From: Candidatus Sulfotelmatobacter sp.
Lineage (GTDB): Bacteria; Acidobacteriota; Terriglobia; Terriglobales; Acidobacteriaceae
Length of the DNA stretch: 63,299 nucleotides
Assembly (NCBI GenBank): GCA_030041415.1
Contig: JASHNX010000107.1
Span: 1 to 63,299, forward strand
Reading direction: 5' to 3'
Below the pieces are notes generated by a model. The model worked only from the letters and a program-made list of their open reading frames with translations, searched no databases and was not told the origin of the DNA. The position numbers were made by a program, and so were the translations under genes. This document shows positions 1 through 63,299 of this stretch, piece by piece. How positions within the stretch are numbered: the first letter of the stretch is position 1; each line of letters begins with the position of its first letter.

Positions 1-528
1 GCGAAAGACGTGCGTGCGGCGGCCTCTCAGACACGAGGCGCTCGTGTATTCGCCTATCCGGTGCACGATCCCGAGCGTTACGGAGTTGTAGAATTTGACG
101 GGAACGGGCGCGCCCTGAGCATCGAGGAAAAACCCGCTAGGCCGAAATCCCGCTACGCCGTCACCGGACTTTATTTCTACGACGACCAGGTCGTGACAAT
201 CGCGAAAGCTCTCAAACCAAGCGCGCGCGGCGAACTTGAGATTACTGATGTGAATAAACAGTATCTGGAGCGCGGAGAGCTCGAAGTCGTGGTAATGGGG
301 CGCGGTATGGCCTGGCTCGATACTGGGACGCACGAGTCGTTGATGGACGCATCGCTCTATATTCAGGCGATCGAGAAACGACAGGGGCTGATGGTGGCAT
401 GTCCGGAGGAGATTGCTTTCCGCTCGGGCTATATCACAGCCGAACAGGTTGAACGTACCGGTAATTCGATGAAAAACAACACTTATGGAGCGTACCTGCT
501 CCAACTTTTGCGCGAGAAGGTATTCTGA
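1..528 (+). CDS. rfbA: Glucose-1-phosphate thymidylyltransferase, C-terminal part (cut by window edge)
   Basis: Makes dTDP-glucose from glucose-1-phosphate and dTTP, the first step of dTDP-L-rhamnose synthesis in the cytoplasm. The frame is open from base 1, so the N-terminal nucleotide-binding half lies outside the window; about 175 residues remain of a usual ~290. Visible family signatures are the [11 protein letters not shown] segment, the SIEEKP motif, the VTGLYFYD strand, the ELEITDVN motif and the [11 protein letters not shown] motif, followed by the helical C-terminus ending in LLREKVF. The stop overlaps the rfbC start by one base (TGATG), so the two are translated as a unit. A GTG at base 10 exists but is internal to the gene, not its start. 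Confidence 0.95.
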
Positions 529-1109
529 TGACTGTAATGTCAGCAACCCATCCTGGAATCGACGCATTAAAGAAGATCGACACCTCGTTGCCGGGAGTCT
601 TCTTCTTAAAACCGCAGGTTTTCGCCGACGAGCGCGGATTTTTTCTCGAAAGCTACAACGAGCAGAAGATGGCTGAGGCCGGCATTATCGGCCGATTTGT
701 GCAGGACAATCACTCCTGTTCATCGCGTAATGTTCTGCGCGGATTGCATTACCAGGTGAAGCATCCGCAGGGAAAGCTCGTGCGAGTCGCGGAAGGCGAG
801 ATTCTCGATGTTGCGGTTGACTTGCGCCGAAGTTCGCCGACATTCGGCAAGTGGGAAGCGGTTCGTCTCTCAGGCGAGAACAAACACATGCTTTGGATTC
901 CCGTGGGATTCGCGCATGGTTTTCGTGTGATCTCAGAGAAGGCCCACGTCCTGTATAAGGCAACCGATTTCTATGCTCCCGAGCACGAACGCACGCTCGC
1001 CTGGAACGACCCTGATCTGAAAATCAACTGGGAGCTCGAATCCGATCCAATCGTCTCGGCAAAAGATCAACGCGGCGTGGCTTTCAAGCGTGCCGATGTC
1101 TTCGAATAA
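528..1109 (+). CDS. rfbC: dTDP-4-dehydrorhamnose 3,5-epimerase
   Basis: Epimerises C3 and C5 of dTDP-4-keto-6-deoxyglucose, the third step of dTDP-L-rhamnose synthesis. The 193-residue length is normal for the family. The cupin fold motifs are visible: FLESYNE near residue 40, the NVLRGLHYQ motif with the catalytic His, the EILDVAVDLRR strand, the WIPVGFAHGF motif and the Tyr of YKATDFYAPEHE. It overlaps rfbA by one base and is followed five bases later by rfbD, giving a tight operon. The dehydratase rfbB is not in the window and may lie upstream. Confidence 0.96.
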   Translation: MTVMSATHPGIDALKKIDTSLPGVFFLKPQVFADERGFFLESYNEQKMAEAGIIGRFVQDNHSCSSRNVLRGLHYQVKHPQGKLVRVAEGEILDVAVDLRRSSPTFGKWEAVRLSGENKHMLWIPVGFAHGFRVISEKAHVLYKATDFYAPEHERTLAWNDPDLKINWELESDPIVSAKDQRGVAFKRADVFE

Positions 1110-1114
1110 CTTCC

Positions 1115-1957
1115 ATGCGAGTTCTTGTTTTCGGCGCCTCTGGCCTGCTGGGTAAGGCGCTCATGCCCAAGTGGTGCGGTGACGAAGTCACCGGGCTCAG
1201 TTCGCGCGACGTGGACATTCGAAATGCAAATCGCGTGCATGAATTAGTCCAACAGGAGCGCGCTGACTGGATTGTATTGGCCGCCGCATATACCGATGTC
1301 GATGGATGCGAAAGCAATCGGGAGCTGGCTTTTGCGGTAAACCGCGATGGCGCCGTGAATGTGGGCAAGGCAGCTCGGAGCGCCGGCGCGGGGCTCCTGT
1401 TTCTCAGTTCCGACTATGTTTTCGATGGAACGAAAACTACGCCGTACGAGGCGGACGATTCGCGTGATCCCCGCAGCGTCTACGGAAAGACCAAAGCAGA
1501 AGCGGAAGTCCGGTTGCTAGATCTGAACCCGGAGTTCTGCGTTGTAAGAACTTCCTGGTTGTTTGGCACCGGAGGAAAGTGTTTTCCGGATACGATTTTG
1601 CGGCTCGCGGCGAGCCGGCCTGCGCTGGACGTAGTCAATGATCAGCGAGGTTGCCCAACATACGCGGAGGACCTCGCCGATGCGATCATCCGGCTATGCC
1701 GAAAAAACGCTGGCGGAATAGTGCACGCGACGAACGGCGGGGATTGCACCTGGTTTGAATTTGCGCAGCGCATCGTCGCGATCGCCGGAATGAATACGGA
1801 AGTTCGTTCCGTGTCCACTCAGCAAATGGTGCGTCCTGCGCCGCGGCCTGCATATTCAGTCTTGTCGCCGAAGAGTTTGCACTCCTTCGCAATCGAAATG
1901 CCAGCGTGGCAGGACGCAATCGAGCGGTATATGAAACAGAGGAGTTGCCACGACTAA
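1115..1957 (+). CDS. rfbD: dTDP-4-dehydrorhamnose reductase
   Basis: Reduces dTDP-4-keto-L-rhamnose with NAD(P)H to dTDP-L-rhamnose, the last step of the pathway. It is a 280-residue short-chain (extended) dehydrogenase. The Rossmann motif GASGLLGKAL is at the N-terminus, AAYTDVD near residue 55, the SSDYVFDG segment near 100 and the catalytic YGKTK (YxxxK) near 128. It is the last gene of the operon; the following 130 bases before the aldehyde dehydrogenase show no clear terminator. The product would supply rhamnose for O-antigen or exopolysaccharide. Confidence 0.95.
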   Translation: MRVLVFGASGLLGKALMPKWCGDEVTGLSSRDVDIRNANRVHELVQQERADWIVLAAAYTDVDGCESNRELAFAVNRDGAVNVGKAARSAGAGLLFLSSDYVFDGTKTTPYEADDSRDPRSVYGKTKAEAEVRLLDLNPEFCVVRTSWLFGTGGKCFPDTILRLAASRPALDVVNDQRGCPTYAEDLADAIIRLCRKNAGGIVHATNGGDCTWFEFAQRIVAIAGMNTEVRSVSTQQMVRPAPRPAYSVLSPKSLHSFAIEMPAWQDAIERYMKQRSCHD

Positions 1958-2087
1958 GGTTTTCGGCGGAGTCCTCACGGTCATATCCCATCCACGAGCG
2001 CCCCTGCATTCGTAAACCGCCATGCGCTCCTTGCCGCATCTTTTCCAGCCCTGTAGCATCATTATTGAGCATTCATAAGGAGATTTT

Positions 2088-3623
2088 ATGGCTACCGATA
2101 CCCTCGCTTCTCCCGCCACGCTGAGCAATACACAAGCGAAAGTGTTTAAGAACTTCATCGACGGCGAGTGGGTCGAGTCCTCGACCGGAGAAACTTTTGA
2201 AAATCGCAATCCCGCCGACACTCGCGATCTGGTGGGCATCTTTCAGAAATCGGCAAAAGCCGATGTCGACGCGGCCGTGGATGCGGCGAAACGCGCCTTT
2301 GCCAAGTGGCGATTGGTACCCGCGCCGCGCAGAGCTGAGTTGGTGTTTCGCGCTGCGGAAATTCTGATTGAGCGCAAAGAAGAGCACGCACGCGAAATGA
2401 CCCGCGAGATGGGCAAGGTGCTGAAGGAAACTCGCGGCGACGTGCAGGAAGCGATCGACGCGGCTTATTACAACGCAGGCGAAGGCCGCCGCATGTTCGG
2501 GCCAACGGTTCCTTCGGAGCTGCCCAACAAGTTTGCCATGGCGGTAAGGCAACCGATCGGCGTTTGCGGCATGATCACGCCGTGGAATTTTCCCATCGCG
2601 ATTTCTTCCTGGAAGCTGTTGCCCGCTGTGGTCTGCGGCAACACCTGCGTGATCAAACCCGCTCAGGATACTCCCGCTTCTACCTTTAACCTTGTGCGCG
2701 CCTTTACTGATGCCGGAATTCCCAGAGGCGTGGTCAACATCGTCACCGGATTCGGCCCGGAAGTTGGCACGCCGCTCGCGGAACATCCTGATGTGCGCGC
2801 GATTTCGTTGACAGGATCATCTGCGGTCGGACGCATCATCGGCGGCATCGCCGCGAAGAGTTTCAAACACTGCTCGCTCGAACTGGGCGGCAAAAATCCC
2901 ATGATTGTGCTTGACGACGCCAACCTCGATCTCGCCATTGAAGGCGGTCTCTGGGGAGGGTTCGGCACAACCGGCCAGCGCTGCACGGCAACCAGCCGGA
3001 TCATCGTACAGAAAGGAATTTACCGCGAATTTGTCGACCGCTATGTGGCTCGCGCGAAGAAACTGAAAGTGGGCAACGGCCTGGATGAAACCGTCGACAT
3101 GGGTCCGGCGGTCAATGAAAAGCAGTTGCAAACGGACCTAAGTTATGTCGAGATCGGCCGCAACGAAGGCGCGAAGCTGATATGCGGCGGCAATCGCCTC
3201 GACAAAGGCGACTATCAGCATGGCTGGTTCATGGAGCCGACCGTCTTCATCGACGTCGATCCGAAGATGCGGATAGCACAGGAAGAAATTTTCGGCCCGG
3301 TGGTTTCGATCATCGCCTGCGACGGGCTGGAAGATGCGATTGCAATCGCCAACAACATCGAGTACGGCTTGTCGTCCGCGATCTACACCAAAGATGTGAA
3401 CAAAGCCTTCGCTGCCATGCGCGACCTCGATGCGGGCATCACGTACATCAACGCGCCGACGATCGGCGCCGAAGTTCATTTGCCCTTCGGCGGCACCAAA
3501 GCGACCGGCAATGGACACCGCGAAGGCGGTATCGGCGCGCTGGACTTCTATACAGAGTGGAAATCAATTTACGTCGATTACTCCGACACATTGCAGAAAG
3601 CGCAGATCGACCGCGTGGATTAG
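2088..3623 (+). CDS. NAD(P)-dependent aldehyde dehydrogenase
   Basis: A 511-residue ALDH-superfamily enzyme that oxidises an aldehyde to its acid. Seen: the [10 protein letters not shown] motif, cofactor-fold residues in LTGSSAVGR, the general-base Glu in LELGGKNP and the catalytic Cys in TGQRCTA, then EEIFGPV. The C-terminus ([18 protein letters not shown], followed by GNGHREGG) and the TGQRCT context recall ALDH7-type and semialdehyde dehydrogenases such as alpha-aminoadipic or 2-oxoglutaric semialdehyde dehydrogenase, but the substrate cannot be fixed from sequence alone. The ATG has a strong AAGGAG five bases upstream. It stands alone, with no catabolic neighbours to reveal the substrate. 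Confidence 0.93.
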
Positions 3624-3775
3624 GCCCGATCTGCCCGGAGCGATGAAGTTGCGATGAACTTCTCTGCCTGAGAGTCTTTGGCGCTTAAGGCTCTGCACCG
3701 GTCGCTAGAGACTATCCTCCGCTTGTCGGCAGGCTCATTTGGTTATAAAGTTCCAACCCAGCGTTGGAGGACCAA

Positions 3776-5422
3776 ATGAAACTCACTCCCCTACTCCGTT
3801 CCCTGCCGCAACTCGCAACCACCCTTTGTGTATTCGCAATCTCCTTCACTGTGGCCCAAGCCCAGCCGAAGCTCACCCTCACAACCCACGTTCCACCTGC
3901 GGTCTCGAGCGGTGCCGCCCCGCTCTTGGGCCATGTGCCGAGCACGCAGCGCCTAAGCCTGGCGATCTCTTTGCCGCTGCGCAACGAAACTGTGCTCGAC
4001 GAATTGCTGCAACAGATCTACGATCCGCACAGCGCGAACTACCACAAATATCTCAGCGTCGCAGAGTTCACCAGCCAGTTTGGCCCAGCTGCAGCGGACT
4101 ATGCTGCGGCGATCGAATTCGCTCGTGCCAACGGACTCGAGGTTATCGATACTGCTCCGAATCGCATGGTTCTCGACGTGGAAGGCGCAGCAGCCAACAT
4201 CGAAAATGCGCTCCACATCAAGTTGAATCTCTACCAGCATCCAACTGAGAGCCGCGTCTTCTACGCACCCGACCGTGAACCGACTATCGATCTCGTCGCG
4301 CCGGTGCTGCACATCTCCGGCCTCGATAATTACACCTTGCCACGGGCAAAGAATGTTCACACGCAAGCGGCAGGAGCAAGCAAGAACTCCGGTTCCGGTC
4401 CCGGAGGCAATTTTGTTGGCAGTGATCTGCGGGCGGCTTACTACGGGGCCGGTTCTCTCGACGGGTCAGGACAATCCGTAGGCCTTTTCGAGTTTGCCGG
4501 CTACGAGGTCAGCGACGTGCAAAATTATTTCAATAAGCTGAACCAGTCCCTCAACGTGCCAATTAACGGCGTCTCAGTAAACGGGGCAAATCTGAATTGC
4601 CCTCCCAGCTCATGTGACGATAGCGAGCAAGTGATTGATATTGAAATCTCTATCTCGATGGCGCCGAATCTGGATCAGGTCTTGGTCTATGTCGGTAATA
4701 AGGACGTGTCGATATTCAATCGAATGGCAGTCGATAACACCGCCAAGCAACTCAGCTGTTCGTGGGGATGGTCGGATGATGAGACGAGTCTGGATCCGAT
4801 TTTCAAGGAAATGGCCGCCCAGGGACAAACTGTGTTTGTCGCTACCGGCGATGACGGCTCCGGCACTCCGGGCGATATAGTGTGGCCGGCGGACGATCCT
4901 TACATTCTAGCTGTGGGAGGCACAGACCTCGTGACCACCGGACCAGGTGGCGCGTGGTTATCCGAGACGGGATGGAATGGCAGCGCCGGCGCTCCGTCGA
5001 AAAATGGAATTCCGATTCCTTTTTATCAGAAGCTTAAGGGAGTGGTGAATTCCCAGAACGATGCATCCAGCAGCCTGCGCAATTATCCGGACGTCGCGGC
5101 GGAGGCTAACACCAACCAGTGGAGCTGCTATGACGGCGGATGCTTCGAAGGCAACGGTGGAACCAGCTACGCGGCGCCGCAATGGGCGGGCATCACGGCG
5201 ATGGCGAATCAGCAAGCCATTGCTAACGGTGGAACCGCGCTGGGTTTTTTGAACCCGAATATTTACAGAATTGGCGTGGGCTCGGATTACGATACCGACT
5301 TTCACGACATCACCGCTGGCAGGAATGGTAAATATTCGGCAGTCCTGGGATACGATCTGGTGACTGGCTGGGGCAGCCCACAAGCCGCAAACCTGATCGA
5401 CGAATTGATCAGCTTGGAGTAA
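3776..5422 (+). CDS. Secreted sedolisin/kumamolisin-type serine protease (peptidase S53)
   Basis: An acid-active-type endopeptidase precursor of 548 residues. An N-terminal signal peptide ends near the AQAQ at about residue 28. A pro-kumamolisin activation domain spans roughly residues 40-175, then the catalytic domain. From the frame I place the catalytic Glu at 284 and Asp at 288 (E-x-x-x-D in EQVID), the oxyanion Asp at 359 (ATGDDGSG) and the nucleophile Ser at 464 (GGTSYAAP). The ATG at 3776 was chosen over an in-frame TTG at 3764 because GGAGG lies five bases before it and it begins directly with the basic n-region of the signal peptide. Sedolisins are common in Acidobacteriota and probably serve extracellular protein breakdown. 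Confidence 0.94.
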   Translation: MKLTPLLRSLPQLATTLCVFAISFTVAQAQPKLTLTTHVPPAVSSGAAPLLGHVPSTQRLSLAISLPLRNETVLDELLQQIYDPHSANYHKYLSVAEFTSQFGPAAADYAAAIEFARANGLEVIDTAPNRMVLDVEGAAANIENALHIKLNLYQHPTESRVFYAPDREPTIDLVAPVLHISGLDNYTLPRAKNVHTQAAGASKNSGSGPGGNFVGSDLRAAYYGAGSLDGSGQSVGLFEFAGYEVSDVQNYFNKLNQSLNVPINGVSVNGANLNCPPSSCDDSEQVIDIEISISMAPNLDQVLVYVGNKDVSIFNRMAVDNTAKQLSCSWGWSDDETSLDPIFKEMAAQGQTVFVATGDDGSGTPGDIVWPADDPYILAVGGTDLVTTGPGGAWLSETGWNGSAGAPSKNGIPIPFYQKLKGVVNSQNDASSSLRNYPDVAAEANTNQWSCYDGGCFEGNGGTSYAAPQWAGITAMANQQAIANGGTALGFLNPNIYRIGVGSDYDTDFHDITAGRNGKYSAVLGYDLVTGWGSPQAANLIDELISLE

Positions 5423-5533
5423 AGCAGGGTAGAAGTCAGAAACGGGGACGCGAGACGACAACACCTGTGCAGAATTTATGGATGCTTGAGTTCTGCAGAT
5501 CACGTGCTTGATTTCTGACTTCTGCTTTTTTCT
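5423..5533. repeat. Nested inverted repeats ending in a T-run
   Basis: A perfect 12-base inverted repeat has arms AGAAGTCAGAAA at 5431-5442 and TTTCTGACTTCT at 5512-5523. Inside it is a second 7-base pair of arms (TGCAGAA and TTCTGCA). The outer right arm is followed by GC and a run of six T. It sits in the gap between the protease stop and alaA. It could act as a bulky terminator for the protease gene, or be a small mobile repeat; the sequence alone does not decide. Confidence 0.6.
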
Positions 5534-5567
5534 GCGATTCCTGGGCGTTCTTCGCCCGCTGTACGGT

Positions 5568-5573
5568 TAGAAT
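5568..5573 (+). promoter_or_regulatory. Possible -10 box (TAGAAT) of alaA
   Basis: TAGAAT ends six bases before the alaA ATG, so a transcript from it would begin at or next to the start codon (leaderless). There is no Shine-Dalgarno sequence between them. No good -35 is visible; a GGGCG/CGCCC dyad lies just upstream. Confidence 0.4.
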
Positions 5574-5579
5574 TTCTCT

Positions 5580-6809
5580 ATGCCGTTGACTCAAGTTCAC
5601 GAAATAGCTGCCGCTTCCCGGCTTGAAAACGTTCGCTACGCGATTCGCGATCTCGCCTGCGTCGCGGATGAAGTCATCAAGCAGGGACACAAGGTCCTCC
5701 CGCTCAACGTTGGCGATCCGCTTAATTTCGATTTTCAAACCCCGCCGCACATCATCGAAGCGGCCTACAAAGCCATGCGCGACGGCAAGAACGGTTACGC
5801 ACCGTCGGACGGCATCCCCCAGGCGCTAGAAGCAATTCGCGGTGAAGCGGCCCGCAAGGGTATCACAAGTGTGCGCGATGTTTTTGTGACGTCGGGAGTG
5901 AGCGAGACGGTCGATCTTTGCATCTCCGCGCTCGTAAATGACGGCGAAAACATTCTCACCCCCAAGCCTGACTATCCGCTCTATTCTGCGGTTCTGTGCA
6001 AGCTGGGCATTGCGCTGAATACGTACGATCTCAATGAGGAAGATGGCTGGCAGCCGGAACTCGCCGATATCGAGCACAAGCTGACTCCGCGCACGCGGGC
6101 CATTGTGCTCATCAATCCAAATAATCCCACGGGGTCGCTATGCTCGCGGGAAATGCTCGAACAGATTGCCGAACTCGCGCGGCGGCACAATCTGGTTGTC
6201 TTCTCGGATGAGATTTACGACAAATTGATTCTGGATGGCTCCGATGAAGCGCCCACACTGCACATTGCATTCGGCGCCGTCGCGCCTGACGTGCCGTGCA
6301 TTACGTTTGGAGGCATGTCGAAAAATTATCTCGTCCCCGGATGGCGCATCGGATGGGGCATTGCATCGGGCGAAGCCGCGGTCATCAAACCCTATATCGA
6401 TGGCATTCACCGGCTATTGCGCGCAAGATTGTGCGCCAACCACCCCGAACAATATGCAATCAAGGCCGCGCTCGAGGGGCCGCAGGACCATCTGATTGAC
6501 GTGCGGCGCAAGCTGCGTTCGCGCCGCGATCTCACGCAGAAATGGTGCGAGTCGACTCCGCGCATCAGCTGCGTTAAGCCGCGCGGAGCTTTCTATGCTT
6601 TTCCGCGAATCGACATTCCGGAGAGCGACGAAACCTTCGTAAAGGAACTCATTCGCCAGAAGCATGTTATGGTCGTCCATGGCTCCGGCTTCGGGCAGAA
6701 ACCAGGCACGCAGCATTTCCGCATCGTGTTCCTTCCAGATGAACAGACGCTGACGAAGGCGTATGCGGGAATATCCGAGTTTATTCATGCGCGTTATCGC
6801 AACGGATGA
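5580..6809 (+). CDS. alaA: Glutamate-pyruvate (alanine) aminotransferase, AlaA-like
   Basis: A class I/II PLP aminotransferase of 409 residues, cytoplasmic, probably making alanine from pyruvate and glutamate. Resemblance to E. coli AlaA is seen in the N-terminus (RLENVRYAIRD), the NGVSE-like SGVSETVD stretch, the INPNNPTGS motif, SDEIYDKL, the PLP-lysine motif GGMSKNYLVPGWRIGW, RLCANHPEQYAI and the late VKPRGAFYAFPRID. The Schiff-base lysine is in GGMSKN near residue 248. It is a single gene with its own promoter-like TAGAAT box. The start has no ribosome binding site and may be leaderless. Confidence 0.9.
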   Translation: MPLTQVHEIAAASRLENVRYAIRDLACVADEVIKQGHKVLPLNVGDPLNFDFQTPPHIIEAAYKAMRDGKNGYAPSDGIPQALEAIRGEAARKGITSVRDVFVTSGVSETVDLCISALVNDGENILTPKPDYPLYSAVLCKLGIALNTYDLNEEDGWQPELADIEHKLTPRTRAIVLINPNNPTGSLCSREMLEQIAELARRHNLVVFSDEIYDKLILDGSDEAPTLHIAFGAVAPDVPCITFGGMSKNYLVPGWRIGWGIASGEAAVIKPYIDGIHRLLRARLCANHPEQYAIKAALEGPQDHLIDVRRKLRSRRDLTQKWCESTPRISCVKPRGAFYAFPRIDIPESDETFVKELIRQKHVMVVHGSGFGQKPGTQHFRIVFLPDEQTLTKAYAGISEFIHARYRNG

Positions 6810-6900
6810 CGCAGCCCTTGCTGAAGGCTAACATTGGCTCGACTGACGACGTGGCGCGCAATTGCTGCTGCCGTATATTCCAGTACCCCTCCATCGGGAT

Positions 6901-6926
6901 ATGACCATGGTATAATGACCATGATC
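6901..6926 (+). promoter_or_regulatory. Promoter/operator of the toxin-antitoxin pair
   Basis: The nonamer ATGACCATG occurs at 6901-6909 and again at 6915-6923, 14 bases apart, and each copy sits in a partial palindrome (ACCATGGT; TGACCATGATCA). A perfect -10 hexamer TATAAT lies between them at 6911-6916, 20 bases before the antitoxin ATG. Antitoxins of the Phd family usually repress their own operon by binding such dyads. That this is the operator is inferred. Confidence 0.6.
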
Positions 6927-6936
6927 ACAAGTCCTG

Positions 6937-7182
6937 ATGAAAGCCAAAACCATTCCCGCCGGCGCCTTCAAAGCCCGCTGTCTCGCTATCATGGACGAAG
7001 TCCAATCTAAGCGCCAGGCTGTCGTTATCACCAAGCGCGGCAAGCCGGTCGCCAAGCTTGTCCCTGTCGAAAAGGAAAAAGACGACATCTTTGGTTTCCT
7101 AAAAGGCAAGGGCAAAATCGAAATCAAAGGCGACATCGTTTCCCCCGCCTTTACTCCTGAAGAGTGGGGTGATCTCTACTGA
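6937..7182 (+). CDS. Phd/YefM-family antitoxin
   Basis: An 81-residue antitoxin that would bind and neutralise the PIN toxin encoded next and repress the operon. The N-terminal half carries the Phd/YefM DNA-binding fold (AGAFKARCLAIMDEV, then VVITKRGKPVAKLVPV); the C-terminal tail (about 50-81) is the usual toxin-wrapping part, ending in TPEEWGDLY. The stop overlaps the proposed CTG start of the toxin. The direct-repeat operator with an embedded TATAAT lies immediately upstream. Confidence 0.9.
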   Translation: MKAKTIPAGAFKARCLAIMDEVQSKRQAVVITKRGKPVAKLVPVEKEKDDIFGFLKGKGKIEIKGDIVSPAFTPEEWGDLY

Positions 7183-7571
7183 TCCTGCTCGACACACACG
7201 TGGCGGTCTGGCTCGCCCAAGATTATCAGCGCATATCAGCATTGGCCCAATCAAAGATCGAGGGCGCGCGCCGGAGCGACCGGGGCCTTGCAATTTCCGA
7301 TGTCACCCTACTTGAGATCGCGCAACTTGCGAGCTACGGACGCATCAGTCTGAGCCCAAACGCGGAAACAATTCTGACCGAGATCGAACGCCGATTTGTA
7401 ATGCTGCCCATTACCGCCAACATTGCCCTGCAGGCATTCCAACTTCCTCCGAACTACCCCAAAGATCCGGCTGATCGCATCATCGGAGCGACTGCATTGA
7501 TCGAGGATATCCCTCTGCTTACTGCGGATCGAGAAATCCGCAAGTCCGCGCCCTTTCCGACGATCTGGTAA
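7179..7571 (+). CDS. VapC-like PIN-domain ribonuclease toxin
   Basis: A PIN-domain RNase of about 130 residues, toxin partner of the preceding antitoxin. The four acidic metal-binding residues are visible when the frame is read from 7179: Asp5 (LLDTH), Glu46 (TLLEIA), Asp99 (PADRII) and Asp117 (TADREI). There is no ATG, GTG or TTG upstream of Asp5 after the in-frame stop at 7170. A GTG at 7200 would delete the first catalytic Asp, so I place the start at CTG 7179, overlapping the antitoxin TGA as CTGA, with a G-rich AGAGTGGGG site before it. An ATC or CTG slightly downstream is the alternative. Confidence 0.85.
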   Translation: MILLDTHVAVWLAQDYQRISALAQSKIEGARRSDRGLAISDVTLLEIAQLASYGRISLSPNAETILTEIERRFVMLPITANIALQAFQLPPNYPKDPADRIIGATALIEDIPLLTADREIRKSAPFPTIW

Positions 7572-7671
7572 AGGGCACCTTACTTCGACTACCAGCCTTC
7601 CTCTTTCCCCTTAAATCTGATTAAAATCAAATCCACACAACACTGTGGGCAATCGCGGTGTTCTCTTAAAC

Positions 7672-8430
7672 GTGGTCGATATTCATTCGCACATTCTTCC
7701 GGAAGTGGATGACGGCTCGAAATCGTGGGAGATTTCCGTCGCCATGTGCCGGATGGCGGCAAACGATGGGATCACGCACCAGGTCGCCACGCCGCACGCC
7801 AATGATCGCTATCATTATGACCGGCTTTATCTGCAGGGCCTGGTTGAGCAGCTGCAGTCCCTCATCGGTTCGGCGCCGGCACTCAGCCTCGGCTGCGACT
7901 TTCACCTTTCATACGAGAATCTGCAGAATGTGCTGGCTAATCCCGCCCGCTATGCGATCGGAAACACGCACTACATGCTGGTCGAATTGAGCAATTACAG
8001 CGTACCGCCAAAGACTTCCGATTGCTTCACGCAGCTCGGTGACCGTGGCATTACGGCAATCCTTACGCACCCGGAGCGCAATCCGATTCTGCGCGAGAAT
8101 CTGCAACGCGTATTGGAATGGGCCGAACAAGGATGCGTAATTCAGCTGACCGGATCGGCGCTGACCGGATTCTGGGGAGACCGGGCGCGCCGCGCCGCGT
8201 TGTGGCTGCTGGAGCACGATGCCGTCCATGTGCTTGCGACCGACGCCCACGAAACCGAAAAGCGAATTCCGATTCTCTCTACTGCCCGCGAAGCTGCGGC
8301 GAAAGTTTGCGGAGAAGATGTAGCGGAGGCATTGGTGATGGGAAATCCGCGGGCAATCATCAACAATCAGAAATTGCCCTATTTCCCACGGCCGAAGATC
8401 GCCCGAGATTACCGGAAGATCAGCAACTAG
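7672..8430 (+). CDS. CpsB/YwqE-type protein-tyrosine phosphatase (PHP fold)
   Basis: A metal-dependent phosphatase of the PHP superfamily that usually removes phosphate from tyrosine kinases controlling capsule or exopolysaccharide export. It has 252 residues. Metal ligands lie in DIHSHILPEVDDGS at the N-terminus, ATPHAND near 40, LTHPERN near 130 and ATDAHE near 195. GTG 7672 is chosen because family members begin at this point (MxDIHxHILP); a GTG at 7645 would add nine residues, and neither has a good ribosome binding site. No kinase or export gene is adjacent; the rhamnose operon is 6 kb away. Confidence 0.88.
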   Translation: MVDIHSHILPEVDDGSKSWEISVAMCRMAANDGITHQVATPHANDRYHYDRLYLQGLVEQLQSLIGSAPALSLGCDFHLSYENLQNVLANPARYAIGNTHYMLVELSNYSVPPKTSDCFTQLGDRGITAILTHPERNPILRENLQRVLEWAEQGCVIQLTGSALTGFWGDRARRAALWLLEHDAVHVLATDAHETEKRIPILSTAREAAAKVCGEDVAEALVMGNPRAIINNQKLPYFPRPKIARDYRKISN

Positions 8431-8486
8431 GCCGTGTAGGGTTCCCGCTTGGCTGAGGCCGCTCTAAATATGAGGCTGCTCGTCGC

Positions 8487-9593
8487 TTATTCGTAAGCCA
8501 GAGCTTCGATGGGATCTTTCGCCGCGGCTTTGTATGCGGGGTACAGCGCACCACCGGCGGCGCCGATCAATGCGGTCAGCATGGCAAAGGCGATCCATTC
8601 TCCGCTGACCACAACCTGCACCAGTGGAAAACGCTGCCGGATGCCCCAGCTCGCCGCCAGGCTCACCAGAATTCCGGCCACGATGCCAACCAGCGTCAAC
8701 AAGCCGGTCTCGCGCAGAATCGCATTCACGATGTAGAGCTTGGAGGCGCCCATCGCTTTCAGGATGCCGATCTCACGCGTCCGTTCCATCACCGCGGCGT
8801 ACATCGATTGGAAGATCACCAGAAATCCGATGATCATGCTGACGCCAATCACCACGCCAATGAACGGCCGGAACCCGGGCAAGTGGCTGGGAGTCATCAT
8901 GCTCAAATAGTCGTGGACCGACAGTACGGAGTACCTTTCCATGCCCGTCTGTTCCCGGACTTCCTTTACCACGGCATCGGCGTTCGCCGGATTATCTAAT
9001 TTCACGTAAAAGATTGAGGCTTTGTCTTTCGCGCCGATCAAATCCTGCAGCGTGGTAATCGGCAGGAATTTCCGTGCGCCGCGGCCGCTGGCCACGACGC
9101 CGGCCACGCGAAACGTGTGATTCAGGGCCTCCGTCGGGTCCCCGACTCTCAAGTGCTTCTGTCGAGCGACGTAGTCGTCGATCAGAATGTCCTCAGAAGC
9201 TTTGAATGGGCCGCCCTCCAGGTATTGGAACGACCCGCCCAGAGCTTCAAAGCTCTCGAGGTCTATGCCGTCGATCACCTCGATCGAGCCTGCGGTAGAA
9301 ATCTGCCAGATGACGGGGCTCACCACCGTAACATGAGGCAAGCGACGTAAGATGTCGGCCACCTTTATAGAAACGGGAGCGCCGCTGATGCCGGCCAGAA
9401 AAGACGACCCGGGCGGTTGCACGATCACATCGGCGCCGATTCCGGCAGTCCGGGCTTTATCGTCGTTCAGGATTCCGTAGCAGAGACCGGCAATCAGCAG
9501 GATGAGCGCAACCTCCAGGGCGATGGCAATAATGCTGATTGCCGAGCGGACCGGCCGTCGCACCAGGTTGGCGAATATCATCTTGTTGATCAT
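8487..9593 (-). CDS. FtsX/MacB-type ABC transporter permease
   Basis: An inner-membrane permease of 368 residues: a first transmembrane helix near residues 20-45 (after LVRRPVRS), a large periplasmic MacB-like domain (about 50-245), then three more helices, with the typical ERTREIGILKAMGAS coupling segment near 275. The start at 9593 follows GAG a few bases upstream and gives the normal MINKMIFANLVRR N-terminus; an upstream ATG at 9629 would add 12 residues. No ATPase gene is adjacent, which is unusual for this type. A lipoprotein gene lies just upstream on the same strand (69 bases). Confidence 0.88.
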   Translation of the reverse strand: MINKMIFANLVRRPVRSAISIIAIALEVALILLIAGLCYGILNDDKARTAGIGADVIVQPPGSSFLAGISGAPVSIKVADILRRLPHVTVVSPVIWQISTAGSIEVIDGIDLESFEALGGSFQYLEGGPFKASEDILIDDYVARQKHLRVGDPTEALNHTFRVAGVVASGRGARKFLPITTLQDLIGAKDKASIFYVKLDNPANADAVVKEVREQTGMERYSVLSVHDYLSMMTPSHLPGFRPFIGVVIGVSMIIGFLVIFQSMYAAVMERTREIGILKAMGASKLYIVNAILRETGLLTLVGIVAGILVSLAASWGIRQRFPLVQVVVSGEWIAFAMLTALIGAAGGALYPAYKAAAKDPIEALAYE

Positions 9594-9661
9594 GTTCTCG
9601 AAATCACATTTCTCCAAATTGTCGCGCAAATCATAACGGACAATAATGACGCAAGCGGATC

Positions 9662-10600
9662 CTACTGCTTGCTTTCGGCCTCCGATGCCGGTTCGATGGC
9701 AATCTGCGACGAAGCCTTGCCGACATGCACAACCTCCGCACCCGGAGGCTGCTGAAGAGCGAACTGATCGTCGCGGAGCGGCTTGTTCATCTCCATCTTC
9801 AATATGTTGAGCGTGATGTTGTACTCCTCCATAGGGCGAACGATGTCGATTTTCGAGGGGAAATCGACGTTATCGTAATCCCTGTAGTTTGCGTAGTGGG
9901 CATCGGTGAGCAGATTGCCTTTGTCATCGTAGATGTATTGCTCGTGTGGCAGCAGGTCGATACGGCTGAAAACAACTTTGCGCGAGAGAATGCCCTGATT
10001 CTCGCCCTTCATTCGAATGACGATAATCTCGTAATCCTCCTGCATGACGCGATGGCCTTTGGAGTCGTGAAAAATCTGGACGCCATTTTCCAGAACCGGG
10101 ATTTCACCGTCGTTGATGGGCCGAATCAGCAAAGCATCGTAAATGTCCTGCGGCCGGATGTTCTCCATCGGATGGTCTGGATTTCGCGTCTGCACCTGGT
10201 TGCTCCCGATGACAAACCGGTTCTTGGGAGGGATCCAGAGCTTGAATTCGTTGCCGTCGCTGACCATGTCGAAGGCCGTGGTGCGCACGATCGGCAGCAG
10301 ACCGATAAAGTGCAGCATGGCCGGTTTTCTCGCCAGCACGTAGCCGCGAATCTCTTTGTAATCTGTGACCTCGCCTTTCTTAGCTCCACCAACCGAAGTG
10401 TCGATATCAACCGTCGCTTGCAGTGACTGGATCTTTTCAGCTTGCTGGTTGATGATGTCAACCAGTTGCGCCTGCGTAGCCTGGCGAAGTGTGCCCTTGA
10501 AATAACTTTCCTCGACCCGATGTGTATGAAAAAGACAACCTGTCAAGGGAAGAATCGAAAGGAACAAAAGCAGACGGCAAACTGGCGCGAAACGTCTCAT
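9662..10600 (-). CDS. Predicted lipoprotein, DUF4292/LolA-like
   Basis: 312 residues. The N-terminus is a lipoprotein signal with a clear lipobox LTGC (Cys at about residue 22). The body (IIRP-type strands, repeated paired strands through residue 280) resembles DUF4292-type outer-membrane lipoproteins with a LolA/LolB-like half-barrel; I recognise the general type, not a precise function. It shares a strand with the FtsX-type permease downstream, so the two may work together in lipoprotein or lipid movement (inference). The C-terminal 30 residues look disordered. Confidence 0.75.
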   Translation of the reverse strand: MRRFAPVCRLLLFLSILPLTGCLFHTHRVEESYFKGTLRQATQAQLVDIINQQAEKIQSLQATVDIDTSVGGAKKGEVTDYKEIRGYVLARKPAMLHFIGLLPIVRTTAFDMVSDGNEFKLWIPPKNRFVIGSNQVQTRNPDHPMENIRPQDIYDALLIRPINDGEIPVLENGVQIFHDSKGHRVMQEDYEIIVIRMKGENQGILSRKVVFSRIDLLPHEQYIYDDKGNLLTDAHYANYRDYDNVDFPSKIDIVRPMEEYNITLNILKMEMNKPLRDDQFALQQPPGAEVVHVGKASSQIAIEPASEAESKQ

Positions 10601-10795
10601 CCGATTATTTGAGTATAGCGCGGCCGGGAGGGTTCAAAAGTCTCGCGCCCATTCAAGGGAAGCAGCACAAGCCGGCATACATCCGCCCCAGGAACTCTCA
10701 GCCCGGAACACTGTACCGGAAAAAGACTCTTAGCCGATCCTGCTTACCAAAGTCAGGTTCCAGTGCATTTGCCGATCATCTAAACTTGAAGCATT

Positions 10796-11860
10796 GTGGG
10801 CAAGTTCTTCGGACTCGTTTTGGTTTTGGCGCTGGCATTCGCCGGCTGGCTGGCGTGGGCTGTGCTCACGCCAGTTCAACCTCACGCGCAAACATTCGTG
10901 ATGTTGCACCCCGGATATTCTACGCGCCGCATTGCCGCAGAACTGAAGTCGGCCGGAGCAATTCGCAGCGAAGAGGCCTTTATACTTTGGCGCTACATCA
11001 GCCATCGGCGATCCCTCAAGGCCGGTGAATATCTTTTCGAGCAACCGGCAAATATTATCGATGTGCAGAAACGCTTGCGGCGAGGCGATGTTTATTTCCA
11101 CACCGTCGTCGTTCCCGAAGGCTTCACTATGTTCGACATCGCCCACGCCATTGAAGCTGCAGGGCTGGGTCCGGCGCAGGATTTTTTGAAGGTGGCGCAA
11201 ACGGATACGGCGCTCATTGTTGATATCGCGCCCAATGCGAGTTCACTCGAAGGCTTCCTGTTTCCGGATACGTATCAGTTCAGCCGCATGATGACGATGG
11301 AGGAGATGGCCGCAACGATGGTCAAGCAATTTCGGCAGGTCGCGCATCAAGTCGGCTTGATCCCGGAATCTGGGCAGAGTTCAAGTGCTCGCCTCTCAGC
11401 TGCCTCTTCTGCCTCGTCTTATATGGAGGTGAGCGCAGATGTCCCGGACGATACCGAGCAAACCGTCACAATGGCCTCGATCGTTGAGAAGGAAACATCA
11501 GTTCCTGATGAGCGCCCCTTGGTGGCCAGTGTCTACTACAATCGTCTCGCCAAGAGAATTGCGCTCGACGCCGATCCGAGCATCATTTACGCGGAACTCT
11601 TAGCCGGCGCGTACACCGGTGCGCTGCATCACGCCGATATGCGCTTTGACTCTCCGTATAACACGTACACGCATGTGGGACTCCCACCCGGCCCGATCGG
11701 CAATCCGGGCAAGAGCGCCCTCGAAGCGGCCTTGCATCCCGCCCAGAGCGATTATTACTACTTCGTCGCTGACGCCCAGGGGCACCATCGCTTTGCGCGC
11801 ACCCTGGAGGAGCACGATAAGAACGTCGACGCCTATCGCCGAGCCATGCGAGCACAGTAA
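10796..11860 (+). CDS. mltG: Endolytic murein transglycosylase MltG
   Basis: Cleaves nascent peptidoglycan glycan strands at the periplasmic face of the inner membrane and sets strand length. It has 354 residues: one N-terminal membrane helix (about 5-25), then the YceG domain. The catalytic Glu is in the ASIVEKET motif, and PYNTYTHVGLPPGPIGNPG is diagnostic. A Ser/Ala-rich stretch of about 30 residues (near 195-222) is inserted just before the catalytic motif. The start is GTG with no obvious ribosome binding site. It ends eight bases before the convergent ruvX stop. Confidence 0.95.
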   Translation: MGKFFGLVLVLALAFAGWLAWAVLTPVQPHAQTFVMLHPGYSTRRIAAELKSAGAIRSEEAFILWRYISHRRSLKAGEYLFEQPANIIDVQKRLRRGDVYFHTVVVPEGFTMFDIAHAIEAAGLGPAQDFLKVAQTDTALIVDIAPNASSLEGFLFPDTYQFSRMMTMEEMAATMVKQFRQVAHQVGLIPESGQSSSARLSAASSASSYMEVSADVPDDTEQTVTMASIVEKETSVPDERPLVASVYYNRLAKRIALDADPSIIYAELLAGAYTGALHHADMRFDSPYNTYTHVGLPPGPIGNPGKSALEAALHPAQSDYYYFVADAQGHHRFARTLEEHDKNVDAYRRAMRAQ

Positions 11861-11867
11861 CCCCGGA

Positions 11868-12332
11868 TCATCGTTTGCTCTCCATAAAACTTTGCAGAAT
11901 CAGGACCGCCGCCATCCGGTCAACCGCTTTGGCGCGCTTCCCGATCGACAGCTCAGTTTCGCGGAGCAAGCGGTTGGCCTCGGCAGAAGTCAGGCGCTCA
12001 TCCCACAAGTGCACGGGCAAGCCGAATCGCTTGCGCAAGTCGTCAGCAAACACTAGCATTTTTTCGGATTGCGCTCCTTCGGCGCCGCTCATTCGGAGAG
12101 GCAGGCCAACCACGATCTCGTGGACTTCATATTTCTGGATTAGCTGTTCTAGAAACTGTAAATCTAGCCGCTTATTCCGGCGCTCGAGGGTTTCTAGCCC
12201 CTGGGCGGTGATGCCCAGCGGGTCCGACACCGCAATGCCGATTCGGCGGGAGCCGACGTCGAGTCCCAGCAGTCGGCCGGTAGGAGCCGCAGCCCGCTTT
12301 TGTTCGCCGCAGCTCGGGCTGGTCTTTGTCAT
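11868..12332 (-). CDS. ruvX: Putative Holliday junction resolvase / pre-16S rRNA nuclease
   Basis: YqgF-family RNase H-fold nuclease, implicated in 16S rRNA 5' end maturation and possibly junction resolution. About 154 residues. Seen: the first catalytic Asp in LGLDVGSRRIG, the second acidic site in HEIVVGLPLRMSG, LWDERLTSAEA and the final Asp in KAVDRMAAVLILQ. ATG 12332 is preferred over an in-frame GTG at 12368 because a TATAAT box (12368-12373, minus strand) covers that GTG. It converges on mltG. Confidence 0.92.
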   Translation of the reverse strand: MTKTSPSCGEQKRAAAPTGRLLGLDVGSRRIGIAVSDPLGITAQGLETLERRNKRLDLQFLEQLIQKYEVHEIVVGLPLRMSGAEGAQSEKMLVFADDLRKRFGLPVHLWDERLTSAEANRLLRETELSIGKRAKAVDRMAAVLILQSFMESKR

Positions 12333-12367
12333 GGGATCTTCGGCTGGCTCCTGGCAGGGCACGGCCA

Positions 12368-12373
12368 ATTATA
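12368..12373 (-). promoter_or_regulatory. Possible -10 box (TATAAT) of ruvX
   Basis: On the minus strand TATAAT lies about 36 bases before the ATG at 12332. No strong -35 is visible 17 bases further upstream. Confidence 0.35.
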
Positions 12374-12439
12374 GGCTATCTGGGCTGCTTGCCAGACCGC
12401 TAAAATCTACATAAGCCATGCATTTATAGTGGCTTACGA

Positions 12440-12574
12440 ATGGATGGAGAGGAGCCGATTCTGGCCGGTCAAACCGCCCGCCGGTCCTTGCTTTTCGCCC
12501 TGTTTGGGAATAATCTATTCGTAGTAGTGGCTGTGCTTCTCCCCACTAGCCTTCCTTCCTGGGTGTATTTATGA
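12440..12574 (+). CDS. Small membrane-peptide ORF overlapping the carD start (tentative)
   Basis: An open frame of 44 codons starts at ATG 12440 and ends with a TGA that overlaps the carD start codon as ATGA. The product has a polar N-terminus (MDGEEPILAG) and one hydrophobic segment (about residues 17-36, LLFALFGNN followed by LFVVVAVLLP), so it could be a single-pass membrane peptide or a leader peptide. carD itself has no Shine-Dalgarno sequence in front of it, which fits translational coupling. Against it: the ribosome binding site of this ORF is also weak, and chance open frames of this size are common. Confidence 0.35.
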   Translation: MDGEEPILAGQTARRSLLFALFGNNLFVVVAVLLPTSLPSWVYL

Positions 12575-13107
12575 GTGGTGCAGACCTGAATTTCCACATC
12601 GGCGACAAGGTCGTTTATCCCAACCACGGGGTCGCGGTCATCGAGCAGATCAGCAGCCGATCGATTGGGGCTTCGATCGAGAAGTTCTATCTGCTCAATA
12701 TCAAGGCCAGCAGCCTCAAGGTAATGGTGCCCTGCAGTAACGTGGGGAGCGTAGGGATCCGTCGGGTGGTGCGGAATGGCGAGGTGCAGAAAATCCTCGA
12801 TTTCCTTTCGGTCACCGATCACCTGAGCACTTCCGACTGGAAAGATCGCTTCAAAGAGAATTCTGACCGCATGCGCACCGGCTCCCTCATCGAGGTTGCG
12901 GGAGTGCTTAAGAGCCTGATCACTCTCCATCAGTCGAAGCCGTTGTCTTTCCGGGAAAAGAAAATGCTGGAGCGCGCCCGCTATTTGCTGGTCAGCGAAC
13001 TGGCCATGTCGAGAAACTGCGAAGAGGCTAAGATTGAAGAAATCCTCACCTTAGCTCTCGCCAAATGCAACCTCCGCTTGCCCGAAGTCTCCGAGTTCCA
13101 GGCATAG
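12571..13107 (+). CDS. carD: CarD family transcription regulator
   Basis: An RNA-polymerase-binding factor that stabilises open promoter complexes, known from myxobacteria and mycobacteria. It has 178 residues. The N-terminal Tudor-like RNAP-interaction domain is about residues 6-65 (FHIGDKVVYPNHGVAVIE, then FYLLNI and MVPCSN). The rest is the helical DNA-binding part ending in FREKKMLERARYLLVSELA. Its start overlaps the stop of a 44-codon open frame. greA follows 110 bases downstream, so two polymerase-binding factors are neighbours. Confidence 0.93.
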   Translation: MSGADLNFHIGDKVVYPNHGVAVIEQISSRSIGASIEKFYLLNIKASSLKVMVPCSNVGSVGIRRVVRNGEVQKILDFLSVTDHLSTSDWKDRFKENSDRMRTGSLIEVAGVLKSLITLHQSKPLSFREKKMLERARYLLVSELAMSRNCEEAKIEEILTLALAKCNLRLPEVSEFQA

Positions 13108-13177
13108 TTTCTGTGCCTAGGGTAGCTACCGACCTTTTGGCGCACTTTGCCTTCTAACGCCAAGACCGCGACAGGTT

Positions 13178-13183
13178 TATAAT
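13178..13183 (+). promoter_or_regulatory. Possible -10 box (TATAAT) of greA
   Basis: TATAAT lies 33 bases before the greA ATG. There is no convincing -35 at 16-18 bases upstream. Confidence 0.4.
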
Positions 13184-13216
13184 CTCAAAAGTCTGGGTAA
13201 GCGGGCCTGATTTACA

Positions 13217-13708
13217 ATGACCGACCAACTTAGAAGAAAACTGCAAGAAGAAATTGATGCGCTTGAGCGCGAGCTTGTCTACGACCTTCCGAAGGAAATC
13301 AAGCGCGCCGCTGCTCTCGGCGATCTGAGCGAGAACGCCGAATACCACATGGCGAAGCAGCGCCAGGAATTCGTCAAGGCCCGGGTCCGCCAGCTGGGTA
13401 GACGTCTCGCCGATTTGTCCCTGACCAACATGAACAACATCCCTAAAGACAAGATTGGTCTGGGTTCTACCGTGAAGGTTTACGACAGCACCAAAGATGA
13501 AGAGGTGGAATACAAGCTCGTCACCAGTGAAGAGTCCGATGTGGCTGCAGGAAAGATTTCGACGACAAGCCCGATCGGGCGCGCGCTCTTGAACAAGAAG
13601 GTTGGCGACGAAACCACCGTCATCACGCCCAACGGCAAGCGCGAACTTGAAATCCTGGCCCTCACCACCATTCACGACGAGGCCGAACAAGAAAAGGCAG
13701 GCGACTGA
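13217..13708 (+). CDS. greA: Transcription elongation factor GreA/GreB family
   Basis: Binds the secondary channel of RNA polymerase and stimulates cleavage of backtracked transcripts. It has 163 residues: an N-terminal coiled coil (1-75) with the acidic tip motif GDLSENAEYH carrying the catalytic Asp and Glu, then a C-terminal FKBP-like domain (GSTVKVYDSTKDEE, and the late SPIGRALLNKKVGDE). The C-terminus ends with an acidic tail. The stop overlaps the next start by one base (TGATG), so it is coupled to the phosphatidyltransferase gene. Confidence 0.94.
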   Translation: MTDQLRRKLQEEIDALERELVYDLPKEIKRAAALGDLSENAEYHMAKQRQEFVKARVRQLGRRLADLSLTNMNNIPKDKIGLGSTVKVYDSTKDEEVEYKLVTSEESDVAAGKISTTSPIGRALLNKKVGDETTVITPNGKRELEILALTTIHDEAEQEKAGD

Positions 13709-14502
13709 TGGCCTCGCCGCTGCGATCAGAGAGCGTATCCGCAGCCGCTCGCTCTCCCGAATCGCCGGAGACCATGGCTGTGCGCCGAGCTTCTGGTGAA
13801 AGACCGGTACAACTGGCGCCGGCTGGAAAAACTTCCGGCGAGGAATCGGCCGACTCGCGCGCCAACCTCTCGTGGACGAGCGCTTTCGGCCGCGCTTGTG
13901 GCGTGCTGCTCGATACCATCGTTCGTTGGCTCGCACTGTCGCGCATCAATCCCAACGTGCTCACGTTCATGGGATTGGTGGTCAATACCTGGGCGGCGAT
14001 TTTGTTTGGCTCTGCGACGGCCGCGACTCAACGGCGGCTCTTCTTCTACGCCGGGCTGGTCATCATCTTTTCGGGATTCTTCGATCTGGTAGATGGACAG
14101 GTCGCGCGCGCCACAAACCGCGTTACTCGCTTCGGAGCTTTTTTCGACTCTGTGGTCGACCGCTACAGCGACGCCTCGCAATTTCTTGGCTTGCTTGTCT
14201 TCTATGCCCGGGGTGATCGTTTCTTCTATGTGGTGCTCACTGCGTTTGTCATGGTTAGCGCAATCATGGTCAGCTACACGCGCGCGCGTGCCGAGTCGTT
14301 GATCGGCTCCTGCCGCGTCGGCTTTATGGAGCGCCCGGAGCGGTTGGTACTGGTAATTCTGGGTGCGCTGTTCAACCGCATGGCGCCAGTGCTCTGGGTA
14401 ATCGCCGTTCTCTCGACCCTGACTGTGATTCACCGTATGCGATACACCTGGACGCGAACCCAGGACCCACCTTCGCCAGCAAGCGCCAGACACGCAGTGT
14501 AG
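13708..14502 (+). CDS. CDP-alcohol phosphatidyltransferase
   Basis: A membrane enzyme that transfers a phosphatidyl (or related) group from a CDP-lipid to an alcohol acceptor in phospholipid synthesis. It has 264 residues: about 50 polar residues, then several membrane helices. The full signature D-G-x2-A-R-x8-G-x3-D-x3-D is present (DGQVARATN through FFDSVVDRYSD, near residues 129-151). The acceptor alcohol cannot be read from sequence. Its start overlaps the greA stop by one base. The N-terminal 50 residues (Ala/Ser/Pro-rich) look disordered. Confidence 0.92.
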   Translation: MASPLRSESVSAAARSPESPETMAVRRASGERPVQLAPAGKTSGEESADSRANLSWTSAFGRACGVLLDTIVRWLALSRINPNVLTFMGLVVNTWAAILFGSATAATQRRLFFYAGLVIIFSGFFDLVDGQVARATNRVTRFGAFFDSVVDRYSDASQFLGLLVFYARGDRFFYVVLTAFVMVSAIMVSYTRARAESLIGSCRVGFMERPERLVLVILGALFNRMAPVLWVIAVLSTLTVIHRMRYTWTRTQDPPSPASARHAV

Positions 14503-14597
14503 TCCAGGGATCACCAATCTATTTGCCGGTTTGCGAGTTCGATGCGAAAATAGCTGGCTCATTCCAGCGTGAAGATGCAATCCGGGGGAACCGGCTT

Positions 14598-15164
14598 ATG
14601 GACGAGCCTCGCTCAAAACAGACGCAGGCACAAGAGCAGCAGATCAAAAACGGCATCCAGAGTGCTTTGGATCTTGCATCTCGCTGCCGCTCGACCGAGA
14701 CCAGCGAAAACTACGAGTTCCTCGAAGAGCAGCTGGATCAAGTCGAGGCCGAGGCGCGTCAGGCTCTTCTGTCTAATCTGGACCTCGAGGCTTTGCTCGC
14801 GAAACTCGAAGCGCGCCAAACGCTCACGCCATCAGACCTCAAGACACTGGAATTGTTGATTGTTGGAGACGCTGAATCCTATCTGAAGTACGAGTCGGAA
14901 CTCGCAGAGTGGAAGGTACAACTGACTCGCGTTCTGGACCAGATCGGAAAGCTCGGGAAATCAGATCTCGGCGTGGAAGGCTTAATGCAACTGCGTGCCC
15001 TGTGCCGCGAAGCCCACGAGTCGCTTTCTGACTTGATTTTTTATTTCGATGCCAAAGAGCGTACGGCTAAATTCAAAGTGTCGGCCGCCGGTCCCATCGA
15101 CTCTGACGGCTATCTCTTCCTCGCCCAAGTGGTTCGCGACATGCTGCGTTCCGACCGGATGTAG
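14598..15164 (+). CDS. Hypothetical helical protein
   Basis: 188 residues, no family recognised. Composition and pattern suggest mainly alpha-helix with coiled-coil stretches (for example QEQQIKNGIQSALDLAS, then EEQLDQVEAEARQALL). There is no signal peptide or membrane segment. The ATG at 14598 is preferred to an upstream frame start at 14523 because a G-rich GGGGG site lies about ten bases before it. It lies between the phosphatidyltransferase and the isoaspartyl peptidase on the same strand. Confidence 0.7.
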   Translation: MDEPRSKQTQAQEQQIKNGIQSALDLASRCRSTETSENYEFLEEQLDQVEAEARQALLSNLDLEALLAKLEARQTLTPSDLKTLELLIVGDAESYLKYESELAEWKVQLTRVLDQIGKLGKSDLGVEGLMQLRALCREAHESLSDLIFYFDAKERTAKFKVSAAGPIDSDGYLFLAQVVRDMLRSDRM

Positions 15165-15211
15165 CCACCTGCTATCCTATTCCGTCACGCTATTGATTTT
15201 GGGGACAAATA

Positions 15212-16141
15212 TTGCCAATTGATCCCGTTCTCGTCGTTCACGGCGGAGCCTGGGCCATGCCCGACGACATGGTCGAAGCCCATGTTCGTGGAGTTCGGAA
15301 TGCAATTGCCGCAGGATGGCTCGTGCTTGAGCGCGGCGGTTCTGCGCTTGATGCTGTCGGGGAAGCGGTTGTCGTCATGGAAGATGACGATACATTCGAC
15401 GCCGGCCGCGGCAGTTTCCTCAATCGCGAGGGCAAGGTCCAACTGGACGCTCTGATCATGGAGGGAGCGACGCTCCGTGCGGGAGGAGTTGGTTGCGTCG
15501 AGCGGCTCCGCAATCCCGTGCGCGCTGCGCGCAAGATCCTGAGCGAGAGTCCGCATGTTTATTTCGTGGCAGAAGGTGCCGAACGCTTCGCGGCCGAGCA
15601 CGGCATCGAGTTATGCCGAAACGAAGATCTGGTAATCCCCCGCGAAATCGAGCATCTGCGCAAATTTCAGGCCGAAGCTGCGCGGCACGATTCGGTAAAG
15701 GATGGCAACCATCTGTTTGCCCCCGAAATGACCCACGACACCGTGGGCGCGGTGGCTCTTGATCGTAATGGCGATATCGCGGCCGCGACATCGACCGGTG
15801 GAACGCTCAACAAAGCCCCAGGGCGGCTGGGAGACTCCTCACTGATTGGTTGCGGCTGCTACGCCGACAATCAGAGCGCCGCGGTATCTACCACTGGCTG
15901 GGGCGAACCGATCATGAAGCTGGTTCTCGCCAAGTGGACCGCCGACCGCGTCGCCGCGGGCAATTTGCCGGAATGGGCCGCACGCGAGGCGATGAATTAC
16001 CTTGAGCAGCGATTGAACGGGCATGGCGGCATCATCGTTTTAAATGGGCAAGGCCAGTTTGGCATCGCTCACAATACCCCCCGCATGGCGTGGGCAATCA
16101 AAGCCAAGGGCGTCGAACTGGCGAGTGTCGAACGAGATTAG
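15212..16141 (+). CDS. Isoaspartyl peptidase / type-2 L-asparaginase (Ntn hydrolase)
   Basis: A 309-residue proenzyme that self-cleaves to expose an N-terminal Thr nucleophile; it removes isoaspartyl residues from damaged peptides or hydrolyses asparagine. Seen: the start LVVHGGAW, the GGSALDAVGEAVVVMED stretch, the cleavage/nucleophile site in MTHDTVGAVALD (Thr after Asp, near residue 175) and the STGG motif followed by the GRLGDSSLIGCG loop. The start is TTG, 12 bases after GGGGAC. No signal peptide, so probably cytoplasmic. Confidence 0.93.
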   Translation: MPIDPVLVVHGGAWAMPDDMVEAHVRGVRNAIAAGWLVLERGGSALDAVGEAVVVMEDDDTFDAGRGSFLNREGKVQLDALIMEGATLRAGGVGCVERLRNPVRAARKILSESPHVYFVAEGAERFAAEHGIELCRNEDLVIPREIEHLRKFQAEAARHDSVKDGNHLFAPEMTHDTVGAVALDRNGDIAAATSTGGTLNKAPGRLGDSSLIGCGCYADNQSAAVSTTGWGEPIMKLVLAKWTADRVAAGNLPEWAAREAMNYLEQRLNGHGGIIVLNGQGQFGIAHNTPRMAWAIKAKGVELASVERD

Positions 16142-16382
16142 ACAAGTGGGCCGGAAGGCGACGAATACCCGCATTTGTTAAATTTCTCAACTCGCCTGTT
16201 ACAAAATCCGGACAGATCGGGGCCTGCACGAGAAAAGCGACCTTCCCGCCGCGACGATGCCTGGGCTGAGGAAAACCGAATTGCAAGCAGTATTTACGCG
16301 GTTGGGGGCTTGTTCGGATTTCGTAACAGACTTTGCCGGCGGCAAAAAAATTGCTGAAATCATGTACTAAAAGTATTGTCCC

Positions 16383-16391
16383 TGCTATGAT
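16383..16391 (+). promoter_or_regulatory. Possible extended -10 (TGCTATGAT) of the XRE regulator gene
   Basis: TGCTATGAT has the extended -10 form TGnTATGAT and lies about 28 bases before the chosen ATG at 16420. No strong -35 is visible. If it is used, an in-frame ATG at 16387 within the box cannot be the start. Confidence 0.35.
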
Positions 16392-16419
16392 TGCGGGCAC
16401 TTCTGCCTGGAGGGGTGTC

Positions 16420-17226
16420 ATGCTCCCAGCTGGTAAGAGCCTTCGTGCCCTGCGCGAGAAACTCGGGCTGACCATGCGTGACGTAGAGATGTCGAGTGCG
16501 CGCATGGCCGAGAAGTATCGCAACGAAGAATTCTCGATTCCTCCCAGCCGCTTGTCGGATATCGAGACAAAGAATGTCTTGCCCAGCATCTTTCGCCTGT
16601 ATACGTTGTCGGTGATTTACCGCCGCGACATGCGGGAACTACTGGCCTGGTATGGCGTCGACATGAATAATATGGCAGCCGACCTGGGCATGATCTCGCC
16701 ACCCAAATCACACGTTTCGGAAACGCTGGCAGGAATGTCGGCGGTGCAGATGCCGGTGCGCATGGATCCGGCATTCGATCAGCAACGCACTGCCAATCTC
16801 GGCCGCATGGTGGAGCAGTGGGGCCTGGTGCCGTTATCCTACCTGGCGCAATTCGCGCACAGCGACTTCACCTACGGCTATATAGGCAATCAGGATTTCA
16901 CCATGTACCCCATCCTGCAGCCCGGCAGCTTCATTCAAATCGATGAAGCCAAGAACAAAGTAGTGGAAGGATTATGGCGCTGCGAATACGAGCGGCCGAT
17001 TTATTTCGTTGAGACGCGGGACGGGCATACCTGCTGCTGGTGCAGCATGCGCCGCGACGATCTGGTTCTGCAGCCGCATCCCTTGTCACCCGTTCCGATT
17101 CGGGTTTTGCGCCATCCACAGGAAGCGGAGATCATCGGACAGGTGGTCGGCGTGGCTATGAAGCTGACGGAGTGGCACGCTTTTGGTTCTTCTTCAGGCT
17201 CGAAAGCGCAACCAGCACTGAACTGA
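16420..17226 (+). CDS. XRE-type regulator with degenerate S24/LexA-like C-terminal domain
   Basis: 268 residues. An N-terminal helix-turn-helix of XRE type is at about residues 5-75 (LRALREKLGLTMRDVE to RLSDIETK). The C-terminal part from about 140 resembles the S24/LexA fold: DFTMYPILQPGSFIQID matches the family's S-M-x-P...G-D-x-V-x-V-D pattern, but the nucleophile Ser is replaced by Thr and no catalytic Lys is evident, so it is probably a sensor without protease activity. It has an unusual CCWC cluster preceded by another Cys (WRCEYE), which could bind metal or sense redox state. The ATG at 16420 follows GGAGGGG by seven bases. Its last 71 bases overlap the convergent gene. Confidence 0.8.
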   Translation: MLPAGKSLRALREKLGLTMRDVEMSSARMAEKYRNEEFSIPPSRLSDIETKNVLPSIFRLYTLSVIYRRDMRELLAWYGVDMNNMAADLGMISPPKSHVSETLAGMSAVQMPVRMDPAFDQQRTANLGRMVEQWGLVPLSYLAQFAHSDFTYGYIGNQDFTMYPILQPGSFIQIDEAKNKVVEGLWRCEYERPIYFVETRDGHTCCWCSMRRDDLVLQPHPLSPVPIRVLRHPQEAEIIGQVVGVAMKLTEWHAFGSSSGSKAQPALN

Positions 17227-17575
17227 GGTGACGCGCAGAAGCTCTGTCTTGCGCGGAAGGAAGCAGTACGCCGAATTGCTCTTGCATACTTTCAAGGTAA
17301 GCAGTCTCGCTCTTATCGCTTACCTGACTCGACTCCCGCAGGTCCTCCACTAATTCCGGTATCGGAGTGCGCAACACCGTTGACAGGACTTCGGTGTGAG
17401 CCGTTTTCAATGCTCGCTGGGACGCCTCCTCGCCATGAACCAGCGACAATCCCCAATGCCGGTACCCGCCCTCGCCGGTGCGTAGCGATCCGAGATATGC
17501 CAGCTTTGCCAATAGGCCGGATACCGCAGCCAGCGTGCTTTCCCGAAGATCCTGTAGAGCGGATTTGAGCGTCAT
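17156..17575 (-). CDS. Hypothetical protein, convergent and overlapping
   Basis: 139 residues, no family recognised. Mostly helical (SALQDLRESTLAAVSGLL near the start), with a conserved-looking YRHWGLSLVHGEEASQRALK segment near residue 40 and a helical second half. Its 3' end overlaps the 3' end of the XRE regulator gene by 71 bases on the opposite strand. I keep it as real because of its length, composition and its own gap upstream; it resembles short conserved acidobacterial proteins I have seen, but I cannot name a function. Confidence 0.65.
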   Translation of the reverse strand: MTLKSALQDLRESTLAAVSGLLAKLAYLGSLRTGEGGYRHWGLSLVHGEEASQRALKTAHTEVLSTVLRTPIPELVEDLRESSQVSDKSETAYLESMQEQFGVLLPSAQDRASARHLSSVLVALSSLKKNQKRATPSAS

Positions 17576-17682
17576 TTCTTGTTACGAATTCCGAACAGAT
17601 AACAGTACCAAAGTAATGTTTTCTCCAAGTCCGGCACATGAAAATATCACGCTTCAATTTTGCAAACAAGGAGAAAACAATC

Positions 17683-17805
17683 GTGAAACGTATGCTACTT
17701 GTGGTCGCAGCGGCTGTGATGTTTTTGAGCACTTTGGCGCTCCCAACCGTGGCGAATGCGGATAACGGAACGGGCAACTGCGGCACTTCAGTCTGCAAAC
17801 CTTAA
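17683..17805 (+). CDS. Small secreted peptide precursor (40 residues)
   Basis: A short gene starting at GTG 17683, preceded by AAGGAG nine bases upstream, and ending at TAA 17803-17805. The product has a textbook signal peptide: basic MKRM, a hydrophobic core (LLVVAAAVMFLSTLAL), then a PTVANA cleavage site at about residue 26. The mature part would be DNGTGNCGTSVCKP, 14 residues with two Cys that could form one disulfide. No family recognised. Neighbours are an uncharacterised gene on the minus strand and a seven-helix membrane protein downstream. A signalling, bacteriocin-like or adaptor role would be pure guesswork. Confidence 0.7.
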   Translation: MKRMLLVVAAAVMFLSTLALPTVANADNGTGNCGTSVCKP

Positions 17806-17900
17806 TCCAGACACGTAACAGAGACTTTACGAAAACCGAACAAGATTCGATCTGATTTGATGTCGGAAGCATAGTCGCGGTAAAGTACAGAGCCGCCACT

Positions 17901-18668
17901 ATGCTTCATTCTCATTCATTACTATGGCATTACCTGTGGCTTGCGCCTGACATTTTGCAAGTGGCGCTGGCAGTTCTGCTCTATCGCCGCGGATTTTACA
18001 AAGCCTACCCCGTATTCTTCGCCTACCTCATCTACGAAGCGATTGAGACCTTCACGCTCTACGCTGTGGATGTTCTTCCTTGGACCACCGCAGAATCCTA
18101 TTGGCGGATCTTCTGGGTCACCTTGATCATCGGAGGCCTTGTCAAGTTTGCGGTGATTGGAGAGTTGTTACGCCACTTGACCTATTCGCGGTCCGCCCTC
18201 GCCAAGGCTGGAGACTTAACGTTCGCCTGTGCAGGGGTGGGGCTGACACTGTTGGCTGTGTTGGTTGCAGCCTATACCACCCCGCATAATCCTCACTGGC
18301 TGGTCGCGGGCGCGCTTCTGCTGTTGCAAGCGACCTATGTAGTCCAATGCGGACTTATTCTCTTCGTCTTCTTGTTAGCCGCTTATTTCAGATTGAGTTG
18401 GGATAGAGCTACTTTTGGCATCGCCCTCGGTTTTTCTATCGTCTTCTGCCAGCATCTAGCCAGTCGTGCAGTAGAAGTCTCTTTCGCCTTACCGGAGAAC
18501 GGAATAGTTTTCGATTTGCTCAATATGGCGACTTACCACGTTTGTGTCCTGATCTGGTGTTATTACCTTCTCGTTCCCCGAAAGAAGCCGGCAATCTCTG
18601 CGCAGCCCTTGCCCGAAAACAATCTTGCGGTTTGGAACCGGGAACTGGAGCGTCTACTCCAAAAATGA
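17901..18668 (+). CDS. Seven-helix membrane protein, function unknown
   Basis: 255 residues with about seven transmembrane segments (approximately 7-27, 35-55, 70-90, 103-125, 130-158, 165-187, 200-224) and a short polar C-terminal tail (PRKKPAISAQPLPEN). No catalytic motif is visible. The stop overlaps the next gene's start by four bases (ATGA), so the two are very probably co-translated. The type is frequent in acidobacterial genomes as far as I recall, without a function. Confidence 0.8.
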   Translation: MLHSHSLLWHYLWLAPDILQVALAVLLYRRGFYKAYPVFFAYLIYEAIETFTLYAVDVLPWTTAESYWRIFWVTLIIGGLVKFAVIGELLRHLTYSRSALAKAGDLTFACAGVGLTLLAVLVAAYTTPHNPHWLVAGALLLLQATYVVQCGLILFVFLLAAYFRLSWDRATFGIALGFSIVFCQHLASRAVEVSFALPENGIVFDLLNMATYHVCVLIWCYYLLVPRKKPAISAQPLPENNLAVWNRELERLLQK

Positions 18669-19204
18669 ATCTAGCCATCTTTATCGTCATCATCGCGGCT
18701 CTGACGTTGAGCGCAATTTTGCTGCTTTCGGTCAAGCAGACCCTCCAGAACAGACAAAGCGTAAACCTAACCGGATCGATTCATCCGATTGACGTTGAAG
18801 CATTTCGGAATCTCACCAACCCTGCCGAGGATGAATACTTGCGGCGCTGCCTCACACCGGCCCAGTTCCGAAGAGTGCGCCGTGAGCGATTGCTCGCCTT
18901 GGTTGCTTATGTTCATCTGGTCGCCGAGAATGCAGGCGTGCTCGTGGCTGTAGGCGAGTCGGCGCTTGCCGGCGGCGATGCGAGATTGGCTGATCCGGCT
19001 CGGGCTTTGGTGAATGACGCTCTGCTGCTGCGCCGCAATGCAACCATGGCTATGGCGCGAATCTATATCGCATTGGCCTGGCCCAATTCGGGGTTCGCGG
19101 CTGCACGGGTGGCCGACCGTTACGAGCAGCTAAGCGGCACGGCCATGCTGCTCGGCAGGTTGCAGAATCCCGCTGTTCCGGTTCGGCTCTCCGCAATGAG
19201 ATAA
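18665..19204 (+). CDS. Membrane-anchored hypothetical protein
   Basis: 179 residues, coupled to the preceding seven-helix protein by an ATGA overlap. An N-terminal hydrophobic helix (MNLAIFIVIIAALTLS, about 2-22) anchors it. The rest is a helical domain with RRCLTPAQFRRVRRERLLAL near residues 58-77. No family recognised. The ATG overlap with the upstream stop decided the start; a longer in-frame extension from 18542 lies inside the upstream gene. Confidence 0.75.
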   Translation: MNLAIFIVIIAALTLSAILLLSVKQTLQNRQSVNLTGSIHPIDVEAFRNLTNPAEDEYLRRCLTPAQFRRVRRERLLALVAYVHLVAENAGVLVAVGESALAGGDARLADPARALVNDALLLRRNATMAMARIYIALAWPNSGFAAARVADRYEQLSGTAMLLGRLQNPAVPVRLSAMR

Positions 19205-19442
19205 GCCAGTGATGCACGCACATCCCAGAGGATTGCGTTGACCCTCCCCGACAGTCGCGCCGGGCTGAGTGCACGTTCTCGCATGGACTTGTAACTTTGA
19301 AGATTACCGTCTTCTATCCAGCCTTGTTTTTAGCCACCGAACTGGTGTAAAAACCAGCGGGGCGCACCATCCCAATTCGAATCACATTGGCGAACCATCG
19401 GAGTTGTTCCGCCGCGGCTGAGCGGCGCCCAGGGAGACTCTT

Positions 19443-22400
19443 ATGATTTTCGGATTAACCATCCGCCACCACAAAGTTCTTTCCGTCTCGTTGTTCGTTG
19501 TCCTTGCCTCGGCTATCGTTTTCGGTCAGGGCGGCGCATCTACCGGCGATCTGCATGTCACCGTCAAGGACCCCAAAGGCAACCTTGTGGCGAATGCGAC
19601 CGTTGTCGCCAGCGATGTCGCCAAGGGCGTGGTGCGCACTGCAACTGGCGATAACCAGGGAGGTTACAGCGTCCGCCTGCTCCCTCCAGGAACCTACACG
19701 GTGACGGCGCAGGCTCAGGGTTTCGATACGGCTCAAGTTAAGGACGTCGGCATCACGGTTGGAGGACTGGTGGAACTTTCCGTCGCTCTGGCGCTCTCTA
19801 CAGGTAAGGTGACCGTGGAGGTGACCTCGCAAGCGGATTTGATCGAGACCTCGCGCACCTCAACGACGGACACAATCGGCGAACGGCGAATCGACAATCT
19901 GCCTATCAATGGCCGCAACTACATCAACTTTACCCTGACCGATTCGCAGGTAAATCGCGACAACGCACCCGAAACGGGAGCCGCGCCCACGTCCGGCCTG
20001 AACATGAGCGGCCAGCGCGCACGTTCGAACCTGGTGAACGTCGATGGCGCCGACGACACCGACAACGGCGTAAACGGAGTTCGCTCCACGGTTTCGCAGG
20101 AAGACGTGCAGGAATTTCAAATCATCACCAACAATTACGCGCCGGAATATGGCCGCGCGGCAGGAGGCGTGGTCAATATCATCACGCGTTCCGGGTCGAA
20201 CGATTTTCATGGCGATGTGTTCGGCTTTTTGCGCAATCGCGATTTCCAGGCGGTGAATCCATTCAGCACGGTTCCGAATCCCGCGTATACGCGTGTGCAG
20301 GCTGGAGCAGCCTTCGGTGGACCGATCAAGAAAGACAAGACATATTATTTCTTTTCTTATGAAGTCACACGGCGGCACGAGACTGGTTTTTCCGATATTG
20401 GCGCGGATAATTTCGGACTCGTTCCCTTTAATACGGCCCAGGTCGGCCTCCCATTCGGCACGCTGCAACTCACTCCCGACCAAGTGAGTTTTCTAACGGA
20501 TCCAGCGACTCTGGCCGCGGAAGCAAACCCCCTGTTCTTGGCCGGAGTTGAGAAATACACCATCCTGGCGGGCGCATCGTCCGGCCAGGCCATTCAGGGG
20601 ACTTGGCCCACTGCCTTGGTGCAGGCTTTGAGCGGAGGTCTGTTATCCACCTGGACAGGATTTCCCACGAGTTGCACTCCTCCCGGCCCGTGCGCGCCTG
20701 TTCCCACGTCGTATCAGACTCTTGGTGCGCAAGTGGGAAATTTCCCCGTGTTTGAGGGAACCAGTCTCTACTCGTTTCGTATCGATCACAACATCAACGT
20801 GAACAATCGCTTGATGCTGCGGGTCAATGTGAGCCCCAGCACGATCACCGGAATCGAAGTCAGCGGGCAGGATCAACCTGTCGGGCAGAACGCATATTCG
20901 CGCACCTCCGAACAGACCTATCGCGACGTGGCCGGCGTGGCTCAGGATACGTGGACGATCGGCAGCAGCAAGGTCAACGAATTCCGTTTTCAATATGCCC
21001 GCCGCGGCTTGTCTTACTTCTACAACACGGCGATACCGGGAGGGTCCGACCCAGCCGTGAACATTCCGGGGTACGCTTATTTCGGACGCGAGCCTTATTC
21101 CTACATTCAGCGAACTGAGCAGCGCTACCAGTTCACCGATAATTTCTCGTGGACGATCGGTAGGCACAACACGAAATTTGGCGCGGACTTCAACTACATT
21201 GCCACCGATGCCACGTTCACCGTGAATTATGGCGGCGTATACGATTTCGGCGCGCAAACATCGGCTGATCTCGGGTTCACCTCTCCGGTGCCCAATGATC
21301 CATTTCCAAGCCTTTCGCCCGTGCAAGCCTACGGCGCAGGTCTGCCGGAAGATTTCATTCAGGGCATCGGGAACCCGCACGATTCATTCCCCAACAAGCC
21401 GCTGGGGGTTTTCTGGCAAGATTCGTGGCGGGCTCGTCCGAATCTCACTTTGAACTACGGCTTGCGCTACGACATCGAGTTTCCGCCGCAATTCAAGCCG
21501 GTCACCCCTCTGGCTCAAGCGGGATACAACTTCCTTGGATTACAGAAGGGTATCCAGACCTATACTCACGGCGTTCAGCCACGCGTCGGTCTTGCGTGGG
21601 ATCCCAAAGGTGACGGCAAAACTGTCGTGCGCTCCTCGTACGGAATCTTTTTTGACCATCCGCTGCTCGGCCTGTATTTCCTCGGTGACGCCTCCGATGG
21701 CTCGACCAGCGGCCAACTCGTATTCGCAGGAACTGGTGGCTGTACGACCGCAGGGCAGCCAGGTAACCTCAACGCGATTCCTATCTTTCAAGGATTGCCG
21801 ATCAATGAAGCGGGATCGCCTTGCGCAGCCTCTGCAAGCGCCGCAACTCTGGCCGCTCTCGGTTATGAGCCCAATCTGCAGCAGTTCAACTCATTCCAGG
21901 CCAATTCCGTATTCCTCAATCAGAGTTACCTCAATCCCGCGACCTTCCTGCCGCTCGCGTTTCAACCGTTCGGTTATCCGCAGGCCAAGAATTTCGTCTA
22001 CGCGTATGCGCAGCAGGGGAACTTCAGCGTGGAGCGGGATCTCGGCGGCGGCTACGCCCTCGACCTGGCCTACAACTTCAATGGCGGGCGCCATCTGAAC
22101 CGGCCCATCAATTCCAATGCGATTCGCGGCGATCTGATGATCGACAACCTGCTGGTTGCGCAAGCGGCCGCCGTGGCAGCGGGAATCGGGCCGACGAATC
22201 CAAATTATCCGACTAGTCCATTTACCGTTGGAACATCTACTGCGTTTGCGCCTTGCGGCGTGCTTCCAAATGGTAAGGCTTATGTGCCGTCATCCCTGAT
22301 GGGTTTCTTCCGTCCCAGCGGCTTGAATCCTTCGATTGCAGTTGCGCTTGAGCAAAGCGGCGGAGCCGGCTGTGTAACCATCGCGCAAGGCATGCTGCAA

Positions 22401-23216
22401 GGTCTGGCGAGCCAGGGCTTCAACACTGCCTGCAATCCGGCGACTCTCGCGGGCTGCATCCCGTTCAGCGACATGGATGCCAACTACTCGACCGGCACGT
22501 CGAACTACAACGGATTCAGCGCCAACCTGCGCAAACGCTTCAATCGCAACTTCGAATTTCTAGCTTCATACACCTGGTCGCACGCCATCGACGACTCGAC
22601 CGACCTAGAGGCGACGCTCACACCGCAAGACAGCTATTACCCGAACCGCGATCGTTCGACCTCTTTGTTCGATCAGCGGCACCGGTTCGTCTTCAGCGGC
22701 GTTTACCAGGTTGGCAAGGTGAGCAGCGGCTTTAGCAGAAAGGTTTTCAGCGATTGGACATTCGCCCCGCTCATCGAGTTCGGTTCCGGACGGCCTTTCA
22801 ATATCATTACCGGCAATGACGACAATCTGCAGTTGTCATCGCTCACCGGCCGTCCCAATACAGTTGTAAATCCCGCGTGCACCGCGCTGGGCTATCCGGC
22901 CGTTCCTTCGAAGTTTTCTCCGACTGGGGTTTTTCAGGAACCCTGTCCTGCCGACTTCAACGGCACCCTATCGTCGCTCGATGGGACCCTCGGCCGCAAC
23001 GCCGGCGTGCAACCCTGGACCGTGTTCGACGATTTTCGGATCGCCAAACGCATTTACTTCACCGAACGTTACAATCTTGAATTGATCGCCGACATGTTCA
23101 ACATCGCGAATCGCTACAACGTATCCGCGGTGAGCCCGCTGTTCACGAATGCAGGTCAGGCCACGGCAGCCTACGATCCGCGGCAGTTCCAGTTCGCGAT
23201 GAAGTTCTATTGGTAG
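19443..23216 (+). CDS. Oar-type TonB-dependent outer-membrane protein
   Basis: 1257 residues. A signal peptide ends near residue 29 (VFGQ), followed by a carboxypeptidase-regulatory-like Ig fold (about 35-120: LHVTVKDPKGNLVANATVV to GTYTVTAQAQGF), a plug domain (about 125-260, with LPINGRNYINFTL and EYGRAAGGVVNIITRSGSN) and a long beta-barrel ending in FAMKFYW with an aromatic C-terminus. This is the architecture of Oar-like TonB-dependent transporters abundant in Terriglobia; the substrate is unknown, often assumed to be oligosaccharides. A GGGAG site precedes the ATG. There is no SusD partner or TonB gene nearby. Confidence 0.93.
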   Translation: MIFGLTIRHHKVLSVSLFVVLASAIVFGQGGASTGDLHVTVKDPKGNLVANATVVASDVAKGVVRTATGDNQGGYSVRLLPPGTYTVTAQAQGFDTAQVKDVGITVGGLVELSVALALSTGKVTVEVTSQADLIETSRTSTTDTIGERRIDNLPINGRNYINFTLTDSQVNRDNAPETGAAPTSGLNMSGQRARSNLVNVDGADDTDNGVNGVRSTVSQEDVQEFQIITNNYAPEYGRAAGGVVNIITRSGSNDFHGDVFGFLRNRDFQAVNPFSTVPNPAYTRVQAGAAFGGPIKKDKTYYFFSYEVTRRHETGFSDIGADNFGLVPFNTAQVGLPFGTLQLTPDQVSFLTDPATLAAEANPLFLAGVEKYTILAGASSGQAIQGTWPTALVQALSGGLLSTWTGFPTSCTPPGPCAPVPTSYQTLGAQVGNFPVFEGTSLYSFRIDHNINVNNRLMLRVNVSPSTITGIEVSGQDQPVGQNAYSRTSEQTYRDVAGVAQDTWTIGSSKVNEFRFQYARRGLSYFYNTAIPGGSDPAVNIPGYAYFGREPYSYIQRTEQRYQFTDNFSWTIGRHNTKFGADFNYIATDATFTVNYGGVYDFGAQTSADLGFTSPVPNDPFPSLSPVQAYGAGLPEDFIQGIGNPHDSFPNKPLGVFWQDSWRARPNLTLNYGLRYDIEFPPQFKPVTPLAQAGYNFLGLQKGIQTYTHGVQPRVGLAWDPKGDGKTVVRSSYGIFFDHPLLGLYFLGDASDGSTSGQLVFAGTGGCTTAGQPGNLNAIPIFQGLPINEAGSPCAASASAATLAALGYEPNLQQFNSFQANSVFLNQSYLNPATFLPLAFQPFGYPQAKNFVYAYAQQGNFSVERDLGGGYALDLAYNFNGGRHLNRPINSNAIRGDLMIDNLLVAQAAAVAAGIGPTNPNYPTSPFTVGTSTAFAPCGVLPNGKAYVPSSLMGFFRPSGLNPSIAVALEQSGGAGCVTIAQGMLQGLASQGFNTACNPATLAGCIPFSDMDANYSTGTSNYNGFSANLRKRFNRNFEFLASYTWSHAIDDSTDLEATLTPQDSYYPNRDRSTSLFDQRHRFVFSGVYQVGKVSSGFSRKVFSDWTFAPLIEFGSGRPFNIITGNDDNLQLSSLTGRPNTVVNPACTALGYPAVPSKFSPTGVFQEPCPADFNGTLSSLDGTLGRNAGVQPWTVFDDFRIAKRIYFTERYNLELIADMFNIANRYNVSAVSPLFTNAGQATAAYDPRQFQFAMKFYW

Positions 23217-23324
23217 GGCAAGCTTTGAACTTTATTTTCGTGATGTAAACAGAAACGGCCTTGGGCGCCGGATGCTACACTTCTCCTTCACCATCCTTGG
23301 CGCTTGCCTGGAGCCGTTTCCCAA

Positions 23325-23999
23325 ATGTCCGAAGCTCAAGCACCCTCCGCGCGCACCCGTGTGGTTCGCGAAGCCCATCGCGCACTTTACGATCGTGACA
23401 CAGCATATCGAATCCTCGACGAAGGTTTTCTCTGCCACGTCGGTTTCACCGTCGACGGCCAGCCATTCGTGATTCCGACTTTATACGGACGCAAAGACGA
23501 CACCCTGCTGATTCACGGTTCGGCCGCCAGCCGGATGCTGCGTCACATGAAGGAAAGCCTACCGGTCTGCGTGACGGTCACTCTGGTCGATGGATTCGTG
23601 CTGGCGCGTTCCATCTTCAATCAATCGATGAATTACCGCTCCGTGGTGGTCTTGGGCAAAGCCGCGCTGGTCGACGATCCGGCGCAAAAGCTGGAAGCAT
23701 TGCACCTGCTCTCCGAGCGCGTCATTCCCGGTCGATGGGCCGATGTACGCCAGCCGAACGAGCGCGAACTCAAGCAAACCTCGGTGCTGCGATTGCCGAT
23801 TGAAGAGTTCTCGTCAAAGGTGCGCACCGGCCCGGCAATCGACGACGAAGAAGATTATTCGTTCCCGACTTGGGCAGGAGTCTTGCCGCTAGCGATGGAA
23901 ACCGGCGAACCGATCGCGGACGAACGGCTTCTCGAGGGGCAGAAAGTACCGGAATACCTGCGAAATTATTCGCGGATGCACTCGGCTAAGATGCCGTGA
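23325..23999 (+). CDS. Pyridoxamine 5'-phosphate oxidase-family (split-barrel FMN) protein
   Basis: 224 residues, cytoplasmic, related to NimA-like flavin-binding proteins rather than true PdxH. Seen: the FLCHVGFTVDGQPFVIPTLY strand pair, the FMN-phosphate region LLIHGSAASRMLRHM and the VCVTVTLVDGFVLARS core, with the NYRSVVVLGKA strand following. The ATG at 23325 is chosen (GGAG about 11 bases upstream); an in-frame TTG at 23304 is less likely. The substrate is not known. Confidence 0.88.
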   Translation: MSEAQAPSARTRVVREAHRALYDRDTAYRILDEGFLCHVGFTVDGQPFVIPTLYGRKDDTLLIHGSAASRMLRHMKESLPVCVTVTLVDGFVLARSIFNQSMNYRSVVVLGKAALVDDPAQKLEALHLLSERVIPGRWADVRQPNERELKQTSVLRLPIEEFSSKVRTGPAIDDEEDYSFPTWAGVLPLAMETGEPIADERLLEGQKVPEYLRNYSRMHSAKMP

Positions 24000-24024
24000 C
24001 AAAGCGTCTCGTACACCGACTACT

Positions 24025-24717
24025 ATGGAATCGCTGGCCAGGATTGCCCACCGTCGACTTTATCCCTCGCTTGCCGATCCCAATTATTTGACTCTTCGGT
24101 CACGGCGTATCGTCTTCGCGGCCTGGGCTCGCCAGTTTCAGGGCCAGTCTCTGACCATCCTGGATATTGGAGGCAGATATCAACCCTATCGCCCTTTGTT
24201 TGGTGGAAGTGTCAAGCATTACTTCGCGCTGGACCTCGTCCAAACTGAGTTTGTAAATGTTCTGGCGGATGCGGAACTTATGCCATTTCCACCCGCTACC
24301 TTTGACCTGGCGATCGCCACGCAAGTCTTCGACTATCTGCGCGATCCAGTCGGAACGGCGAAACAGATACACGCCGTACTCAAACCTGGCGGCGTGCTGC
24401 TGGCAAGCTTTCCTGCTTGCGCCCCAAGATTCAGAGACAACGAACTCTGGAGGTTCACGGCTTCAGGCGTGCGATTGCTGCTGGAACCATTTGAGACGGT
24501 CGAAATTGTTCCGGAACTTCACAGCATCGCTGGGCTTGTTCGGACGCTAAATCTCGGACTGGACACTTTTGCTCGATACGACATTGTGCGGCGGGTGTAC
24601 CGGCTGACTCTTTGCCCGATACTGAACCTCGCAGGTTTAGGCTTCGAAGGATTACAACTCACGGCTAATGATGAGTTCACGACCAACTACAGTGTAAGGG
24701 CGGAGAAGGCACGATAG
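24025..24717 (+). CDS. SAM-dependent methyltransferase (class I)
   Basis: 230 residues. The Rossmann-like core is present: SAM motif I in LTILDIGGRYQPYR near residue 45, the acidic loop in YFALDLV, the ADAELMPFPPATFDLAIATQVF stretch in the usual motif II/III place and LKPGGVLLASFPA. It ends with a variable cap region. The substrate is not evident, and the adjacent genes give no pathway. It follows the FMN-binding protein by 25 bases on the same strand. Confidence 0.88.
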   Translation: MESLARIAHRRLYPSLADPNYLTLRSRRIVFAAWARQFQGQSLTILDIGGRYQPYRPLFGGSVKHYFALDLVQTEFVNVLADAELMPFPPATFDLAIATQVFDYLRDPVGTAKQIHAVLKPGGVLLASFPACAPRFRDNELWRFTASGVRLLLEPFETVEIVPELHSIAGLVRTLNLGLDTFARYDIVRRVYRLTLCPILNLAGLGFEGLQLTANDEFTTNYSVRAEKAR

Positions 24718-24780
24718 GGCGAACCCGACAGGCAGATGCACAATTAAATCTCACGCCGCCGAGGGCCGTTCTGATACCGT

Positions 24781-25749
24781 TCACGGTATCAGCAGCAGTT
24801 TTCCCGTCGTTTTCCGTCCTTCAAGATCGCGATGGGCTCGCTGCGCTTCAGCCAAGGGATAAGTATGTTCGATGCGAAGCTTGAGTTTTCCACTTGCCAA
24901 CATTTCAAAAACCGCCTGTGATCGTGCAACCAATTCCTCGCGGCTCGCGATATAAAGAACCAGGGCAGGTCGGGTCAGGTAGAGCGAGCCTTTCTGGGAC
25001 AGGATGACCGGATCGAAAGGTGCCACGGCCCCGCTTGAGCCTCCGAAGAGCACCATCATTCCGCGGGGACGCAGAACGTTCAGGCCTTTCTCGAATGTGG
25101 TCTTGCCAACCGAGTCGTAGATAACATCGACACCTTTGCCTCCCGTGAGCCGTTTGGTTTCGGATTCGAAATCCGTCTGCGTGTAAAGAATGATCTCGTC
25201 CGCGCCTGCCGCGCGTGCCAGCTCGGCTTTTTCTTCCGTCGAAACTGTGCCGATCACCCGCGCACCAATGTTGTGTGCCATCTGCACCAACAAAAGCCCG
25301 ACTCCGCCTGCGGCAGCATGAATTAACGCAGTTTCGCCTTTCTTCAGCGGGTAAGTGCTGTACGACAAATACTGCGCGGTCATGCCCTGCAGCATAGCAG
25401 CGGCAGCTTGCTGATCGCTGACACCCATGGGAATCGATACCAGCCGCTCCGCTGGAACGGCGGCATACTCTGCGTAGGCTCCGAGTTGTCCGCACCAGGC
25501 GACGCGGTCTCCCACGTTGACTGCTTTAACCTCGCTGCCGATGGCTACGACCGCCCCGGCGGCTTCCTGACCGAGAACAAACGGCGGTGTCGCTTTGTAA
25601 CGTCCTTCACGGTAGTAAACGTCGATAAAGTTCACGCCCGATGCCGCAATCTTCACGACGGCTTCATTCGCCTTCGGCTGCGGAACGGGCAAGTCCACCA
25701 ATTCCATCGCTTCCGGTCCGCCCACTTGCTTGACTTGTATGGCTTTCAT
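24781..25749 (-). CDS. NADPH:quinone oxidoreductase-type zinc-independent MDR
   Basis: 322 residues, the standard length of QorA-like enzymes. The N-terminal GroES-like domain has VKIAASGVNFIDVYYREG and LGQEAAGAV. The NADPH fold has AAAGGVGLLLVQMA, and GADEIILYTQ follows. It lacks the structural-zinc Cys residues of alcohol dehydrogenases. It probably reduces quinones or activated alkenes. ATG 25749 gives the normal MKAIQV start; an upstream ATG at 25809 would add a 20-residue extension. Single gene. Confidence 0.92.
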   Translation of the reverse strand: MKAIQVKQVGGPEAMELVDLPVPQPKANEAVVKIAASGVNFIDVYYREGRYKATPPFVLGQEAAGAVVAIGSEVKAVNVGDRVAWCGQLGAYAEYAAVPAERLVSIPMGVSDQQAAAAMLQGMTAQYLSYSTYPLKKGETALIHAAAGGVGLLLVQMAHNIGARVIGTVSTEEKAELARAAGADEIILYTQTDFESETKRLTGGKGVDVIYDSVGKTTFEKGLNVLRPRGMMVLFGGSSGAVAPFDPVILSQKGSLYLTRPALVLYIASREELVARSQAVFEMLASGKLKLRIEHTYPLAEAQRAHRDLEGRKTTGKLLLIP

Positions 25750-25901
25750 TCTCGCCTTGGATTCTATTCTGGAGACAAAGGATTCGCACAACTCGGTCCT
25801 TCCCCACAATCAGTCGGCGCTTCTGACGCCCGAGGACTCCACGCTGACGACCGCACACCGCTCTGCTACACTGGCGCGTTCACGAAACGAGGCCCTTCGT
25901 C

Positions 25902-26339
25902 ATGGCTGAAAAGAAACCCCAGACTTTCGCCAATCACACGCGGCTGGATCCGCCTTTCCATTTCTTCGTGCTCCCGGTGTTTGCACTGACAGCTATCGCA
26001 GCGACTGTCCACTTCATCTGGCGGCCAAGCTGGCACTCCGCCGCGTTCTTTATAATCTCTGTCGCTGCCGCAACCGCCGTAGTCAAGGTTCGCATGTACA
26101 CTCTTCGGGTACAGGATCGGGTGATTCGGCTTGAGGAGCGCCTGCGTCTCGCCATGCTCTTACCCGAACCCCTGCGTGGACGCATTCCCGAGCTGACCGA
26201 GGAACAACTGATCGCTCTTCGTTTTGCATCCGATGGGGAATTGGCCAAACTCGCCGAGCGGGCGCTCACTGAGAAACTTTCAAGGGCAGATATCAAGACG
26301 GCCATACAGGTCTGGCGTCCAGACTACTGGCGGGTTTGA
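25902..26339 (+). CDS. DUF6526-family membrane protein
   Basis: 145 residues with two transmembrane helices (about 22-45 and 48-65) after a conserved polar N-terminus (MAEKKPQTFANHTRLDPPF). A cytoplasmic C-terminal half follows, containing LRGRIPELTEEQLIALRFAS. I recognise it as a DUF6526-type protein common in Acidobacteriota and Bacteroidota; no function is known. Single gene. Confidence 0.82.
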   Translation: MAEKKPQTFANHTRLDPPFHFFVLPVFALTAIAATVHFIWRPSWHSAAFFIISVAAATAVVKVRMYTLRVQDRVIRLEERLRLAMLLPEPLRGRIPELTEEQLIALRFASDGELAKLAERALTEKLSRADIKTAIQVWRPDYWRV

Positions 26340-26485
26340 CGGCTTCAGATATGCGAGGGGGACAAAGCCGTCGGATCTCTGTTTTGCAGTCTCAGTTAGG
26401 TAACCGGTCGCCGATATGCCGAAAGTAACCGAAACAGAACTTTCCGGCGGTTGACCTGAGGCTCATGGCACGGTACGATTTCGCA

Positions 26486-26491
26486 TATAAT
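26486..26491 (+). promoter_or_regulatory. Possible -10 box (TATAAT) before the transglycosylase gene
   Basis: A perfect TATAAT hexamer lies 47 bases before the ATG at 26539. A TTGACC at 26451 is 29 bases away, too far to be its -35. No other convincing -35 is seen. Confidence 0.35.
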
Positions 26492-26538
26492 TCACGGGAT
26501 TGTAATCACGGGGAGTAGTGCGTATCTCATAGATAAGT

Positions 26539-28551
26539 ATGCAGGTTGGAATTCTCCAGATGCGGATTGCGATGTTGACTGCTGTGGTATTGGCGGGCTC
26601 ATCGTGTTCCGCCAAAAAGCCGGTTGTCGTTGCTCATGCGGCAAGCGCTCCACCAGCCATTACAGCCAGTCCTACAGACCCGGCGGCACAGCCAAAACAG
26701 GCTGAAGCCTCTGCAAGCCAACCGAGCCCCCAAGAGGCGAGCACCCCGCCACCGCAGGCTCAATCAGCTGCCTCCAAAGCGGAAACTGCAACTTCAACTG
26801 CACCTCCGCCTCCTGACGCGGTTGCCGATCTAATCGCCAAGGTGGAGAAGGAATATCAGGCAGGCTTGGATGCCTATCAGGCCGGCCAAACCGATACGGC
26901 CAAACAGCATTTCGACGTCGCCTGCAACGCCCTGCTCGACAGCAAACTCGACATCCGCTCTGACAATCGTCTGGAACAGGAATTCGAGCGCATCGTTACC
27001 GGCATCGACAAATTGAACCTCGGCGATTTAGCCGACTCGGACGGTCAGAAATCCGAACCCGCGCCGATTGACGAGACCAACGGTATTACCCCGTCGGCCG
27101 ACGCGAGGACAAAGGCCAAAGCTCAGGCCGAGATCAAGGCCACGCATTCCGATCTGCCGCTCATGATGACCGACCAGGTTGCCGGTTATATCAGCTATTT
27201 TTCTACTCATGGACGCGGAACCTTCGAGCGCGCTTACGCCCGTTCCGGCCGCTATCACGACATGATGGTTTCGATCCTCAAGGAAGAGGGCGTTCCTCAG
27301 GATTTGATTTATCTGGCTCAAGCGGAGTCAGGGTTCCATCCTCTGGCAGTTTCGCGTGTAGGAGCACGCGGCATCTGGCAATTTATGGCCAGCCGCGCCC
27401 GCGGTTATGGCTTGCAACACAACATGTGGCTGGATGAGCGGCAAGACCCGGCGAAATCCACTCGCGCCGCAGCCCGGCACTTGCGTGATCTGTACGCGCA
27501 ATTTGGCGATTGGTATCTGGCCATGGCTGCCTATAATTCCGGCCCCGGAACCGTGCAGGCTGCGGTAAAACGTACCGGATACGCTGATTTTTGGGAACTC
27601 TATAATCGCAACGTTTTACCCCGGGAAACACGCAATTACGTTCCCATCATCCTGGCAGTCACGATCATGGCCAAGAACCCATCGCAGTACGGCTTTGATG
27701 ACGTGTCCCTGGATGACCCCGTTCCATCTGACAATGTGGAGATCGACTATCCCGTAAGCCTGCGCCTGGTCGCCGAGTGTGTGGATTCGACAATCGATCA
27801 GTTGCAGGATTTGAATCCCAGCCTGTTGCGGCTCAGCACGCCCCGGCAAGGCAAATTCGAGCTGCACCTCCCGGCTGGAACAAGGGACGAATACCAAACC
27901 GCCATCGCTTCCATCCCTCCTGACATGCGTTTGTGGTGGCGTTATCACAAGGTTGAACCGGGTGATACTGTCGCTTCCGTCGCCCATTCTTATCGGGTAA
28001 CCGCCAATTCAATCGAGGTGGCCAATCATATCGATGGAGCGGATTTGGAGCATGACGGGCATTTGATTATTCCCATCGCACCCAGCAAACACCCTGTGGA
28101 TACAGCCACTTATGCTCGGAGGATTACCCGGTATCACGTTCGCCGCGGAGATACGGTGGAAACTGTTGCCGAGAACTTTGGGGTTTCTCCGAAGATGCTG
28201 CGCCGCTGGAACGGCCTACATAGCGACAGCCTCTCTGGGCGGAAGGTTCTGGCTCTCCACCTTCCCGTATCACCTGGCAGCGAGAGGACCTTGACGGCAT
28301 CGCACACATCCGCACATCGCCAGACGACCGAGGTGGCCAGCAATAAAGATGCGGACGAGAATTCGAATCCATCGCACATCGAAGATCCTTCTGAGGGCGC
28401 GGCTGTTCTTCGTCACACAGTCCGGTCGGGCGAAACCCTCTATTCGATCGCTACCGCCTACAAGACCACGGTAGCTGCTCTGAAGCGCAACAATGGAAAT
28501 GTCGCCATTCTTCGGCCGGGAATGATCCTGATCGTCCAGCCTACCCACTGA
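26539..28551 (+). CDS. Lipoprotein with SLT transglycosylase domain and three LysM repeats (MltD-like)
   Basis: 670 residues. The N-terminus carries a lipobox (LAGSSCS, Cys near residue 23), then a long Pro/Ala/Gln-rich linker (to about 90). The lytic transglycosylase domain (about 250-370) has the catalytic Glu in AQAESGFHP, GARGIWQFM and AMAAYNSGPGTVQ. Three LysM domains bind peptidoglycan at about 470-515, 530-575 and 625-668. It resembles MltD and would cut murein in the periplasm, anchored to the outer membrane. A second in-frame ATG at 26560 is an equally possible start. Confidence 0.92.
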   Translation: MQVGILQMRIAMLTAVVLAGSSCSAKKPVVVAHAASAPPAITASPTDPAAQPKQAEASASQPSPQEASTPPPQAQSAASKAETATSTAPPPPDAVADLIAKVEKEYQAGLDAYQAGQTDTAKQHFDVACNALLDSKLDIRSDNRLEQEFERIVTGIDKLNLGDLADSDGQKSEPAPIDETNGITPSADARTKAKAQAEIKATHSDLPLMMTDQVAGYISYFSTHGRGTFERAYARSGRYHDMMVSILKEEGVPQDLIYLAQAESGFHPLAVSRVGARGIWQFMASRARGYGLQHNMWLDERQDPAKSTRAAARHLRDLYAQFGDWYLAMAAYNSGPGTVQAAVKRTGYADFWELYNRNVLPRETRNYVPIILAVTIMAKNPSQYGFDDVSLDDPVPSDNVEIDYPVSLRLVAECVDSTIDQLQDLNPSLLRLSTPRQGKFELHLPAGTRDEYQTAIASIPPDMRLWWRYHKVEPGDTVASVAHSYRVTANSIEVANHIDGADLEHDGHLIIPIAPSKHPVDTATYARRITRYHVRRGDTVETVAENFGVSPKMLRRWNGLHSDSLSGRKVLALHLPVSPGSERTLTASHTSAHRQTTEVASNKDADENSNPSHIEDPSEGAAVLRHTVRSGETLYSIATAYKTTVAALKRNNGNVAILRPGMILIVQPTH

Positions 28552-28707
28552 ATTCGTTTTTGAACCCGGTTGGACAATTGATTCCCAGAGTGGATCGCGC
28601 AGATCTCCTGACGCTTTTATAGATAGTAATACCCAAACAAAAGTACGATACAATCCTCGCGCTGTTTTCCAATCAAGCCACGGACATAGGAAACACAAGG
28701 AGGTCTC

Positions 28708-29013
28708 ATGAGTTTCCGCACCTTGCTTGTCCCGCTCACCGGGGTTGCGTTGTTGGCAGCCCTTGCGGCGTCTCCCGTCGTTGCTCAGGATGGAGCCGCG
28801 TTCTACAAAACCAAGTGCTCAGCCTGCCACGGAGGCCAAGGTCAGGGCAAAATTGGGCCGGCCCTGAAGGGGACCAGCCTTAGTGCCGACGACATTACAA
28901 ATCTACTGACCAAAGGAGACGATGCGAAGAAACCGCCGCACAAGAAAGCTTTAAACGGCGTCTCCGATGCCGACGCGAAGGCGGTCGCCGATTTTGTAAA
29001 GACTCTCAAATGA
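28708..29013 (+). CDS. Small secreted monohaem cytochrome c
   Basis: 101 residues. A signal peptide ends near residue 26 (VVAQ). One haem site CSACH has Cys37, Cys40 and His41. The distal ligand is odd: the mature chain has no methionine at all, and the place where a Met-Pro-Pro would be expected reads KKPPHKK, with His78. This suggests His/His or another non-methionine ligation. Strong AAGGAGG seven bases before the ATG. A perfect intrinsic terminator follows 17 bases after the stop. It is a single-gene transcript, so the redox partner is unknown. Confidence 0.93.
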   Translation: MSFRTLLVPLTGVALLAALAASPVVAQDGAAFYKTKCSACHGGQGQGKIGPALKGTSLSADDITNLLTKGDDAKKPPHKKALNGVSDADAKAVADFVKTLK

Positions 29014-29029
29014 CCACCAATACCATGGC

Positions 29030-29067
29030 CCGGCGGAACACAAGCGTGGGTGTTCCGCCGGTTTTTC
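29030..29067 (+). terminator. Intrinsic terminator after the cytochrome c gene
   Basis: Perfect 12-base-pair stem, CCGGCGGAACAC (29030-29041) with GTGTTCCGCCGG (29050-29061), an eight-base loop, then TTTTTC. Confidence 0.95.
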
Positions 29068-29311
29068 AAGTCTACCGATGATATGACCTTCTTATAAACA
29101 ACTTCCCACTTTCTCCATCGAATCTTCATTTCTTCATTCGCTTCGTTGTGAAAGGCAGACTTGTGCGATGATGGGTCTTGCAGCGTGCACCAATCGTCGT
29201 GCTATAATCGCGCGCCGTTCGAGCACACGATTTTCGGCCTTTTAACTTTTGTTTTCCGGCAGCCGAGCGATCATTCTGGCGCAAGGAAGCCAACAAAGAT
29301 CAGGAGGAGCA

Positions 29312-29683
29312 ATGACGTTCTACGATCCCACTCTCTACGCACGTGATGACGAAGAGGACTTCGGCGACAGCGGAGCCTACAGCGAGTCTTTGGAAGAAGA
29401 TTTCGAAGAGGAAGAAGAGGAAGAAGAGGAACCGGCCGGCACCGAACCGGACATGAGCGAGCCAATGGCGCCTCCGCCGCCGGCCCCACCCAGACCTGCC
29501 GCCCCAGCTGGAGGCGGAGGTGGTGGTGCCAAAAAGTCTGCCGCCAAGAAGAAACCTGCGAAGAAGAAAACGGCTAAGAAAAAACCTGCCAAAAAGAAAG
29601 CCGCGAAGAAACCGGCCAAGAAAACAAAGAAAAAAGCTCCGGCCAAGAAAGCCAAGAAGAAAGCAAAGAAAGGACGCCGATAA
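29312..29683 (+). CDS. Bipolar histone-H1-like protein with acidic N-terminus
   Basis: 123 residues in three blocks. Residues 1-45 are strongly acidic with an unbroken run of nine Glu; about 46-70 is a Pro/Ala/Gly linker ending in a poly-Gly run; about 72-123 is almost only Lys, Ala and Pro (repeats such as KKKPAKKKTAKKK), like the tail of bacterial H1 or Hc1-type DNA-binding proteins. The basic tail should bind DNA or RNA; the acidic head could mask it or bind a partner. ATG 29312 follows AGGAGGAG by five bases and is preferred to a frame opening at 29249. Low complexity means homology searches can mislead. Confidence 0.82.
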   Translation: MTFYDPTLYARDDEEDFGDSGAYSESLEEDFEEEEEEEEEPAGTEPDMSEPMAPPPPAPPRPAAPAGGGGGGAKKSAAKKKPAKKKTAKKKPAKKKAAKKPAKKTKKKAPAKKAKKKAKKGRR

Positions 29684-29709
29684 CGGCGTCGGAACATCGC
29701 CAAATATCC

Positions 29710-29740
29710 AGAACCGCGGCCCAGCCGCGGTTCTATTCTT
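29710..29740 (+). terminator. Hairpin after the histone-like gene, probable terminator
   Basis: An 11-base-pair stem, AGAACCGCGGC (29710-29720) with GCCGCGGTTCT (29724-29734), has a three-base loop and is followed by ATTCTT. The T-run is short, so termination is probable rather than certain. Confidence 0.7.
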
Positions 29741-29823
29741 CTCAGGGCTGTCTCTTCAAAAGCTGCTTTCTCAGCAATATTCGCTTCTGAAGAATACTGT
29801 GCGGATCGCCGTTAGATGGCCGC

Positions 29824-30093
29824 TTACTTTTTTCCTTCAACCGCAGCGCGGCATTTTCCATACAACTCCAGCAAGTGAGCGGCATATTCATCGGGTTTGG
29901 CTGCTGAACCCGTTCCCTGAAAACCTACGCCGGAGGAAGTCGTGCGCCCGTATCCCGTAGTCATTGCCACAAACTTCATCAGGTCAAGCGCGATATCCTC
30001 GTTGCGGCGCGCTCCTGCATGCAAAGCCGGACCTTCTTCCATAAGTCCTTCTCCTGAACCGGAAATAAAAGGAAGTGCGTCTTCGTCTTCCAT
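29824..30093 (-). CDS. Small hypothetical protein
   Basis: 89 residues, no named family. It has an acidic start (MEDEDALPFISGSGEGL), a helix in the middle (NEDIALDLMKFVAMTT), a Gly/Thr-rich loop (GYGRTTSSGVGFQGTG) and a C-terminal helix. Well-formed composition, a free-standing position and resemblance to short conserved acidobacterial proteins make it likely to be real. It has no signal peptide or membrane segment. Confidence 0.65.
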   Translation of the reverse strand: MEDEDALPFISGSGEGLMEEGPALHAGARRNEDIALDLMKFVAMTTGYGRTTSSGVGFQGTGSAAKPDEYAAHLLELYGKCRAAVEGKK

Positions 30094-30160
30094 ACCGCTA
30101 TGCCCTACGCCACGATGATATCAGGGTCAACGTAGCAGCGTGCACGTCGATCTGCCTACT

Positions 30161-30757
30161 TTAGTTGCTTCGCTTTTTGGGCTGTTTGAGAGGAGCGATG
30201 CTCATCTTCCGGCTCGAATCGTGGATCAGCTGATCGAGCCGTTTGACTCGCGTCGGTTCTCTTTTTGCGCTGATCACCCAATAAGCTGAGGTTCGCCGGT
30301 ACCAACGCGCCTGCGACTGAAAGAATTCCCATGCGGCAGCATTTGCACGAAATTTCTTTTCGTAGCTCGCCGGAAGTTTCGCGCGCTTGCGTTGCTCGTA
30401 GGAGTAGGTCGCCGTCCGCTCACTGCTGCGCTTTTCGAAAGCTGCCTTGCCAGCCGGATGCAACATTCCCATGCCCGCGAGCTCAGTAGCGCGCTTCAGG
30501 TTGATTGCACTCCAGGTGCTTCGCGGTTTTCGTGGAGTGAAGCGGATCTTGTAGCTGATTTTGTCGATACTCTTGCGGACGCCATCGATCCAGCCGAAGC
30601 AGAGCGCGCCATCCACCGCTTCCTTCCAGGTGATGCTCGGTCGGCCGGAAGCGCGCTTGTAAAAGCCCACCCAGAGTTCCTGTGTATCCCCATGATGCGC
30701 TTCCAGCCATGCGCGCCATGCAGCCGGAGTGGAGAAGAATTGTGCCTTCGACGGCAT
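30161..30757 (-). CDS. YdeI/OmpD-associated family protein
   Basis: 198 residues. The N-terminal domain matches the YdeI family (AAWRAWLEAHHGDTQELWVG, then WKEAVDGALCFGWIDGVRKS and the IRFTPRKPRSTWSA motif). The C-terminal half is helical and basic. Family members are linked to resistance against some peptides or oxidative conditions in other bacteria, but the biochemical role is not established. It follows priA on the same strand with a 21-base gap. Confidence 0.88.
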   Translation of the reverse strand: MPSKAQFFSTPAAWRAWLEAHHGDTQELWVGFYKRASGRPSITWKEAVDGALCFGWIDGVRKSIDKISYKIRFTPRKPRSTWSAINLKRATELAGMGMLHPAGKAAFEKRSSERTATYSYEQRKRAKLPASYEKKFRANAAAWEFFQSQARWYRRTSAYWVISAKREPTRVKRLDQLIHDSSRKMSIAPLKQPKKRSN

Positions 30758-30778
30758 CGTTAAGCCATCCTTTGCAGA

Positions 30779-33235
30779 TTACATCAGCCACAAAGCGTCC
30801 ACGTCCACGACGATCTGGGTTCTCGGAATTTTTTGCGCATTGGCGTAGGCCAACATGGCGCGCAACGTTCGATTGAGCTTTTCCCGGCTCGCCGATTTCA
30901 GTACGAAATGATAGCGGTAATCTTGCTTCAACCGCATAATCGGCGCGCTTGCCGGGCCCAGCACGCGCACGCCTTCGTGACGGTTTTGCTCGAACCATTT
31001 TCCCAGCTTCCCGGACCACTCTAATGCTTCATCGAGCTTAACGCTGCGGACCAGAATATTGGCCAGCGCCGAGTATGGCGGATAGTGCATCCAGCTCCGG
31101 AAACGCAACTCCTTTTCGTAGAATCCGCCAAAGTCGTGATGCGCGGCGTATTGCACCGCGTAGTGATCCTGAAAGTAAGTCTGCAAGATTACCTTGCCCG
31201 GAGACTGGCCTCGGCCAGCACGTCCGGCAACCTGCGTCAGCAATTGAAATGTCCGCTCGGCCGCGCGGAAGTCAGGCAACCCGAGTGCGCTGTCAGCTCC
31301 GACCACGCCGACCAACGTGACGCCGTGAATGTCATGTCCTTTAGCAATCATTTGCGTGCCCACGACTATATCGAGTTCGCCTTCGCCAAGCGCGTTCAGC
31401 GTTCGTTCGAAGTCTTCGTGTCCTCGGACGGTATCGCGATCGAGCCGCGCGATGCGTGCCTGCGGAAACATGCCATGCAGCAACTCCTCCAGTTTTTCCG
31501 ATCCCGTGCCGAGAAAATATACGTACTCGCTGCCGCAGTGCACACAGCTCTTCGGCACCGGTGCGAGATAGCCGCAATAGTGGCAAATCATCTTGTGCTC
31601 GCGCTTGTGATGCGTGAGCGCGATTGCGCAATTCCGGCACTCGAGCGCTTTTCCGCACGCGCGACAGAGAACGACCGGCGAATAGCCACGCCGGTTGAGC
31701 AGTACCATCACCTGCTCTTTGCGTTCCAGCCGGTCTTTGATCTCTGCAGATAACCTGCGCGAGATAACTTGCTCATGGCCGGTTTCCTGGAACTCCTGCC
31801 GCATATCGATAATCTCGACCTCAGGCAGAGGCCGCTGCTCGACGCGATCGGGTAATTCAATCAGCGCATATTTGTTCTTCGTCGCGTTGAAATACGATTC
31901 GAGCGAAGGAGTCGCCGATCCGAGAACAACCGCTGCCTCCGCCATCTTCGCGCGCATGACCGCGACATCGCGCGCATGGTATCGCGGGGTTTCTTCTTGC
32001 TTATAGGAAGCGTCGTGTTCTTCGTCGACGACAATCAAGGCGAGATCGGCGACTGGAGCGAAAACTGCCGACCGCGTACCGACCACAATTCGAGCTTCGC
32101 CGTTCCTGATGCGGTGCCATTGCTGTGCGCGTTCTTTGTTTGACAGAGCCGAGTGCAGGATCGCGACTTCATCTCCGAAGATCTGATGCAGATCAGCCGC
32201 GACGGCTGGGGTAAGCCCGATTTCCGGAACCAAGAGAATTGCTGAACGCCCAGCTTCAAGAACCGCTCGCATCGCGGCAAGATAAACCGCAGTTTTGCCC
32301 GAGCCGGTCACACCGTGCAGCAAAACGCCCGCGAATTTTCGGGCGTCGACTGCTTCGCGGATGTGGGCGAGCGCCGATTCCTGGGCTGGGTTGAACGCAA
32401 AATCGAATGGCGACGGCCGCGGTTTGCTGCGGGGTTGTCCTGGGGCAACTGGTTCGTCGATGATTTCGATCAGGCCGCGCTTTACCAGAGTCGTGAGTGT
32501 CGTTCGCGGCACTTGGAGTTCGCGAATGTTTGTTACCGGCAGCTTTCCCCCAGACGCGGCAAGAATCTCAACAATTTCCTTTTGATTATCGTTCAGTTTT
32601 CCTTCGGCGGATCTGAGCAGCGCGACTTTGATTGTACGTGCGGCTTCCCGAACATCGGATACGTCTTCGCGAGTAATCCATTTCTTGCGCACCATTACGT
32701 CTAGGATCGATCGGGAAGCGCGCGTAGCTGAACGCAACTTCTGCTCCACGACGGCGGTGCTTTCGGCCGAATCCGCGTCTTGCGTGCCGAGATAATCCAG
32801 CACGCGAAATTCGCAGGCCTGCTCGTCTGGCGTACGGCGTGATCGTGCGGACGACCCTGACATTCCCGCCAGATGAAGCGCCATACGTCCTTCCGCTGTG
32901 ATTCGATAAACAGCCGCCCGCTTGAATTCGGCGCCGAGAGGAAGCATCGTACGAAATACTTCGCCGATCGGAGCGAGGTAGTAATCGGCAATCCATTGGC
33001 CGAGGCGCAGCAACGATTCCTCGAGGACGGGCGCCGAATCGAGCACGCTTAGAATATTTTTCGTCTTTACTGCAGGCGTTCGATCATGCAATCCAACAAC
33101 GATCCCCGTCAGCCGCTTCTGACGAAAAGGCACCAGCACGCGTCCGCCGACAACCGGCGCGGCCACGGCAGGGACACCGTAGGTGAAAACCATGTCCAGG
33201 GGGACAGGCAGTGCGACGTCGCAAAATTCAGGCAT
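30779..33235 (-). CDS. priA: Primosomal replication restart helicase PriA
   Basis: Reloads the replicative helicase at stalled forks. 818 residues. The N-terminal 3'-DNA-binding domain opens with DVALPVPLDMVFTYGVP. The helicase core has Walker A (GVTGSGKT), the VDEEHD box and GSATPSLES. The zinc-binding strand-exchange region carries eight Cys (LCRACGKALECRNC, then ICHYCG and SCVHCGS). Motifs V-VI are present (GTQMIAKGHD, QVAGRAGRG). The start gives MPEFCDVAL. It lies in the rpoZ-coaBC-priA neighbourhood usual in many bacteria, here with dodecin and uracil-DNA glycosylase between. Confidence 0.97.
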   Translation of the reverse strand: MPEFCDVALPVPLDMVFTYGVPAVAAPVVGGRVLVPFRQKRLTGIVVGLHDRTPAVKTKNILSVLDSAPVLEESLLRLGQWIADYYLAPIGEVFRTMLPLGAEFKRAAVYRITAEGRMALHLAGMSGSSARSRRTPDEQACEFRVLDYLGTQDADSAESTAVVEQKLRSATRASRSILDVMVRKKWITREDVSDVREAARTIKVALLRSAEGKLNDNQKEIVEILAASGGKLPVTNIRELQVPRTTLTTLVKRGLIEIIDEPVAPGQPRSKPRPSPFDFAFNPAQESALAHIREAVDARKFAGVLLHGVTGSGKTAVYLAAMRAVLEAGRSAILLVPEIGLTPAVAADLHQIFGDEVAILHSALSNKERAQQWHRIRNGEARIVVGTRSAVFAPVADLALIVVDEEHDASYKQEETPRYHARDVAVMRAKMAEAAVVLGSATPSLESYFNATKNKYALIELPDRVEQRPLPEVEIIDMRQEFQETGHEQVISRRLSAEIKDRLERKEQVMVLLNRRGYSPVVLCRACGKALECRNCAIALTHHKREHKMICHYCGYLAPVPKSCVHCGSEYVYFLGTGSEKLEELLHGMFPQARIARLDRDTVRGHEDFERTLNALGEGELDIVVGTQMIAKGHDIHGVTLVGVVGADSALGLPDFRAAERTFQLLTQVAGRAGRGQSPGKVILQTYFQDHYAVQYAAHHDFGGFYEKELRFRSWMHYPPYSALANILVRSVKLDEALEWSGKLGKWFEQNRHEGVRVLGPASAPIMRLKQDYRYHFVLKSASREKLNRTLRAMLAYANAQKIPRTQIVVDVDALWLM

Positions 33236-33289
33236 TGCGATCCGGAAGTAAGAGCATAGCAGCGATGCGCGGCAACATCGTGGTTGTGC

Positions 33290-34204
33290 TTATTCGGACG
33301 ATGTTTTCGGCGGCACGATCCCCAGATACTTCATCACCATCTGCAGGTCCTTCCACGCCTCGCCTTTCTGACGCGGATCGCGCAGCAGAAATGCCGGGTG
33401 ATAAGTGACCGCGAGCCGCGAGCCTGGCCAATCGGGATCGCCGCCGACTGGCTTGAAGTCGTACCAGCGCCCGCGCAGGTCGGACATGGGAGCGTTAATA
33501 GCGAGGAGATTTTTCGCGGCTACCGCTCCGAGCGCGACAATGGCCTTCGGCTTGATCACGGAAATCTGCCTCATAAGAAATGGCGAGCAGGTTTCGCACT
33601 CGTCGCGTTCGGGAGTTCGATTGCCGGGCGGACGGCACTTCACGACGTTGGCGATATAGACGTCCTCTCGCCGCAAGCCCATCGCCTTGATCATGTTGTT
33701 GAGCAACTGCCCGGCGCGGCCGACGAACGGCTCGCCTTGCGCATCTTCATCCGCGCCAGGGCCTTCGCCCACGAACATCAACTGTGCATGCGGATTGCCC
33801 ACACCAAAAACAATCTGCTTGCGTCCAAGCTTGTACAATTTACAACGCGTGCAATCGCCGAGATCTTCGCGGACGATCTTTAGGGCCGCTACCGGATCGT
33901 CGACGCCCTGTTCCCGCTTCGTCGTGCCGATTTCAGAAATATTTGCAGCTGCAGATGAGACGGCAGTTTTTCTTGCGGCCATTAGGGTTTGCACATTTGA
34001 ATCAAACAATTTCCCAGACACTGCGTCCAACGACGACGCAAGCGCCGGGTTCGGGTCCATCGGCGACTTGCTCGCGGGCGACTCGGCAGATGCGCTACGC
34101 TGGAAAAGCTCACGTCGATAAAAATCATAAATACCCAGCTCGCGATAAAAACGAACTCGGTTCGCCAGCGCGGCGCGCAATTCCGGATCAAGCGTTTGGG
34201 CCAA
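33290..34204 (-). CDS. Uracil-DNA glycosylase, [4Fe-4S] family 4 type
   Basis: Removes uracil from DNA to start base-excision repair. 304 residues, longer than usual because of an N-terminal polar extension of about 110 residues. The catalytic region begins with the first two cluster Cys (GDCTRCKLY); motif 1 is [21 protein letters not shown] and ECETC supply further Cys, and motif 2 is [11 protein letters not shown]. The start is TTG 34204, directly after the dodecin stop TGA, with GGAG seven bases upstream; the preceding in-frame codon is that stop, so no earlier start is possible. Confidence 0.93.
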
Positions 34205-34405
34205 TCACTTCTCCACGTCGAAATAGATCTTTGTCGTCGCACGGTAAAGCGCGACTTTCGCGCCCTCGAGCTGCATATCGAGCGATTCCACGTGCGCCCA
34301 CTTGATGCCGCGCACGGTTTTCGAGGCCTCGGCCACCGCGCTCTCAGCGGCTTTGGCAAAGCTTTGCTTCGAGGTGCCAACCACTTCAATCACTTTTTGT
34401 GTCAT
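34205..34405 (-). CDS. Dodecin (flavin-binding storage protein)
   Basis: 66 residues, the usual dodecin size; dodecins assemble into hollow dodecamers that bind and protect flavins (or CoA in some). Seen: the VIEVVGTSKQSFAKAAESAV helix, VRGIKWAHVESLDM with the flavin-stacking Trp, and the final KIYFDVEK strand. It sits between coaBC and the glycosylase gene, whose TTG start immediately follows the dodecin stop. The neighbour CoaC is itself an FMN enzyme, which may or may not be meaningful. Confidence 0.95.
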   Translation of the reverse strand: MTQKVIEVVGTSKQSFAKAAESAVAEASKTVRGIKWAHVESLDMQLEGAKVALYRATTKIYFDVEK

Positions 34406-34491
34406 TTACGAGCTCCTTGGCACAAATCTCACGAGATTGTACGCCACAGCGAACCCTAGCGACAGCGTCCTAGTTGCAAGGAAAAAATCCG

Positions 34492-35709
34492 TCAGGCTTT
34501 CAGGACAGACTTGCGGCGCTCGCGTATGCGCACCACCTGGTCAAGGACGCGTTGCGCGACCTCCCACTTAGTGGTTTCGGGGACTTCAACGACCTGATCG
34601 TGAGTGATGATCGTGACCTGATTGCGGTCGGAGTCGAAGCCGACGCCTTCGCGGGACACGTCGTTCACGACGATGCCGTCGAGGTTTTTCGAGGCCAGCT
34701 TCTGGCGAGCGTTCTCGAGGACGTTCTCGGTTTCCGCGGCAAAGCCGATCACTATCTGCGACTGCTTGTGAACGGAGATATCTTTGAGAATATCTGCCGT
34801 CGGCTCCAGCTCGAGTGCGATCGAGCCTCTGCGTTTGATCTTCTGCTCGGATACCGACTTTGGCCGGTAGTCGGAAACCGCCGCCGTTTTGATAACAATC
34901 GTAGCTTGCGGCAAGAGGTGCAACACCGCATCGCGCATCTGCGCGGCCGATTCCACGCGGGTAATCTCAGCCGCGCCTGGAGGAGTCAGAGATGTTGGCC
35001 CGCTGACCAGCAATACGCGAGCGCCACGTCGCAACGCGGCTTCTGCAACGGAATACCCCATGCGTCCGCTGGATCGGTTAGTGAGGTAGCGGGCGGGATC
35101 GATCTTCTCGCGGGTCGGACCCGCCGTTACAAGGACAGTTTCTCCTGCCAGATCCTGCGATGCGCCCAGCGCCTCCATGACCGCCGCGATAATGGCTTCG
35201 TTTTCTGCAAGCCTGCCCGCGCCAATCATTCCGCATGCCAGATAACCCTCGCCCGGTTCGACAATTCTTACGCCCCGCGCGCGCAGAATTTCCAGGTTCT
35301 TCTGCGTTGCCGGGTGATTCCACATGTTTACGTTCATCGCAGGAGCGATCACAACCGGCGCGGTCGTGGCGAGATAAAGCGTCGTCAGAAAGTCAGTAGC
35401 AAGGCCTTGCGCGAAGTGCGCGACAACGTCGGCAGTGGCGGGAGCAACCAGAAGCGCGTCAATCGACTGTGCGACGGCAATATGTTCGATCGCCGAATCG
35501 ATGTTGGAGTTCTGCTCCTCACCCGTCGCAAACATCGAAGTAATGACTTTTTCGCCGGAGAGAGCCGCAAAAGTGAGAGGCCGAACAAATTCCTTGGCTG
35601 CGCGCGTCATCACGACCTGCACGCGAATGCCACGATCTTGCAGCAAACGCACAATCTCGGCCGATTTGTAGGCCGCGATTCCGCCGCTCACTCCCAGAGC
35701 AACTTTCAT
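34492..35709 (-). CDS. coaBC: Bifunctional phosphopantothenoylcysteine decarboxylase / synthase
   Basis: Two consecutive steps of coenzyme A synthesis. 405 residues. The N-terminal CoaC domain (1-190) has the FMN/active-site His in IEHIAVAQ, the PAMN motif and the redox Cys in GYLACGMIGAGRL. The C-terminal CoaB domain has VTAGPTREKIDP followed by RYLTNRSSGRMG, AAVSDYRP and the late VVNDVSREGVGF. It lies 52 bases downstream of rpoZ, a classic gene order. Confidence 0.97.
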   Translation of the reverse strand: MKVALGVSGGIAAYKSAEIVRLLQDRGIRVQVVMTRAAKEFVRPLTFAALSGEKVITSMFATGEEQNSNIDSAIEHIAVAQSIDALLVAPATADVVAHFAQGLATDFLTTLYLATTAPVVIAPAMNVNMWNHPATQKNLEILRARGVRIVEPGEGYLACGMIGAGRLAENEAIIAAVMEALGASQDLAGETVLVTAGPTREKIDPARYLTNRSSGRMGYSVAEAALRRGARVLLVSGPTSLTPPGAAEITRVESAAQMRDAVLHLLPQATIVIKTAAVSDYRPKSVSEQKIKRRGSIALELEPTADILKDISVHKQSQIVIGFAAETENVLENARQKLASKNLDGIVVNDVSREGVGFDSDRNQVTIITHDQVVEVPETTKWEVAQRVLDQVVRIRERRKSVLKA

Positions 35710-35761
35710 GGTCGTCGAGATATGGTCGCCGGCCTTTAGATGAGCGGGACGCGCCAGCGAC

Positions 35762-35998
35762 TTACGCTTCGTGCCCGAAGGCTTGATCTAAAGTCTCGGC
35801 TGCTTCCTGAGCCGCGGTGCGGGTTTCGGGAATTTCCCACTTCACCTTACCCGCGCGGATTTCGTCCTGGGCAATCCGGCAAGGCTTGCGTGAGTTCGTC
35901 GAGACTACCGGCGGAGCTCCCGATTGCAGCTGGCGTGCACGCCGGGCGGCGACCAGAATGTAGCGATAGTTGCTGTCGAAGCCTTCGATCAATTTCAT
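35762..35998 (-). CDS. rpoZ: RNA polymerase omega subunit
   Basis: 78 residues. Omega helps fold and assemble the beta' subunit and is part of the ppGpp response in many bacteria. The family core is visible (FDSNYRYILVAARRARQLQ, then KPCRIAQDEIRAGKVKW). A short acidic/Ala-rich tail closes it. Its position between gmk and coaBC is the widely conserved order. Confidence 0.93.
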   Translation of the reverse strand: MKLIEGFDSNYRYILVAARRARQLQSGAPPVVSTNSRKPCRIAQDEIRAGKVKWEIPETRTAAQEAAETLDQAFGHEA

Positions 35999-36143
35999 GG
36001 TTTCTCTCCCCCTGTTTTAGGGATGCAAGATTTTTCATTGCCGAAAGTTGCTGCGCTTCGTTCTTTGCCCGGGGAAGCTAAGAACTGCCTCACTATTGTC
36101 CCACGAAACTGAAATTTGCGGGGCTGTCAATGCCATATTTTGA

Positions 36144-36860
36144 TTACGAAGGTCTGGCACTCTCCAGAGCCCCGATCTTGAATGAGCCCAAAATCGGCTG
36201 CAGCCGCTGGCCTACGTTCGCCAGCCGGCAATTATCTGCCATTTCGATGATCGTCTTTTTATCCGCCGGCAGCACATCGCCAGAACGCGTCCAGCGCTCG
36301 GCGCGCACAATGCTTTGCAAAATTTCAATCGACTCTTCTAGCCGGTCGTTGACCAGAATGTAGTTGTACCTACCGTAGTTCTCGATCTCTTCTGCGGCGG
36401 TGACGAGCCGGCGCTGAATCACTTCCTCGCGGTCTTCTCCGCGCTTGCGCAGGCGCTCTTCCAGGGTTTTGCGATTCGGAGGCAGAATAAAAATACTGAT
36501 TGCCTCGGGAATCTTCTTCTGTATCTGCGCGGCTCCTTGCACGTCAATATCGAGCAGTAAATCGCGACCGTTTTTTTCCGCTTCCTGCAAGAAGCGGCGA
36601 GCAGTCCCGTAATAATTGCCGAAAACCTCGGCGTGCTCCAGGAATTCATCATTCCGAATCATGGTTTCGAATTCTGGACGGGAAACGAAATAGTACTGTC
36701 TTCCATCCGTTTCGCTGCCGCGCGGTGCACGCGTCGTGTACGAAATCGAGAACTCCAGGCCGCTCACCGATTTGAGCAATTCATTGACTAGCGTCGATTT
36801 ACCCGAACCGGATGGGGCCGAAATAATGTAGACCAGGGTTTTGTGCGGCGATGAACTCAT
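36144..36860 (-). CDS. gmk: Guanylate kinase
   Basis: Phosphorylates GMP to GDP using ATP. 238 residues, about 30 longer than usual because of a C-terminal extension after position 205. Seen: the P-loop SAPSGSGKST, the GMP-binding YTTRAPRGSETDGRQYYFV stretch, the FLEHAEVFGNYYGT motif, LLLDIDVQGA and RLRKRGEDREEVIQRRL. Its start overlaps the yicC stop by four bases (ATGA). Confidence 0.96.
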   Translation of the reverse strand: MSSSPHKTLVYIISAPSGSGKSTLVNELLKSVSGLEFSISYTTRAPRGSETDGRQYYFVSRPEFETMIRNDEFLEHAEVFGNYYGTARRFLQEAEKNGRDLLLDIDVQGAAQIQKKIPEAISIFILPPNRKTLEERLRKRGEDREEVIQRRLVTAAEEIENYGRYNYILVNDRLEESIEILQSIVRAERWTRSGDVLPADKKTIIEMADNCRLANVGQRLQPILGSFKIGALESARPS

Positions 36861-37804
36861 TCCAGGTTCTGCACCTGCTCGCGTGATTTTTCGATCTCCG
36901 CTTTCATCACCAAACCGGCCTCGGTAATCTTGAGTGCGTCGCCTGCCAGCCCGGAGGTCTTCGAAAGCAGTGTGTTCGCCTCACGGTTCATTTCCTGTAA
37001 AAGAAAATCCAGTTTTTTGCCAATCTCGCCGCCCTGATCGAGCAGATCGTGAAAATGGCGGATGTGATTTTCGAGGCGCACGGTCTCCTCCTGAATATCG
37101 CTGCGATCGACCAGCAGGGCGGCTTCCTGCATGGCGCGCTCCCGGTCCGGACTTGATCCCAGTAGTTCCTGCAGGCGCGTTTGCAGTTTTTCGATGTAGC
37201 TGTGCAAGACCGTGCGGCGATGCATCTGCACAGCCTTTACCGCCTCGTCCAGGTGCGTCATGCGCTGCCGCAATTCACGTTCGATGCTGCGGCCCTCCTG
37301 CTCGCGCATCTGGTTCAAGCGACCCAGCGCCTCTTCAACCCTCGCCATGACTGCCGACTCGAGAGCTGCATCTTCCGGTTCCTGTCCCGAATCGAGCGCG
37401 CCAGGCATACGCAAGATCGTATTAAGGTCGGGTTCAGCCGCTAACGAAAATTCCGCAGACGCCGCCCGAAAAGCGGCGATATAAGCGCTGACCAGCGGCC
37501 GGTTCAGAGCAACGACTTCATTATTGGCTCGTTCCAGGTTAAGTGCGACTTCGACGTGGCCGCGGGCGATCTTCTCTTTGAGCATTCGCCGCAATTGCAT
37601 TTCCAGCGAATCGCAACCCGAGGGCAAGCGAAAATGCAGATCCAGAAAGCGATGATTTACGGATTTTAGGGAGAGTGTAAACCCGACGTGTCCGTTCCTT
37701 TGAGGCGAGACGGAATTGTTCGCTGTCGGCGCCGGCGGCGCCTTATCTGTATTCGCCAGTTCGCCTTTGATTTGGGCGAAGCCTGTCATGGAGCGAATGG
37801 GCAT
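36857..37804 (-). CDS. yicC: YicC-family endoribonuclease
   Basis: A YicC/YloC protein, shown in E. coli to take part in RNA (RyhB) degradation. 315 residues; opening MPIRSMTGFAQ is the family signature, interrupted by an inserted Pro/Asn-rich stretch (about 15-40) before LSLKSVNHRFLDLHFRLP. The C-terminal DUF1732 part has QEETVRLENHIRHF, the LDFLLQEMNREANTL motif and SREQVQNLE. Co-translated with gmk (ATGA overlap), the order seen in many genomes. Confidence 0.95.
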   Translation of the reverse strand: MPIRSMTGFAQIKGELANTDKAPPAPTANNSVSPQRNGHVGFTLSLKSVNHRFLDLHFRLPSGCDSLEMQLRRMLKEKIARGHVEVALNLERANNEVVALNRPLVSAYIAAFRAASAEFSLAAEPDLNTILRMPGALDSGQEPEDAALESAVMARVEEALGRLNQMREQEGRSIERELRQRMTHLDEAVKAVQMHRRTVLHSYIEKLQTRLQELLGSSPDRERAMQEAALLVDRSDIQEETVRLENHIRHFHDLLDQGGEIGKKLDFLLQEMNREANTLLSKTSGLAGDALKITEAGLVMKAEIEKSREQVQNLE

Positions 37805-37835
37805 GAGAGATTTTCCGATATACGGTAAACGCCAG

Positions 37836-39677
37836 TCATCTGCTTTGCACCGGATCCATTTTCTGCTCCACGTCAGAGAACTGCAAATCGTACAAGCGCC
37901 GGTAGGTGCCGAGCTTCGCCATCAGTTCTTCATGAGCGCCGATATCGGCGATGGCGCCATTTTCAATCACTACAATGCGGTCGGCCCGGCGCACGGTGGA
38001 AAGCCGGTGCGCAATCACAAACACGGTGCGGCCGCTCATCAGGTTATGCAACGCCGATTGAACCAGAGCTTCGGACTCGCTATCCAATGCCGAGGTCGCT
38101 TCATCCAGAATTAAGATAGGTGCATTTTTCAAAAGAGCGCGCGCGATGGCGATGCGCTGCCGTTCTCCGCCGGAAAGACGGACGCCACGTTCGCCAATCA
38201 GCTCATCGTAGCCGCCGGGCAGCGCCTTGATGAAGTCATGGGCCAGCGCCGCGCGCGCTGCCGCTTCCACATCTTTTAGCGGCACATTTGGCTGCCCATA
38301 GGCGATATTGTTGCGAACCGTGTCATTAAATAAGACGGTTTCCTGGGTAACGATGCCGATCTGCTCGCGCAGCGAGGCGAGCGTAACGTCGCGCACATCG
38401 ATGCCGTCAATCAGCAAACGTCCCTGACTAACATCGAAGAAGCGCGGGATCAAATGCACCAGGGTACTCTTGCCCGCTCCGCTGGAGCCAACGATCGCAA
38501 CCAGTTCCCCGCGCTGCACATCGAGATTGATGTCGTGCAGGACTGTGTCCCCGCCTTCAATTCCATAACTAAAGCTGATCTGCTCGAAATGAACGCTCTT
38601 CGAGAATGCAGGCAGGCGTTTGGCGTGCGGCTTCTCGCGAACTTCGTCTTCCACGTCCATGAACTTGAAAATTTCGCTGGACGCGCCGATGGCTTGCTGG
38701 AAGTTGTTATTGAAAAGGGCGAACTTTCGAACTGGATTGTAGAGCCCGAAAACCGCGGAAATGAAGGCCACAAAAATGCCGGCCGTCATTTCCCCATGCA
38801 CGATACGCTCGCGTCCGAGCAACATCAGCAACGCAATGCCGACCGAGCCGAAGATGTCCATGAGCGGCGAACTGATGGCATAGGCCGCCACGGAACGCAG
38901 GTTTGCGCGAAACAACCGCCGGGCTGCACCGCGGAAACGATTGATCTCCCATTTTTCAGTATTGAAGGCTTTGACGATTCGGTTGCCGGTGATGGTCTCA
39001 TGCAGAATATTTTGAATTTCTGCCAACTTATCCTGACCCTGCCGCGTCGTGGCGCGCACTCGAGTACCGATCTTTCTCGAAGAGTAGATAATGACTGGAA
39101 CGAACAGCAGCAGCACCCACGCCAGATTGCCTCCCAACGCCACAATTACGCAGGCAACCGCGATGAAGGTAAAGAATTGCTGCAAGAACTCCGCCAACAC
39201 GCTTGACATGGCGTATTGCACGCGTTCGATATCGTTGACGATTGCCGAGAGGAGAGTTCCGGTTGCGTATTTTGAAAAGAACGCGGCCGACCGGCGCATG
39301 ATCGCGTTGTAAAGATCGTCGCGCAGATCTGTAATCGTTCCAAAACCCGCGTGGTTCACAAGATAGGTGCCCGTGTAATCACACATCCCCTTCAGCACAG
39401 TCGAGGTAACCAGCGCGAATGCGACAGCGCTCCAGGCGTTGGTGATTCGGGCAGGAACAAACTGCTCCAACAGTACGACATAATGGGTGTGAGGAATCGT
39501 GAAGAGTTCGATGTTCCTCGATCCGCTTGAAGGGTTGAGTACGCGATCGAAAATCGGGCGGATCAATACGTACTTGAACGCATCCAGCGCGCCTACCGCC
39601 GCCATGAGCAAAACCGACGCCGCGATCTGCCACCAGTAGGGCAGCGCGTAACGAACCAGGCGGGTCAGTTGGCGCAT
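37836..39677 (-). CDS. MsbA-like ABC exporter (fused membrane and ATPase domains)
   Basis: 613 residues: six transmembrane helices in the first ~330, then an ATP-binding domain with Walker A (GSSGAGKST), Q-loop (IGIVTQETVLF), signature LSGGERQR, Walker B (ILILDEATSALD) and switch His (IAHRLST). Size and domain order match MsbA, which flips lipid A-core or lipids to the periplasmic leaflet. With the lptB/lptC-type cluster in the same window an LPS role is likely, though a general lipid or drug exporter cannot be excluded. It ends 31 bases before yicC. Confidence 0.92.
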   Translation of the reverse strand: MRQLTRLVRYALPYWWQIAASVLLMAAVGALDAFKYVLIRPIFDRVLNPSSGSRNIELFTIPHTHYVVLLEQFVPARITNAWSAVAFALVTSTVLKGMCDYTGTYLVNHAGFGTITDLRDDLYNAIMRRSAAFFSKYATGTLLSAIVNDIERVQYAMSSVLAEFLQQFFTFIAVACVIVALGGNLAWVLLLFVPVIIYSSRKIGTRVRATTRQGQDKLAEIQNILHETITGNRIVKAFNTEKWEINRFRGAARRLFRANLRSVAAYAISSPLMDIFGSVGIALLMLLGRERIVHGEMTAGIFVAFISAVFGLYNPVRKFALFNNNFQQAIGASSEIFKFMDVEDEVREKPHAKRLPAFSKSVHFEQISFSYGIEGGDTVLHDINLDVQRGELVAIVGSSGAGKSTLVHLIPRFFDVSQGRLLIDGIDVRDVTLASLREQIGIVTQETVLFNDTVRNNIAYGQPNVPLKDVEAAARAALAHDFIKALPGGYDELIGERGVRLSGGERQRIAIARALLKNAPILILDEATSALDSESEALVQSALHNLMSGRTVFVIAHRLSTVRRADRIVVIENGAIADIGAHEELMAKLGTYRRLYDLQFSDVEQKMDPVQSR

Positions 39678-39850
39678 TGGGCTCCGAAATTACCGGCGTC
39701 GCTTACCGGCGGTGAATTTTTCACACGGGGTGCAGATGCCCTATTTTACTGCGCTGACAGCGGGTTTGTCGTTGCCGGAGGCGCTGCCCAAGCGGGCGCA
39801 GACCTTTAGATCAATTCGAAAACCGCCACCAAAGCCCAAAGATCAAGCTC

Positions 39851-40783
39851 TCATTTCGGTATATCCCGATGCACGACCTTCATCCGGTATCCCGCCTTGT
39901 GCAGACGCTTGCCGACTTCCTCTGCCATCATCACTGAGCGATGCTGGCCGCCAGTGCATCCAAACGCAATCGTCAAATAGCTCTTGCCTTCGTGCACATA
40001 ATGCGGCAGGAGATAAATCAGCAGGTCCGAGATACGAGAAATAAATTCCCGCGTCTGCGGAAACGACCGGATGTATTTGGCCACTTGCGGATGGCGACCC
40101 GTAAGCGGGCGAAAGGCTGGCACAAAATGCGGGTTCGGTAAAAAGCGGACGTCGAAAACCAAGTCCGCGTCCTCGGGCACGCCCTGGCGAAACCCGAAAC
40201 TTACGCTCGAAACCAGAATGCTCTTTTCGTTCGGATGTTCGCGGAAGCGTTCAGTCACGTGCGCGCGCAGCTCGTGCACGTTGAACTTCGAGGTATCGAT
40301 CACGATGTCAGCCAAAGCGCGAATCTTTGCGAGGCGGCGGCGCTCGGCTTTAATGGAAGTATTAACGGGCGAATCAGTTCCGAGCGGGTGCGGTCTCCGC
40401 GTCTCGCTGAATCGGCGCAGCAGTACTGCGTCGGAGGCTTCCAGAAACGCCACCTTGGTCGGGATAATCCGCCGCACCGATTTGAGGATTCCAGGGAGCT
40501 GGTCGAGCTTCGACCCTTCCCGCACATCGACCACAATGGCGGTATGACGAATCTCCGAGGATTGTGACGACATTTCCGCGAACTGCGGGATCAGCGCAAT
40601 GGGAAGATTATCCACGCAGTAATAGCCGAGATCCTCAAAAGCCTTAAGCACCGAGGCTTTGCCCGAGCCGCTCATGCCCGTAATGATTACTAATTCAGGA
40701 GCCCCCACCCCCGCACGGGCCTTCTTCTTAGCGCCGGACGAATTGAGACTGCGGCGGACTCTGGCGCGGCGCTGAAGGTTCAT
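39851..40783 (-). CDS. rapZ: RNase adapter protein RapZ (P-loop nucleotide-binding)
   Basis: 310 residues. In E. coli RapZ binds GlmZ sRNA and directs RNase E to it, controlling glucosamine-6-phosphate synthase; in other bacteria it is a general nucleotide-binding regulator. Seen: Walker A GMSGSGKAS, the DNLPIALIPQF and VVDVREGSKL segments, VLLRRFSETRRPHPL, and C-terminal RNA-binding-region motifs GCTGGQHRSV. A basic, Arg/Lys-rich N-terminal extension of about 30 residues precedes the fold. ATG 40783 is preferred to ATG 40810; a TACTAT box lies seven bases upstream on the minus strand, suggesting a very short or absent leader. Confidence 0.94.
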   Translation of the reverse strand: MNLQRRARVRRSLNSSGAKKKARAGVGAPELVIITGMSGSGKASVLKAFEDLGYYCVDNLPIALIPQFAEMSSQSSEIRHTAIVVDVREGSKLDQLPGILKSVRRIIPTKVAFLEASDAVLLRRFSETRRPHPLGTDSPVNTSIKAERRRLAKIRALADIVIDTSKFNVHELRAHVTERFREHPNEKSILVSSVSFGFRQGVPEDADLVFDVRFLPNPHFVPAFRPLTGRHPQVAKYIRSFPQTREFISRISDLLIYLLPHYVHEGKSYLTIAFGCTGGQHRSVMMAEEVGKRLHKAGYRMKVVHRDIPK

Positions 40784-40926
40784 GCAATGGATAGTAGCAC
40801 CGCAACCCAAACCAGCGTGAGCGATCTGCAGCCGCAGGATTTACGTTCATCTCAATCACTAGAATATGTTCCGTCTGGGTTTTTCGATTTGTGCAACGTC
40901 CGCCCGGACAGGTAATCTATTCGGCC

Positions 40927-41883
40927 ATGAAGAAGTTTGACGAATTGACCGAACGCGAAGTGCTCGCTCTTGCAATTTCGCTAGAGGAAGAAGATGAGCG
41001 TGTCTACTCCGACTTCGCTGAGGGATTGCGGCCCGACTATCCAGCGTCGGCAGCAATGTTCGACGGCATGCGCCTGGAAGAGTCAGCGCATCGCCGAAGG
41101 TTGATCGAACTTTTCCGCACAAAATTTGGCGAGCACATCCCGTTGATTCGCCGCCAGGATGTGCGCGGCTTCGTCGAGCGTCCGGCATTGTGGCTGAGCA
41201 GGCCGCTGCGCATCGAAGCCGTGCGCAAAGAAGCCAGCACTATGGAGGTGGAAACCAGGCGGTTCTACGAACGTGCCGCTGCGCGCACTCAGGACGCCGG
41301 CATTCGCCAACTGCTCGATGACCTGATCAACGAAGAACGCGAGCACGAAGAGCGAGCCCAGGAACTCGACAAGGAGAAGCTTCCGGCGAATGTGAAAGAA
41401 GATGAAGAGCGGGCCCAACGCCGGTTGTTTGTTCTGCAGATCGTGCAACCGGGACTCGCTGGTTTGATGGATGGATCGGTTTCCACGCTGGCACCGGTCT
41501 TCGCCGCCGCATTCGCTACACACAATAGCTGGGATGCGTTTCTCGTCGGCCTCGCGGCCTCGGCCGGAGCAGGCATCAGCATGGGATTCGCAGAAGCGCT
41601 CTCGGATGACGGTAGCCTGACCGGCCGCGGCCATCCCTGGGTACGCGGGGTTGTCTGCGGTGCGATGACTGCTCTCGGCGGGATCGGCCATACTTTGCCG
41701 TTTCTTTTGAAAGATTTTCGTATAGCGCTCTGGGCCGCCGGCGCGGTGGTGATGGCAGAATTGGCCACGATCACTTGGATTCGCAGACGCTATATGGATA
41801 CTCCCTGGATCTCAGCAGCTCTGCAGGTTGGCCTCGGCGGTGTGCTCGTTTTCATCACCGGCGTGCTGATCGGGAGTTCGTAG
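40927..41883 (+). CDS. mbfA: Membrane-bound ferritin MbfA (ferritin-like plus VIT1)
   Basis: 318 residues. The N-terminal ferritin-like/erythrin domain (about 1-155) has paired iron ligands in LEEEDERVY, EESAHRRR, MEVETRRFY and EEREHEE. The C-terminal VIT1-type membrane domain (about 170-318) starts at QPGLAGLMDGSVSTLAPV and has about five helices. In alpha-proteobacteria MbfA exports iron and protects against peroxide; the same role is inferred here. ATG 40927 is chosen over a frame extension from 40891. A TAATCT box eight bases before the ATG suggests a very short leader. Confidence 0.92.
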   Translation: MKKFDELTEREVLALAISLEEEDERVYSDFAEGLRPDYPASAAMFDGMRLEESAHRRRLIELFRTKFGEHIPLIRRQDVRGFVERPALWLSRPLRIEAVRKEASTMEVETRRFYERAAARTQDAGIRQLLDDLINEEREHEERAQELDKEKLPANVKEDEERAQRRLFVLQIVQPGLAGLMDGSVSTLAPVFAAAFATHNSWDAFLVGLAASAGAGISMGFAEALSDDGSLTGRGHPWVRGVVCGAMTALGGIGHTLPFLLKDFRIALWAAGAVVMAELATITWIRRRYMDTPWISAALQVGLGGVLVFITGVLIGSS

Positions 41884-42007
41884 GAAATTAACGATTCCTG
41901 ACTTTTTGGTTGCTGGCTGAAAAACCTGGGCCAGATAATTCACTCCAATGCCTGGGATGGGTATTTCAATCGGCAATCCAAAAAAACGACAATCAGCAAT
42001 TAAGATT

Positions 42008-42910
42008 TCACTGCTTCGTCTCCAGCGGATGCTGGCTCTTCTCGAAGAATTCGTTCTGCAGTTTTAGGCTCTCGTCATCAGCTTTCACAGCGCGAATGGT
42101 ATTCACGATTGCATCAATCCACCAATCCATTTGAAACTTTCCCAGCTCCTGCGTCGCCACCGCACCTTCGCCAGCATAATGATCCGGGAATCGCGCGTAC
42201 CACCAGATCCCGGTGTAAACATCTTCCGGCAGATTCAGGCGATGTTGATCCGCCCCCGATTCCTGGGTGGCGCGATCCATATGGACAGTATCGGGGCGAG
42301 CAATCAGCATCTTCGAGGTTTCGCTCTCGCCGGCATGCATATCTATCGAGGATTTCTTTTTCGGGCCTCCTGAATCCGGCGAGCGCTTGTCGAACACATA
42401 GACAACGTAATCGTGCGGCTTGTCGAGCTGGGTCTGCGCGAAATATGGAAGCAGATGTTCGTTTCCGCCGTGGCCGTTAACGACGATGATCTTTTTGCAT
42501 CCGTTGCGGGACATTTCATCGGTCGTTTCCTGCAGCAGCGCAAGCTGCAGTTCTCGGCTGTAGGCGACGGTTCCGGGCTCGTGGCGCGCCTCGGCGATTT
42601 GCCCGAAATAATATTCTGGGAACACGATCGCATATTCTTTTTCGGCAGCACGCAGCGCGGCGTAACGCACGTCGAGAAGATCGGTGCCGATCGGCAAATG
42701 CGGCCCATGCTTCTCGAGAATTCCGAAGGGTAGAAGGCAGGTGCCTCGCGACCGCTGAACGCCCTCTTTGAAATCAGCTGCGGTGAGTTCTTCCCAGTGA
42801 ACCGAGAGATTCGGCTGAGGAACGGTTTGTGCTCGCAACAAAGTATGCGAGGCTGGCATCGAGAGGAGGATCAGAGACAAAATCAAAAGAGTAACTCGTA
42901 ATCGAGGCAT
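42008..42910 (-). CDS. Secreted creatininase-family amidohydrolase
   Basis: 300 residues with a signal peptide ending near residue 28 (LLRAQ). The creatininase fold has metal ligands in GILEKHGPHLPIGTDLLD, the VVNGHGGNEHLLPYF motif and the HAGESETSKML motif. Cytoplasmic relatives act on creatinine, mycofactocin precursors or riboflavin intermediates, but an exported form is unusual and the substrate is not clear. It stands between mbfA and a small secreted protein, with its own gap on both sides. Confidence 0.87.
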   Translation of the reverse strand: MPRLRVTLLILSLILLSMPASHTLLRAQTVPQPNLSVHWEELTAADFKEGVQRSRGTCLLPFGILEKHGPHLPIGTDLLDVRYAALRAAEKEYAIVFPEYYFGQIAEARHEPGTVAYSRELQLALLQETTDEMSRNGCKKIIVVNGHGGNEHLLPYFAQTQLDKPHDYVVYVFDKRSPDSGGPKKKSSIDMHAGESETSKMLIARPDTVHMDRATQESGADQHRLNLPEDVYTGIWWYARFPDHYAGEGAVATQELGKFQMDWWIDAIVNTIRAVKADDESLKLQNEFFEKSQHPLETKQ

Positions 42911-43058
42911 CAGTCCTAACCTTCTCCGCCGCGGATTCTCACAGACAGGATTTTGGGTACGGTCCCGACCAGCCCAAAATGAGGACGGTATGGATCTTAA
43001 GCCGACGTCTCAGGCATTTCTGACGGTCTAACCTGCGATTTTCGGCCACAATTAGGAA

Positions 43059-43078
43059 GGCGGGCAAGAATGCCCGCC
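43059..43078. repeat. GC-rich hairpin between two secreted-protein genes
   Basis: An eight-base-pair perfect stem GGCGGGCA / TGCCCGCC with loop AGAA. It lies 16 bases after the stop of the minus-strand gene at 43095. The T-tract on that strand is poor (TTCCTAATT), so it is either a weak terminator or a dispersed GC-rich repeat. Confidence 0.55.
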
Positions 43079-43094
43079 GCACGTTGTCGCTTTT

Positions 43095-43523
43095 TCATTT
43101 CAGGAAAATTTCCTGCAGCAACTCGGAGCTGACGGTCTCACGAATCTCCTGCCGCTTTTCCGCGAGTTCCTGTGCTGGAGCTTTGCCGCCAAGGATTTTG
43201 TCGCGCACTGCCTCACTCTTGGCCGCCAGGCCATCCATGGCAGCATGATCCTTGTACTCGATCGCTATGCAGATGTTCCAATCGTCTGAATTGTTCTGTG
43301 TTTCTTTCAGAAAGAGTTTGTAATCCACGATCATTCCCTGGCGCTTCTCTTCGTCGAAGAATGGTTTGCTGGACTTCCGCAAACTGGCGAGGTACTCGTC
43401 CATATGCGTGGGCTTAACGTGAATCAGCGACACGCGCCAGACCGGACCTTCGGTGTAATGCTCCTGCGCAAATAACGCGGGCGCAAGCAGAAGGCAAACG
43501 ACTAGACCGCACAGTTTTTTCAT
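43095..43523 (-). CDS. Small secreted protein, possible alpha-beta-barrel
   Basis: 142 residues with a signal peptide (ALFAQ cleavage near residue 20). The rest reads like a single dimeric alpha-beta-barrel module (a strand WRVSLIHVKPTHMDEYLASL, then an ICIAIEYKDHAAMDGL strand-helix). No catalytic residues are recognised. The second Met at 43523 gives the natural MKKLCGL n-region. Function unknown. Confidence 0.7.
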   Translation of the reverse strand: MKKLCGLVVCLLLAPALFAQEHYTEGPVWRVSLIHVKPTHMDEYLASLRKSSKPFFDEEKRQGMIVDYKLFLKETQNNSDDWNICIAIEYKDHAAMDGLAAKSEAVRDKILGGKAPAQELAEKRQEIRETVSSELLQEIFLK

Positions 43524-43665
43524 AGTCATCTCCTCGGGTAGGTTTTAACGGCGGTGGAATCATACGCTCGTCGAATGGAGGTGCGAAAGAGGCAATGAGC
43601 CACCGTGCAGGGATCGGGATTTGGCACGTCTCCCGCGAGCTTTTGGTGCATCGACCGCGTGCCGC

Positions 43666-44301
43666 CTATGGTGCTTCGATCAGCTCCATCTTTCCGTCGC
43701 GAGTGCGATGCAGGATCATCAGCTTGCCTTTGGGATCGCGGAAGACGAAAACGTCGCGATCGCGGAAGTGCGCTTCCTTAATAGCCTCTTCGAGGGTCAT
43801 GGGGCGCATGGCAACTGCTTCGTCGGTGCGGACAAGGTGCACCTCCGTGGTTCTGGCCACGGCAGGATAGCGATGCACGGCGACGGGCACGGCGGTTTTT
43901 TCTGTAAGTCCGACTTTAGTTTGCATCGCGCCGTCGTTTCGCGGTTGAACCTCCGGCGCCTCGGAGGAATGGCCGTTCCATTTCTTCGCTTCTTCACTTT
44001 TTCGCGCCGAAAGCTTTTTTGCCTGCCAGCGCTTCTTATACTTCACGGCTTGCTTTTCGAGATGTTCGAGCGCCTCGCTAACCGCGATCGTCATGTCCTT
44101 GGCCTGAGCAAGGCCGACGAGCGGACCGTTGCGCGGGCTGATCGTGATTTCCGCCTTATGCCTGGGTTTCTCGACGGCGAGAATGACGTGCGCTTCGAAT
44201 CTGTCTCCCAGAATTTTGCGGATCTTGTTCAGACCAATTTCGACTTCTTTGCGGATGGCGGTTGTGACTTCATAGTGACGTCCGGTGTATTCCACGTTCA
44301 T
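43666..44301 (-). CDS. hpf: Ribosome hibernation promoting factor, long form
   Basis: 211 residues. The N-terminal S30AE/RaiA domain (MNVEYTGRHYEVTTAI, the KAEITISPRNGPL strand, DMTIAVSEALEHLEKQ) binds the decoding centre. A linker of about 70 residues leads to the C-terminal dimerisation domain (RPMTLEEAIKEAHFRDRDVF, then RDGKMELIE) that pairs two 70S ribosomes into 100S. ATG 44301 follows AAGGAG by 11 bases. It is downstream of rpoN on the same strand, the conserved order in many Gram-negatives. Confidence 0.95.
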   Translation of the reverse strand: MNVEYTGRHYEVTTAIRKEVEIGLNKIRKILGDRFEAHVILAVEKPRHKAEITISPRNGPLVGLAQAKDMTIAVSEALEHLEKQAVKYKKRWQAKKLSARKSEEAKKWNGHSSEAPEVQPRNDGAMQTKVGLTEKTAVPVAVHRYPAVARTTEVHLVRTDEAVAMRPMTLEEAIKEAHFRDRDVFVFRDPKGKLMILHRTRDGKMELIEAP

Positions 44302-44393
44302 GTAGAGGAGGTCTCCTTGCGTGGGCTGGCAAACCACCACTGGCAACGACGATCTTCGCTCAGGACTACGACACTTTTTCTATATCATCAGAA

Positions 44394-46211
44394 TTACGCC
44401 TTTACCCTTCGCTGGTGCGTGCTTGGGATGCGCATATCCTCGCGATACTTTGCGACCGTTCGGCGCGTAACCTGAATTCCTTGCGATTGCAGAATGCGGG
44501 TGAGTTGCTCGTCGGTGAGTGGTCGCGCCGGGTCTTCTTCTTCGATCAGCTTCTTGACGCGGCGTTTCAATATCAAGAGCGAGGTGCTGCCGCCCTCCGG
44601 GCCCTGCACACTTTCGCTGAAGAAATAGCGCAATTCGAAAACACCCTGTGGCGTGTGCGCATACTTGCTGGCCACGGCTCTACTCACGGTGGAGGGATGC
44701 ACGCCGATTTCTTCCGCGACCTCCTTGATCATCATCGGCTTAAGGAAGTCGATGCCTTTCTCGAGAAATTCGTATTGCCGCGCGACGATGCAGTAACAGA
44801 CCTTCGTGATGGTCTGCTTGCGCTGCTCGATGTTTTTGATGAGCTGGATCGCACTCTTATATCGCTCTTTGACGTAATCGCGCGTGTTCTTGTCGTTCGA
44901 GTCCCGCGTGAGTAGGCGCTTGTAAGCCGGGTTGAGGCGAAGCTGGGGCAGGTCTTCGTCATTCATGACGACGAGCCATTCATCACCGTGCTTGACGAAC
45001 GCAACATCGGGCTCGATCAGCCGTGCCTGCACTTTGTTGTACTGCAGCCCAGGCCGCGGATCGAGCGTGCGAATGTAATCGAGCGCATGCTGCACGGCTT
45101 CGGGCGGGCGTCCGATAGCCTTAGCGATTTCCTTTTGCTGTTTGCCGGTCAGAACACGCAGATGCTGGTCAACAATGGCGATAGCATCTTGAAGCACCTG
45201 CGCTGTTCCATTGACGGGCTTTCCGTTTTTCTGATAATCGAGATGAGCCTGATGATAGCGAAGCTGGCGAAGGAGACATTCGCGCAGGTCGCGGCAGGCC
45301 ACGCCGGGAGGATCAAGCTGTCGCACGACCTCAAGCGCCTCGCCGAGATCGGCGGCGGAAAAGTTAGGTTTGTAAGCAGAGCGCGTGCTCTTAATATCGG
45401 GTGCTGGTGCCGCCGCGGCTGCAGAGGAATTTCCGTTGCTCGAAGCAAACGACTTATCTGGCGAACTCGAAGGCGCAGACATGGCGTCCAACGAGGATTC
45501 GGCAACGCCGGTAGATTCGCCGAGTTCCGACGTTTCCGCTTGCGCATCTGAATTTGTGGAAAGTTCGCTGGCGATCGTCTCGCTACCTGCGTCCGTTTCG
45601 GCGCCCAACCCCAAGGCAGCCGCTTCGCTGACAATTTTGTTCGTCGCCTCGGCATCCACCTCCGGCGCCGACGGCGGTGCGATTCCAAGCATTTCTTCAT
45701 CGCTGGCGATTAAATATCCGTCTTCGTTGAGATTGCCGATGATTTCTTCGGCGGCTTCGCGGACTTCCGGGCGCAGACTTAGCGCACCCAGTTGCCAAGT
45801 AAGGTGATCGGTAAGAGTGGTCGGCTTAGATAAGAAATTCTCGAAAGACGGGCGCTCAATCTCTTCCATTTCGCCGCGCGTGCGGTAACCAGGATCGAGA
45901 TAGTCCTGGAAGAACGAGCCAAAATCAATCTCTTCAAACGGATCTTTCTTTTCGACCGCGGCGATGGAATTTTCTTCCTGAGTGGCCTGTGCCGCCCGGT
46001 CGCGGTCTTCTTCTTTGCGGCCGACTTCGTCGATCAACGGAACAGAGTCTTCCAGCTCTTCGAGAACTGGGTTCTCGACCATCTCGGAGTTGATCATGTC
46101 CTTGAGCTCAAGCTTGTTGAGCGCAAGGACCGAAACCATCTGCACGAGACCCGGCGTAAGGATCTGCCGCTGCGAGAGCTTAACGCTGAGTTTGTGCTGT
46201 AATAGGACCAT
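44394..46211 (-). CDS. rpoN: RNA polymerase sigma-54 factor
   Basis: 605 residues against a usual ~480. Region I (LSQRQILTPGLVQMVSVLAL) interacts with activators; the core-binding region follows the insert (RQLDPPGVACRDLREC, and IVDQHLRVLTGKQQKEIAK); the HTH includes VAEEIGVHPSTVSRAV, and the RpoN box TRRTVAKYRE is near the C-terminus. The extra length is an Ala/Ser/Glu-rich insert at about 185-290, probably disordered. Sigma-54 needs an AAA+ activator, but none is encoded in the window. It lies between hpf and lptB, the conserved order. Confidence 0.97.
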   Translation of the reverse strand: MVLLQHKLSVKLSQRQILTPGLVQMVSVLALNKLELKDMINSEMVENPVLEELEDSVPLIDEVGRKEEDRDRAAQATQEENSIAAVEKKDPFEEIDFGSFFQDYLDPGYRTRGEMEEIERPSFENFLSKPTTLTDHLTWQLGALSLRPEVREAAEEIIGNLNEDGYLIASDEEMLGIAPPSAPEVDAEATNKIVSEAAALGLGAETDAGSETIASELSTNSDAQAETSELGESTGVAESSLDAMSAPSSSPDKSFASSNGNSSAAAAAPAPDIKSTRSAYKPNFSAADLGEALEVVRQLDPPGVACRDLRECLLRQLRYHQAHLDYQKNGKPVNGTAQVLQDAIAIVDQHLRVLTGKQQKEIAKAIGRPPEAVQHALDYIRTLDPRPGLQYNKVQARLIEPDVAFVKHGDEWLVVMNDEDLPQLRLNPAYKRLLTRDSNDKNTRDYVKERYKSAIQLIKNIEQRKQTITKVCYCIVARQYEFLEKGIDFLKPMMIKEVAEEIGVHPSTVSRAVASKYAHTPQGVFELRYFFSESVQGPEGGSTSLLILKRRVKKLIEEEDPARPLTDEQLTRILQSQGIQVTRRTVAKYREDMRIPSTHQRRVKA

Positions 46212-46238
46212 TTATCAAAGTTTCAGAGGTCTGAGCAC

Positions 46239-46442
46239 CTATTCCAGCTTATCGAGCCGGTCGTCGTGGCTATCGAGGCGATGTTCGTGCATCTCAACAA
46301 CCCGGAGGAGTCTTGCCGTGCCTTCGGCGACTTCAGTGATCAGCTTTGCCGCTCGGTCGAGCTGGCGATCATGTTTTTCGCTTTCCAGCGATAAGAGCTC
46401 CAAGTTATGTGTCAACGCCTGCAAGCGCTCGTCGATGTTCAT
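46239..46442 (-). CDS. Small coiled-coil protein
   Basis: 67 residues, rich in Leu, Glu, Asp, Arg and His with heptad spacing (LQALTHNLELLSLESEKHD, then LLRVVEMHEHRLDSHDDRL), so a short parallel coiled coil is likely. No family recognised. A GAGGAC site six bases before the ATG and a place inside the rpoN-lptB run (27 and 23 bases to its neighbours) support it as a real gene. Confidence 0.65.
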   Translation of the reverse strand: MNIDERLQALTHNLELLSLESEKHDRQLDRAAKLITEVAEGTARLLRVVEMHEHRLDSHDDRLDKLE

Positions 46443-46465
46443 CGGTTCGTCCTCGGCTCATTCCC

Positions 46466-47194
46466 TCACACCAGCGAGAAACTCTCTCCCAAATACACCT
46501 TTCTTACTTCCGGATCTCCAGCCAATTGCTCCGGTGGACCTTGGCGGAAGATTCTGCCGGAATCAATAATGTAGGCACGGTCGGTGACCGAGAGCGTTTC
46601 CCGTACGTTGTGATCGGTGATCAGAACTCCGATGCCGCTCGCCCGCAGGCTACTGATGATTTTCTGCAGGTCAAGAACGGCTATCGGATCGATCCCGGAA
46701 AAAGGTTCGTCGAGCAGGATGAACGTGGGATTGATGCACAGACAGCGCGCGATTTCCACGCGGCGGCGCTCGCCACCAGATAACGCATAGCCGCGATTGC
46801 CACGAATGTGCTCCAGCCCAAGCTCATCGATGAATTTTTCCATCTTCTCGCGGCGCTCGTGCCACGACAACGGCTGCGCCTCCAGCACCGCGAGGATGTT
46901 TTCCTCGACCGTAAGTTTGCGAAATACCGAAGCTTCTTGCGGGAGATAACTGATGCCATACTGCCGCGCCCGCAGGTACATGGGAACGTCAGTAATATCT
47001 TGGCCGTCATAGAGCACGCGGCCCGTGTCAGGGGGGATCAGGCCAACGATGGCATAAAAAGTGGTCGTCTTGCCGGCGCCGTTTGGACCAAGTAATCCAA
47101 CCACTTCGCCCTGATCCACACGCAGGCTCACACCATTTACGACCCGGCGGCCCCGGTACGACTTGCCAATTTCATCCGTGGCCAAGGTCCGCAT
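46466..47194 (-). CDS. lptB: LPS export ABC transporter ATP-binding protein
   Basis: 242 residues. ATPase of the LptB2FG complex that extracts LPS from the inner membrane. Seen: Walker [11 protein letters not shown]-loop with the [19 protein letters not shown] stretch, signature [14 protein letters not shown], Walker [14 protein letters not shown] and switch His [10 protein letters not shown]. The [20 protein letters not shown] start is typical. Upstream lies the LptC/LptA-type gene (30 bases). LptF and LptG are not in the window. Confidence 0.96.
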
Positions 47195-47224
47195 CTTGCC
47201 TGCTCACAATTACCCGGCACGCAT

Positions 47225-49603
47225 TTATCGTGCCACTCGCCTTTGAGTTACCACAGGAGTACTCGCTTCACCTTCTACCAGCACCCTATCATCGGCCTGA
47301 AAGAAAGTCAACGAAACCCCGGTAATCTTGCCCCGTTCGGCATCAAAAATGCTAGGCGGCCCACCTGTAAGGACGAATTTGTCTTCCGCCGCGGTGTAGA
47401 CGAGTTTCTGCCCTTCCGCTTTCCGCCCAGGCTGTTGAACCACAACGTTGCCGTCAGCGATCATGTGATCAAGCCGTCCGGGTCCTGCAAGATATTGAAC
47501 GCCCTGAACTTGTGATCGCGCCAGAAGATAGGCATCGGCGGTCTTCGCGGTCGCCGTGAAATCGGTGCCCCTGGCCGTCACGCCTCCGTCATAGTGGGCA
47601 TGCCGTTCAGAATCGGTATAGGTCAGCCGCACAGATGTGATCACGATCACTTCTGCGGTCTCGCCCGTTTTCGATTTCTTCGTCCTGTGTTCGGTGTTGG
47701 CTGCGGGTTTTTCTGAATTCGGGCGATCCGAAGCCTGCACCAGAATCGTCGAAACCGTCTGCCGCGGGGTGCCCTGAGCAACCAAAGACCGTCGATCCCG
47801 GTCGAACTGGATCGATGGCGCTGTGATCACGTTCGCATCCTGCCATAAGCGGGCGTTTCCCTGATAGAGGGCCACTGCGGTCGAGCCATGTGCCGTCATC
47901 GAGGCGGCAGTAACGTGAATGGGGGACGATGAGGCCAGCAGCGCTCCGCTGGGCTGTTCCTGGAGTTCGTTGTATGTGCTCTTTACGTCGCCGTCGGCAA
48001 AGGCATCGTTCGTCGCGCGATTGAGGCGTATAACCCGCGCTGTCGTGGCCATGCCACCATCTGCCACCCGCGGATTTCCGCTAAGCACCAAAATTTGGTC
48101 GGCCGGAGTGTATGTCGCTTTGTCCGCCCACGCCTGCGTTCGCTTATCGGGCGGCTGGTTATCGGTATAGGCCACGCCTCCGCGCTGAACGATCGACGCG
48201 ATGCCGCCCGCAGACAGAAAACTGACATCGAGGCTTTCGCTCGTGCTCACGCGGTCGGGCACACCAGGAGTCGAGTTCACAATCTTCGCATCCGGCTCCC
48301 CGTGAATGGATGCTAGACGGGTCGCGCCGGCATCTGTGATAGCGAATTTCGCGTCGAAGCGGCCGGCAGTGACAACCGTCTGCTGAGCAACCGGCTTCGC
48401 GACCGATTCAGCTAACGTTTCTGCCGGTGAGATCGTGATCTGCGCCTCGCCCGAGGTTATAGCCTGATCGAGCCGTTTTCCATCGGCAACAAAGAAATCG
48501 ATCGCCGGCGCGGACACGTCAAAGTCTTGCGGCTGCGATGCGTTTGCATTAATTGCGCCCGCTTTCGCCGCATGCTGCGCCAAATGCACTCCATCTTCGG
48601 CGTGTATTTTCCTTAGTTCGTTCTGTCCGGAGAAATCGAGCACCGCGCGCCCGGCGTCACCCTGCATAGGTTGCGGTCCGACGCGCTCGACGTGCACATT
48701 GCCGCTGAGTGTAGCGGTGCGCAGCAAATTCTGCTTTCCGCTCAGGAGCACTTCGCATTCATTCGCGCGGGCCCGCATTTGCTCCTCGCTCGAACCTTTC
48801 GATTGCGCGGCTACATTTCCCTGCGCCAGCACGCGCTGCACATTGTTATCCGCTCCCAAAAAGAACGTGGCCCGCTCCGCTTGGACGGTTTCGTTGGCCC
48901 ACTCGAGCTTGGGATTTTCCAGCACGATCACGCGTGGATCACGCGTAATTTCTCCGTGGACCGCGGTAAGGTTTTCGTGATCCGTACCGAACGTTGCATG
49001 AATCTGCGATCCGAGCGTGAGAGTGTTGGTCTTGGCGACGTACGTCGCGCCAACCGCCCAACCGCTGGCCTGCGGCGTCTGAAAATCGACTCGTGCATCG
49101 GTGTAGGCGTCGCCGCTTTTCTGATTGAAAACCAGGTCGCTTGTCTTCAAATGAATTGGATTTTTCAGCTGCTTGGGAACACTTTGATCCCGTTCGGTTT
49201 CACCCGCAGGATTCGCCTGCAGGTCGATCTGCACAGTTCCTCGCGCTTTCACATTTCCCGACTCCTTGTCGTAGGTGAAGTCATCTCCGTAAATCTGATC
49301 GAAGCGCAAGGAATCACGGCCGTATAACACGATGCTGACGTTGTGCAGCTCGGCGCTGCCGTTCAACTTGAACTGCTTGAGATCGGTCGCCTGGATGGTG
49401 AACAGGGTCCGCTTGCCATCGGATTTCGAAAACTGAAATCCGGACGCCGTCTGCTTGATGTCGATCCCGATCTTGTTCGGGATTTCCTTCAGAACGTTGC
49501 GCTCGCGCATGCGCGCATAAAAATACATTCCCGCAATCGTCGCGATGAACAATACGGCAATCGCGGCCAGCCAGCGTCGCAGGCGGTAAATCGGAAGAGG
49601 CAT
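47225..49603 (-). CDS. LptC/LptA (OstA)-type LPS transport protein, long fused form
   Basis: 792 residues: an N-terminal membrane anchor (about 8-30), an LptC-like periplasmic beta-jellyroll domain (about 40-230), a long middle with repeated OstA-like strand pairs, and a C-terminal LptA/OstA domain (about 560-770: NARLWQDANVITAPSIQFD, then RLDHMIADGNVVVQQPGRKA and KLVYTAAEDKFVLTGGPP). E. coli uses separate LptC (~190) and LptA (~185) proteins to build the periplasmic bridge; here one chain could form much of it (inference). It is directly upstream of lptB. Confidence 0.88.
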   Translation of the reverse strand: MPLPIYRLRRWLAAIAVLFIATIAGMYFYARMRERNVLKEIPNKIGIDIKQTASGFQFSKSDGKRTLFTIQATDLKQFKLNGSAELHNVSIVLYGRDSLRFDQIYGDDFTYDKESGNVKARGTVQIDLQANPAGETERDQSVPKQLKNPIHLKTSDLVFNQKSGDAYTDARVDFQTPQASGWAVGATYVAKTNTLTLGSQIHATFGTDHENLTAVHGEITRDPRVIVLENPKLEWANETVQAERATFFLGADNNVQRVLAQGNVAAQSKGSSEEQMRARANECEVLLSGKQNLLRTATLSGNVHVERVGPQPMQGDAGRAVLDFSGQNELRKIHAEDGVHLAQHAAKAGAINANASQPQDFDVSAPAIDFFVADGKRLDQAITSGEAQITISPAETLAESVAKPVAQQTVVTAGRFDAKFAITDAGATRLASIHGEPDAKIVNSTPGVPDRVSTSESLDVSFLSAGGIASIVQRGGVAYTDNQPPDKRTQAWADKATYTPADQILVLSGNPRVADGGMATTARVIRLNRATNDAFADGDVKSTYNELQEQPSGALLASSSPIHVTAASMTAHGSTAVALYQGNARLWQDANVITAPSIQFDRDRRSLVAQGTPRQTVSTILVQASDRPNSEKPAANTEHRTKKSKTGETAEVIVITSVRLTYTDSERHAHYDGGVTARGTDFTATAKTADAYLLARSQVQGVQYLAGPGRLDHMIADGNVVVQQPGRKAEGQKLVYTAAEDKFVLTGGPPSIFDAERGKITGVSLTFFQADDRVLVEGEASTPVVTQRRVAR

Positions 49604-49630
49604 CCGACTTCAGTTTAGTCTAAACATGTA

Positions 49631-49660
49631 GGGGCAGCCGCCTCGGCTGTCCGGCGGCTC
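49631..49660. repeat. GC-rich palindromic element, REP-like
   Basis: Two alternative hairpins share bases: CAGCCG/CGGCTG (49635-49640 with 49644-49649) and GCCGCC/GGCGGC (49637-49642 with 49653-49658). It lies in the gap between recJ and the LptC-type gene. Mutually exclusive stems and high GC resemble dispersed palindromes of Acidobacteriota. The rest of this 240-base gap shows no gene. Confidence 0.45.
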
Positions 49661-49844
49661 GGGTGTAGGGCCGCAGTTTTGCGCGCCGCAAGGAATAATC
49701 GATCAGCTAGACGTGCGGGCGGGGTAAAGGAGATCTCTCGGAACTACATTCACCCGCAAGGCCAGAAGGGATGAAACGATCCCGACGTACGATCGTCCCT
49801 TAATCCTTCGCAGCGGGCCTAATCCGTTCCATCAAGCCCCGCGT

Positions 49845-51812
49845 CTAAAGTCCACTTTCGTCTCGCTCCGAGGCCGAGATGGAGCAACCTGGAGCTTTGA
49901 AATCACACAGTCCGAGTTCAATTCCGCCGAACTCGTCGTGATCGTTGTGACCGATGGTGAAAGCGATGTCGATCGCATCCCCGGCCAGAAGCGGCGTGGT
50001 TTGCAGACGCTCGGCCATGTGCCAGCCAAGAGCATCGAAAACCGGACTTAGCCTTTGTTTCCCGGTTTTCGCATCATTCGCGGCGGCTTTTTCGCTTCGG
50101 CGAATCGCCGCGCTATCGGGATGGCAGTTCGGCGTAACAAGAACCGCAACTGCGGAAAGTTCTTCCTGCCCAACCTCCGGCCGCTCACCTGCCTTCACCT
50201 TGAGCTTGATGTGTTTGTCCTTCAGAATTTTCGGCGGTGCAATGAGTTTTACTCCGCGTGAGACGAATGCCGGCTCGTGGTTTCCCGTTCCATACGGTTC
50301 CAGCATCCGCAGCACCTGGTAGAGAGCGGGAGAAACTTCATCGAGTTCCAGTTCCGCCTCTACATCAAGCGTAGGATCGAAATCCGCCGTCGTCAGGCGT
50401 GTGCGCGCAAAAGCATCCAGCTCGGCTCGCAGTTGCGCAACATTCGCGCAAGGCATGGAAAATCCGCAGGCGTGCGAGTGTCCGCCATAGCGAGTAAAGA
50501 GCGCCCGCGACGCTTCAACGGCTTCGAGCAGGTGGAACGGACGAATCGATCGCCCTGATCCAAACGCCTCTTCGTCCTCGCGCGTAATCACAACCGCCGG
50601 CCGATGATGGCGTTCGACCACACGCGTCGCCGCGATACCAATAACTCCGCGATGCCAACCCTCGCCATCCACGACGATGCAATACGCCTCATTCAGTGCC
50701 GCATCGCCGGCAATGCGCTCCTCTACGGCTTTTACAATGCGCCGCTCTTCTTCCTGGCGCTCGGCATTCAGCCGGTCGAGCTTTCCCGCCAGCAGCCGCG
50801 CCCGTTCCGCATCTTTTACACTGAAAAGCTCGATGACGTCACGGGCAACATCCATGCGCCCAGCGGCGTTGATGCGGGGAGCAATACGAAAAGCAACTTC
50901 GGTCGAGTTCGGTGAACGTTCGCTAGATATCTGTGCAACTTCCAGCAGAGCTTTCAACCCGGGATTTACGGCGTGGCGCAGCTCGTTGAGTCCAAGTTTT
51001 GCGAAAACGCGATTTTCGCCGGTGAGCGGAACCGCGTCGGCGATGGTCGCAATCGCCACAACTTTCAGGAATGACCGCAACATCCGCGCGTGGTCTTTTT
51101 GATCGAGGCGTCGCTGCATTAAGCCCTGGGCGAGTTTGAACGCCACGCCTGCGCCGCAGAGCTGCTTGTAGGGATATGCGCAGCCCTCCTGATTGGGATT
51201 CACAACGCATAGAGCTTTCGGCACGCCATCTGCGCCCGGCAGGTGATGATCGGTAACAATCAGATCCACTCCCAACCGCTGCGCAGTCTCCGCCGGTGCG
51301 AAAGCGCGGATGCCCATATCAACACTGATAATCAGCCGAATGCCCGCTGCCGCTGCCCGCTCAATCACATCGTCGCGTAAATCGTAGCCTTCGCGAATGC
51401 GATGCGGAACATGGAAATCGGCCGCGCCCCCGCAGAGCTCGATGGCAGTCTTCAGAATAATGATCGCCATCGTGCCGTCGACGTCATAGTCGCCATAGAT
51501 CAGCATCGGCTCCCTGCGCTCGATCGCTGCGTCGAGGCGATCGACCGCCGCGCGCAAGCCCGTCATTTGCTCTGGCAGGTGCAGGTGATCGATGTGCGGA
51601 TTGAGGTAACGGGCCGCAGCCTCAGGCTCGCTCAAGCCGCGGCGCACCAGCAGCTGCGCCAAAGTGTAAAGCGCGCCGCCAGGCTCGGCAGGATCAGAGA
51701 TTGGTCGGAACGCAGAGGAAGGAAGAATCGGTCGGACCTCAGGCAGGTCTTGCAGTGCGTCCGCCAGCCGACGCACTTGCGCAGGATTTGTCGCGGCCAG
51801 TTCCCAGCGCAC
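49845..51812 (-). CDS. recJ: Single-stranded-DNA-specific exonuclease RecJ
   Basis: 5'-3' single-strand exonuclease in recombination and mismatch repair. 655 residues, DHH superfamily: motif I YGDYDVDGT, motif II SVDMGI, motif III VTDHHLPG, then the DHHA1 motifs AAGRMDVARDVIELF, EGWHRGVIGIAA and GGHSHACGFSM. The start is GTG 51812, two bases after the stop TGA of the upstream gene, so the two are coupled. It is on the minus strand. Confidence 0.96.
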   Translation of the reverse strand: MRWELAATNPAQVRRLADALQDLPEVRPILPSSAFRPISDPAEPGGALYTLAQLLVRRGLSEPEAAARYLNPHIDHLHLPEQMTGLRAAVDRLDAAIERREPMLIYGDYDVDGTMAIIILKTAIELCGGAADFHVPHRIREGYDLRDDVIERAAAAGIRLIISVDMGIRAFAPAETAQRLGVDLIVTDHHLPGADGVPKALCVVNPNQEGCAYPYKQLCGAGVAFKLAQGLMQRRLDQKDHARMLRSFLKVVAIATIADAVPLTGENRVFAKLGLNELRHAVNPGLKALLEVAQISSERSPNSTEVAFRIAPRINAAGRMDVARDVIELFSVKDAERARLLAGKLDRLNAERQEEERRIVKAVEERIAGDAALNEAYCIVVDGEGWHRGVIGIAATRVVERHHRPAVVITREDEEAFGSGRSIRPFHLLEAVEASRALFTRYGGHSHACGFSMPCANVAQLRAELDAFARTRLTTADFDPTLDVEAELELDEVSPALYQVLRMLEPYGTGNHEPAFVSRGVKLIAPPKILKDKHIKLKVKAGERPEVGQEELSAVAVLVTPNCHPDSAAIRRSEKAAANDAKTGKQRLSPVFDALGWHMAERLQTTPLLAGDAIDIAFTIGHNDHDEFGGIELGLCDFKAPGCSISASERDESGL

Positions 51813-51814
51813 GG

Positions 51815-52291
51815 TCAGCCTTCGTCGTCCTGATCCGATTCGTCAATGGGTATGCCGCCGAAGTCGTCCGCTGTTTCAAGCAGCCGCTGGTAACGCTCAT
51901 ACCACTCGGTGCTCACCTCGCAGAGAAACATCGATCCCTGATAGGCCCAACCCAGTTGCAGGAAACCGATCTTGCCGATGTGGGCGCGCAGCCAACGCGC
52001 ATCTTCCACATCGTCGCCGTCAGAGAACTCCGATTGCGTGAGCCTTTGCACAAGTTCGTCGAGTTCCTCGCGCTCCAGCTTCCAGGAGTGCATCGTCAGA
52101 AATGGTGCGCCCGCGCTTTTCGCCAGTTCGACAAAATCCTTCCATCCGTCGGGATTGCTTCCCATCTCCCACATTACACACTGCACTTCATCGTAGTCCA
52201 CGTAGCCGTGAAAGCGGCGCATGCCGTGGCCTTCGATAAAGGCGATCATGTCATCTTTCAGGATGGTTAAATCTTCCGGCGTAGGCGACAT
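51815..52291 (-). CDS. Hypothetical acidic protein coupled to recJ
   Basis: 158 residues, no family recognised. The sequence is acidic with several aromatic residues (EVQCVMWEMGSNPDGWKDF, then FLTMHSWKLEREELDELVQ) and an Asp/Glu-rich C-terminus. No signal peptide or membrane helix. Its stop is two bases from the recJ GTG start, which suggests translational coupling and possibly a related role, but nothing in the sequence shows what. Confidence 0.7.
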   Translation of the reverse strand: MSPTPEDLTILKDDMIAFIEGHGMRRFHGYVDYDEVQCVMWEMGSNPDGWKDFVELAKSAGAPFLTMHSWKLEREELDELVQRLTQSEFSDGDDVEDARWLRAHIGKIGFLQLGWAYQGSMFLCEVSTEWYERYQRLLETADDFGGIPIDESDQDDEG

Positions 52292-52389
52292 AAGAATAGA
52301 CTAAAGAATCATTGTATGCCGCTCGTCCCGGACGTGCCAGCGCGCCATTTCGAGGGCCGTCCCGCCATCCCAGCGGTTTCAAAGTGGCA

Positions 52390-53052
52390 TCATAGCGGTT
52401 CGGCGTAGAGGAATGGCCGGTTTCCGTGGCTTTTCCAGAAGTAGGCGAGAATGATCACGCTTGCCGCCGCCGCATAGGCACACCACAGCGAAGTGAATGC
52501 ATAGCGCTTGAATTCCATGACCGCCAGGAGAATTGCCAGGTTGGCTGCACCGAATATCACCATCGCACGAACCTTCGAGAAAAAAAGCGAACCGCAGGTT
52601 GCGATCACGTACAGCACGGCAACCGCTTCATTGTTGGTCGCCTGATTGATGTACACGATGCTGTTTCCTTTGACATAGAGCTGCAAGGGAAACGCGGTCA
52701 GCGCCCACAATATATAAAGCGTGGTCGCTCCGCCGAGCACAAGAAACGGCAGCATGCGCCGGCGGCTTTTTCGATCAGGCTCGAACAAAAATACGCTTAG
52801 CGGCAGCAGGTAAGGCAACAAACCCTGGGCATAGAGCATGAATGCCGCCCCCATGTCATGCGCCACAGCAGGCGATAGGGTCCCATCCAATCCCAGCCAC
52901 ACGAAACCCTCCATGAACTGATGAATCGCGAATAGCGTCGGCAGGGACGCAAAAAGCAGTTCGCGCCGGTGTTTCACTTTCGTCAAGGTAACGACACCGA
53001 CGGCCCCTAACACTCCGCTGCCCACAAAGTTCGCTGTGGCTGAAAAACACAC
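52390..53052 (-). CDS. DUF6629-family membrane protein
   Basis: 220 residues with about seven hydrophobic segments. The opening MCFSATANFVGSGVLGAVG is the family signature, including a Cys at position 2. A conserved IHQFMEGFVWLGLDG stretch follows near residue 45. Integral inner-membrane protein of unknown function. It diverges from purB across a 200-base gap. Confidence 0.85.
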   Translation of the reverse strand: MCFSATANFVGSGVLGAVGVVTLTKVKHRRELLFASLPTLFAIHQFMEGFVWLGLDGTLSPAVAHDMGAAFMLYAQGLLPYLLPLSVFLFEPDRKSRRRMLPFLVLGGATTLYILWALTAFPLQLYVKGNSIVYINQATNNEAVAVLYVIATCGSLFFSKVRAMVIFGAANLAILLAVMEFKRYAFTSLWCAYAAAASVIILAYFWKSHGNRPFLYAEPL

Positions 53053-53208
53053 TGATTCTTTTCTCCGGTGCGAGACTACTTTATCACCGGACGAAAGGCA
53101 AAACGTGGTTCGATCTAGCTCTCGTTACGGCGGCTGCCAGTTTTTCCAACTTGCGTCACCTCAGGACGGTTTCGCGTGCTTCCGCTGGCCTCTTTTCCGC
53201 CATCCGTT

Positions 53209-53214
53209 TAGAAT
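53209..53214 (+). promoter_or_regulatory. Possible -10 box (TAGAAT) of purB
   Basis: TAGAAT lies 45 bases before the proposed start. A strong -35 is not seen. It is the same hexamer as in front of alaA. Confidence 0.35.
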
Positions 53215-53259
53215 CCTCTGTCCCACTTATCATCAGCATTTACGGGAGGCATGGCCGCC

Positions 53260-54603
53260 TTGATTTCGCGTTATACCCGCCCGGAGATGGGCCGCATCTG
53301 GAGCGACGAAAACCGCTTTCGCACCTGGCTGGCAGTCGAGGTCGCCGCCACTGAAACTCTGGCCGAGGTCGGCATGGTGCCGAAGGACGCGGCACGCGCC
53401 ATCCGCGAGCGCGCCGATTTCAGCGTCCAGCGCATTCATGAGATCGAGGCTGAAGTTCGCCACGACGTGATCGCCTTTACCACTGCCGTCGCTGAATTTG
53501 TCGGCGCCGAGTCGCGTTGGTTCCATTACGGCCTGACTTCGAACGATGTTGTCGATACCGCGCAGGCGCTGCTCATTAAACAAGCATCGGCGCTTATCGC
53601 GCAGGATCTCGACCGTCTTGCCGAAATCCTTGAACGCCGTGCCTGGGAGTTCAAAGACGCGCCCATGGTCGGGCGCACGCACGGCGTCCACGCCGAACCA
53701 ATTACATTCGGATTCAAGATCGCAAACTGGTATTCGGAGACGCAGCGCAATATAGCGCGCTTCGCGGCCGCCGCCGAGGACATGCGCGTGGGAAAATTCT
53801 CCGGCGCCGTGGGAATCTTCGCGCACCTCACTCCCGAGATCGAAGAAAAGATTTGCTCGCGCCTGGGATTGAAAGCTGCTGCTGTCTCATCGCAGGTGAT
53901 CCAGCGCGACCGCCACGCGCAGTATCTGGCGACGCTGGCGGTTATCGCTTCCACGCTCGATAAAATCGCGACAGAAGTTCGCCATCTGCAGCGCACCGAA
54001 GTGCGCGAGGCCGAAGAGTTTTTCAGCGAAAAGCAAAAAGGATCTTCCGCCATGCCCCACAAGCGGAATCCCGTGAATGCCGAGCAGATCAGCGGTCTGG
54101 CACGAGTAGTGCGAAGTAATGCCCAGGCGGGATTCGAAAATGTTGCCCTCTGGCATGAGCGTGATATTTCTCATTCCTCCGCTGAGCGCGTCATTTTGCC
54201 CGATTCGACCACGCTCGCTGATTATCTGCTGACCAAGACGAGCAATCTAATCGATACGATGTTCGTGTATCCCGGGCGTATGAAGGTCAATCTCGAGAGC
54301 ACGCATGGGCTGATCTTCAGTGGCCAGCTTTTGCTTGACCTTGTCGAACATGGTGTCTCGCGTGAGGATGCGTACCGCGTCGTTCAAGCCCATGCCATGC
54401 GCGCCTGGAAAGAAGGGTTGGACTTCCATCAACTGATACTCGCCGATAAGGAAATCACCGCCAAAGTCCCGCGCAAACGGATCGAGTACGCATTCGATCT
54501 GCAACGCCAGCTGAAAAATGTTGACAAGATTTTCGCCCGCGTCTTCGGCAAACGGAAGCCGAATCAAAGCAAGACCAAGCGTAGGGCAGCCAAGCGACGC
54601 TAA
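53260..54603 (+). CDS. purB: Adenylosuccinate lyase
   Basis: Acts twice in purine synthesis, releasing fumarate from SAICAR and adenylosuccinate. About 447 residues. Seen: the start ISRYTRPEMGRIW with SDENRFRTW, the TSNDVVDTAQ motif, the GRTHGVHAEPITFG stretch with an active-site His, and the signature loop GSSAMPHKRNPVNAE. The TTG at 53260 (MISRYTRPEM) is preferred over ATG 53251 because GGGAGG lies ten bases before it but only one base before the ATG, and the family begins here. A Lys/Arg-rich tail of about 20 residues is unusual. Confidence 0.95.
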   Translation: MISRYTRPEMGRIWSDENRFRTWLAVEVAATETLAEVGMVPKDAARAIRERADFSVQRIHEIEAEVRHDVIAFTTAVAEFVGAESRWFHYGLTSNDVVDTAQALLIKQASALIAQDLDRLAEILERRAWEFKDAPMVGRTHGVHAEPITFGFKIANWYSETQRNIARFAAAAEDMRVGKFSGAVGIFAHLTPEIEEKICSRLGLKAAAVSSQVIQRDRHAQYLATLAVIASTLDKIATEVRHLQRTEVREAEEFFSEKQKGSSAMPHKRNPVNAEQISGLARVVRSNAQAGFENVALWHERDISHSSAERVILPDSTTLADYLLTKTSNLIDTMFVYPGRMKVNLESTHGLIFSGQLLLDLVEHGVSREDAYRVVQAHAMRAWKEGLDFHQLILADKEITAKVPRKRIEYAFDLQRQLKNVDKIFARVFGKRKPNQSKTKRRAAKRR

Positions 54604-54621
54604 GAAATCCTCGGCGAATCT

Positions 54622-54690
54622 TTGTCATCCCGAGCGAAGCAGAATCGCCCCTATAAGGCAATTCTGCGCAGTCGAGGAACCTTGCAGTTT
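54622..54690. repeat. Dispersed REP-like element
   Basis: This stretch begins TTGTCATCCCGAGCGAAGC and contains an imperfect hairpin AGAATCGCC / GGCAATTCT (54641-54649 with 54657-54665). Sequences of the form TCATCCCGAGCGAAGC are widespread intergenic repeats in soil bacteria in my experience; copy number cannot be checked from this window. The gap between purB and the BON gene (260 bases) holds nothing else that I recognise. Confidence 0.5.
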
Positions 54691-54862
54691 CTGTTCGATA
54701 CCGTGGTCGAAGTTTTGTGGCACGGCCTCTTCATCGAAAGCAATCCTTGTCTCTCCGGCTGTATTCCGCAACTTTCCCGACAACCGCGTGTTCACTTCAT
54801 TACCAAGCAATTAACCGTATGGTTAATTCGTAAAGTTATGTCAATGGGTCGGAGGTGACCTT

Positions 54863-55639
54863 ATGACTCGAAAGCGTCTCCTGAAGATATTGCGATCACT
54901 GCTGGCGTCGGCATTGCTGAATGCGCCCCTTCTCGCGCAGACTGTTCCGGCAGCTCGTTACGACACTCAAATTCAAACCAACGTTGAAAAGAAGCTGGCC
55001 TCGAAAAACCAGTTCCGTGAGGTGAAATCCAGCACCGAAAACGGCATCGTCACCCTTACCGGGACGGTCGATCTTTACCAGCGCAAGCTGGATGCTGCAA
55101 AAATCGCGCGCAAAGTCTCGAACGTGCAGGGCGTGAGCAACCTCATCACAATCGCGGGTCCAAGCGTTTCCGATGAGCAGATCGCACAACAACTTGCCAA
55201 GAAGCTGACTTACGTTCGCGTCGGCTATGACAACACGTTCGACTACTTCGCTCTTGGCGTGAAAGATGGCGTGGTCACGGTAGCTGGCGATGATCGCACG
55301 GGCTTAGGCCGCGACGAGGCGCTCGCCGACCTTTACAACCAGCCCGGCGTTAAAGATGTCATCAGCGAGATCGCCGTCGAGCCGGTTTCCATGTTCGATG
55401 ACGGCATTCGTCTGCGCACGGCGCGCGCCATTTATCGCGATCCGGTTCTGAGCAAGTATGCGATCGATCCGGCGCATCCGATTCGCATCATCGTCGTCAA
55501 CGGCCATGTCACGCTCTACGGCGTTGTCGACAGCGCGATGGATAAAAACGTCGCCGGAATTCGCGCCGGCCAAACCTTCGGCGCGTTCAGCGTCGAGAAC
55601 AAACTGGAAGTGAGAACCTCAGATCAGCCGGGATTGTAG
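54863..55639 (+). CDS. Secreted BON-domain protein
   Basis: 258 residues with a signal peptide ending near residue 26 (LLAQ). Three consecutive BON-type modules follow (about 38-100, 105-165 and 175-250), each with the alternating helix-strand pattern and a central Gly-Ile-Val-Thr-Leu type strand (NGIVTLTGTV; DGVVTVAGDD; NGHVTLYGVV). BON domains bind membranes or phospholipids; OsmY and Rv0899 are known members. The start follows GGAGGTGA. A terminator hairpin closes the gene. Confidence 0.9.
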   Translation: MTRKRLLKILRSLLASALLNAPLLAQTVPAARYDTQIQTNVEKKLASKNQFREVKSSTENGIVTLTGTVDLYQRKLDAAKIARKVSNVQGVSNLITIAGPSVSDEQIAQQLAKKLTYVRVGYDNTFDYFALGVKDGVVTVAGDDRTGLGRDEALADLYNQPGVKDVISEIAVEPVSMFDDGIRLRTARAIYRDPVLSKYAIDPAHPIRIIVVNGHVTLYGVVDSAMDKNVAGIRAGQTFGAFSVENKLEVRTSDQPGL

Positions 55640-55658
55640 GTTGATGTAGCGGTGAAGC

Positions 55659-55685
55659 GGGCGCGGCGCAAGCCGCGCCCTTTTT
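55659..55685 (+). terminator. Intrinsic terminator after the BON-domain gene
   Basis: Perfect nine-base-pair stem GGGCGCGGC / GCCGCGCCC (55659-55667 with 55672-55680), four-base loop GCAA, then TTTTT. It also lies at the end of the convergent larB gene. Confidence 0.93.
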
Positions 55686-55687
55686 GT

Positions 55688-56434
55688 CTACAAGCGATTA
55701 ATCAACGACGCAACGTACCCCGCCCCGAACCCATTATCAATATTCACCACGCTCACGTTCGACGCGCAGGAATTCAGCATGCCAAGCAAAGCGGTCAGCC
55801 CTTCGAACGACGCGCCGTAGCCAACGCTTGTTGGCACCGCGATGACAGGAACTCCAACCAGCCCTCCCACAACGCTCGGCAGCGCGCCCTCCATCCCCGC
55901 GCACACAATCACCACTCGCGCCTTCGTCAGCGCTTCCCGATTCGCCAGCAGGCGGTGAATGCCCGCGACCCCGACATCGTAAAAGTGTTCGACGGGATTG
56001 CCCATCAGTTCGGCGGTAACCACCGCCTCTTCCGCAACCGGGATGTCGCTCGTTCCTGCCGACACAACGGCGATAGTTCCATTGCCATGCTTGCGCGAAT
56101 CACGTTGCAGAACGATGGCGCGTGCCAGTTCGCGATACTCCGCCGCCCGCACTTTTTTCTTTACGGCGGCGAATTGTTTCTGATCGGCGTGCGTGGCTAG
56201 TATGTTGCCGCCGTGCTTCGCGAGCCGCGCAAAGATCTCGGCCGTCTGCGCAGGCGTTTTGCCCTGGCCGAAAATTACTTCCGGCATGCCGGCTCGCAGC
56301 GAGCGATGATGATCGATTTTCGCAAATCCCAAGTCTTCGAAAGGCAAATGCCGCAGCCGGTCGACGGCTTCATCCGGAGCGAGTTTGCCCCGGCGCACTT
56401 GCTCAAACAATTCGCGGATGGATTCGGCGTTCAT
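55688..56434 (-). CDS. larB: Nickel-pincer cofactor biosynthesis protein LarB
   Basis: LarB carboxylates nicotinic acid adenine dinucleotide in the synthesis of the nickel-pincer cofactor of lactate racemase and related enzymes. 248 residues, PurE-like fold: the [17 protein letters not shown] motif, then [29 protein letters not shown] and the late [16 protein letters not shown] 56434 (MNAESIREL) is preferred to 56464. LarC and LarE partners are not in the window, so the target enzyme is unknown; the gene order gives no pathway. Confidence 0.94.
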
Positions 56435-56544
56435 GACTCGGCGGAAAAGAAGCGCACACGGCACTCGGCGCCAGCAATTGGCGGTCGGGTAAGCGATCAG
56501 CCAACACCAGTTTCTAGATTAGCACTCGGCGGCGGGAATGATTC

Positions 56545-58131
56545 CTAATCGCGAGTCGCGCGCGAGGCGGCGCGAACGCGGGCGATCACGGCGGTACACA
56601 CTTTGCGGGCAAGTCCTGGCTCGTCAAGATGTGCCAGAAACAATCGGCGCACTCCTGCAGGTTTCACTTTTCCAGCAAGATAGAAATCGTATATCTGGCT
56701 TCCCAGGCGAAAGCCAAAATCCTTTGCGATCAGCTCGAATTTCTCCGCATCTCCTTCGCAGGCTTCATTCGCCGCCCGTTCGCACGCCGCCCGGGATAAT
56801 GCGGGAGCTTTCTCGCTTTCAAACGCAGGCCGAGAAGGATACAGCACCCGCGAGCCGAAATAGGCCACAGCGTTTTCTACAACTCGCCGGTAGAAGTTAT
56901 CTGCCGTGAGCGCTGCTTCGCACTCGCGCCCGCCTTCAATCCCTTGCCCATTCCGGCGCAATGGCAAACCACGGCACGCATGATGAAGAAACCGTGCGGC
57001 GTCCTCGGCAGCGTGCATCATTTGAAACTCCCGGACGTAGAACGCATTCACCTGCGGAAGATAAGCGCAGCCGCGCTCTTCCACTCTGGCGAGCATGGTC
57101 TCGACTTGCTGCTCACTCACCCCTTTGCGCGAAAGCAGGCGGCGCAGTACTGCATCCGAAGAATTGCCGTGGACTTCCGGCAGCATGTCGATCAGAAATT
57201 TCGGTTGCGTGCCGTTGTGCGGCGAATAGCGATTGATTTCGAGAAACGCCGCCAGGCTGTCGATCAGGTTATAGATCGTAGGAGCGAAGTCAGGACCCAT
57301 ATCGCAGCGGCTCCACTGGTCGAGAAACAAGCGGTAGCTTTCATATTTTTCAAGGGGCGTCGCGTTGAAAACGCAGAGTACATCGTCGCAAACTCGCACC
57401 GCATCGACTTTATCGACCGGCTCGCCTGCTGCGCGCCAATACAGCGCATCAATATTCTGCAGAACCGTAAGTGTTTTGGCTTCGGGCATCTCTTTCTGCA
57501 GCGCGCGCGGCAAATGTCCCGGCGCAAGATGCGATTCGCCGAATAAAACGAAAATCGCAGCATTCGGGTGCCGCTGCCGGATTTCCGCAACCTTCGCCGC
57601 AGCATGGCGATCCCTCGCGCCGATCTTGCGCAAGTTTTCCCGCGGTATGCAATCGAGTCCATACAGGCCTTCCCCGTGATCGCGGGCCGCAGTCAGCAAT
57701 TCATGAAACGGAGCCCAGTCATAGCCCCAGTCGAGATCGAAGCGAATGCGCTGCCGCAGCTCGGCTTCGTCGATCTCACGCCGCCACCACTCATCAAGAA
57801 TATGCTGATCGCGCGCAAAGATGGTTTCTACCCCCAACACCACCGGACGACCGCCTGCAAGCGCGCGCTGCTCAAGTAACGAGGCGGCATAGCGCTGCGC
57901 CCCGGGCAGCGCGTGGTAATCGCCGATCAGAATGACATCTGCAGCACGCAGAGCATTCTGCAGTTGTTGCGAATCGAGCAGCGAGTCATAACTGCGAAAG
58001 GCTTGGCTGAATTCTCGTAGATATTTTCTCCGGCTCTGCGAGTCCTGGGCCCGGATTTCGCGCTCCACGCCTGCCAGCGCGTGAAGTTGCCCCGCGCTGC
58101 GCCGCGACCGCAAATTTGCCGTAGACGCCAT
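56545..58131 (-). CDS. ChaN-domain protein (haem-regulated or iron-uptake type fold)
   Basis: 528 residues. The first ~270 residues contain a ChaN/Cofac_haem_bdg-like domain (the DVILIGDYHALPGAQRYAA motif, the VLGVETIFARDQ strand, FVLFGESHLAPGHLP). The rest is helical and of unknown function. ChaN family proteins are usually lipoproteins, but no lipobox or signal peptide is visible, so this one may be cytoplasmic. ATG 58131 is preferred over a TTG at 58164. It diverges from ubiX with a 40-base gap. Confidence 0.78.
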   Translation of the reverse strand: MASTANLRSRRSAGQLHALAGVEREIRAQDSQSRRKYLREFSQAFRSYDSLLDSQQLQNALRAADVILIGDYHALPGAQRYAASLLEQRALAGGRPVVLGVETIFARDQHILDEWWRREIDEAELRQRIRFDLDWGYDWAPFHELLTAARDHGEGLYGLDCIPRENLRKIGARDRHAAAKVAEIRQRHPNAAIFVLFGESHLAPGHLPRALQKEMPEAKTLTVLQNIDALYWRAAGEPVDKVDAVRVCDDVLCVFNATPLEKYESYRLFLDQWSRCDMGPDFAPTIYNLIDSLAAFLEINRYSPHNGTQPKFLIDMLPEVHGNSSDAVLRRLLSRKGVSEQQVETMLARVEERGCAYLPQVNAFYVREFQMMHAAEDAARFLHHACRGLPLRRNGQGIEGGRECEAALTADNFYRRVVENAVAYFGSRVLYPSRPAFESEKAPALSRAACERAANEACEGDAEKFELIAKDFGFRLGSQIYDFYLAGKVKPAGVRRLFLAHLDEPGLARKVCTAVIARVRAASRATRD

Positions 58132-58170
58132 TTGTCGGCTAGAAACTTGACTGCGGTTTCCCAACTACCT

Positions 58171-58851
58171 ATGCTCCGAATCGGAGCACCTTTGCCTAAC
58201 CACCCACAAAACTTGACGATCGCCACGACTGGAGCCAGCGGCTCGGTGTTCTTACGGCAACTCCTGCTGGCCGTCGAGCGCGATTCTCGCGTCAGCCACG
58301 TAAACTTCATCGCTTCTGACTCGGGTCTTCGTGTGATGGCGGAAGAGCTGAAGATTCAAGGCCGCGCGAATCTTGTGCGCCAGATTCTTCGCACCGGACA
58401 GAGCACCGCGAAAATTGCGGCGAAAAACTCCGCCCAGCCGGCATCGTCAAAATCCAAAGAGCACAAATTCAAAGAGCAATCGAACGCCGATATCGGGGCC
58501 AATGTGGCCAGCGGCTCCTATCCGAGCGACGCCATGATCGTCATCCCATGCAGCGTTGGCACTCTGGCCCGGATTGCCAACGGAGTTGCGTCGCACCTCA
58601 TCGAGCGCGCCGCCGATGTTTGCCTCAAAGAGAAGCGCCCCCTCGTTCTTTGCGTTCGCGAAACGCCGCTCAACAAAATCCACATCCGCAACATGTATCG
58701 GGCCGCGGATGCCGGCGCCACGATCTTCCCTTTGATTCCTGCCTTCTATTACCGACCAACGAACTTAGATGAACTGGCTCGCGAGTTCGCCTACCGCGTG
58801 CTCGCCCATCTCGGCCTTCCGCAAGCCAACGCGTTCCTCTGGAAGGGCTGA
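58171..58851 (+). CDS. ubiX: Flavin prenyltransferase UbiX-type
   Basis: 226 residues; makes prenylated FMN for UbiD-type decarboxylases (for example in ubiquinone synthesis). Seen: the N-terminal flavin motif TGASGSVFLRQLLL, the VIPCSVGTLARIANGVA motif, then KRPLVLCVRETPLNKIHIRNM and the FYYRPTNLDELA motif. A polar insert of about 30 residues (about 90-118: Lys/Ser/Glu-rich) separates the two halves. The partner ubiD is not in the window. Confidence 0.93.
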   Translation: MLRIGAPLPNHPQNLTIATTGASGSVFLRQLLLAVERDSRVSHVNFIASDSGLRVMAEELKIQGRANLVRQILRTGQSTAKIAAKNSAQPASSKSKEHKFKEQSNADIGANVASGSYPSDAMIVIPCSVGTLARIANGVASHLIERAADVCLKEKRPLVLCVRETPLNKIHIRNMYRAADAGATIFPLIPAFYYRPTNLDELAREFAYRVLAHLGLPQANAFLWKG

Positions 58852-59074
58852 TTGCTCAGCAACTTGCGTGTCTACACTTAAAAACCGGGCCGCTTTGGGG
58901 AAAGATCGGCCAAAAATACGGGAATCTCTAGGGTAAAAAACCGAAGACGCGGGTCACAGATATCCGGCGGCCATGTACGACCGAGCATCGGAGGTATGCG
59001 AGAGGGTTTTTCCGAGATTTCCAAAGCGACGTTCGCCTTTGCTTGGCGTAGAATTCTGCAAATTTCCCGCAACG

Positions 59075-59965
59075 ATGATCACGGTGGCAAGCTTTCGACG
59101 ACCCAAACAAATCAAGAAGAGTTCCGCCTGCGCCAGATTGAGAATTTTTCTGTGGTCTGCATTCGCGTTTTTTCTGGCATTCGCAGTCGCGGCTCGCGCA
59201 GACGCGCAGAATCCTTTCGCCGGTGACGCCAAAGCTGCAAAAGCCGGCGAGTATGAGTTCCGAATCAACTGCGCCCTTTGCCATGGGCTCGGCGCGCGTG
59301 GCGGAGGGCGCGGGCCCGATTTGACCCGCGCACAGAAAAAGCACGCGCACTCCGAGGCCGAGATGTTTGCCGTCATCAGCAATGGCATTCCCGGCACCGC
59401 CATGCCTGCCAACGGAACCAACGGCCAGGGCGTGGGCATGACCGACGAAGAAATCTGGCAGATCATCACCTACATTCGCAGCCAGGAAGTCAAAGCCCCG
59501 GCCAATTCCATCGGCAACGCGGTTCACGGGAAGCAGCTTTTTTATGGCGAGGCAAATTGCTCGCTCTGCCACATGGTCGAAGGCCAAGGCGGGCGCATCG
59601 GTCCTGACCTCAGCTCAGTCGGTGGCTCACGGACGCGTGAGGCCATCATCGATTCCGTGCGCAATCCCAGCAACCGTCTAGCTTGGGGATTGACCGAAGC
59701 GACCAAAGAGTTCCCCCAGGAATACGAGACCATCACCGTCGTGACGGCCGACGGAAAGCAAATCAAAGGGGTGGCGCTCAACGAAGACAATTTCAGTGTG
59801 CAGATCATGGATATGAATGAGCAGATTCACTTGCTGGAAAAAGGCAAGCTGCGCTCGTTCCGAAAGAGCCGCGAGTCGATCATGCCGGTTTATACCCCGG
59901 AGTTGCTCAGCGACAAAGACCTGGATGACGTCGTAGCGTTTCTCATCGGCATGGGTGCGAAATGA
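59075..59965 (+). CDS. Dihaem cytochrome c, partner of the PQQ dehydrogenase
   Basis: About 296 residues. An N-terminal hydrophobic segment ending in ARADAQ (near residue 45) exports it. Two haem sites: CALCH (near 70) with axial Met probably in GTAMPANG, and CSLCH (near 167), for which the ligand is not clear. The stop overlaps the next gene by four bases (ATGA), so the cytochrome and dehydrogenase are co-translated, which fits electron transfer from PQQ to the respiratory chain. ATG 59075 is chosen over an in-frame ATG at 58973 because it gives a more usual export signal; neither has a ribosome binding site. Confidence 0.92.
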   Translation: MITVASFRRPKQIKKSSACARLRIFLWSAFAFFLAFAVAARADAQNPFAGDAKAAKAGEYEFRINCALCHGLGARGGGRGPDLTRAQKKHAHSEAEMFAVISNGIPGTAMPANGTNGQGVGMTDEEIWQIITYIRSQEVKAPANSIGNAVHGKQLFYGEANCSLCHMVEGQGGRIGPDLSSVGGSRTREAIIDSVRNPSNRLAWGLTEATKEFPQEYETITVVTADGKQIKGVALNEDNFSVQIMDMNEQIHLLEKGKLRSFRKSRESIMPVYTPELLSDKDLDDVVAFLIGMGAK

Positions 59966-61641
59966 ACATCGATTCTCCCCAAGGAGTACTCCAGGTCACG
60001 TGGAAGAGCGGCGCTTCCGCGCCGCGAAAGCAGGCACGCCACAATTCGGTTTTTAGCCCCAGCAGTCTGTGCGCGGGGATTCTGGGCATCTGGCTTCTCT
60101 TCGTGATCCAGGCTCACGCCCAGGTCACGGCCGACCGCCTTCTTCAGTCCTCCAAAGAACCCCAGAACTGGCTCACTTATTCGGGCGATTATTCCGGACG
60201 CCGGTTCAGTTCTCTTGATCAGATCAGTGCGAAGAATGTGCATTCGCTCGTCGCAAAGTGGGTATATCAGACAGCGGCGACAGGGAAGCTCGAAACGACT
60301 CCGCTGGTGGTTGATGGCATCCTTTACGCGACGGCGCAGGATGACCGCGCTTTCGCTCTGGATGCCCTCACCGGCCGGCCAATCTGGATGTATCAGCACG
60401 AGGTCCCCGCCGATATTCGTCCTTGCTGCGGGCATGTGAATCGCGGGCTGGCGATCCTGGGAGACAAGGTTTTTCTCGGCACCCTCGACGCCCACGTGAT
60501 CGCGCTCGATTCGAAAACCGGCAATGTGATCTGGGATGTTGTCGCTGCCGATTATCGCAAGGGATACAGCTTTACCGTCGCACCGCTCGCGGTGAAGAAT
60601 CTCATTGTCATCGGCGTATCCGGCGGGGAATACGGTGTGCGCGGCTTCATCGACGCCTACGACGCTGACTCAGGCGTCCGCAAATGGCGCTTCTACACCG
60701 TGCCGGGTCCCGGCGAGCCCGGACACGAAACCTGGGAAGGCGATTCGTGGAAAGTTGGCGGCGCGCCTGCCTGGAACACGGGTACCTACGATCCCTCTAC
60801 CGACCAGATTTTCTGGCCGACCGGCAATCCTGCCCCTTCGAATCGCGGCGAAGGTCGTGCTGGAGACAATCTTTATAGCAACACCCTGCTCGCGCTCAAC
60901 GCCGATACCGGCAAGCTCAACTGGTATTTCCAATTCACCAAGCACGATGAGCACGATTGGGATGCAACCCAGGTTCCAGTCATGGTCGAATCGCGCGGCA
61001 AGCAACTGATCGCACAAGCCAATCGCAATGGCTTCTTCTATGTGATCGACCGCACGACCGGAAGACTGATCTCGGCTACCGCCTATGGCAAGCAGACCTG
61101 GAGCGACGGCAAAGACGCTGAGGGCCGCCCCATCGCAAATAAATCGGCTTCGCCCACGGTTGAGGGACACACCGTTTGCCCGGGAGCGCTCGGCACCACC
61201 AACTTCATGGCGCCGGCATATGATCCGCAGACCGCATTGTTCTACGTCACCGCGCGCGATCAGTGCGACATTTTCTCGACCGCTCCACAGCCCTACGAAG
61301 CCGGGCATGCCTATTACGGCAGCGCCTATTTCCCTTCTGATGAAGCCGAACCGTATCGTGGATTTCTCAAGGCAATCGATCCCTTGACAGGACACATTAA
61401 ATGGCAGTTCGAGCACACTTCTCCGACATGGTCAGGCGCGCTCTCAACCGCGGGTGGTCTGGTTTTCACCGGAGATGCGGAAGGAAACTTCATTGCGCTC
61501 GACACAACTACTGGTAAGCCGCTGTGGCATTTCCAGATGGGAGGCGCAGTCTACGCCGCGCCCATGGCCTTCGCAGTCGATGGCAAAGAATACGTCGCGA
61601 TCGCCGCCGGCAGCGCCGTGTATGCGTTTGGATTGCCGTAG
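59962..61641 (+). CDS. PQQ-dependent dehydrogenase (quinoprotein)
   Basis: 559 residues, periplasmic eight-bladed propeller type. An N-terminal helix (about 36-54, ending in AHAQ) exports it. Blade motifs such as LDQISAKNVHSLVAKW and DSKTGNVIWDV repeat. The vicinal Cys pair RPCCGHVNRG contacts PQQ. The active-site region reads HDEHDWDA: the catalytic Asp at 332 is followed two residues on by Asp334, the D-x-D arrangement of lanthanide-type alcohol dehydrogenases, though some glucose dehydrogenases share it. The substrate (alcohol or sugar) is not determined. The upstream dihaem cytochrome is the probable electron acceptor. Confidence 0.93.
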   Translation: MNIDSPQGVLQVTWKSGASAPRKQARHNSVFSPSSLCAGILGIWLLFVIQAHAQVTADRLLQSSKEPQNWLTYSGDYSGRRFSSLDQISAKNVHSLVAKWVYQTAATGKLETTPLVVDGILYATAQDDRAFALDALTGRPIWMYQHEVPADIRPCCGHVNRGLAILGDKVFLGTLDAHVIALDSKTGNVIWDVVAADYRKGYSFTVAPLAVKNLIVIGVSGGEYGVRGFIDAYDADSGVRKWRFYTVPGPGEPGHETWEGDSWKVGGAPAWNTGTYDPSTDQIFWPTGNPAPSNRGEGRAGDNLYSNTLLALNADTGKLNWYFQFTKHDEHDWDATQVPVMVESRGKQLIAQANRNGFFYVIDRTTGRLISATAYGKQTWSDGKDAEGRPIANKSASPTVEGHTVCPGALGTTNFMAPAYDPQTALFYVTARDQCDIFSTAPQPYEAGHAYYGSAYFPSDEAEPYRGFLKAIDPLTGHIKWQFEHTSPTWSGALSTAGGLVFTGDAEGNFIALDTTTGKPLWHFQMGGAVYAAPMAFAVDGKEYVAIAAGSAVYAFGLP

Positions 61642-61669
61642 GACTCGGGACTCGCGACTCAGGACTAGA
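61642..61669 (+). repeat. Seven-base tandem repeat
   Basis: Units GACTCGG, GACTCGC, GACTCAG and a partial GACT run head to tail between the convergent PQQ dehydrogenase and the outer-membrane protein gene. Copy number 3.4. It contains no open frame. Confidence 0.6.
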
Positions 61670-62371
61670 CTAAAACTTCACCACAATCCCGCTCGCGAAC
61701 CGATAGTTCTGCTCTTTCGTGCCGACGTTCAAATACTGCGTTAGCCCGAACGCCTGCATATAAAAACTGTTCTGATTTAAGGTGCTGCGATACCAATCCA
61801 ACTGCGCCGGCCGGATTGAGATCCTGCGCGAGACCCGAACATCCACTCCGCCGCCCAGCGCCACGACAAAGTCGTAATAAGTAATCGCTTTTGAGGTGAC
61901 CGGAAATCTCGGCGTCTCAATCGTGCTTCCTTCCAGAGTAGTGCGATCCCACCCAAACAGCGTATGCACAAACGGAGTAAAAATAGATTTCGTGCGGTAC
62001 GAAATCACCGGACCAGCCAAAAAAGAATAAGTATTGCCATCCGGCAAACCTTTGATTCCATCGATCACGGTGAACGGCGAGCCATAACGGCCTGCGCCGT
62101 CGACTGCAAAGCCAATCCAGCGCGACACGTTGTACTGCGCCTGCGCGTCCCATCCCTGGAAGAAAGTTCGGATGCCGAACGTATTCGGGGGCTGGTCAAG
62201 CGCATAGCTGATCAGCGGCCCCCGCATCCCGGGTGTGTCGGCATGAAAGAAAACAAAGCCGCCAAACGCCTGCACCTTGGGCGTCTCGGGCTGAGGCTCC
62301 GCCTGCTGCGCGAGCGCCGCTGCGCAGATAAAGACCGCCACTACCACTGTAGCCAGCGAAAAACGAACCAT
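61670..62371 (-). CDS. Outer-membrane beta-barrel protein, small
   Basis: 233 residues. A signal peptide ends near residue 21 (ALAQQ). The rest alternates hydrophobic and polar residues in strand patterns (GGFVFFHADTPG; WIGFAVDGAGRYG; FLAGPVISYR; YDFVVALGGGVDVRVSRR) and ends with a Phe (GIVVKF), the usual C-terminal beta-signal. About eight strands fit an OmpA/OmpW-like small barrel. Function unknown. ATG 62371 (MVRFSL) is preferred to ATG 62404. Confidence 0.83.
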   Translation of the reverse strand: MVRFSLATVVVAVFICAAALAQQAEPQPETPKVQAFGGFVFFHADTPGMRGPLISYALDQPPNTFGIRTFFQGWDAQAQYNVSRWIGFAVDGAGRYGSPFTVIDGIKGLPDGNTYSFLAGPVISYRTKSIFTPFVHTLFGWDRTTLEGSTIETPRFPVTSKAITYYDFVVALGGGVDVRVSRRISIRPAQLDWYRSTLNQNSFYMQAFGLTQYLNVGTKEQNYRFASGIVVKF

Positions 62372-62697
62372 CTTGCGTGTTTCTCCATTCTGGAAATTGC
62401 ACAAACTATCGCATCACGCCTCGACCGAAAGCGGAACGCGCACGAACGACATTCCACTGTTATATATGAATCAAATAGGAACGTGAGAAACGCCGCCCGG
62501 GTTGTAAGCCGCGCCTTGATAATCTGCAAAAAAAGCCGTGATTACCAGACTGCAACCAATCCAGTTCCCATGAATCTGTGCCGCCAGTGAGCGGCGCTAT
62601 TTTCCCCCGAACCGTTGTGTAGTATCGTTTGAAGCGCGGTGCGTTTCCCATCGACATCGTCTCTTCCACAATTCATTGCACGAAGGGAATACTTCCT
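62372..62697. other. Intergenic region, no gene recognised
   Basis: A 326-base gap between the divergent outer-membrane and S9 peptidase genes. Both promoters should lie here but no strong -10/-35 pair is clear. A short GCCGC / GCGGC hairpin near 62580 is the only structure I see. A long frame on the opposite strand runs into the peptidase gene but is an antisense shadow. Confidence 0.6.
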
Positions 62698-63299
62698 ATG
62701 AAAAACTTCTTGCGTTGCGTATTGTGCCTGCTTCTGTTGGCCCCTGTCATCGCAGGCCAGAATAAGACCAGCGCCGGCCTGCCCCCACTGATCGACCGTG
62801 AGTTGATCTTCGGCAACCCTGAAATTGCAGCAGCACAGATTTCGCCAAACGGTCAATACATCGCCTTTCTCAAGCCCTGGAAAGACACGCGCAATATCTA
62901 CGTAAAAAGCGTGGGCGAGCCGTTCAGTGCGGCGCGATTGCTCACGACCGAAACCAAGCGGCCTGTCCCCGCATTTTTCTGGACTCGGGACAGCAAGTAC
63001 ATTCTGTATGTGAAAGACAAGGACGGCGACGAGAACTATAACGTCTTCGCCGTCGACCCGGCTGCCAAGCCGGCGGCTGGCGCGGATGCTCCGCCTTCGC
63101 GCGATCTGACCGGGCTGAAAGGAGTTCGCGTCATCATTTATGAAGTTCCGAAGAGCGATCCCGACATCGTCTACATCGGATTGAATGACCGAGACAAGGC
63201 CTGGCACGACCTCTATAAGCTAAAGCTCTCAACCGGCGAAAAAACGCTGATGCGCACGAACACAGATAGGGTTACAGGTTGGATTTTCGATCTTAAAGG
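62698..63299 (+). CDS. S9-family peptidase (prolyl oligopeptidase type), N-terminal part
   Basis: The frame is open from ATG 62698 to the window end (200 residues). A signal peptide (MKNFLRCVLCLLLLAPVIAG, cleavage near residue 20) precedes a beta-propeller N-terminal domain, with strand motifs such as AAAQISPNGQYIAFLKPW, RNIYVKSVGEP and FFWTRDSKYILYVKDKDG, typical of the S9 family (dipeptidyl or acylaminoacyl peptidases). The catalytic alpha/beta-hydrolase domain lies beyond the window. It would be secreted to the periplasm. An AGGGA site lies ten bases before the ATG. Confidence 0.88.
   Translation, partial: MKNFLRCVLCLLLLAPVIAGQNKTSAGLPPLIDRELIFGNPEIAAAQISPNGQYIAFLKPWKDTRNIYVKSVGEPFSAARLLTTETKRPVPAFFWTRDSKYILYVKDKDGDENYNVFAVDPAAKPAAGADAPPSRDLTGLKGVRVIIYEVPKSDPDIVYIGLNDRDKAWHDLYKLKLSTGEKTLMRTNTDRVTGWIFDLK

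Follow-up and report, generated by a model that had tools for sequence, protein, structure and literature searches.

What does a 40-codon open reading frame beside a membrane protein gene do in an acidobacterial genome, if it is a gene at all? The question is raised by the window (the whole stretch of 63,299 nucleotides of Candidatus Sulfotelmatobacter sp. that was analysed), in which the first-pass annotation had described a secreted micropeptide with a two-cysteine mature part, located in a membrane-protein locus, and had guessed at a signalling or antimicrobial role. We refer to the open reading frame (17683..17805, forward strand) as pep.

The micropeptide gene and its relatives

The gene has a GTG start and a TAA stop. 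As had been claimed, the GTG is present at 17683 and the AAGGAG ribosome-binding site lies nine bases 5' of it (17668..17673, forward strand); the latter is kept in an alignment of 20 loci. An in-frame ATG at 17638, 45 bases 5' of the GTG, was considered as the start and rejected, because the spacing between ATG and GTG shifts by single bases among relatives and because in the relative L015 a TAA stands directly 3' of that ATG. Judged from the sequence and the alignment, the first 26 residues form a signal peptide (17683..17760, forward strand) with an A-N-A end. Cleavage at this AxA-type site, which reads ANA followed by D, would leave the predicted mature peptide of 14 residues, DNGTGNCGTSVCKP (17761..17802, forward strand), and TAA follows it; the signal peptide, the site and the length of the mature part can thus be read in the sequence as first described.

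The first homologue search found pep in 20 of 41 genomes, namely in 20 of the 25 of the genus, including that of the window, and in none of the 16 outside it. With a profile of 20 rows, an intact homologue was detected in at least 39 of the 45 genomes representing the genus in the family set, which is far beyond chance, and it is close to certain that pep is a genuine gene. Six genus genomes had no match: three of these have contigs that end inside the XRE gene, inside div (two neighbouring genes described below) or just 5' of pep, and the other three have no XRE match whatever. The same profile found homologues in at least 14 genomes of other genera among 398 family genomes. Thirteen of these matches were examined, with G482 left out, and 12 proved to be the same gene at the same place; L084 was dropped as a homologue, its match being the leader of a longer protein. 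A search of 299 genomes of the class gave a match at E ≤ 0.01 in at least 12 genomes, of which four are genus members, one (G287) is a relative and seven are partial matches (E 0.002-0.01). These genome searches scored up to 18 or up to 24 candidates per genome, and the counts are lower bounds.

The sequence of the peptide is under purifying selection. Across the 39 genus orthologues, pN/pS is 0.38 and dN/dS is 0.19, and comparison with the nearest relative gives 22.3 synonymous changes at 30 sites and 4.7 non-synonymous ones at 87. The first-pass annotation had named a lack of homologues, or frameshifts and stop codons in close relatives, as grounds for giving up the gene; homologues were found, and all 39 orthologues keep the frame without an internal stop or frameshift. 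Each of them also has A-D where cleavage is predicted, two or more cysteines and a C-[KR]-P end (CKP in 37 and CRP in two). Outside the genus, the cross-genus alignment gives as consensus a signal peptide followed by A-D-G-N-P-x-P-x-C-x(n)-C and a variable tail. The D-G-x-P at the start of the mature part, where the window reads D-N-G-T, is common to more genera than the two cysteines are, and some relatives (L142, L149, L156, L160 and L184) have no cysteine at all. Thus the two-cysteine mature part holds for the window and for all 39 genus orthologues, but not as the defining feature of the family.

The window peptide had no match at cut-off in Pfam, NCBIfam, PADLOC or PHROGs, and two NCBIfam matches below the cut-off (E 0.18 and 0.31) span the signal region only. 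When 31 relatives of the peptide were compared with Pfam, the matches were weak: LPAM_1 in two (best E 0.0097), InaF-motif in one (E 0.0012) and FOLN in one (E 0.033).

Gene order, joint loss and candidate regulatory sites

Four constant neighbours accompany pep. Upstream are the gene for an XRE-type HTH protein (16420..17226, forward strand) and, overlapping its end, the divergent gene div (17156..17575, reverse strand; 139 aa). Downstream are the partner gene mem (17901..18668, forward strand; 255 aa), which encodes a seven-transmembrane (7TM) protein as judged from its model, its homologues and the pairing described below, and a third gene (18665..19204, forward strand; 179 aa), whose ATG overlaps the mem stop codon (ATGA). 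The order XRE - div - pep - 7TM - third is fixed in all 26 genus loci compared. The 7TM gene is present in all 12 loci compared from other genera; XRE, div and the third gene are present in 11 each, and the misses sit at contig ends (XRE and div in L076, the third gene in L075). In these 12 loci, the identity of the 7TM protein drops to 26-38% although the neighbours are kept.

The products of the neighbours tell little about function. HTH families are matched below the cut-off in the XRE-type protein of the window, and Pfam at E ≤ 0.01 gave HTH families only, with no TPR match, for the XRE neighbour, which has no sequence match in the PDB. The div product has no Pfam or NCBIfam match at cut-off. 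For the third protein of the window, which has no Pfam match, the model (pLDDT 76) consists of an N-terminal helix, likely a membrane anchor, and a generic helical bundle whose best VIA match is a designed protein (Z 11.8); therefore, no function follows from it. None of the five constant genes encodes a histidine kinase.

Further loci were retrieved via the XRE neighbour from Candidatus Sulfotelmatobacter and other Terriglobia/Acidobacteria MAGs, and all five genes are present in 60 of these 80 named loci. Both pep and the 7TM gene could be assessed in 71, and both are present in 62. Both are lost or broken in six (L148, L154, L155, L157, L162 and L174), five of which, all but L148, retain the third gene. 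The 7TM gene occurs without an intact pep in two loci (the open reading frame is gone in L172 and the start codon is lost in L175), and in one (L164) there is a peptide-like open reading frame and no 7TM gene was detected. The loci left out of the 71 are those that end before the place (L106, L120, L151, L163 and L168) or inside pep (L152), and three in which the XRE gene has other surroundings (L166, L177 and L179). None of the usual neighbours of the XRE gene was found in L166, and L177 and L179 have a 7TM gene elsewhere in the locus with its own secreted open reading frame upstream.

Mean distances among the five proteins are highest for the 7TM protein (0.61), with 0.55 for the peptide. 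When the three other neighbours were controlled for, the partial correlation between peptide and 7TM distances was 0.23 (reached in 1 of 2000 permutations). That between peptide and XRE distances was as high (0.27, 0 of 2000), and such a mirror-tree comparison of sequences is thus only suggestive of a tie between the peptide and the 7TM protein.

The locus contains three candidate regulator sites with the pattern TTACGAAWWCCGAAC: TTACGAATTCCGAAC between div and pep (17582..17596, forward strand), TTACGAAAACCGAAC before the 7TM gene (17827..17841, forward strand) and TTACGAAATCCGAAC before the XRE gene (16312..16326, reverse strand). All three appear in the genome scan and the locus counts, and the first two also in the alignment. 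The pattern occurs 14 times in its own genome with up to one mismatch, versus twice for the reversed pattern, and three of the six exact copies are those before XRE, between div and pep, and before the 7TM gene. In the genus-like loci L105-L140, the core of TTACGAAWWCCGAAC is found near div in 26 of 35 loci, 5' of XRE in 32 of 36 and before the gene for the 7TM protein in 26 of 34, versus 6 of 180 random windows of 220 nt and 2 of 324 of 45 nt. The corresponding counts in the other loci are 2 of 40, 19 of 44 and 0 of 33, with 6 of 220 and 1 of 396 in random windows of the two sizes. We infer from these sequence counts that the XRE protein may bind TTACGAAWWCCGAAC and, in the genus, control the pep-7TM pair; the pattern is perhaps the operator of XRE or that of a wider regulon.

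Another conserved element, TATCACG (17645..17651, forward strand), was read from locus alignments and could be an operator, a 5' UTR element or the -10 region of div. A wider consensus, A[TC]CAC, lies 36-45 nt 5' of the pep start codon in 49 of 51 loci, and remnants of it remain in loci without pep. Read on the minus strand, the element resembles an extended -10 of div and may not belong to pep. A possible hairpin of this element with the start codon region (TCACGGT with ACCGTGA) was also considered. When L049 and L076, from which the element is absent, are dropped from the 51 loci, 257 of 390 cells are paired in 39 distinct loci, and 1.5% of shuffles are as good, a figure in which relatedness is uncontrolled. 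The window itself has five pairs only, and in loci with an ATG start the upstream half is conserved even though it pairs poorly; the sequence case for a hairpin at pep is weak. At the gathering score, Rfam gave nothing in the window. Before the 7TM gene, a candidate promoter (TTGATG - 18 - TAAAGT; 17857..17886, forward strand) was read from the alignment, and many relatives have TTGCCG...TATAGT there; a consensus promoter scan reported none in this stretch.

A gene beside the locus encodes a TonB-type outer-membrane protein with a carboxypeptidase-regulatory domain (19443-23216), and a further neighbour is a gene that we take to be isoaspartyl-peptidase-like. In the stretches compared, both were matched in genus loci only, and the TonB-type protein is therefore probably unrelated to the pep locus.

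The membrane protein and its pairing with secreted peptides

The AlphaFold model of the 7TM protein, made from 56 rows, has seven membrane helices and a C-terminal helix (mean pLDDT 88.3). Averaged over the 56 proteins, lysine and arginine number 3.3, 1.1, 1.9 and 1.7 in the inside loops and tail, and 0.2, 0.4, 0.5 and 0.1 outside; since these residues are enriched inside and sparse outside, the N-terminus is predicted to be outside and the C-terminus inside. The predicted model and the positive-inside counts thus show the arrangement of GPCRs, with seven helices, an external N-terminus and an internal C-terminus. Conservation is lowest in the three outer loops (0.45, 0.43 and 0.40), with one inner loop close to them (0.46), and highest in the six outer N-terminal residues (0.78).

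Foldseek of the model against the PDB placed GPCR and rhodopsin bundles on top, none of them at E ≤ 0.001 (best 0.15). With VIA-align 2, the best 50 matches are all GPCR-type bundles or designs after them (rmsd 4.1-5.1), at Z from 14.5 to 11.5, where values under about 13 for helical bundles may reflect the common arrangement alone. These comparisons of a predicted model support a receptor-like shape, from which common descent with GPCRs does not follow. The 7TM protein of the window matches no Pfam family at cut-off, and the 56 members have weak, scattered matches. None of the 56 matches a GPCR family, 7TMR-DISM or HisKA_7TM at E ≤ 0.05, nor was any kinase, cyclase or other effector domain matched by Pfam. 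Against PDB sequences there was one doubtful match, to PsbY (E 5.7e-5, 0 stretches passing).

Homologues of the 7TM protein are present in at least 226 of the 399 genomes sampled from the class, with at least six in some genomes. In a phylum sample of 396 genomes, at least 43 have a match, of which 42 belong to the family of the window and one lies elsewhere in the phylum. This search scored up to six candidates per genome, and the counts are lower bounds. From the class matches ranked by score, 80 further homologues were picked downward with known loci omitted; they are mostly higher-scoring ones and not a random sample. Among them, L237 coincides with L170 of the named set, and the stretches of L229 and L231, two adjacent 7TM genes, overlap. 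We scanned the 700 nt upstream of each for an open reading frame of 25-130 codons with a ribosome-binding site, a positive N-terminus and a hydrophobic core, counted as two-cysteine when at least two cysteines follow residue 18.

A small secreted open reading frame lies directly 5' of the 7TM gene in 57 of these 80 Terriglobia loci, compared with 7 of 80 on the reverse strand; for two-cysteine frames the counts are 47 and 1. The same scan 5' of XRE gave 5 of 78, none with two cysteines, and in other windows 17 of 288, one with two cysteines. Relaxed criteria revealed a peptide frame at six more of the 23 negatives, which leaves 17 of the 80 without a detected peptide. Two of these (L275 and L286) are near a contig end, and nine apparently form one subgroup, of a type also present in the genome of the window. 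Five of the nine (L215, L223, L226, L228 and L230) have an upstream open reading frame that we presume to be CBS-domain-like. The paralogue in the window's own genome (L086, G000:C246:10984-11640) likewise has a CBS-like frame 5' of it, and no peptide gene was seen there. An earlier scan with slightly looser criteria of L193-L214, which are 22 of 30 class loci, found a peptide frame at 15, with L202 and L204 not judgeable. Of 20 loci scanned across the class, nine have a homologue of the third gene 3' of the 7TM gene, and a peptide frame is present at all nine. At most positive loci, the gap between the nearest peptide frame and the 7TM gene is 54 to about 230 nt. It is very likely that pep is functionally tied to the 7TM protein.

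Precursors with repeats and genes in tandem occur at these loci. In L156, a precursor of 145 codons (2325-2762) upstream of the 7TM gene contains eight DGNPSSK[YH]P units, and L152 has repeats in its precursor before the contig ends. Internal repeats were found in 4 of the 80 further loci, and tandem peptide genes, two to four before one 7TM gene, in 11 (L251, L252, L256, L262, L267, L270, L272, L273, L277, L280 and L282). The C-termini of tandem genes are alike and the leaders are mostly more variable. For example, IVPIPVCPPDDPNACGM is common to the four tandem genes of L256 and SAMPIPVCAPDDPNACGLGR to the three of L273, with leaders that differ at some positions; the three copies of L282 are identical end to end.

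Possible roles of the peptide

We consider the most likely explanation, with a probability of about one half, to be that the pep product is the ligand of the neighbouring 7TM protein in a peptide-signalling system. The product would be a Sec-exported precursor, which signal peptidase I would cut after A-N-A to give a 14-residue peptide that ends in KP and has a C-x(4)-C pair, which probably forms a disulfide. This peptide would serve as the dedicated extracytoplasmic ligand of the downstream 7TM receptor, and the signal would be passed inside through the membrane-anchored helical product of the third gene and possibly the XRE regulator. The two would form an autocrine or pheromone-like pair. 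Between the roles guessed at first, signalling is favoured because of the 7TM partner, the joint loss, the multi-copy precursors and the tandem peptide genes, and these features, together with purifying selection, produce the resemblance to peptide-pheromone systems; an immunity pair is a less probable rival. Several observations count against a ligand. A peptide of 14 residues, unaided, may stay in the periplasm of a diderm cell, no peptide was detected with some 7TM homologues, and pep has decayed in two loci that keep the 7TM gene. Furthermore, Pfam gave no effector domain for the 7TM proteins that would point to a route of the signal.

Among the other explanations, we regard it as unlikely, yet the least so, that the peptide remains attached to the 7TM protein as a periplasmic subunit or cofactor, with a structural or assembly role. 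The frequent pairing and the joint loss would be expected of a subunit too, as would the single short conserved mature part within the genus, but tandem genes with like mature ends and the eight-fold repeats in one precursor suggest a released unit. The mature length also varies widely, and some lineages have no cysteines, which does not fit a structural part well.

An alternative possibility, which we consider rather improbable, could be a bacteriocin-like peptide that inhibits competitors, with the 7TM protein as the immunity of the producer. A small secreted cysteine peptide beside a multi-span membrane protein that evolves fast, as its mean distance indicates, is what such a pair would look like; the two would be lost jointly, and the peptide-less 7TM genes could be orphan immunity genes. 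However, the peptide is under purifying selection, the multi-copy precursors with short units rich in proline and glycine are pheromone-like, and neither Pfam nor PADLOC has a match for the window peptide. Immunity proteins usually need less than seven helices with a C-terminal helix, and the 7TM protein exceeds this.

We find it more improbable still that the 7TM protein acts on the peptide as AgrB does on AgrD, by processing or exporting it, the true receptor being elsewhere. The AgrD-AgrB and AgrD-AgrC systems of Staphylococcus likewise combine a small precursor peptide with multi-span membrane proteins, pep lies directly 5' of the gene for an integral membrane protein, and the AgrB profile of Pfam matches two of the 56 members weakly (best E 0.0038; the window protein is not among them). 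The other 54 have no AgrB match at E ≤ 0.05, though, and AgrB is a cysteine protease with a catalytic cysteine and histidine, whereas neither residue appears among the columns of the 7TM alignment that are invariant or almost so. AgrD is not known to have a cleavable Sec signal of the pep kind, and this signal already explains the export and the first cut of the pep product. Unlike AgrD-AgrC, the locus has no histidine kinase among its constant genes.

Finally, a regulatory leader, in which pep would control the downstream 7TM gene by arrest or attenuation, is very improbable: a short frame directly 5' of that gene, a K-P-stop end (a terminal proline slows translation termination) and an element that in many loci could base-pair with the start codon would suit it, but in the alignment a promoter-like stretch precedes the 7TM gene itself (none in the consensus scan), a conserved site lies between the genes, the gap between the two varies, the end of the peptide is inconstant across genera, and conservation within the genus extends to the amino-acid sequence, the A-D site included.

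The ligand explanation can be compared with known systems. Seven-helix membrane proteins occur in bacteria as 7TMR-DISM proteins, which are thought to be receptors; unlike these and HisKA_7TM, the 56 members here have no such profile match and no fused effector domain matched. Yeast alpha-factor is a secreted peptide from a precursor with repeated units, and its 7TM partner Ste2 has its N-terminus outside, as predicted here. Any likeness is in fold only, with no sequence relation shown, and to our knowledge no G protein is to be expected in bacteria. Among the RRNPPA pairs of Firmicutes (Rap-Phr, PlcR-PapR, NprR-NprX and AimR-AimP), as described in PMC9765709, a short open reading frame with a Sec signal adjoins the receptor gene, the mature peptide is repeated in some propeptides and some receptors have several propeptide genes, features that are shared here with the 7TM protein as the presumed receptor. 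The RRNPPA receptors are cytoplasmic TPR proteins. Here, by contrast, the partner that recurs is a membrane protein with seven helices, the phylum is diderm, and the XRE neighbour has no TPR match. The pep family has the sequence features of an RRNPPA propeptide, that is, a Sec signal and a C-terminal mature peptide that is sometimes repeated.

Much is established about peptide signalling in Gram-positive bacteria; for Acidobacteriota, we know of no adjacent peptide-7TM pair that has been described. A literature search of titles and the starts of abstracts, mostly from non-subscription sources, gave no such pair for this phylum among the matches listed. The recurrence of the pep-7TM pairing across the class suggests a bacterial peptide-signalling system that has so far not been described. 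More tentatively, Terriglobia might have a family of 7TM receptors shaped like GPCRs, frequently several to a genome, many of them with a linked secreted peptide ligand made from single, tandem or multi-repeat precursors in the manner of alpha-factor; DNGTGNCGTSVCKP would be one such ligand and the receptors without a peptide would be eavesdroppers. If the two are ligand and receptor, they would provide a genetically tractable bacterial peptide-7TM system, explain many micro-ORFs of widespread soil bacteria and bear on the origin of peptide-7TM signalling. Even with an immunity or subunit role, one frame of 40 residues has led to a class-wide family with a recurrent partner.

The secreted open reading frames 5' of the 7TM homologues at L287, L291 and L292 contain no cysteine and have a G-x-DPEP motif in common; these peptides probably form a separate subfamily.
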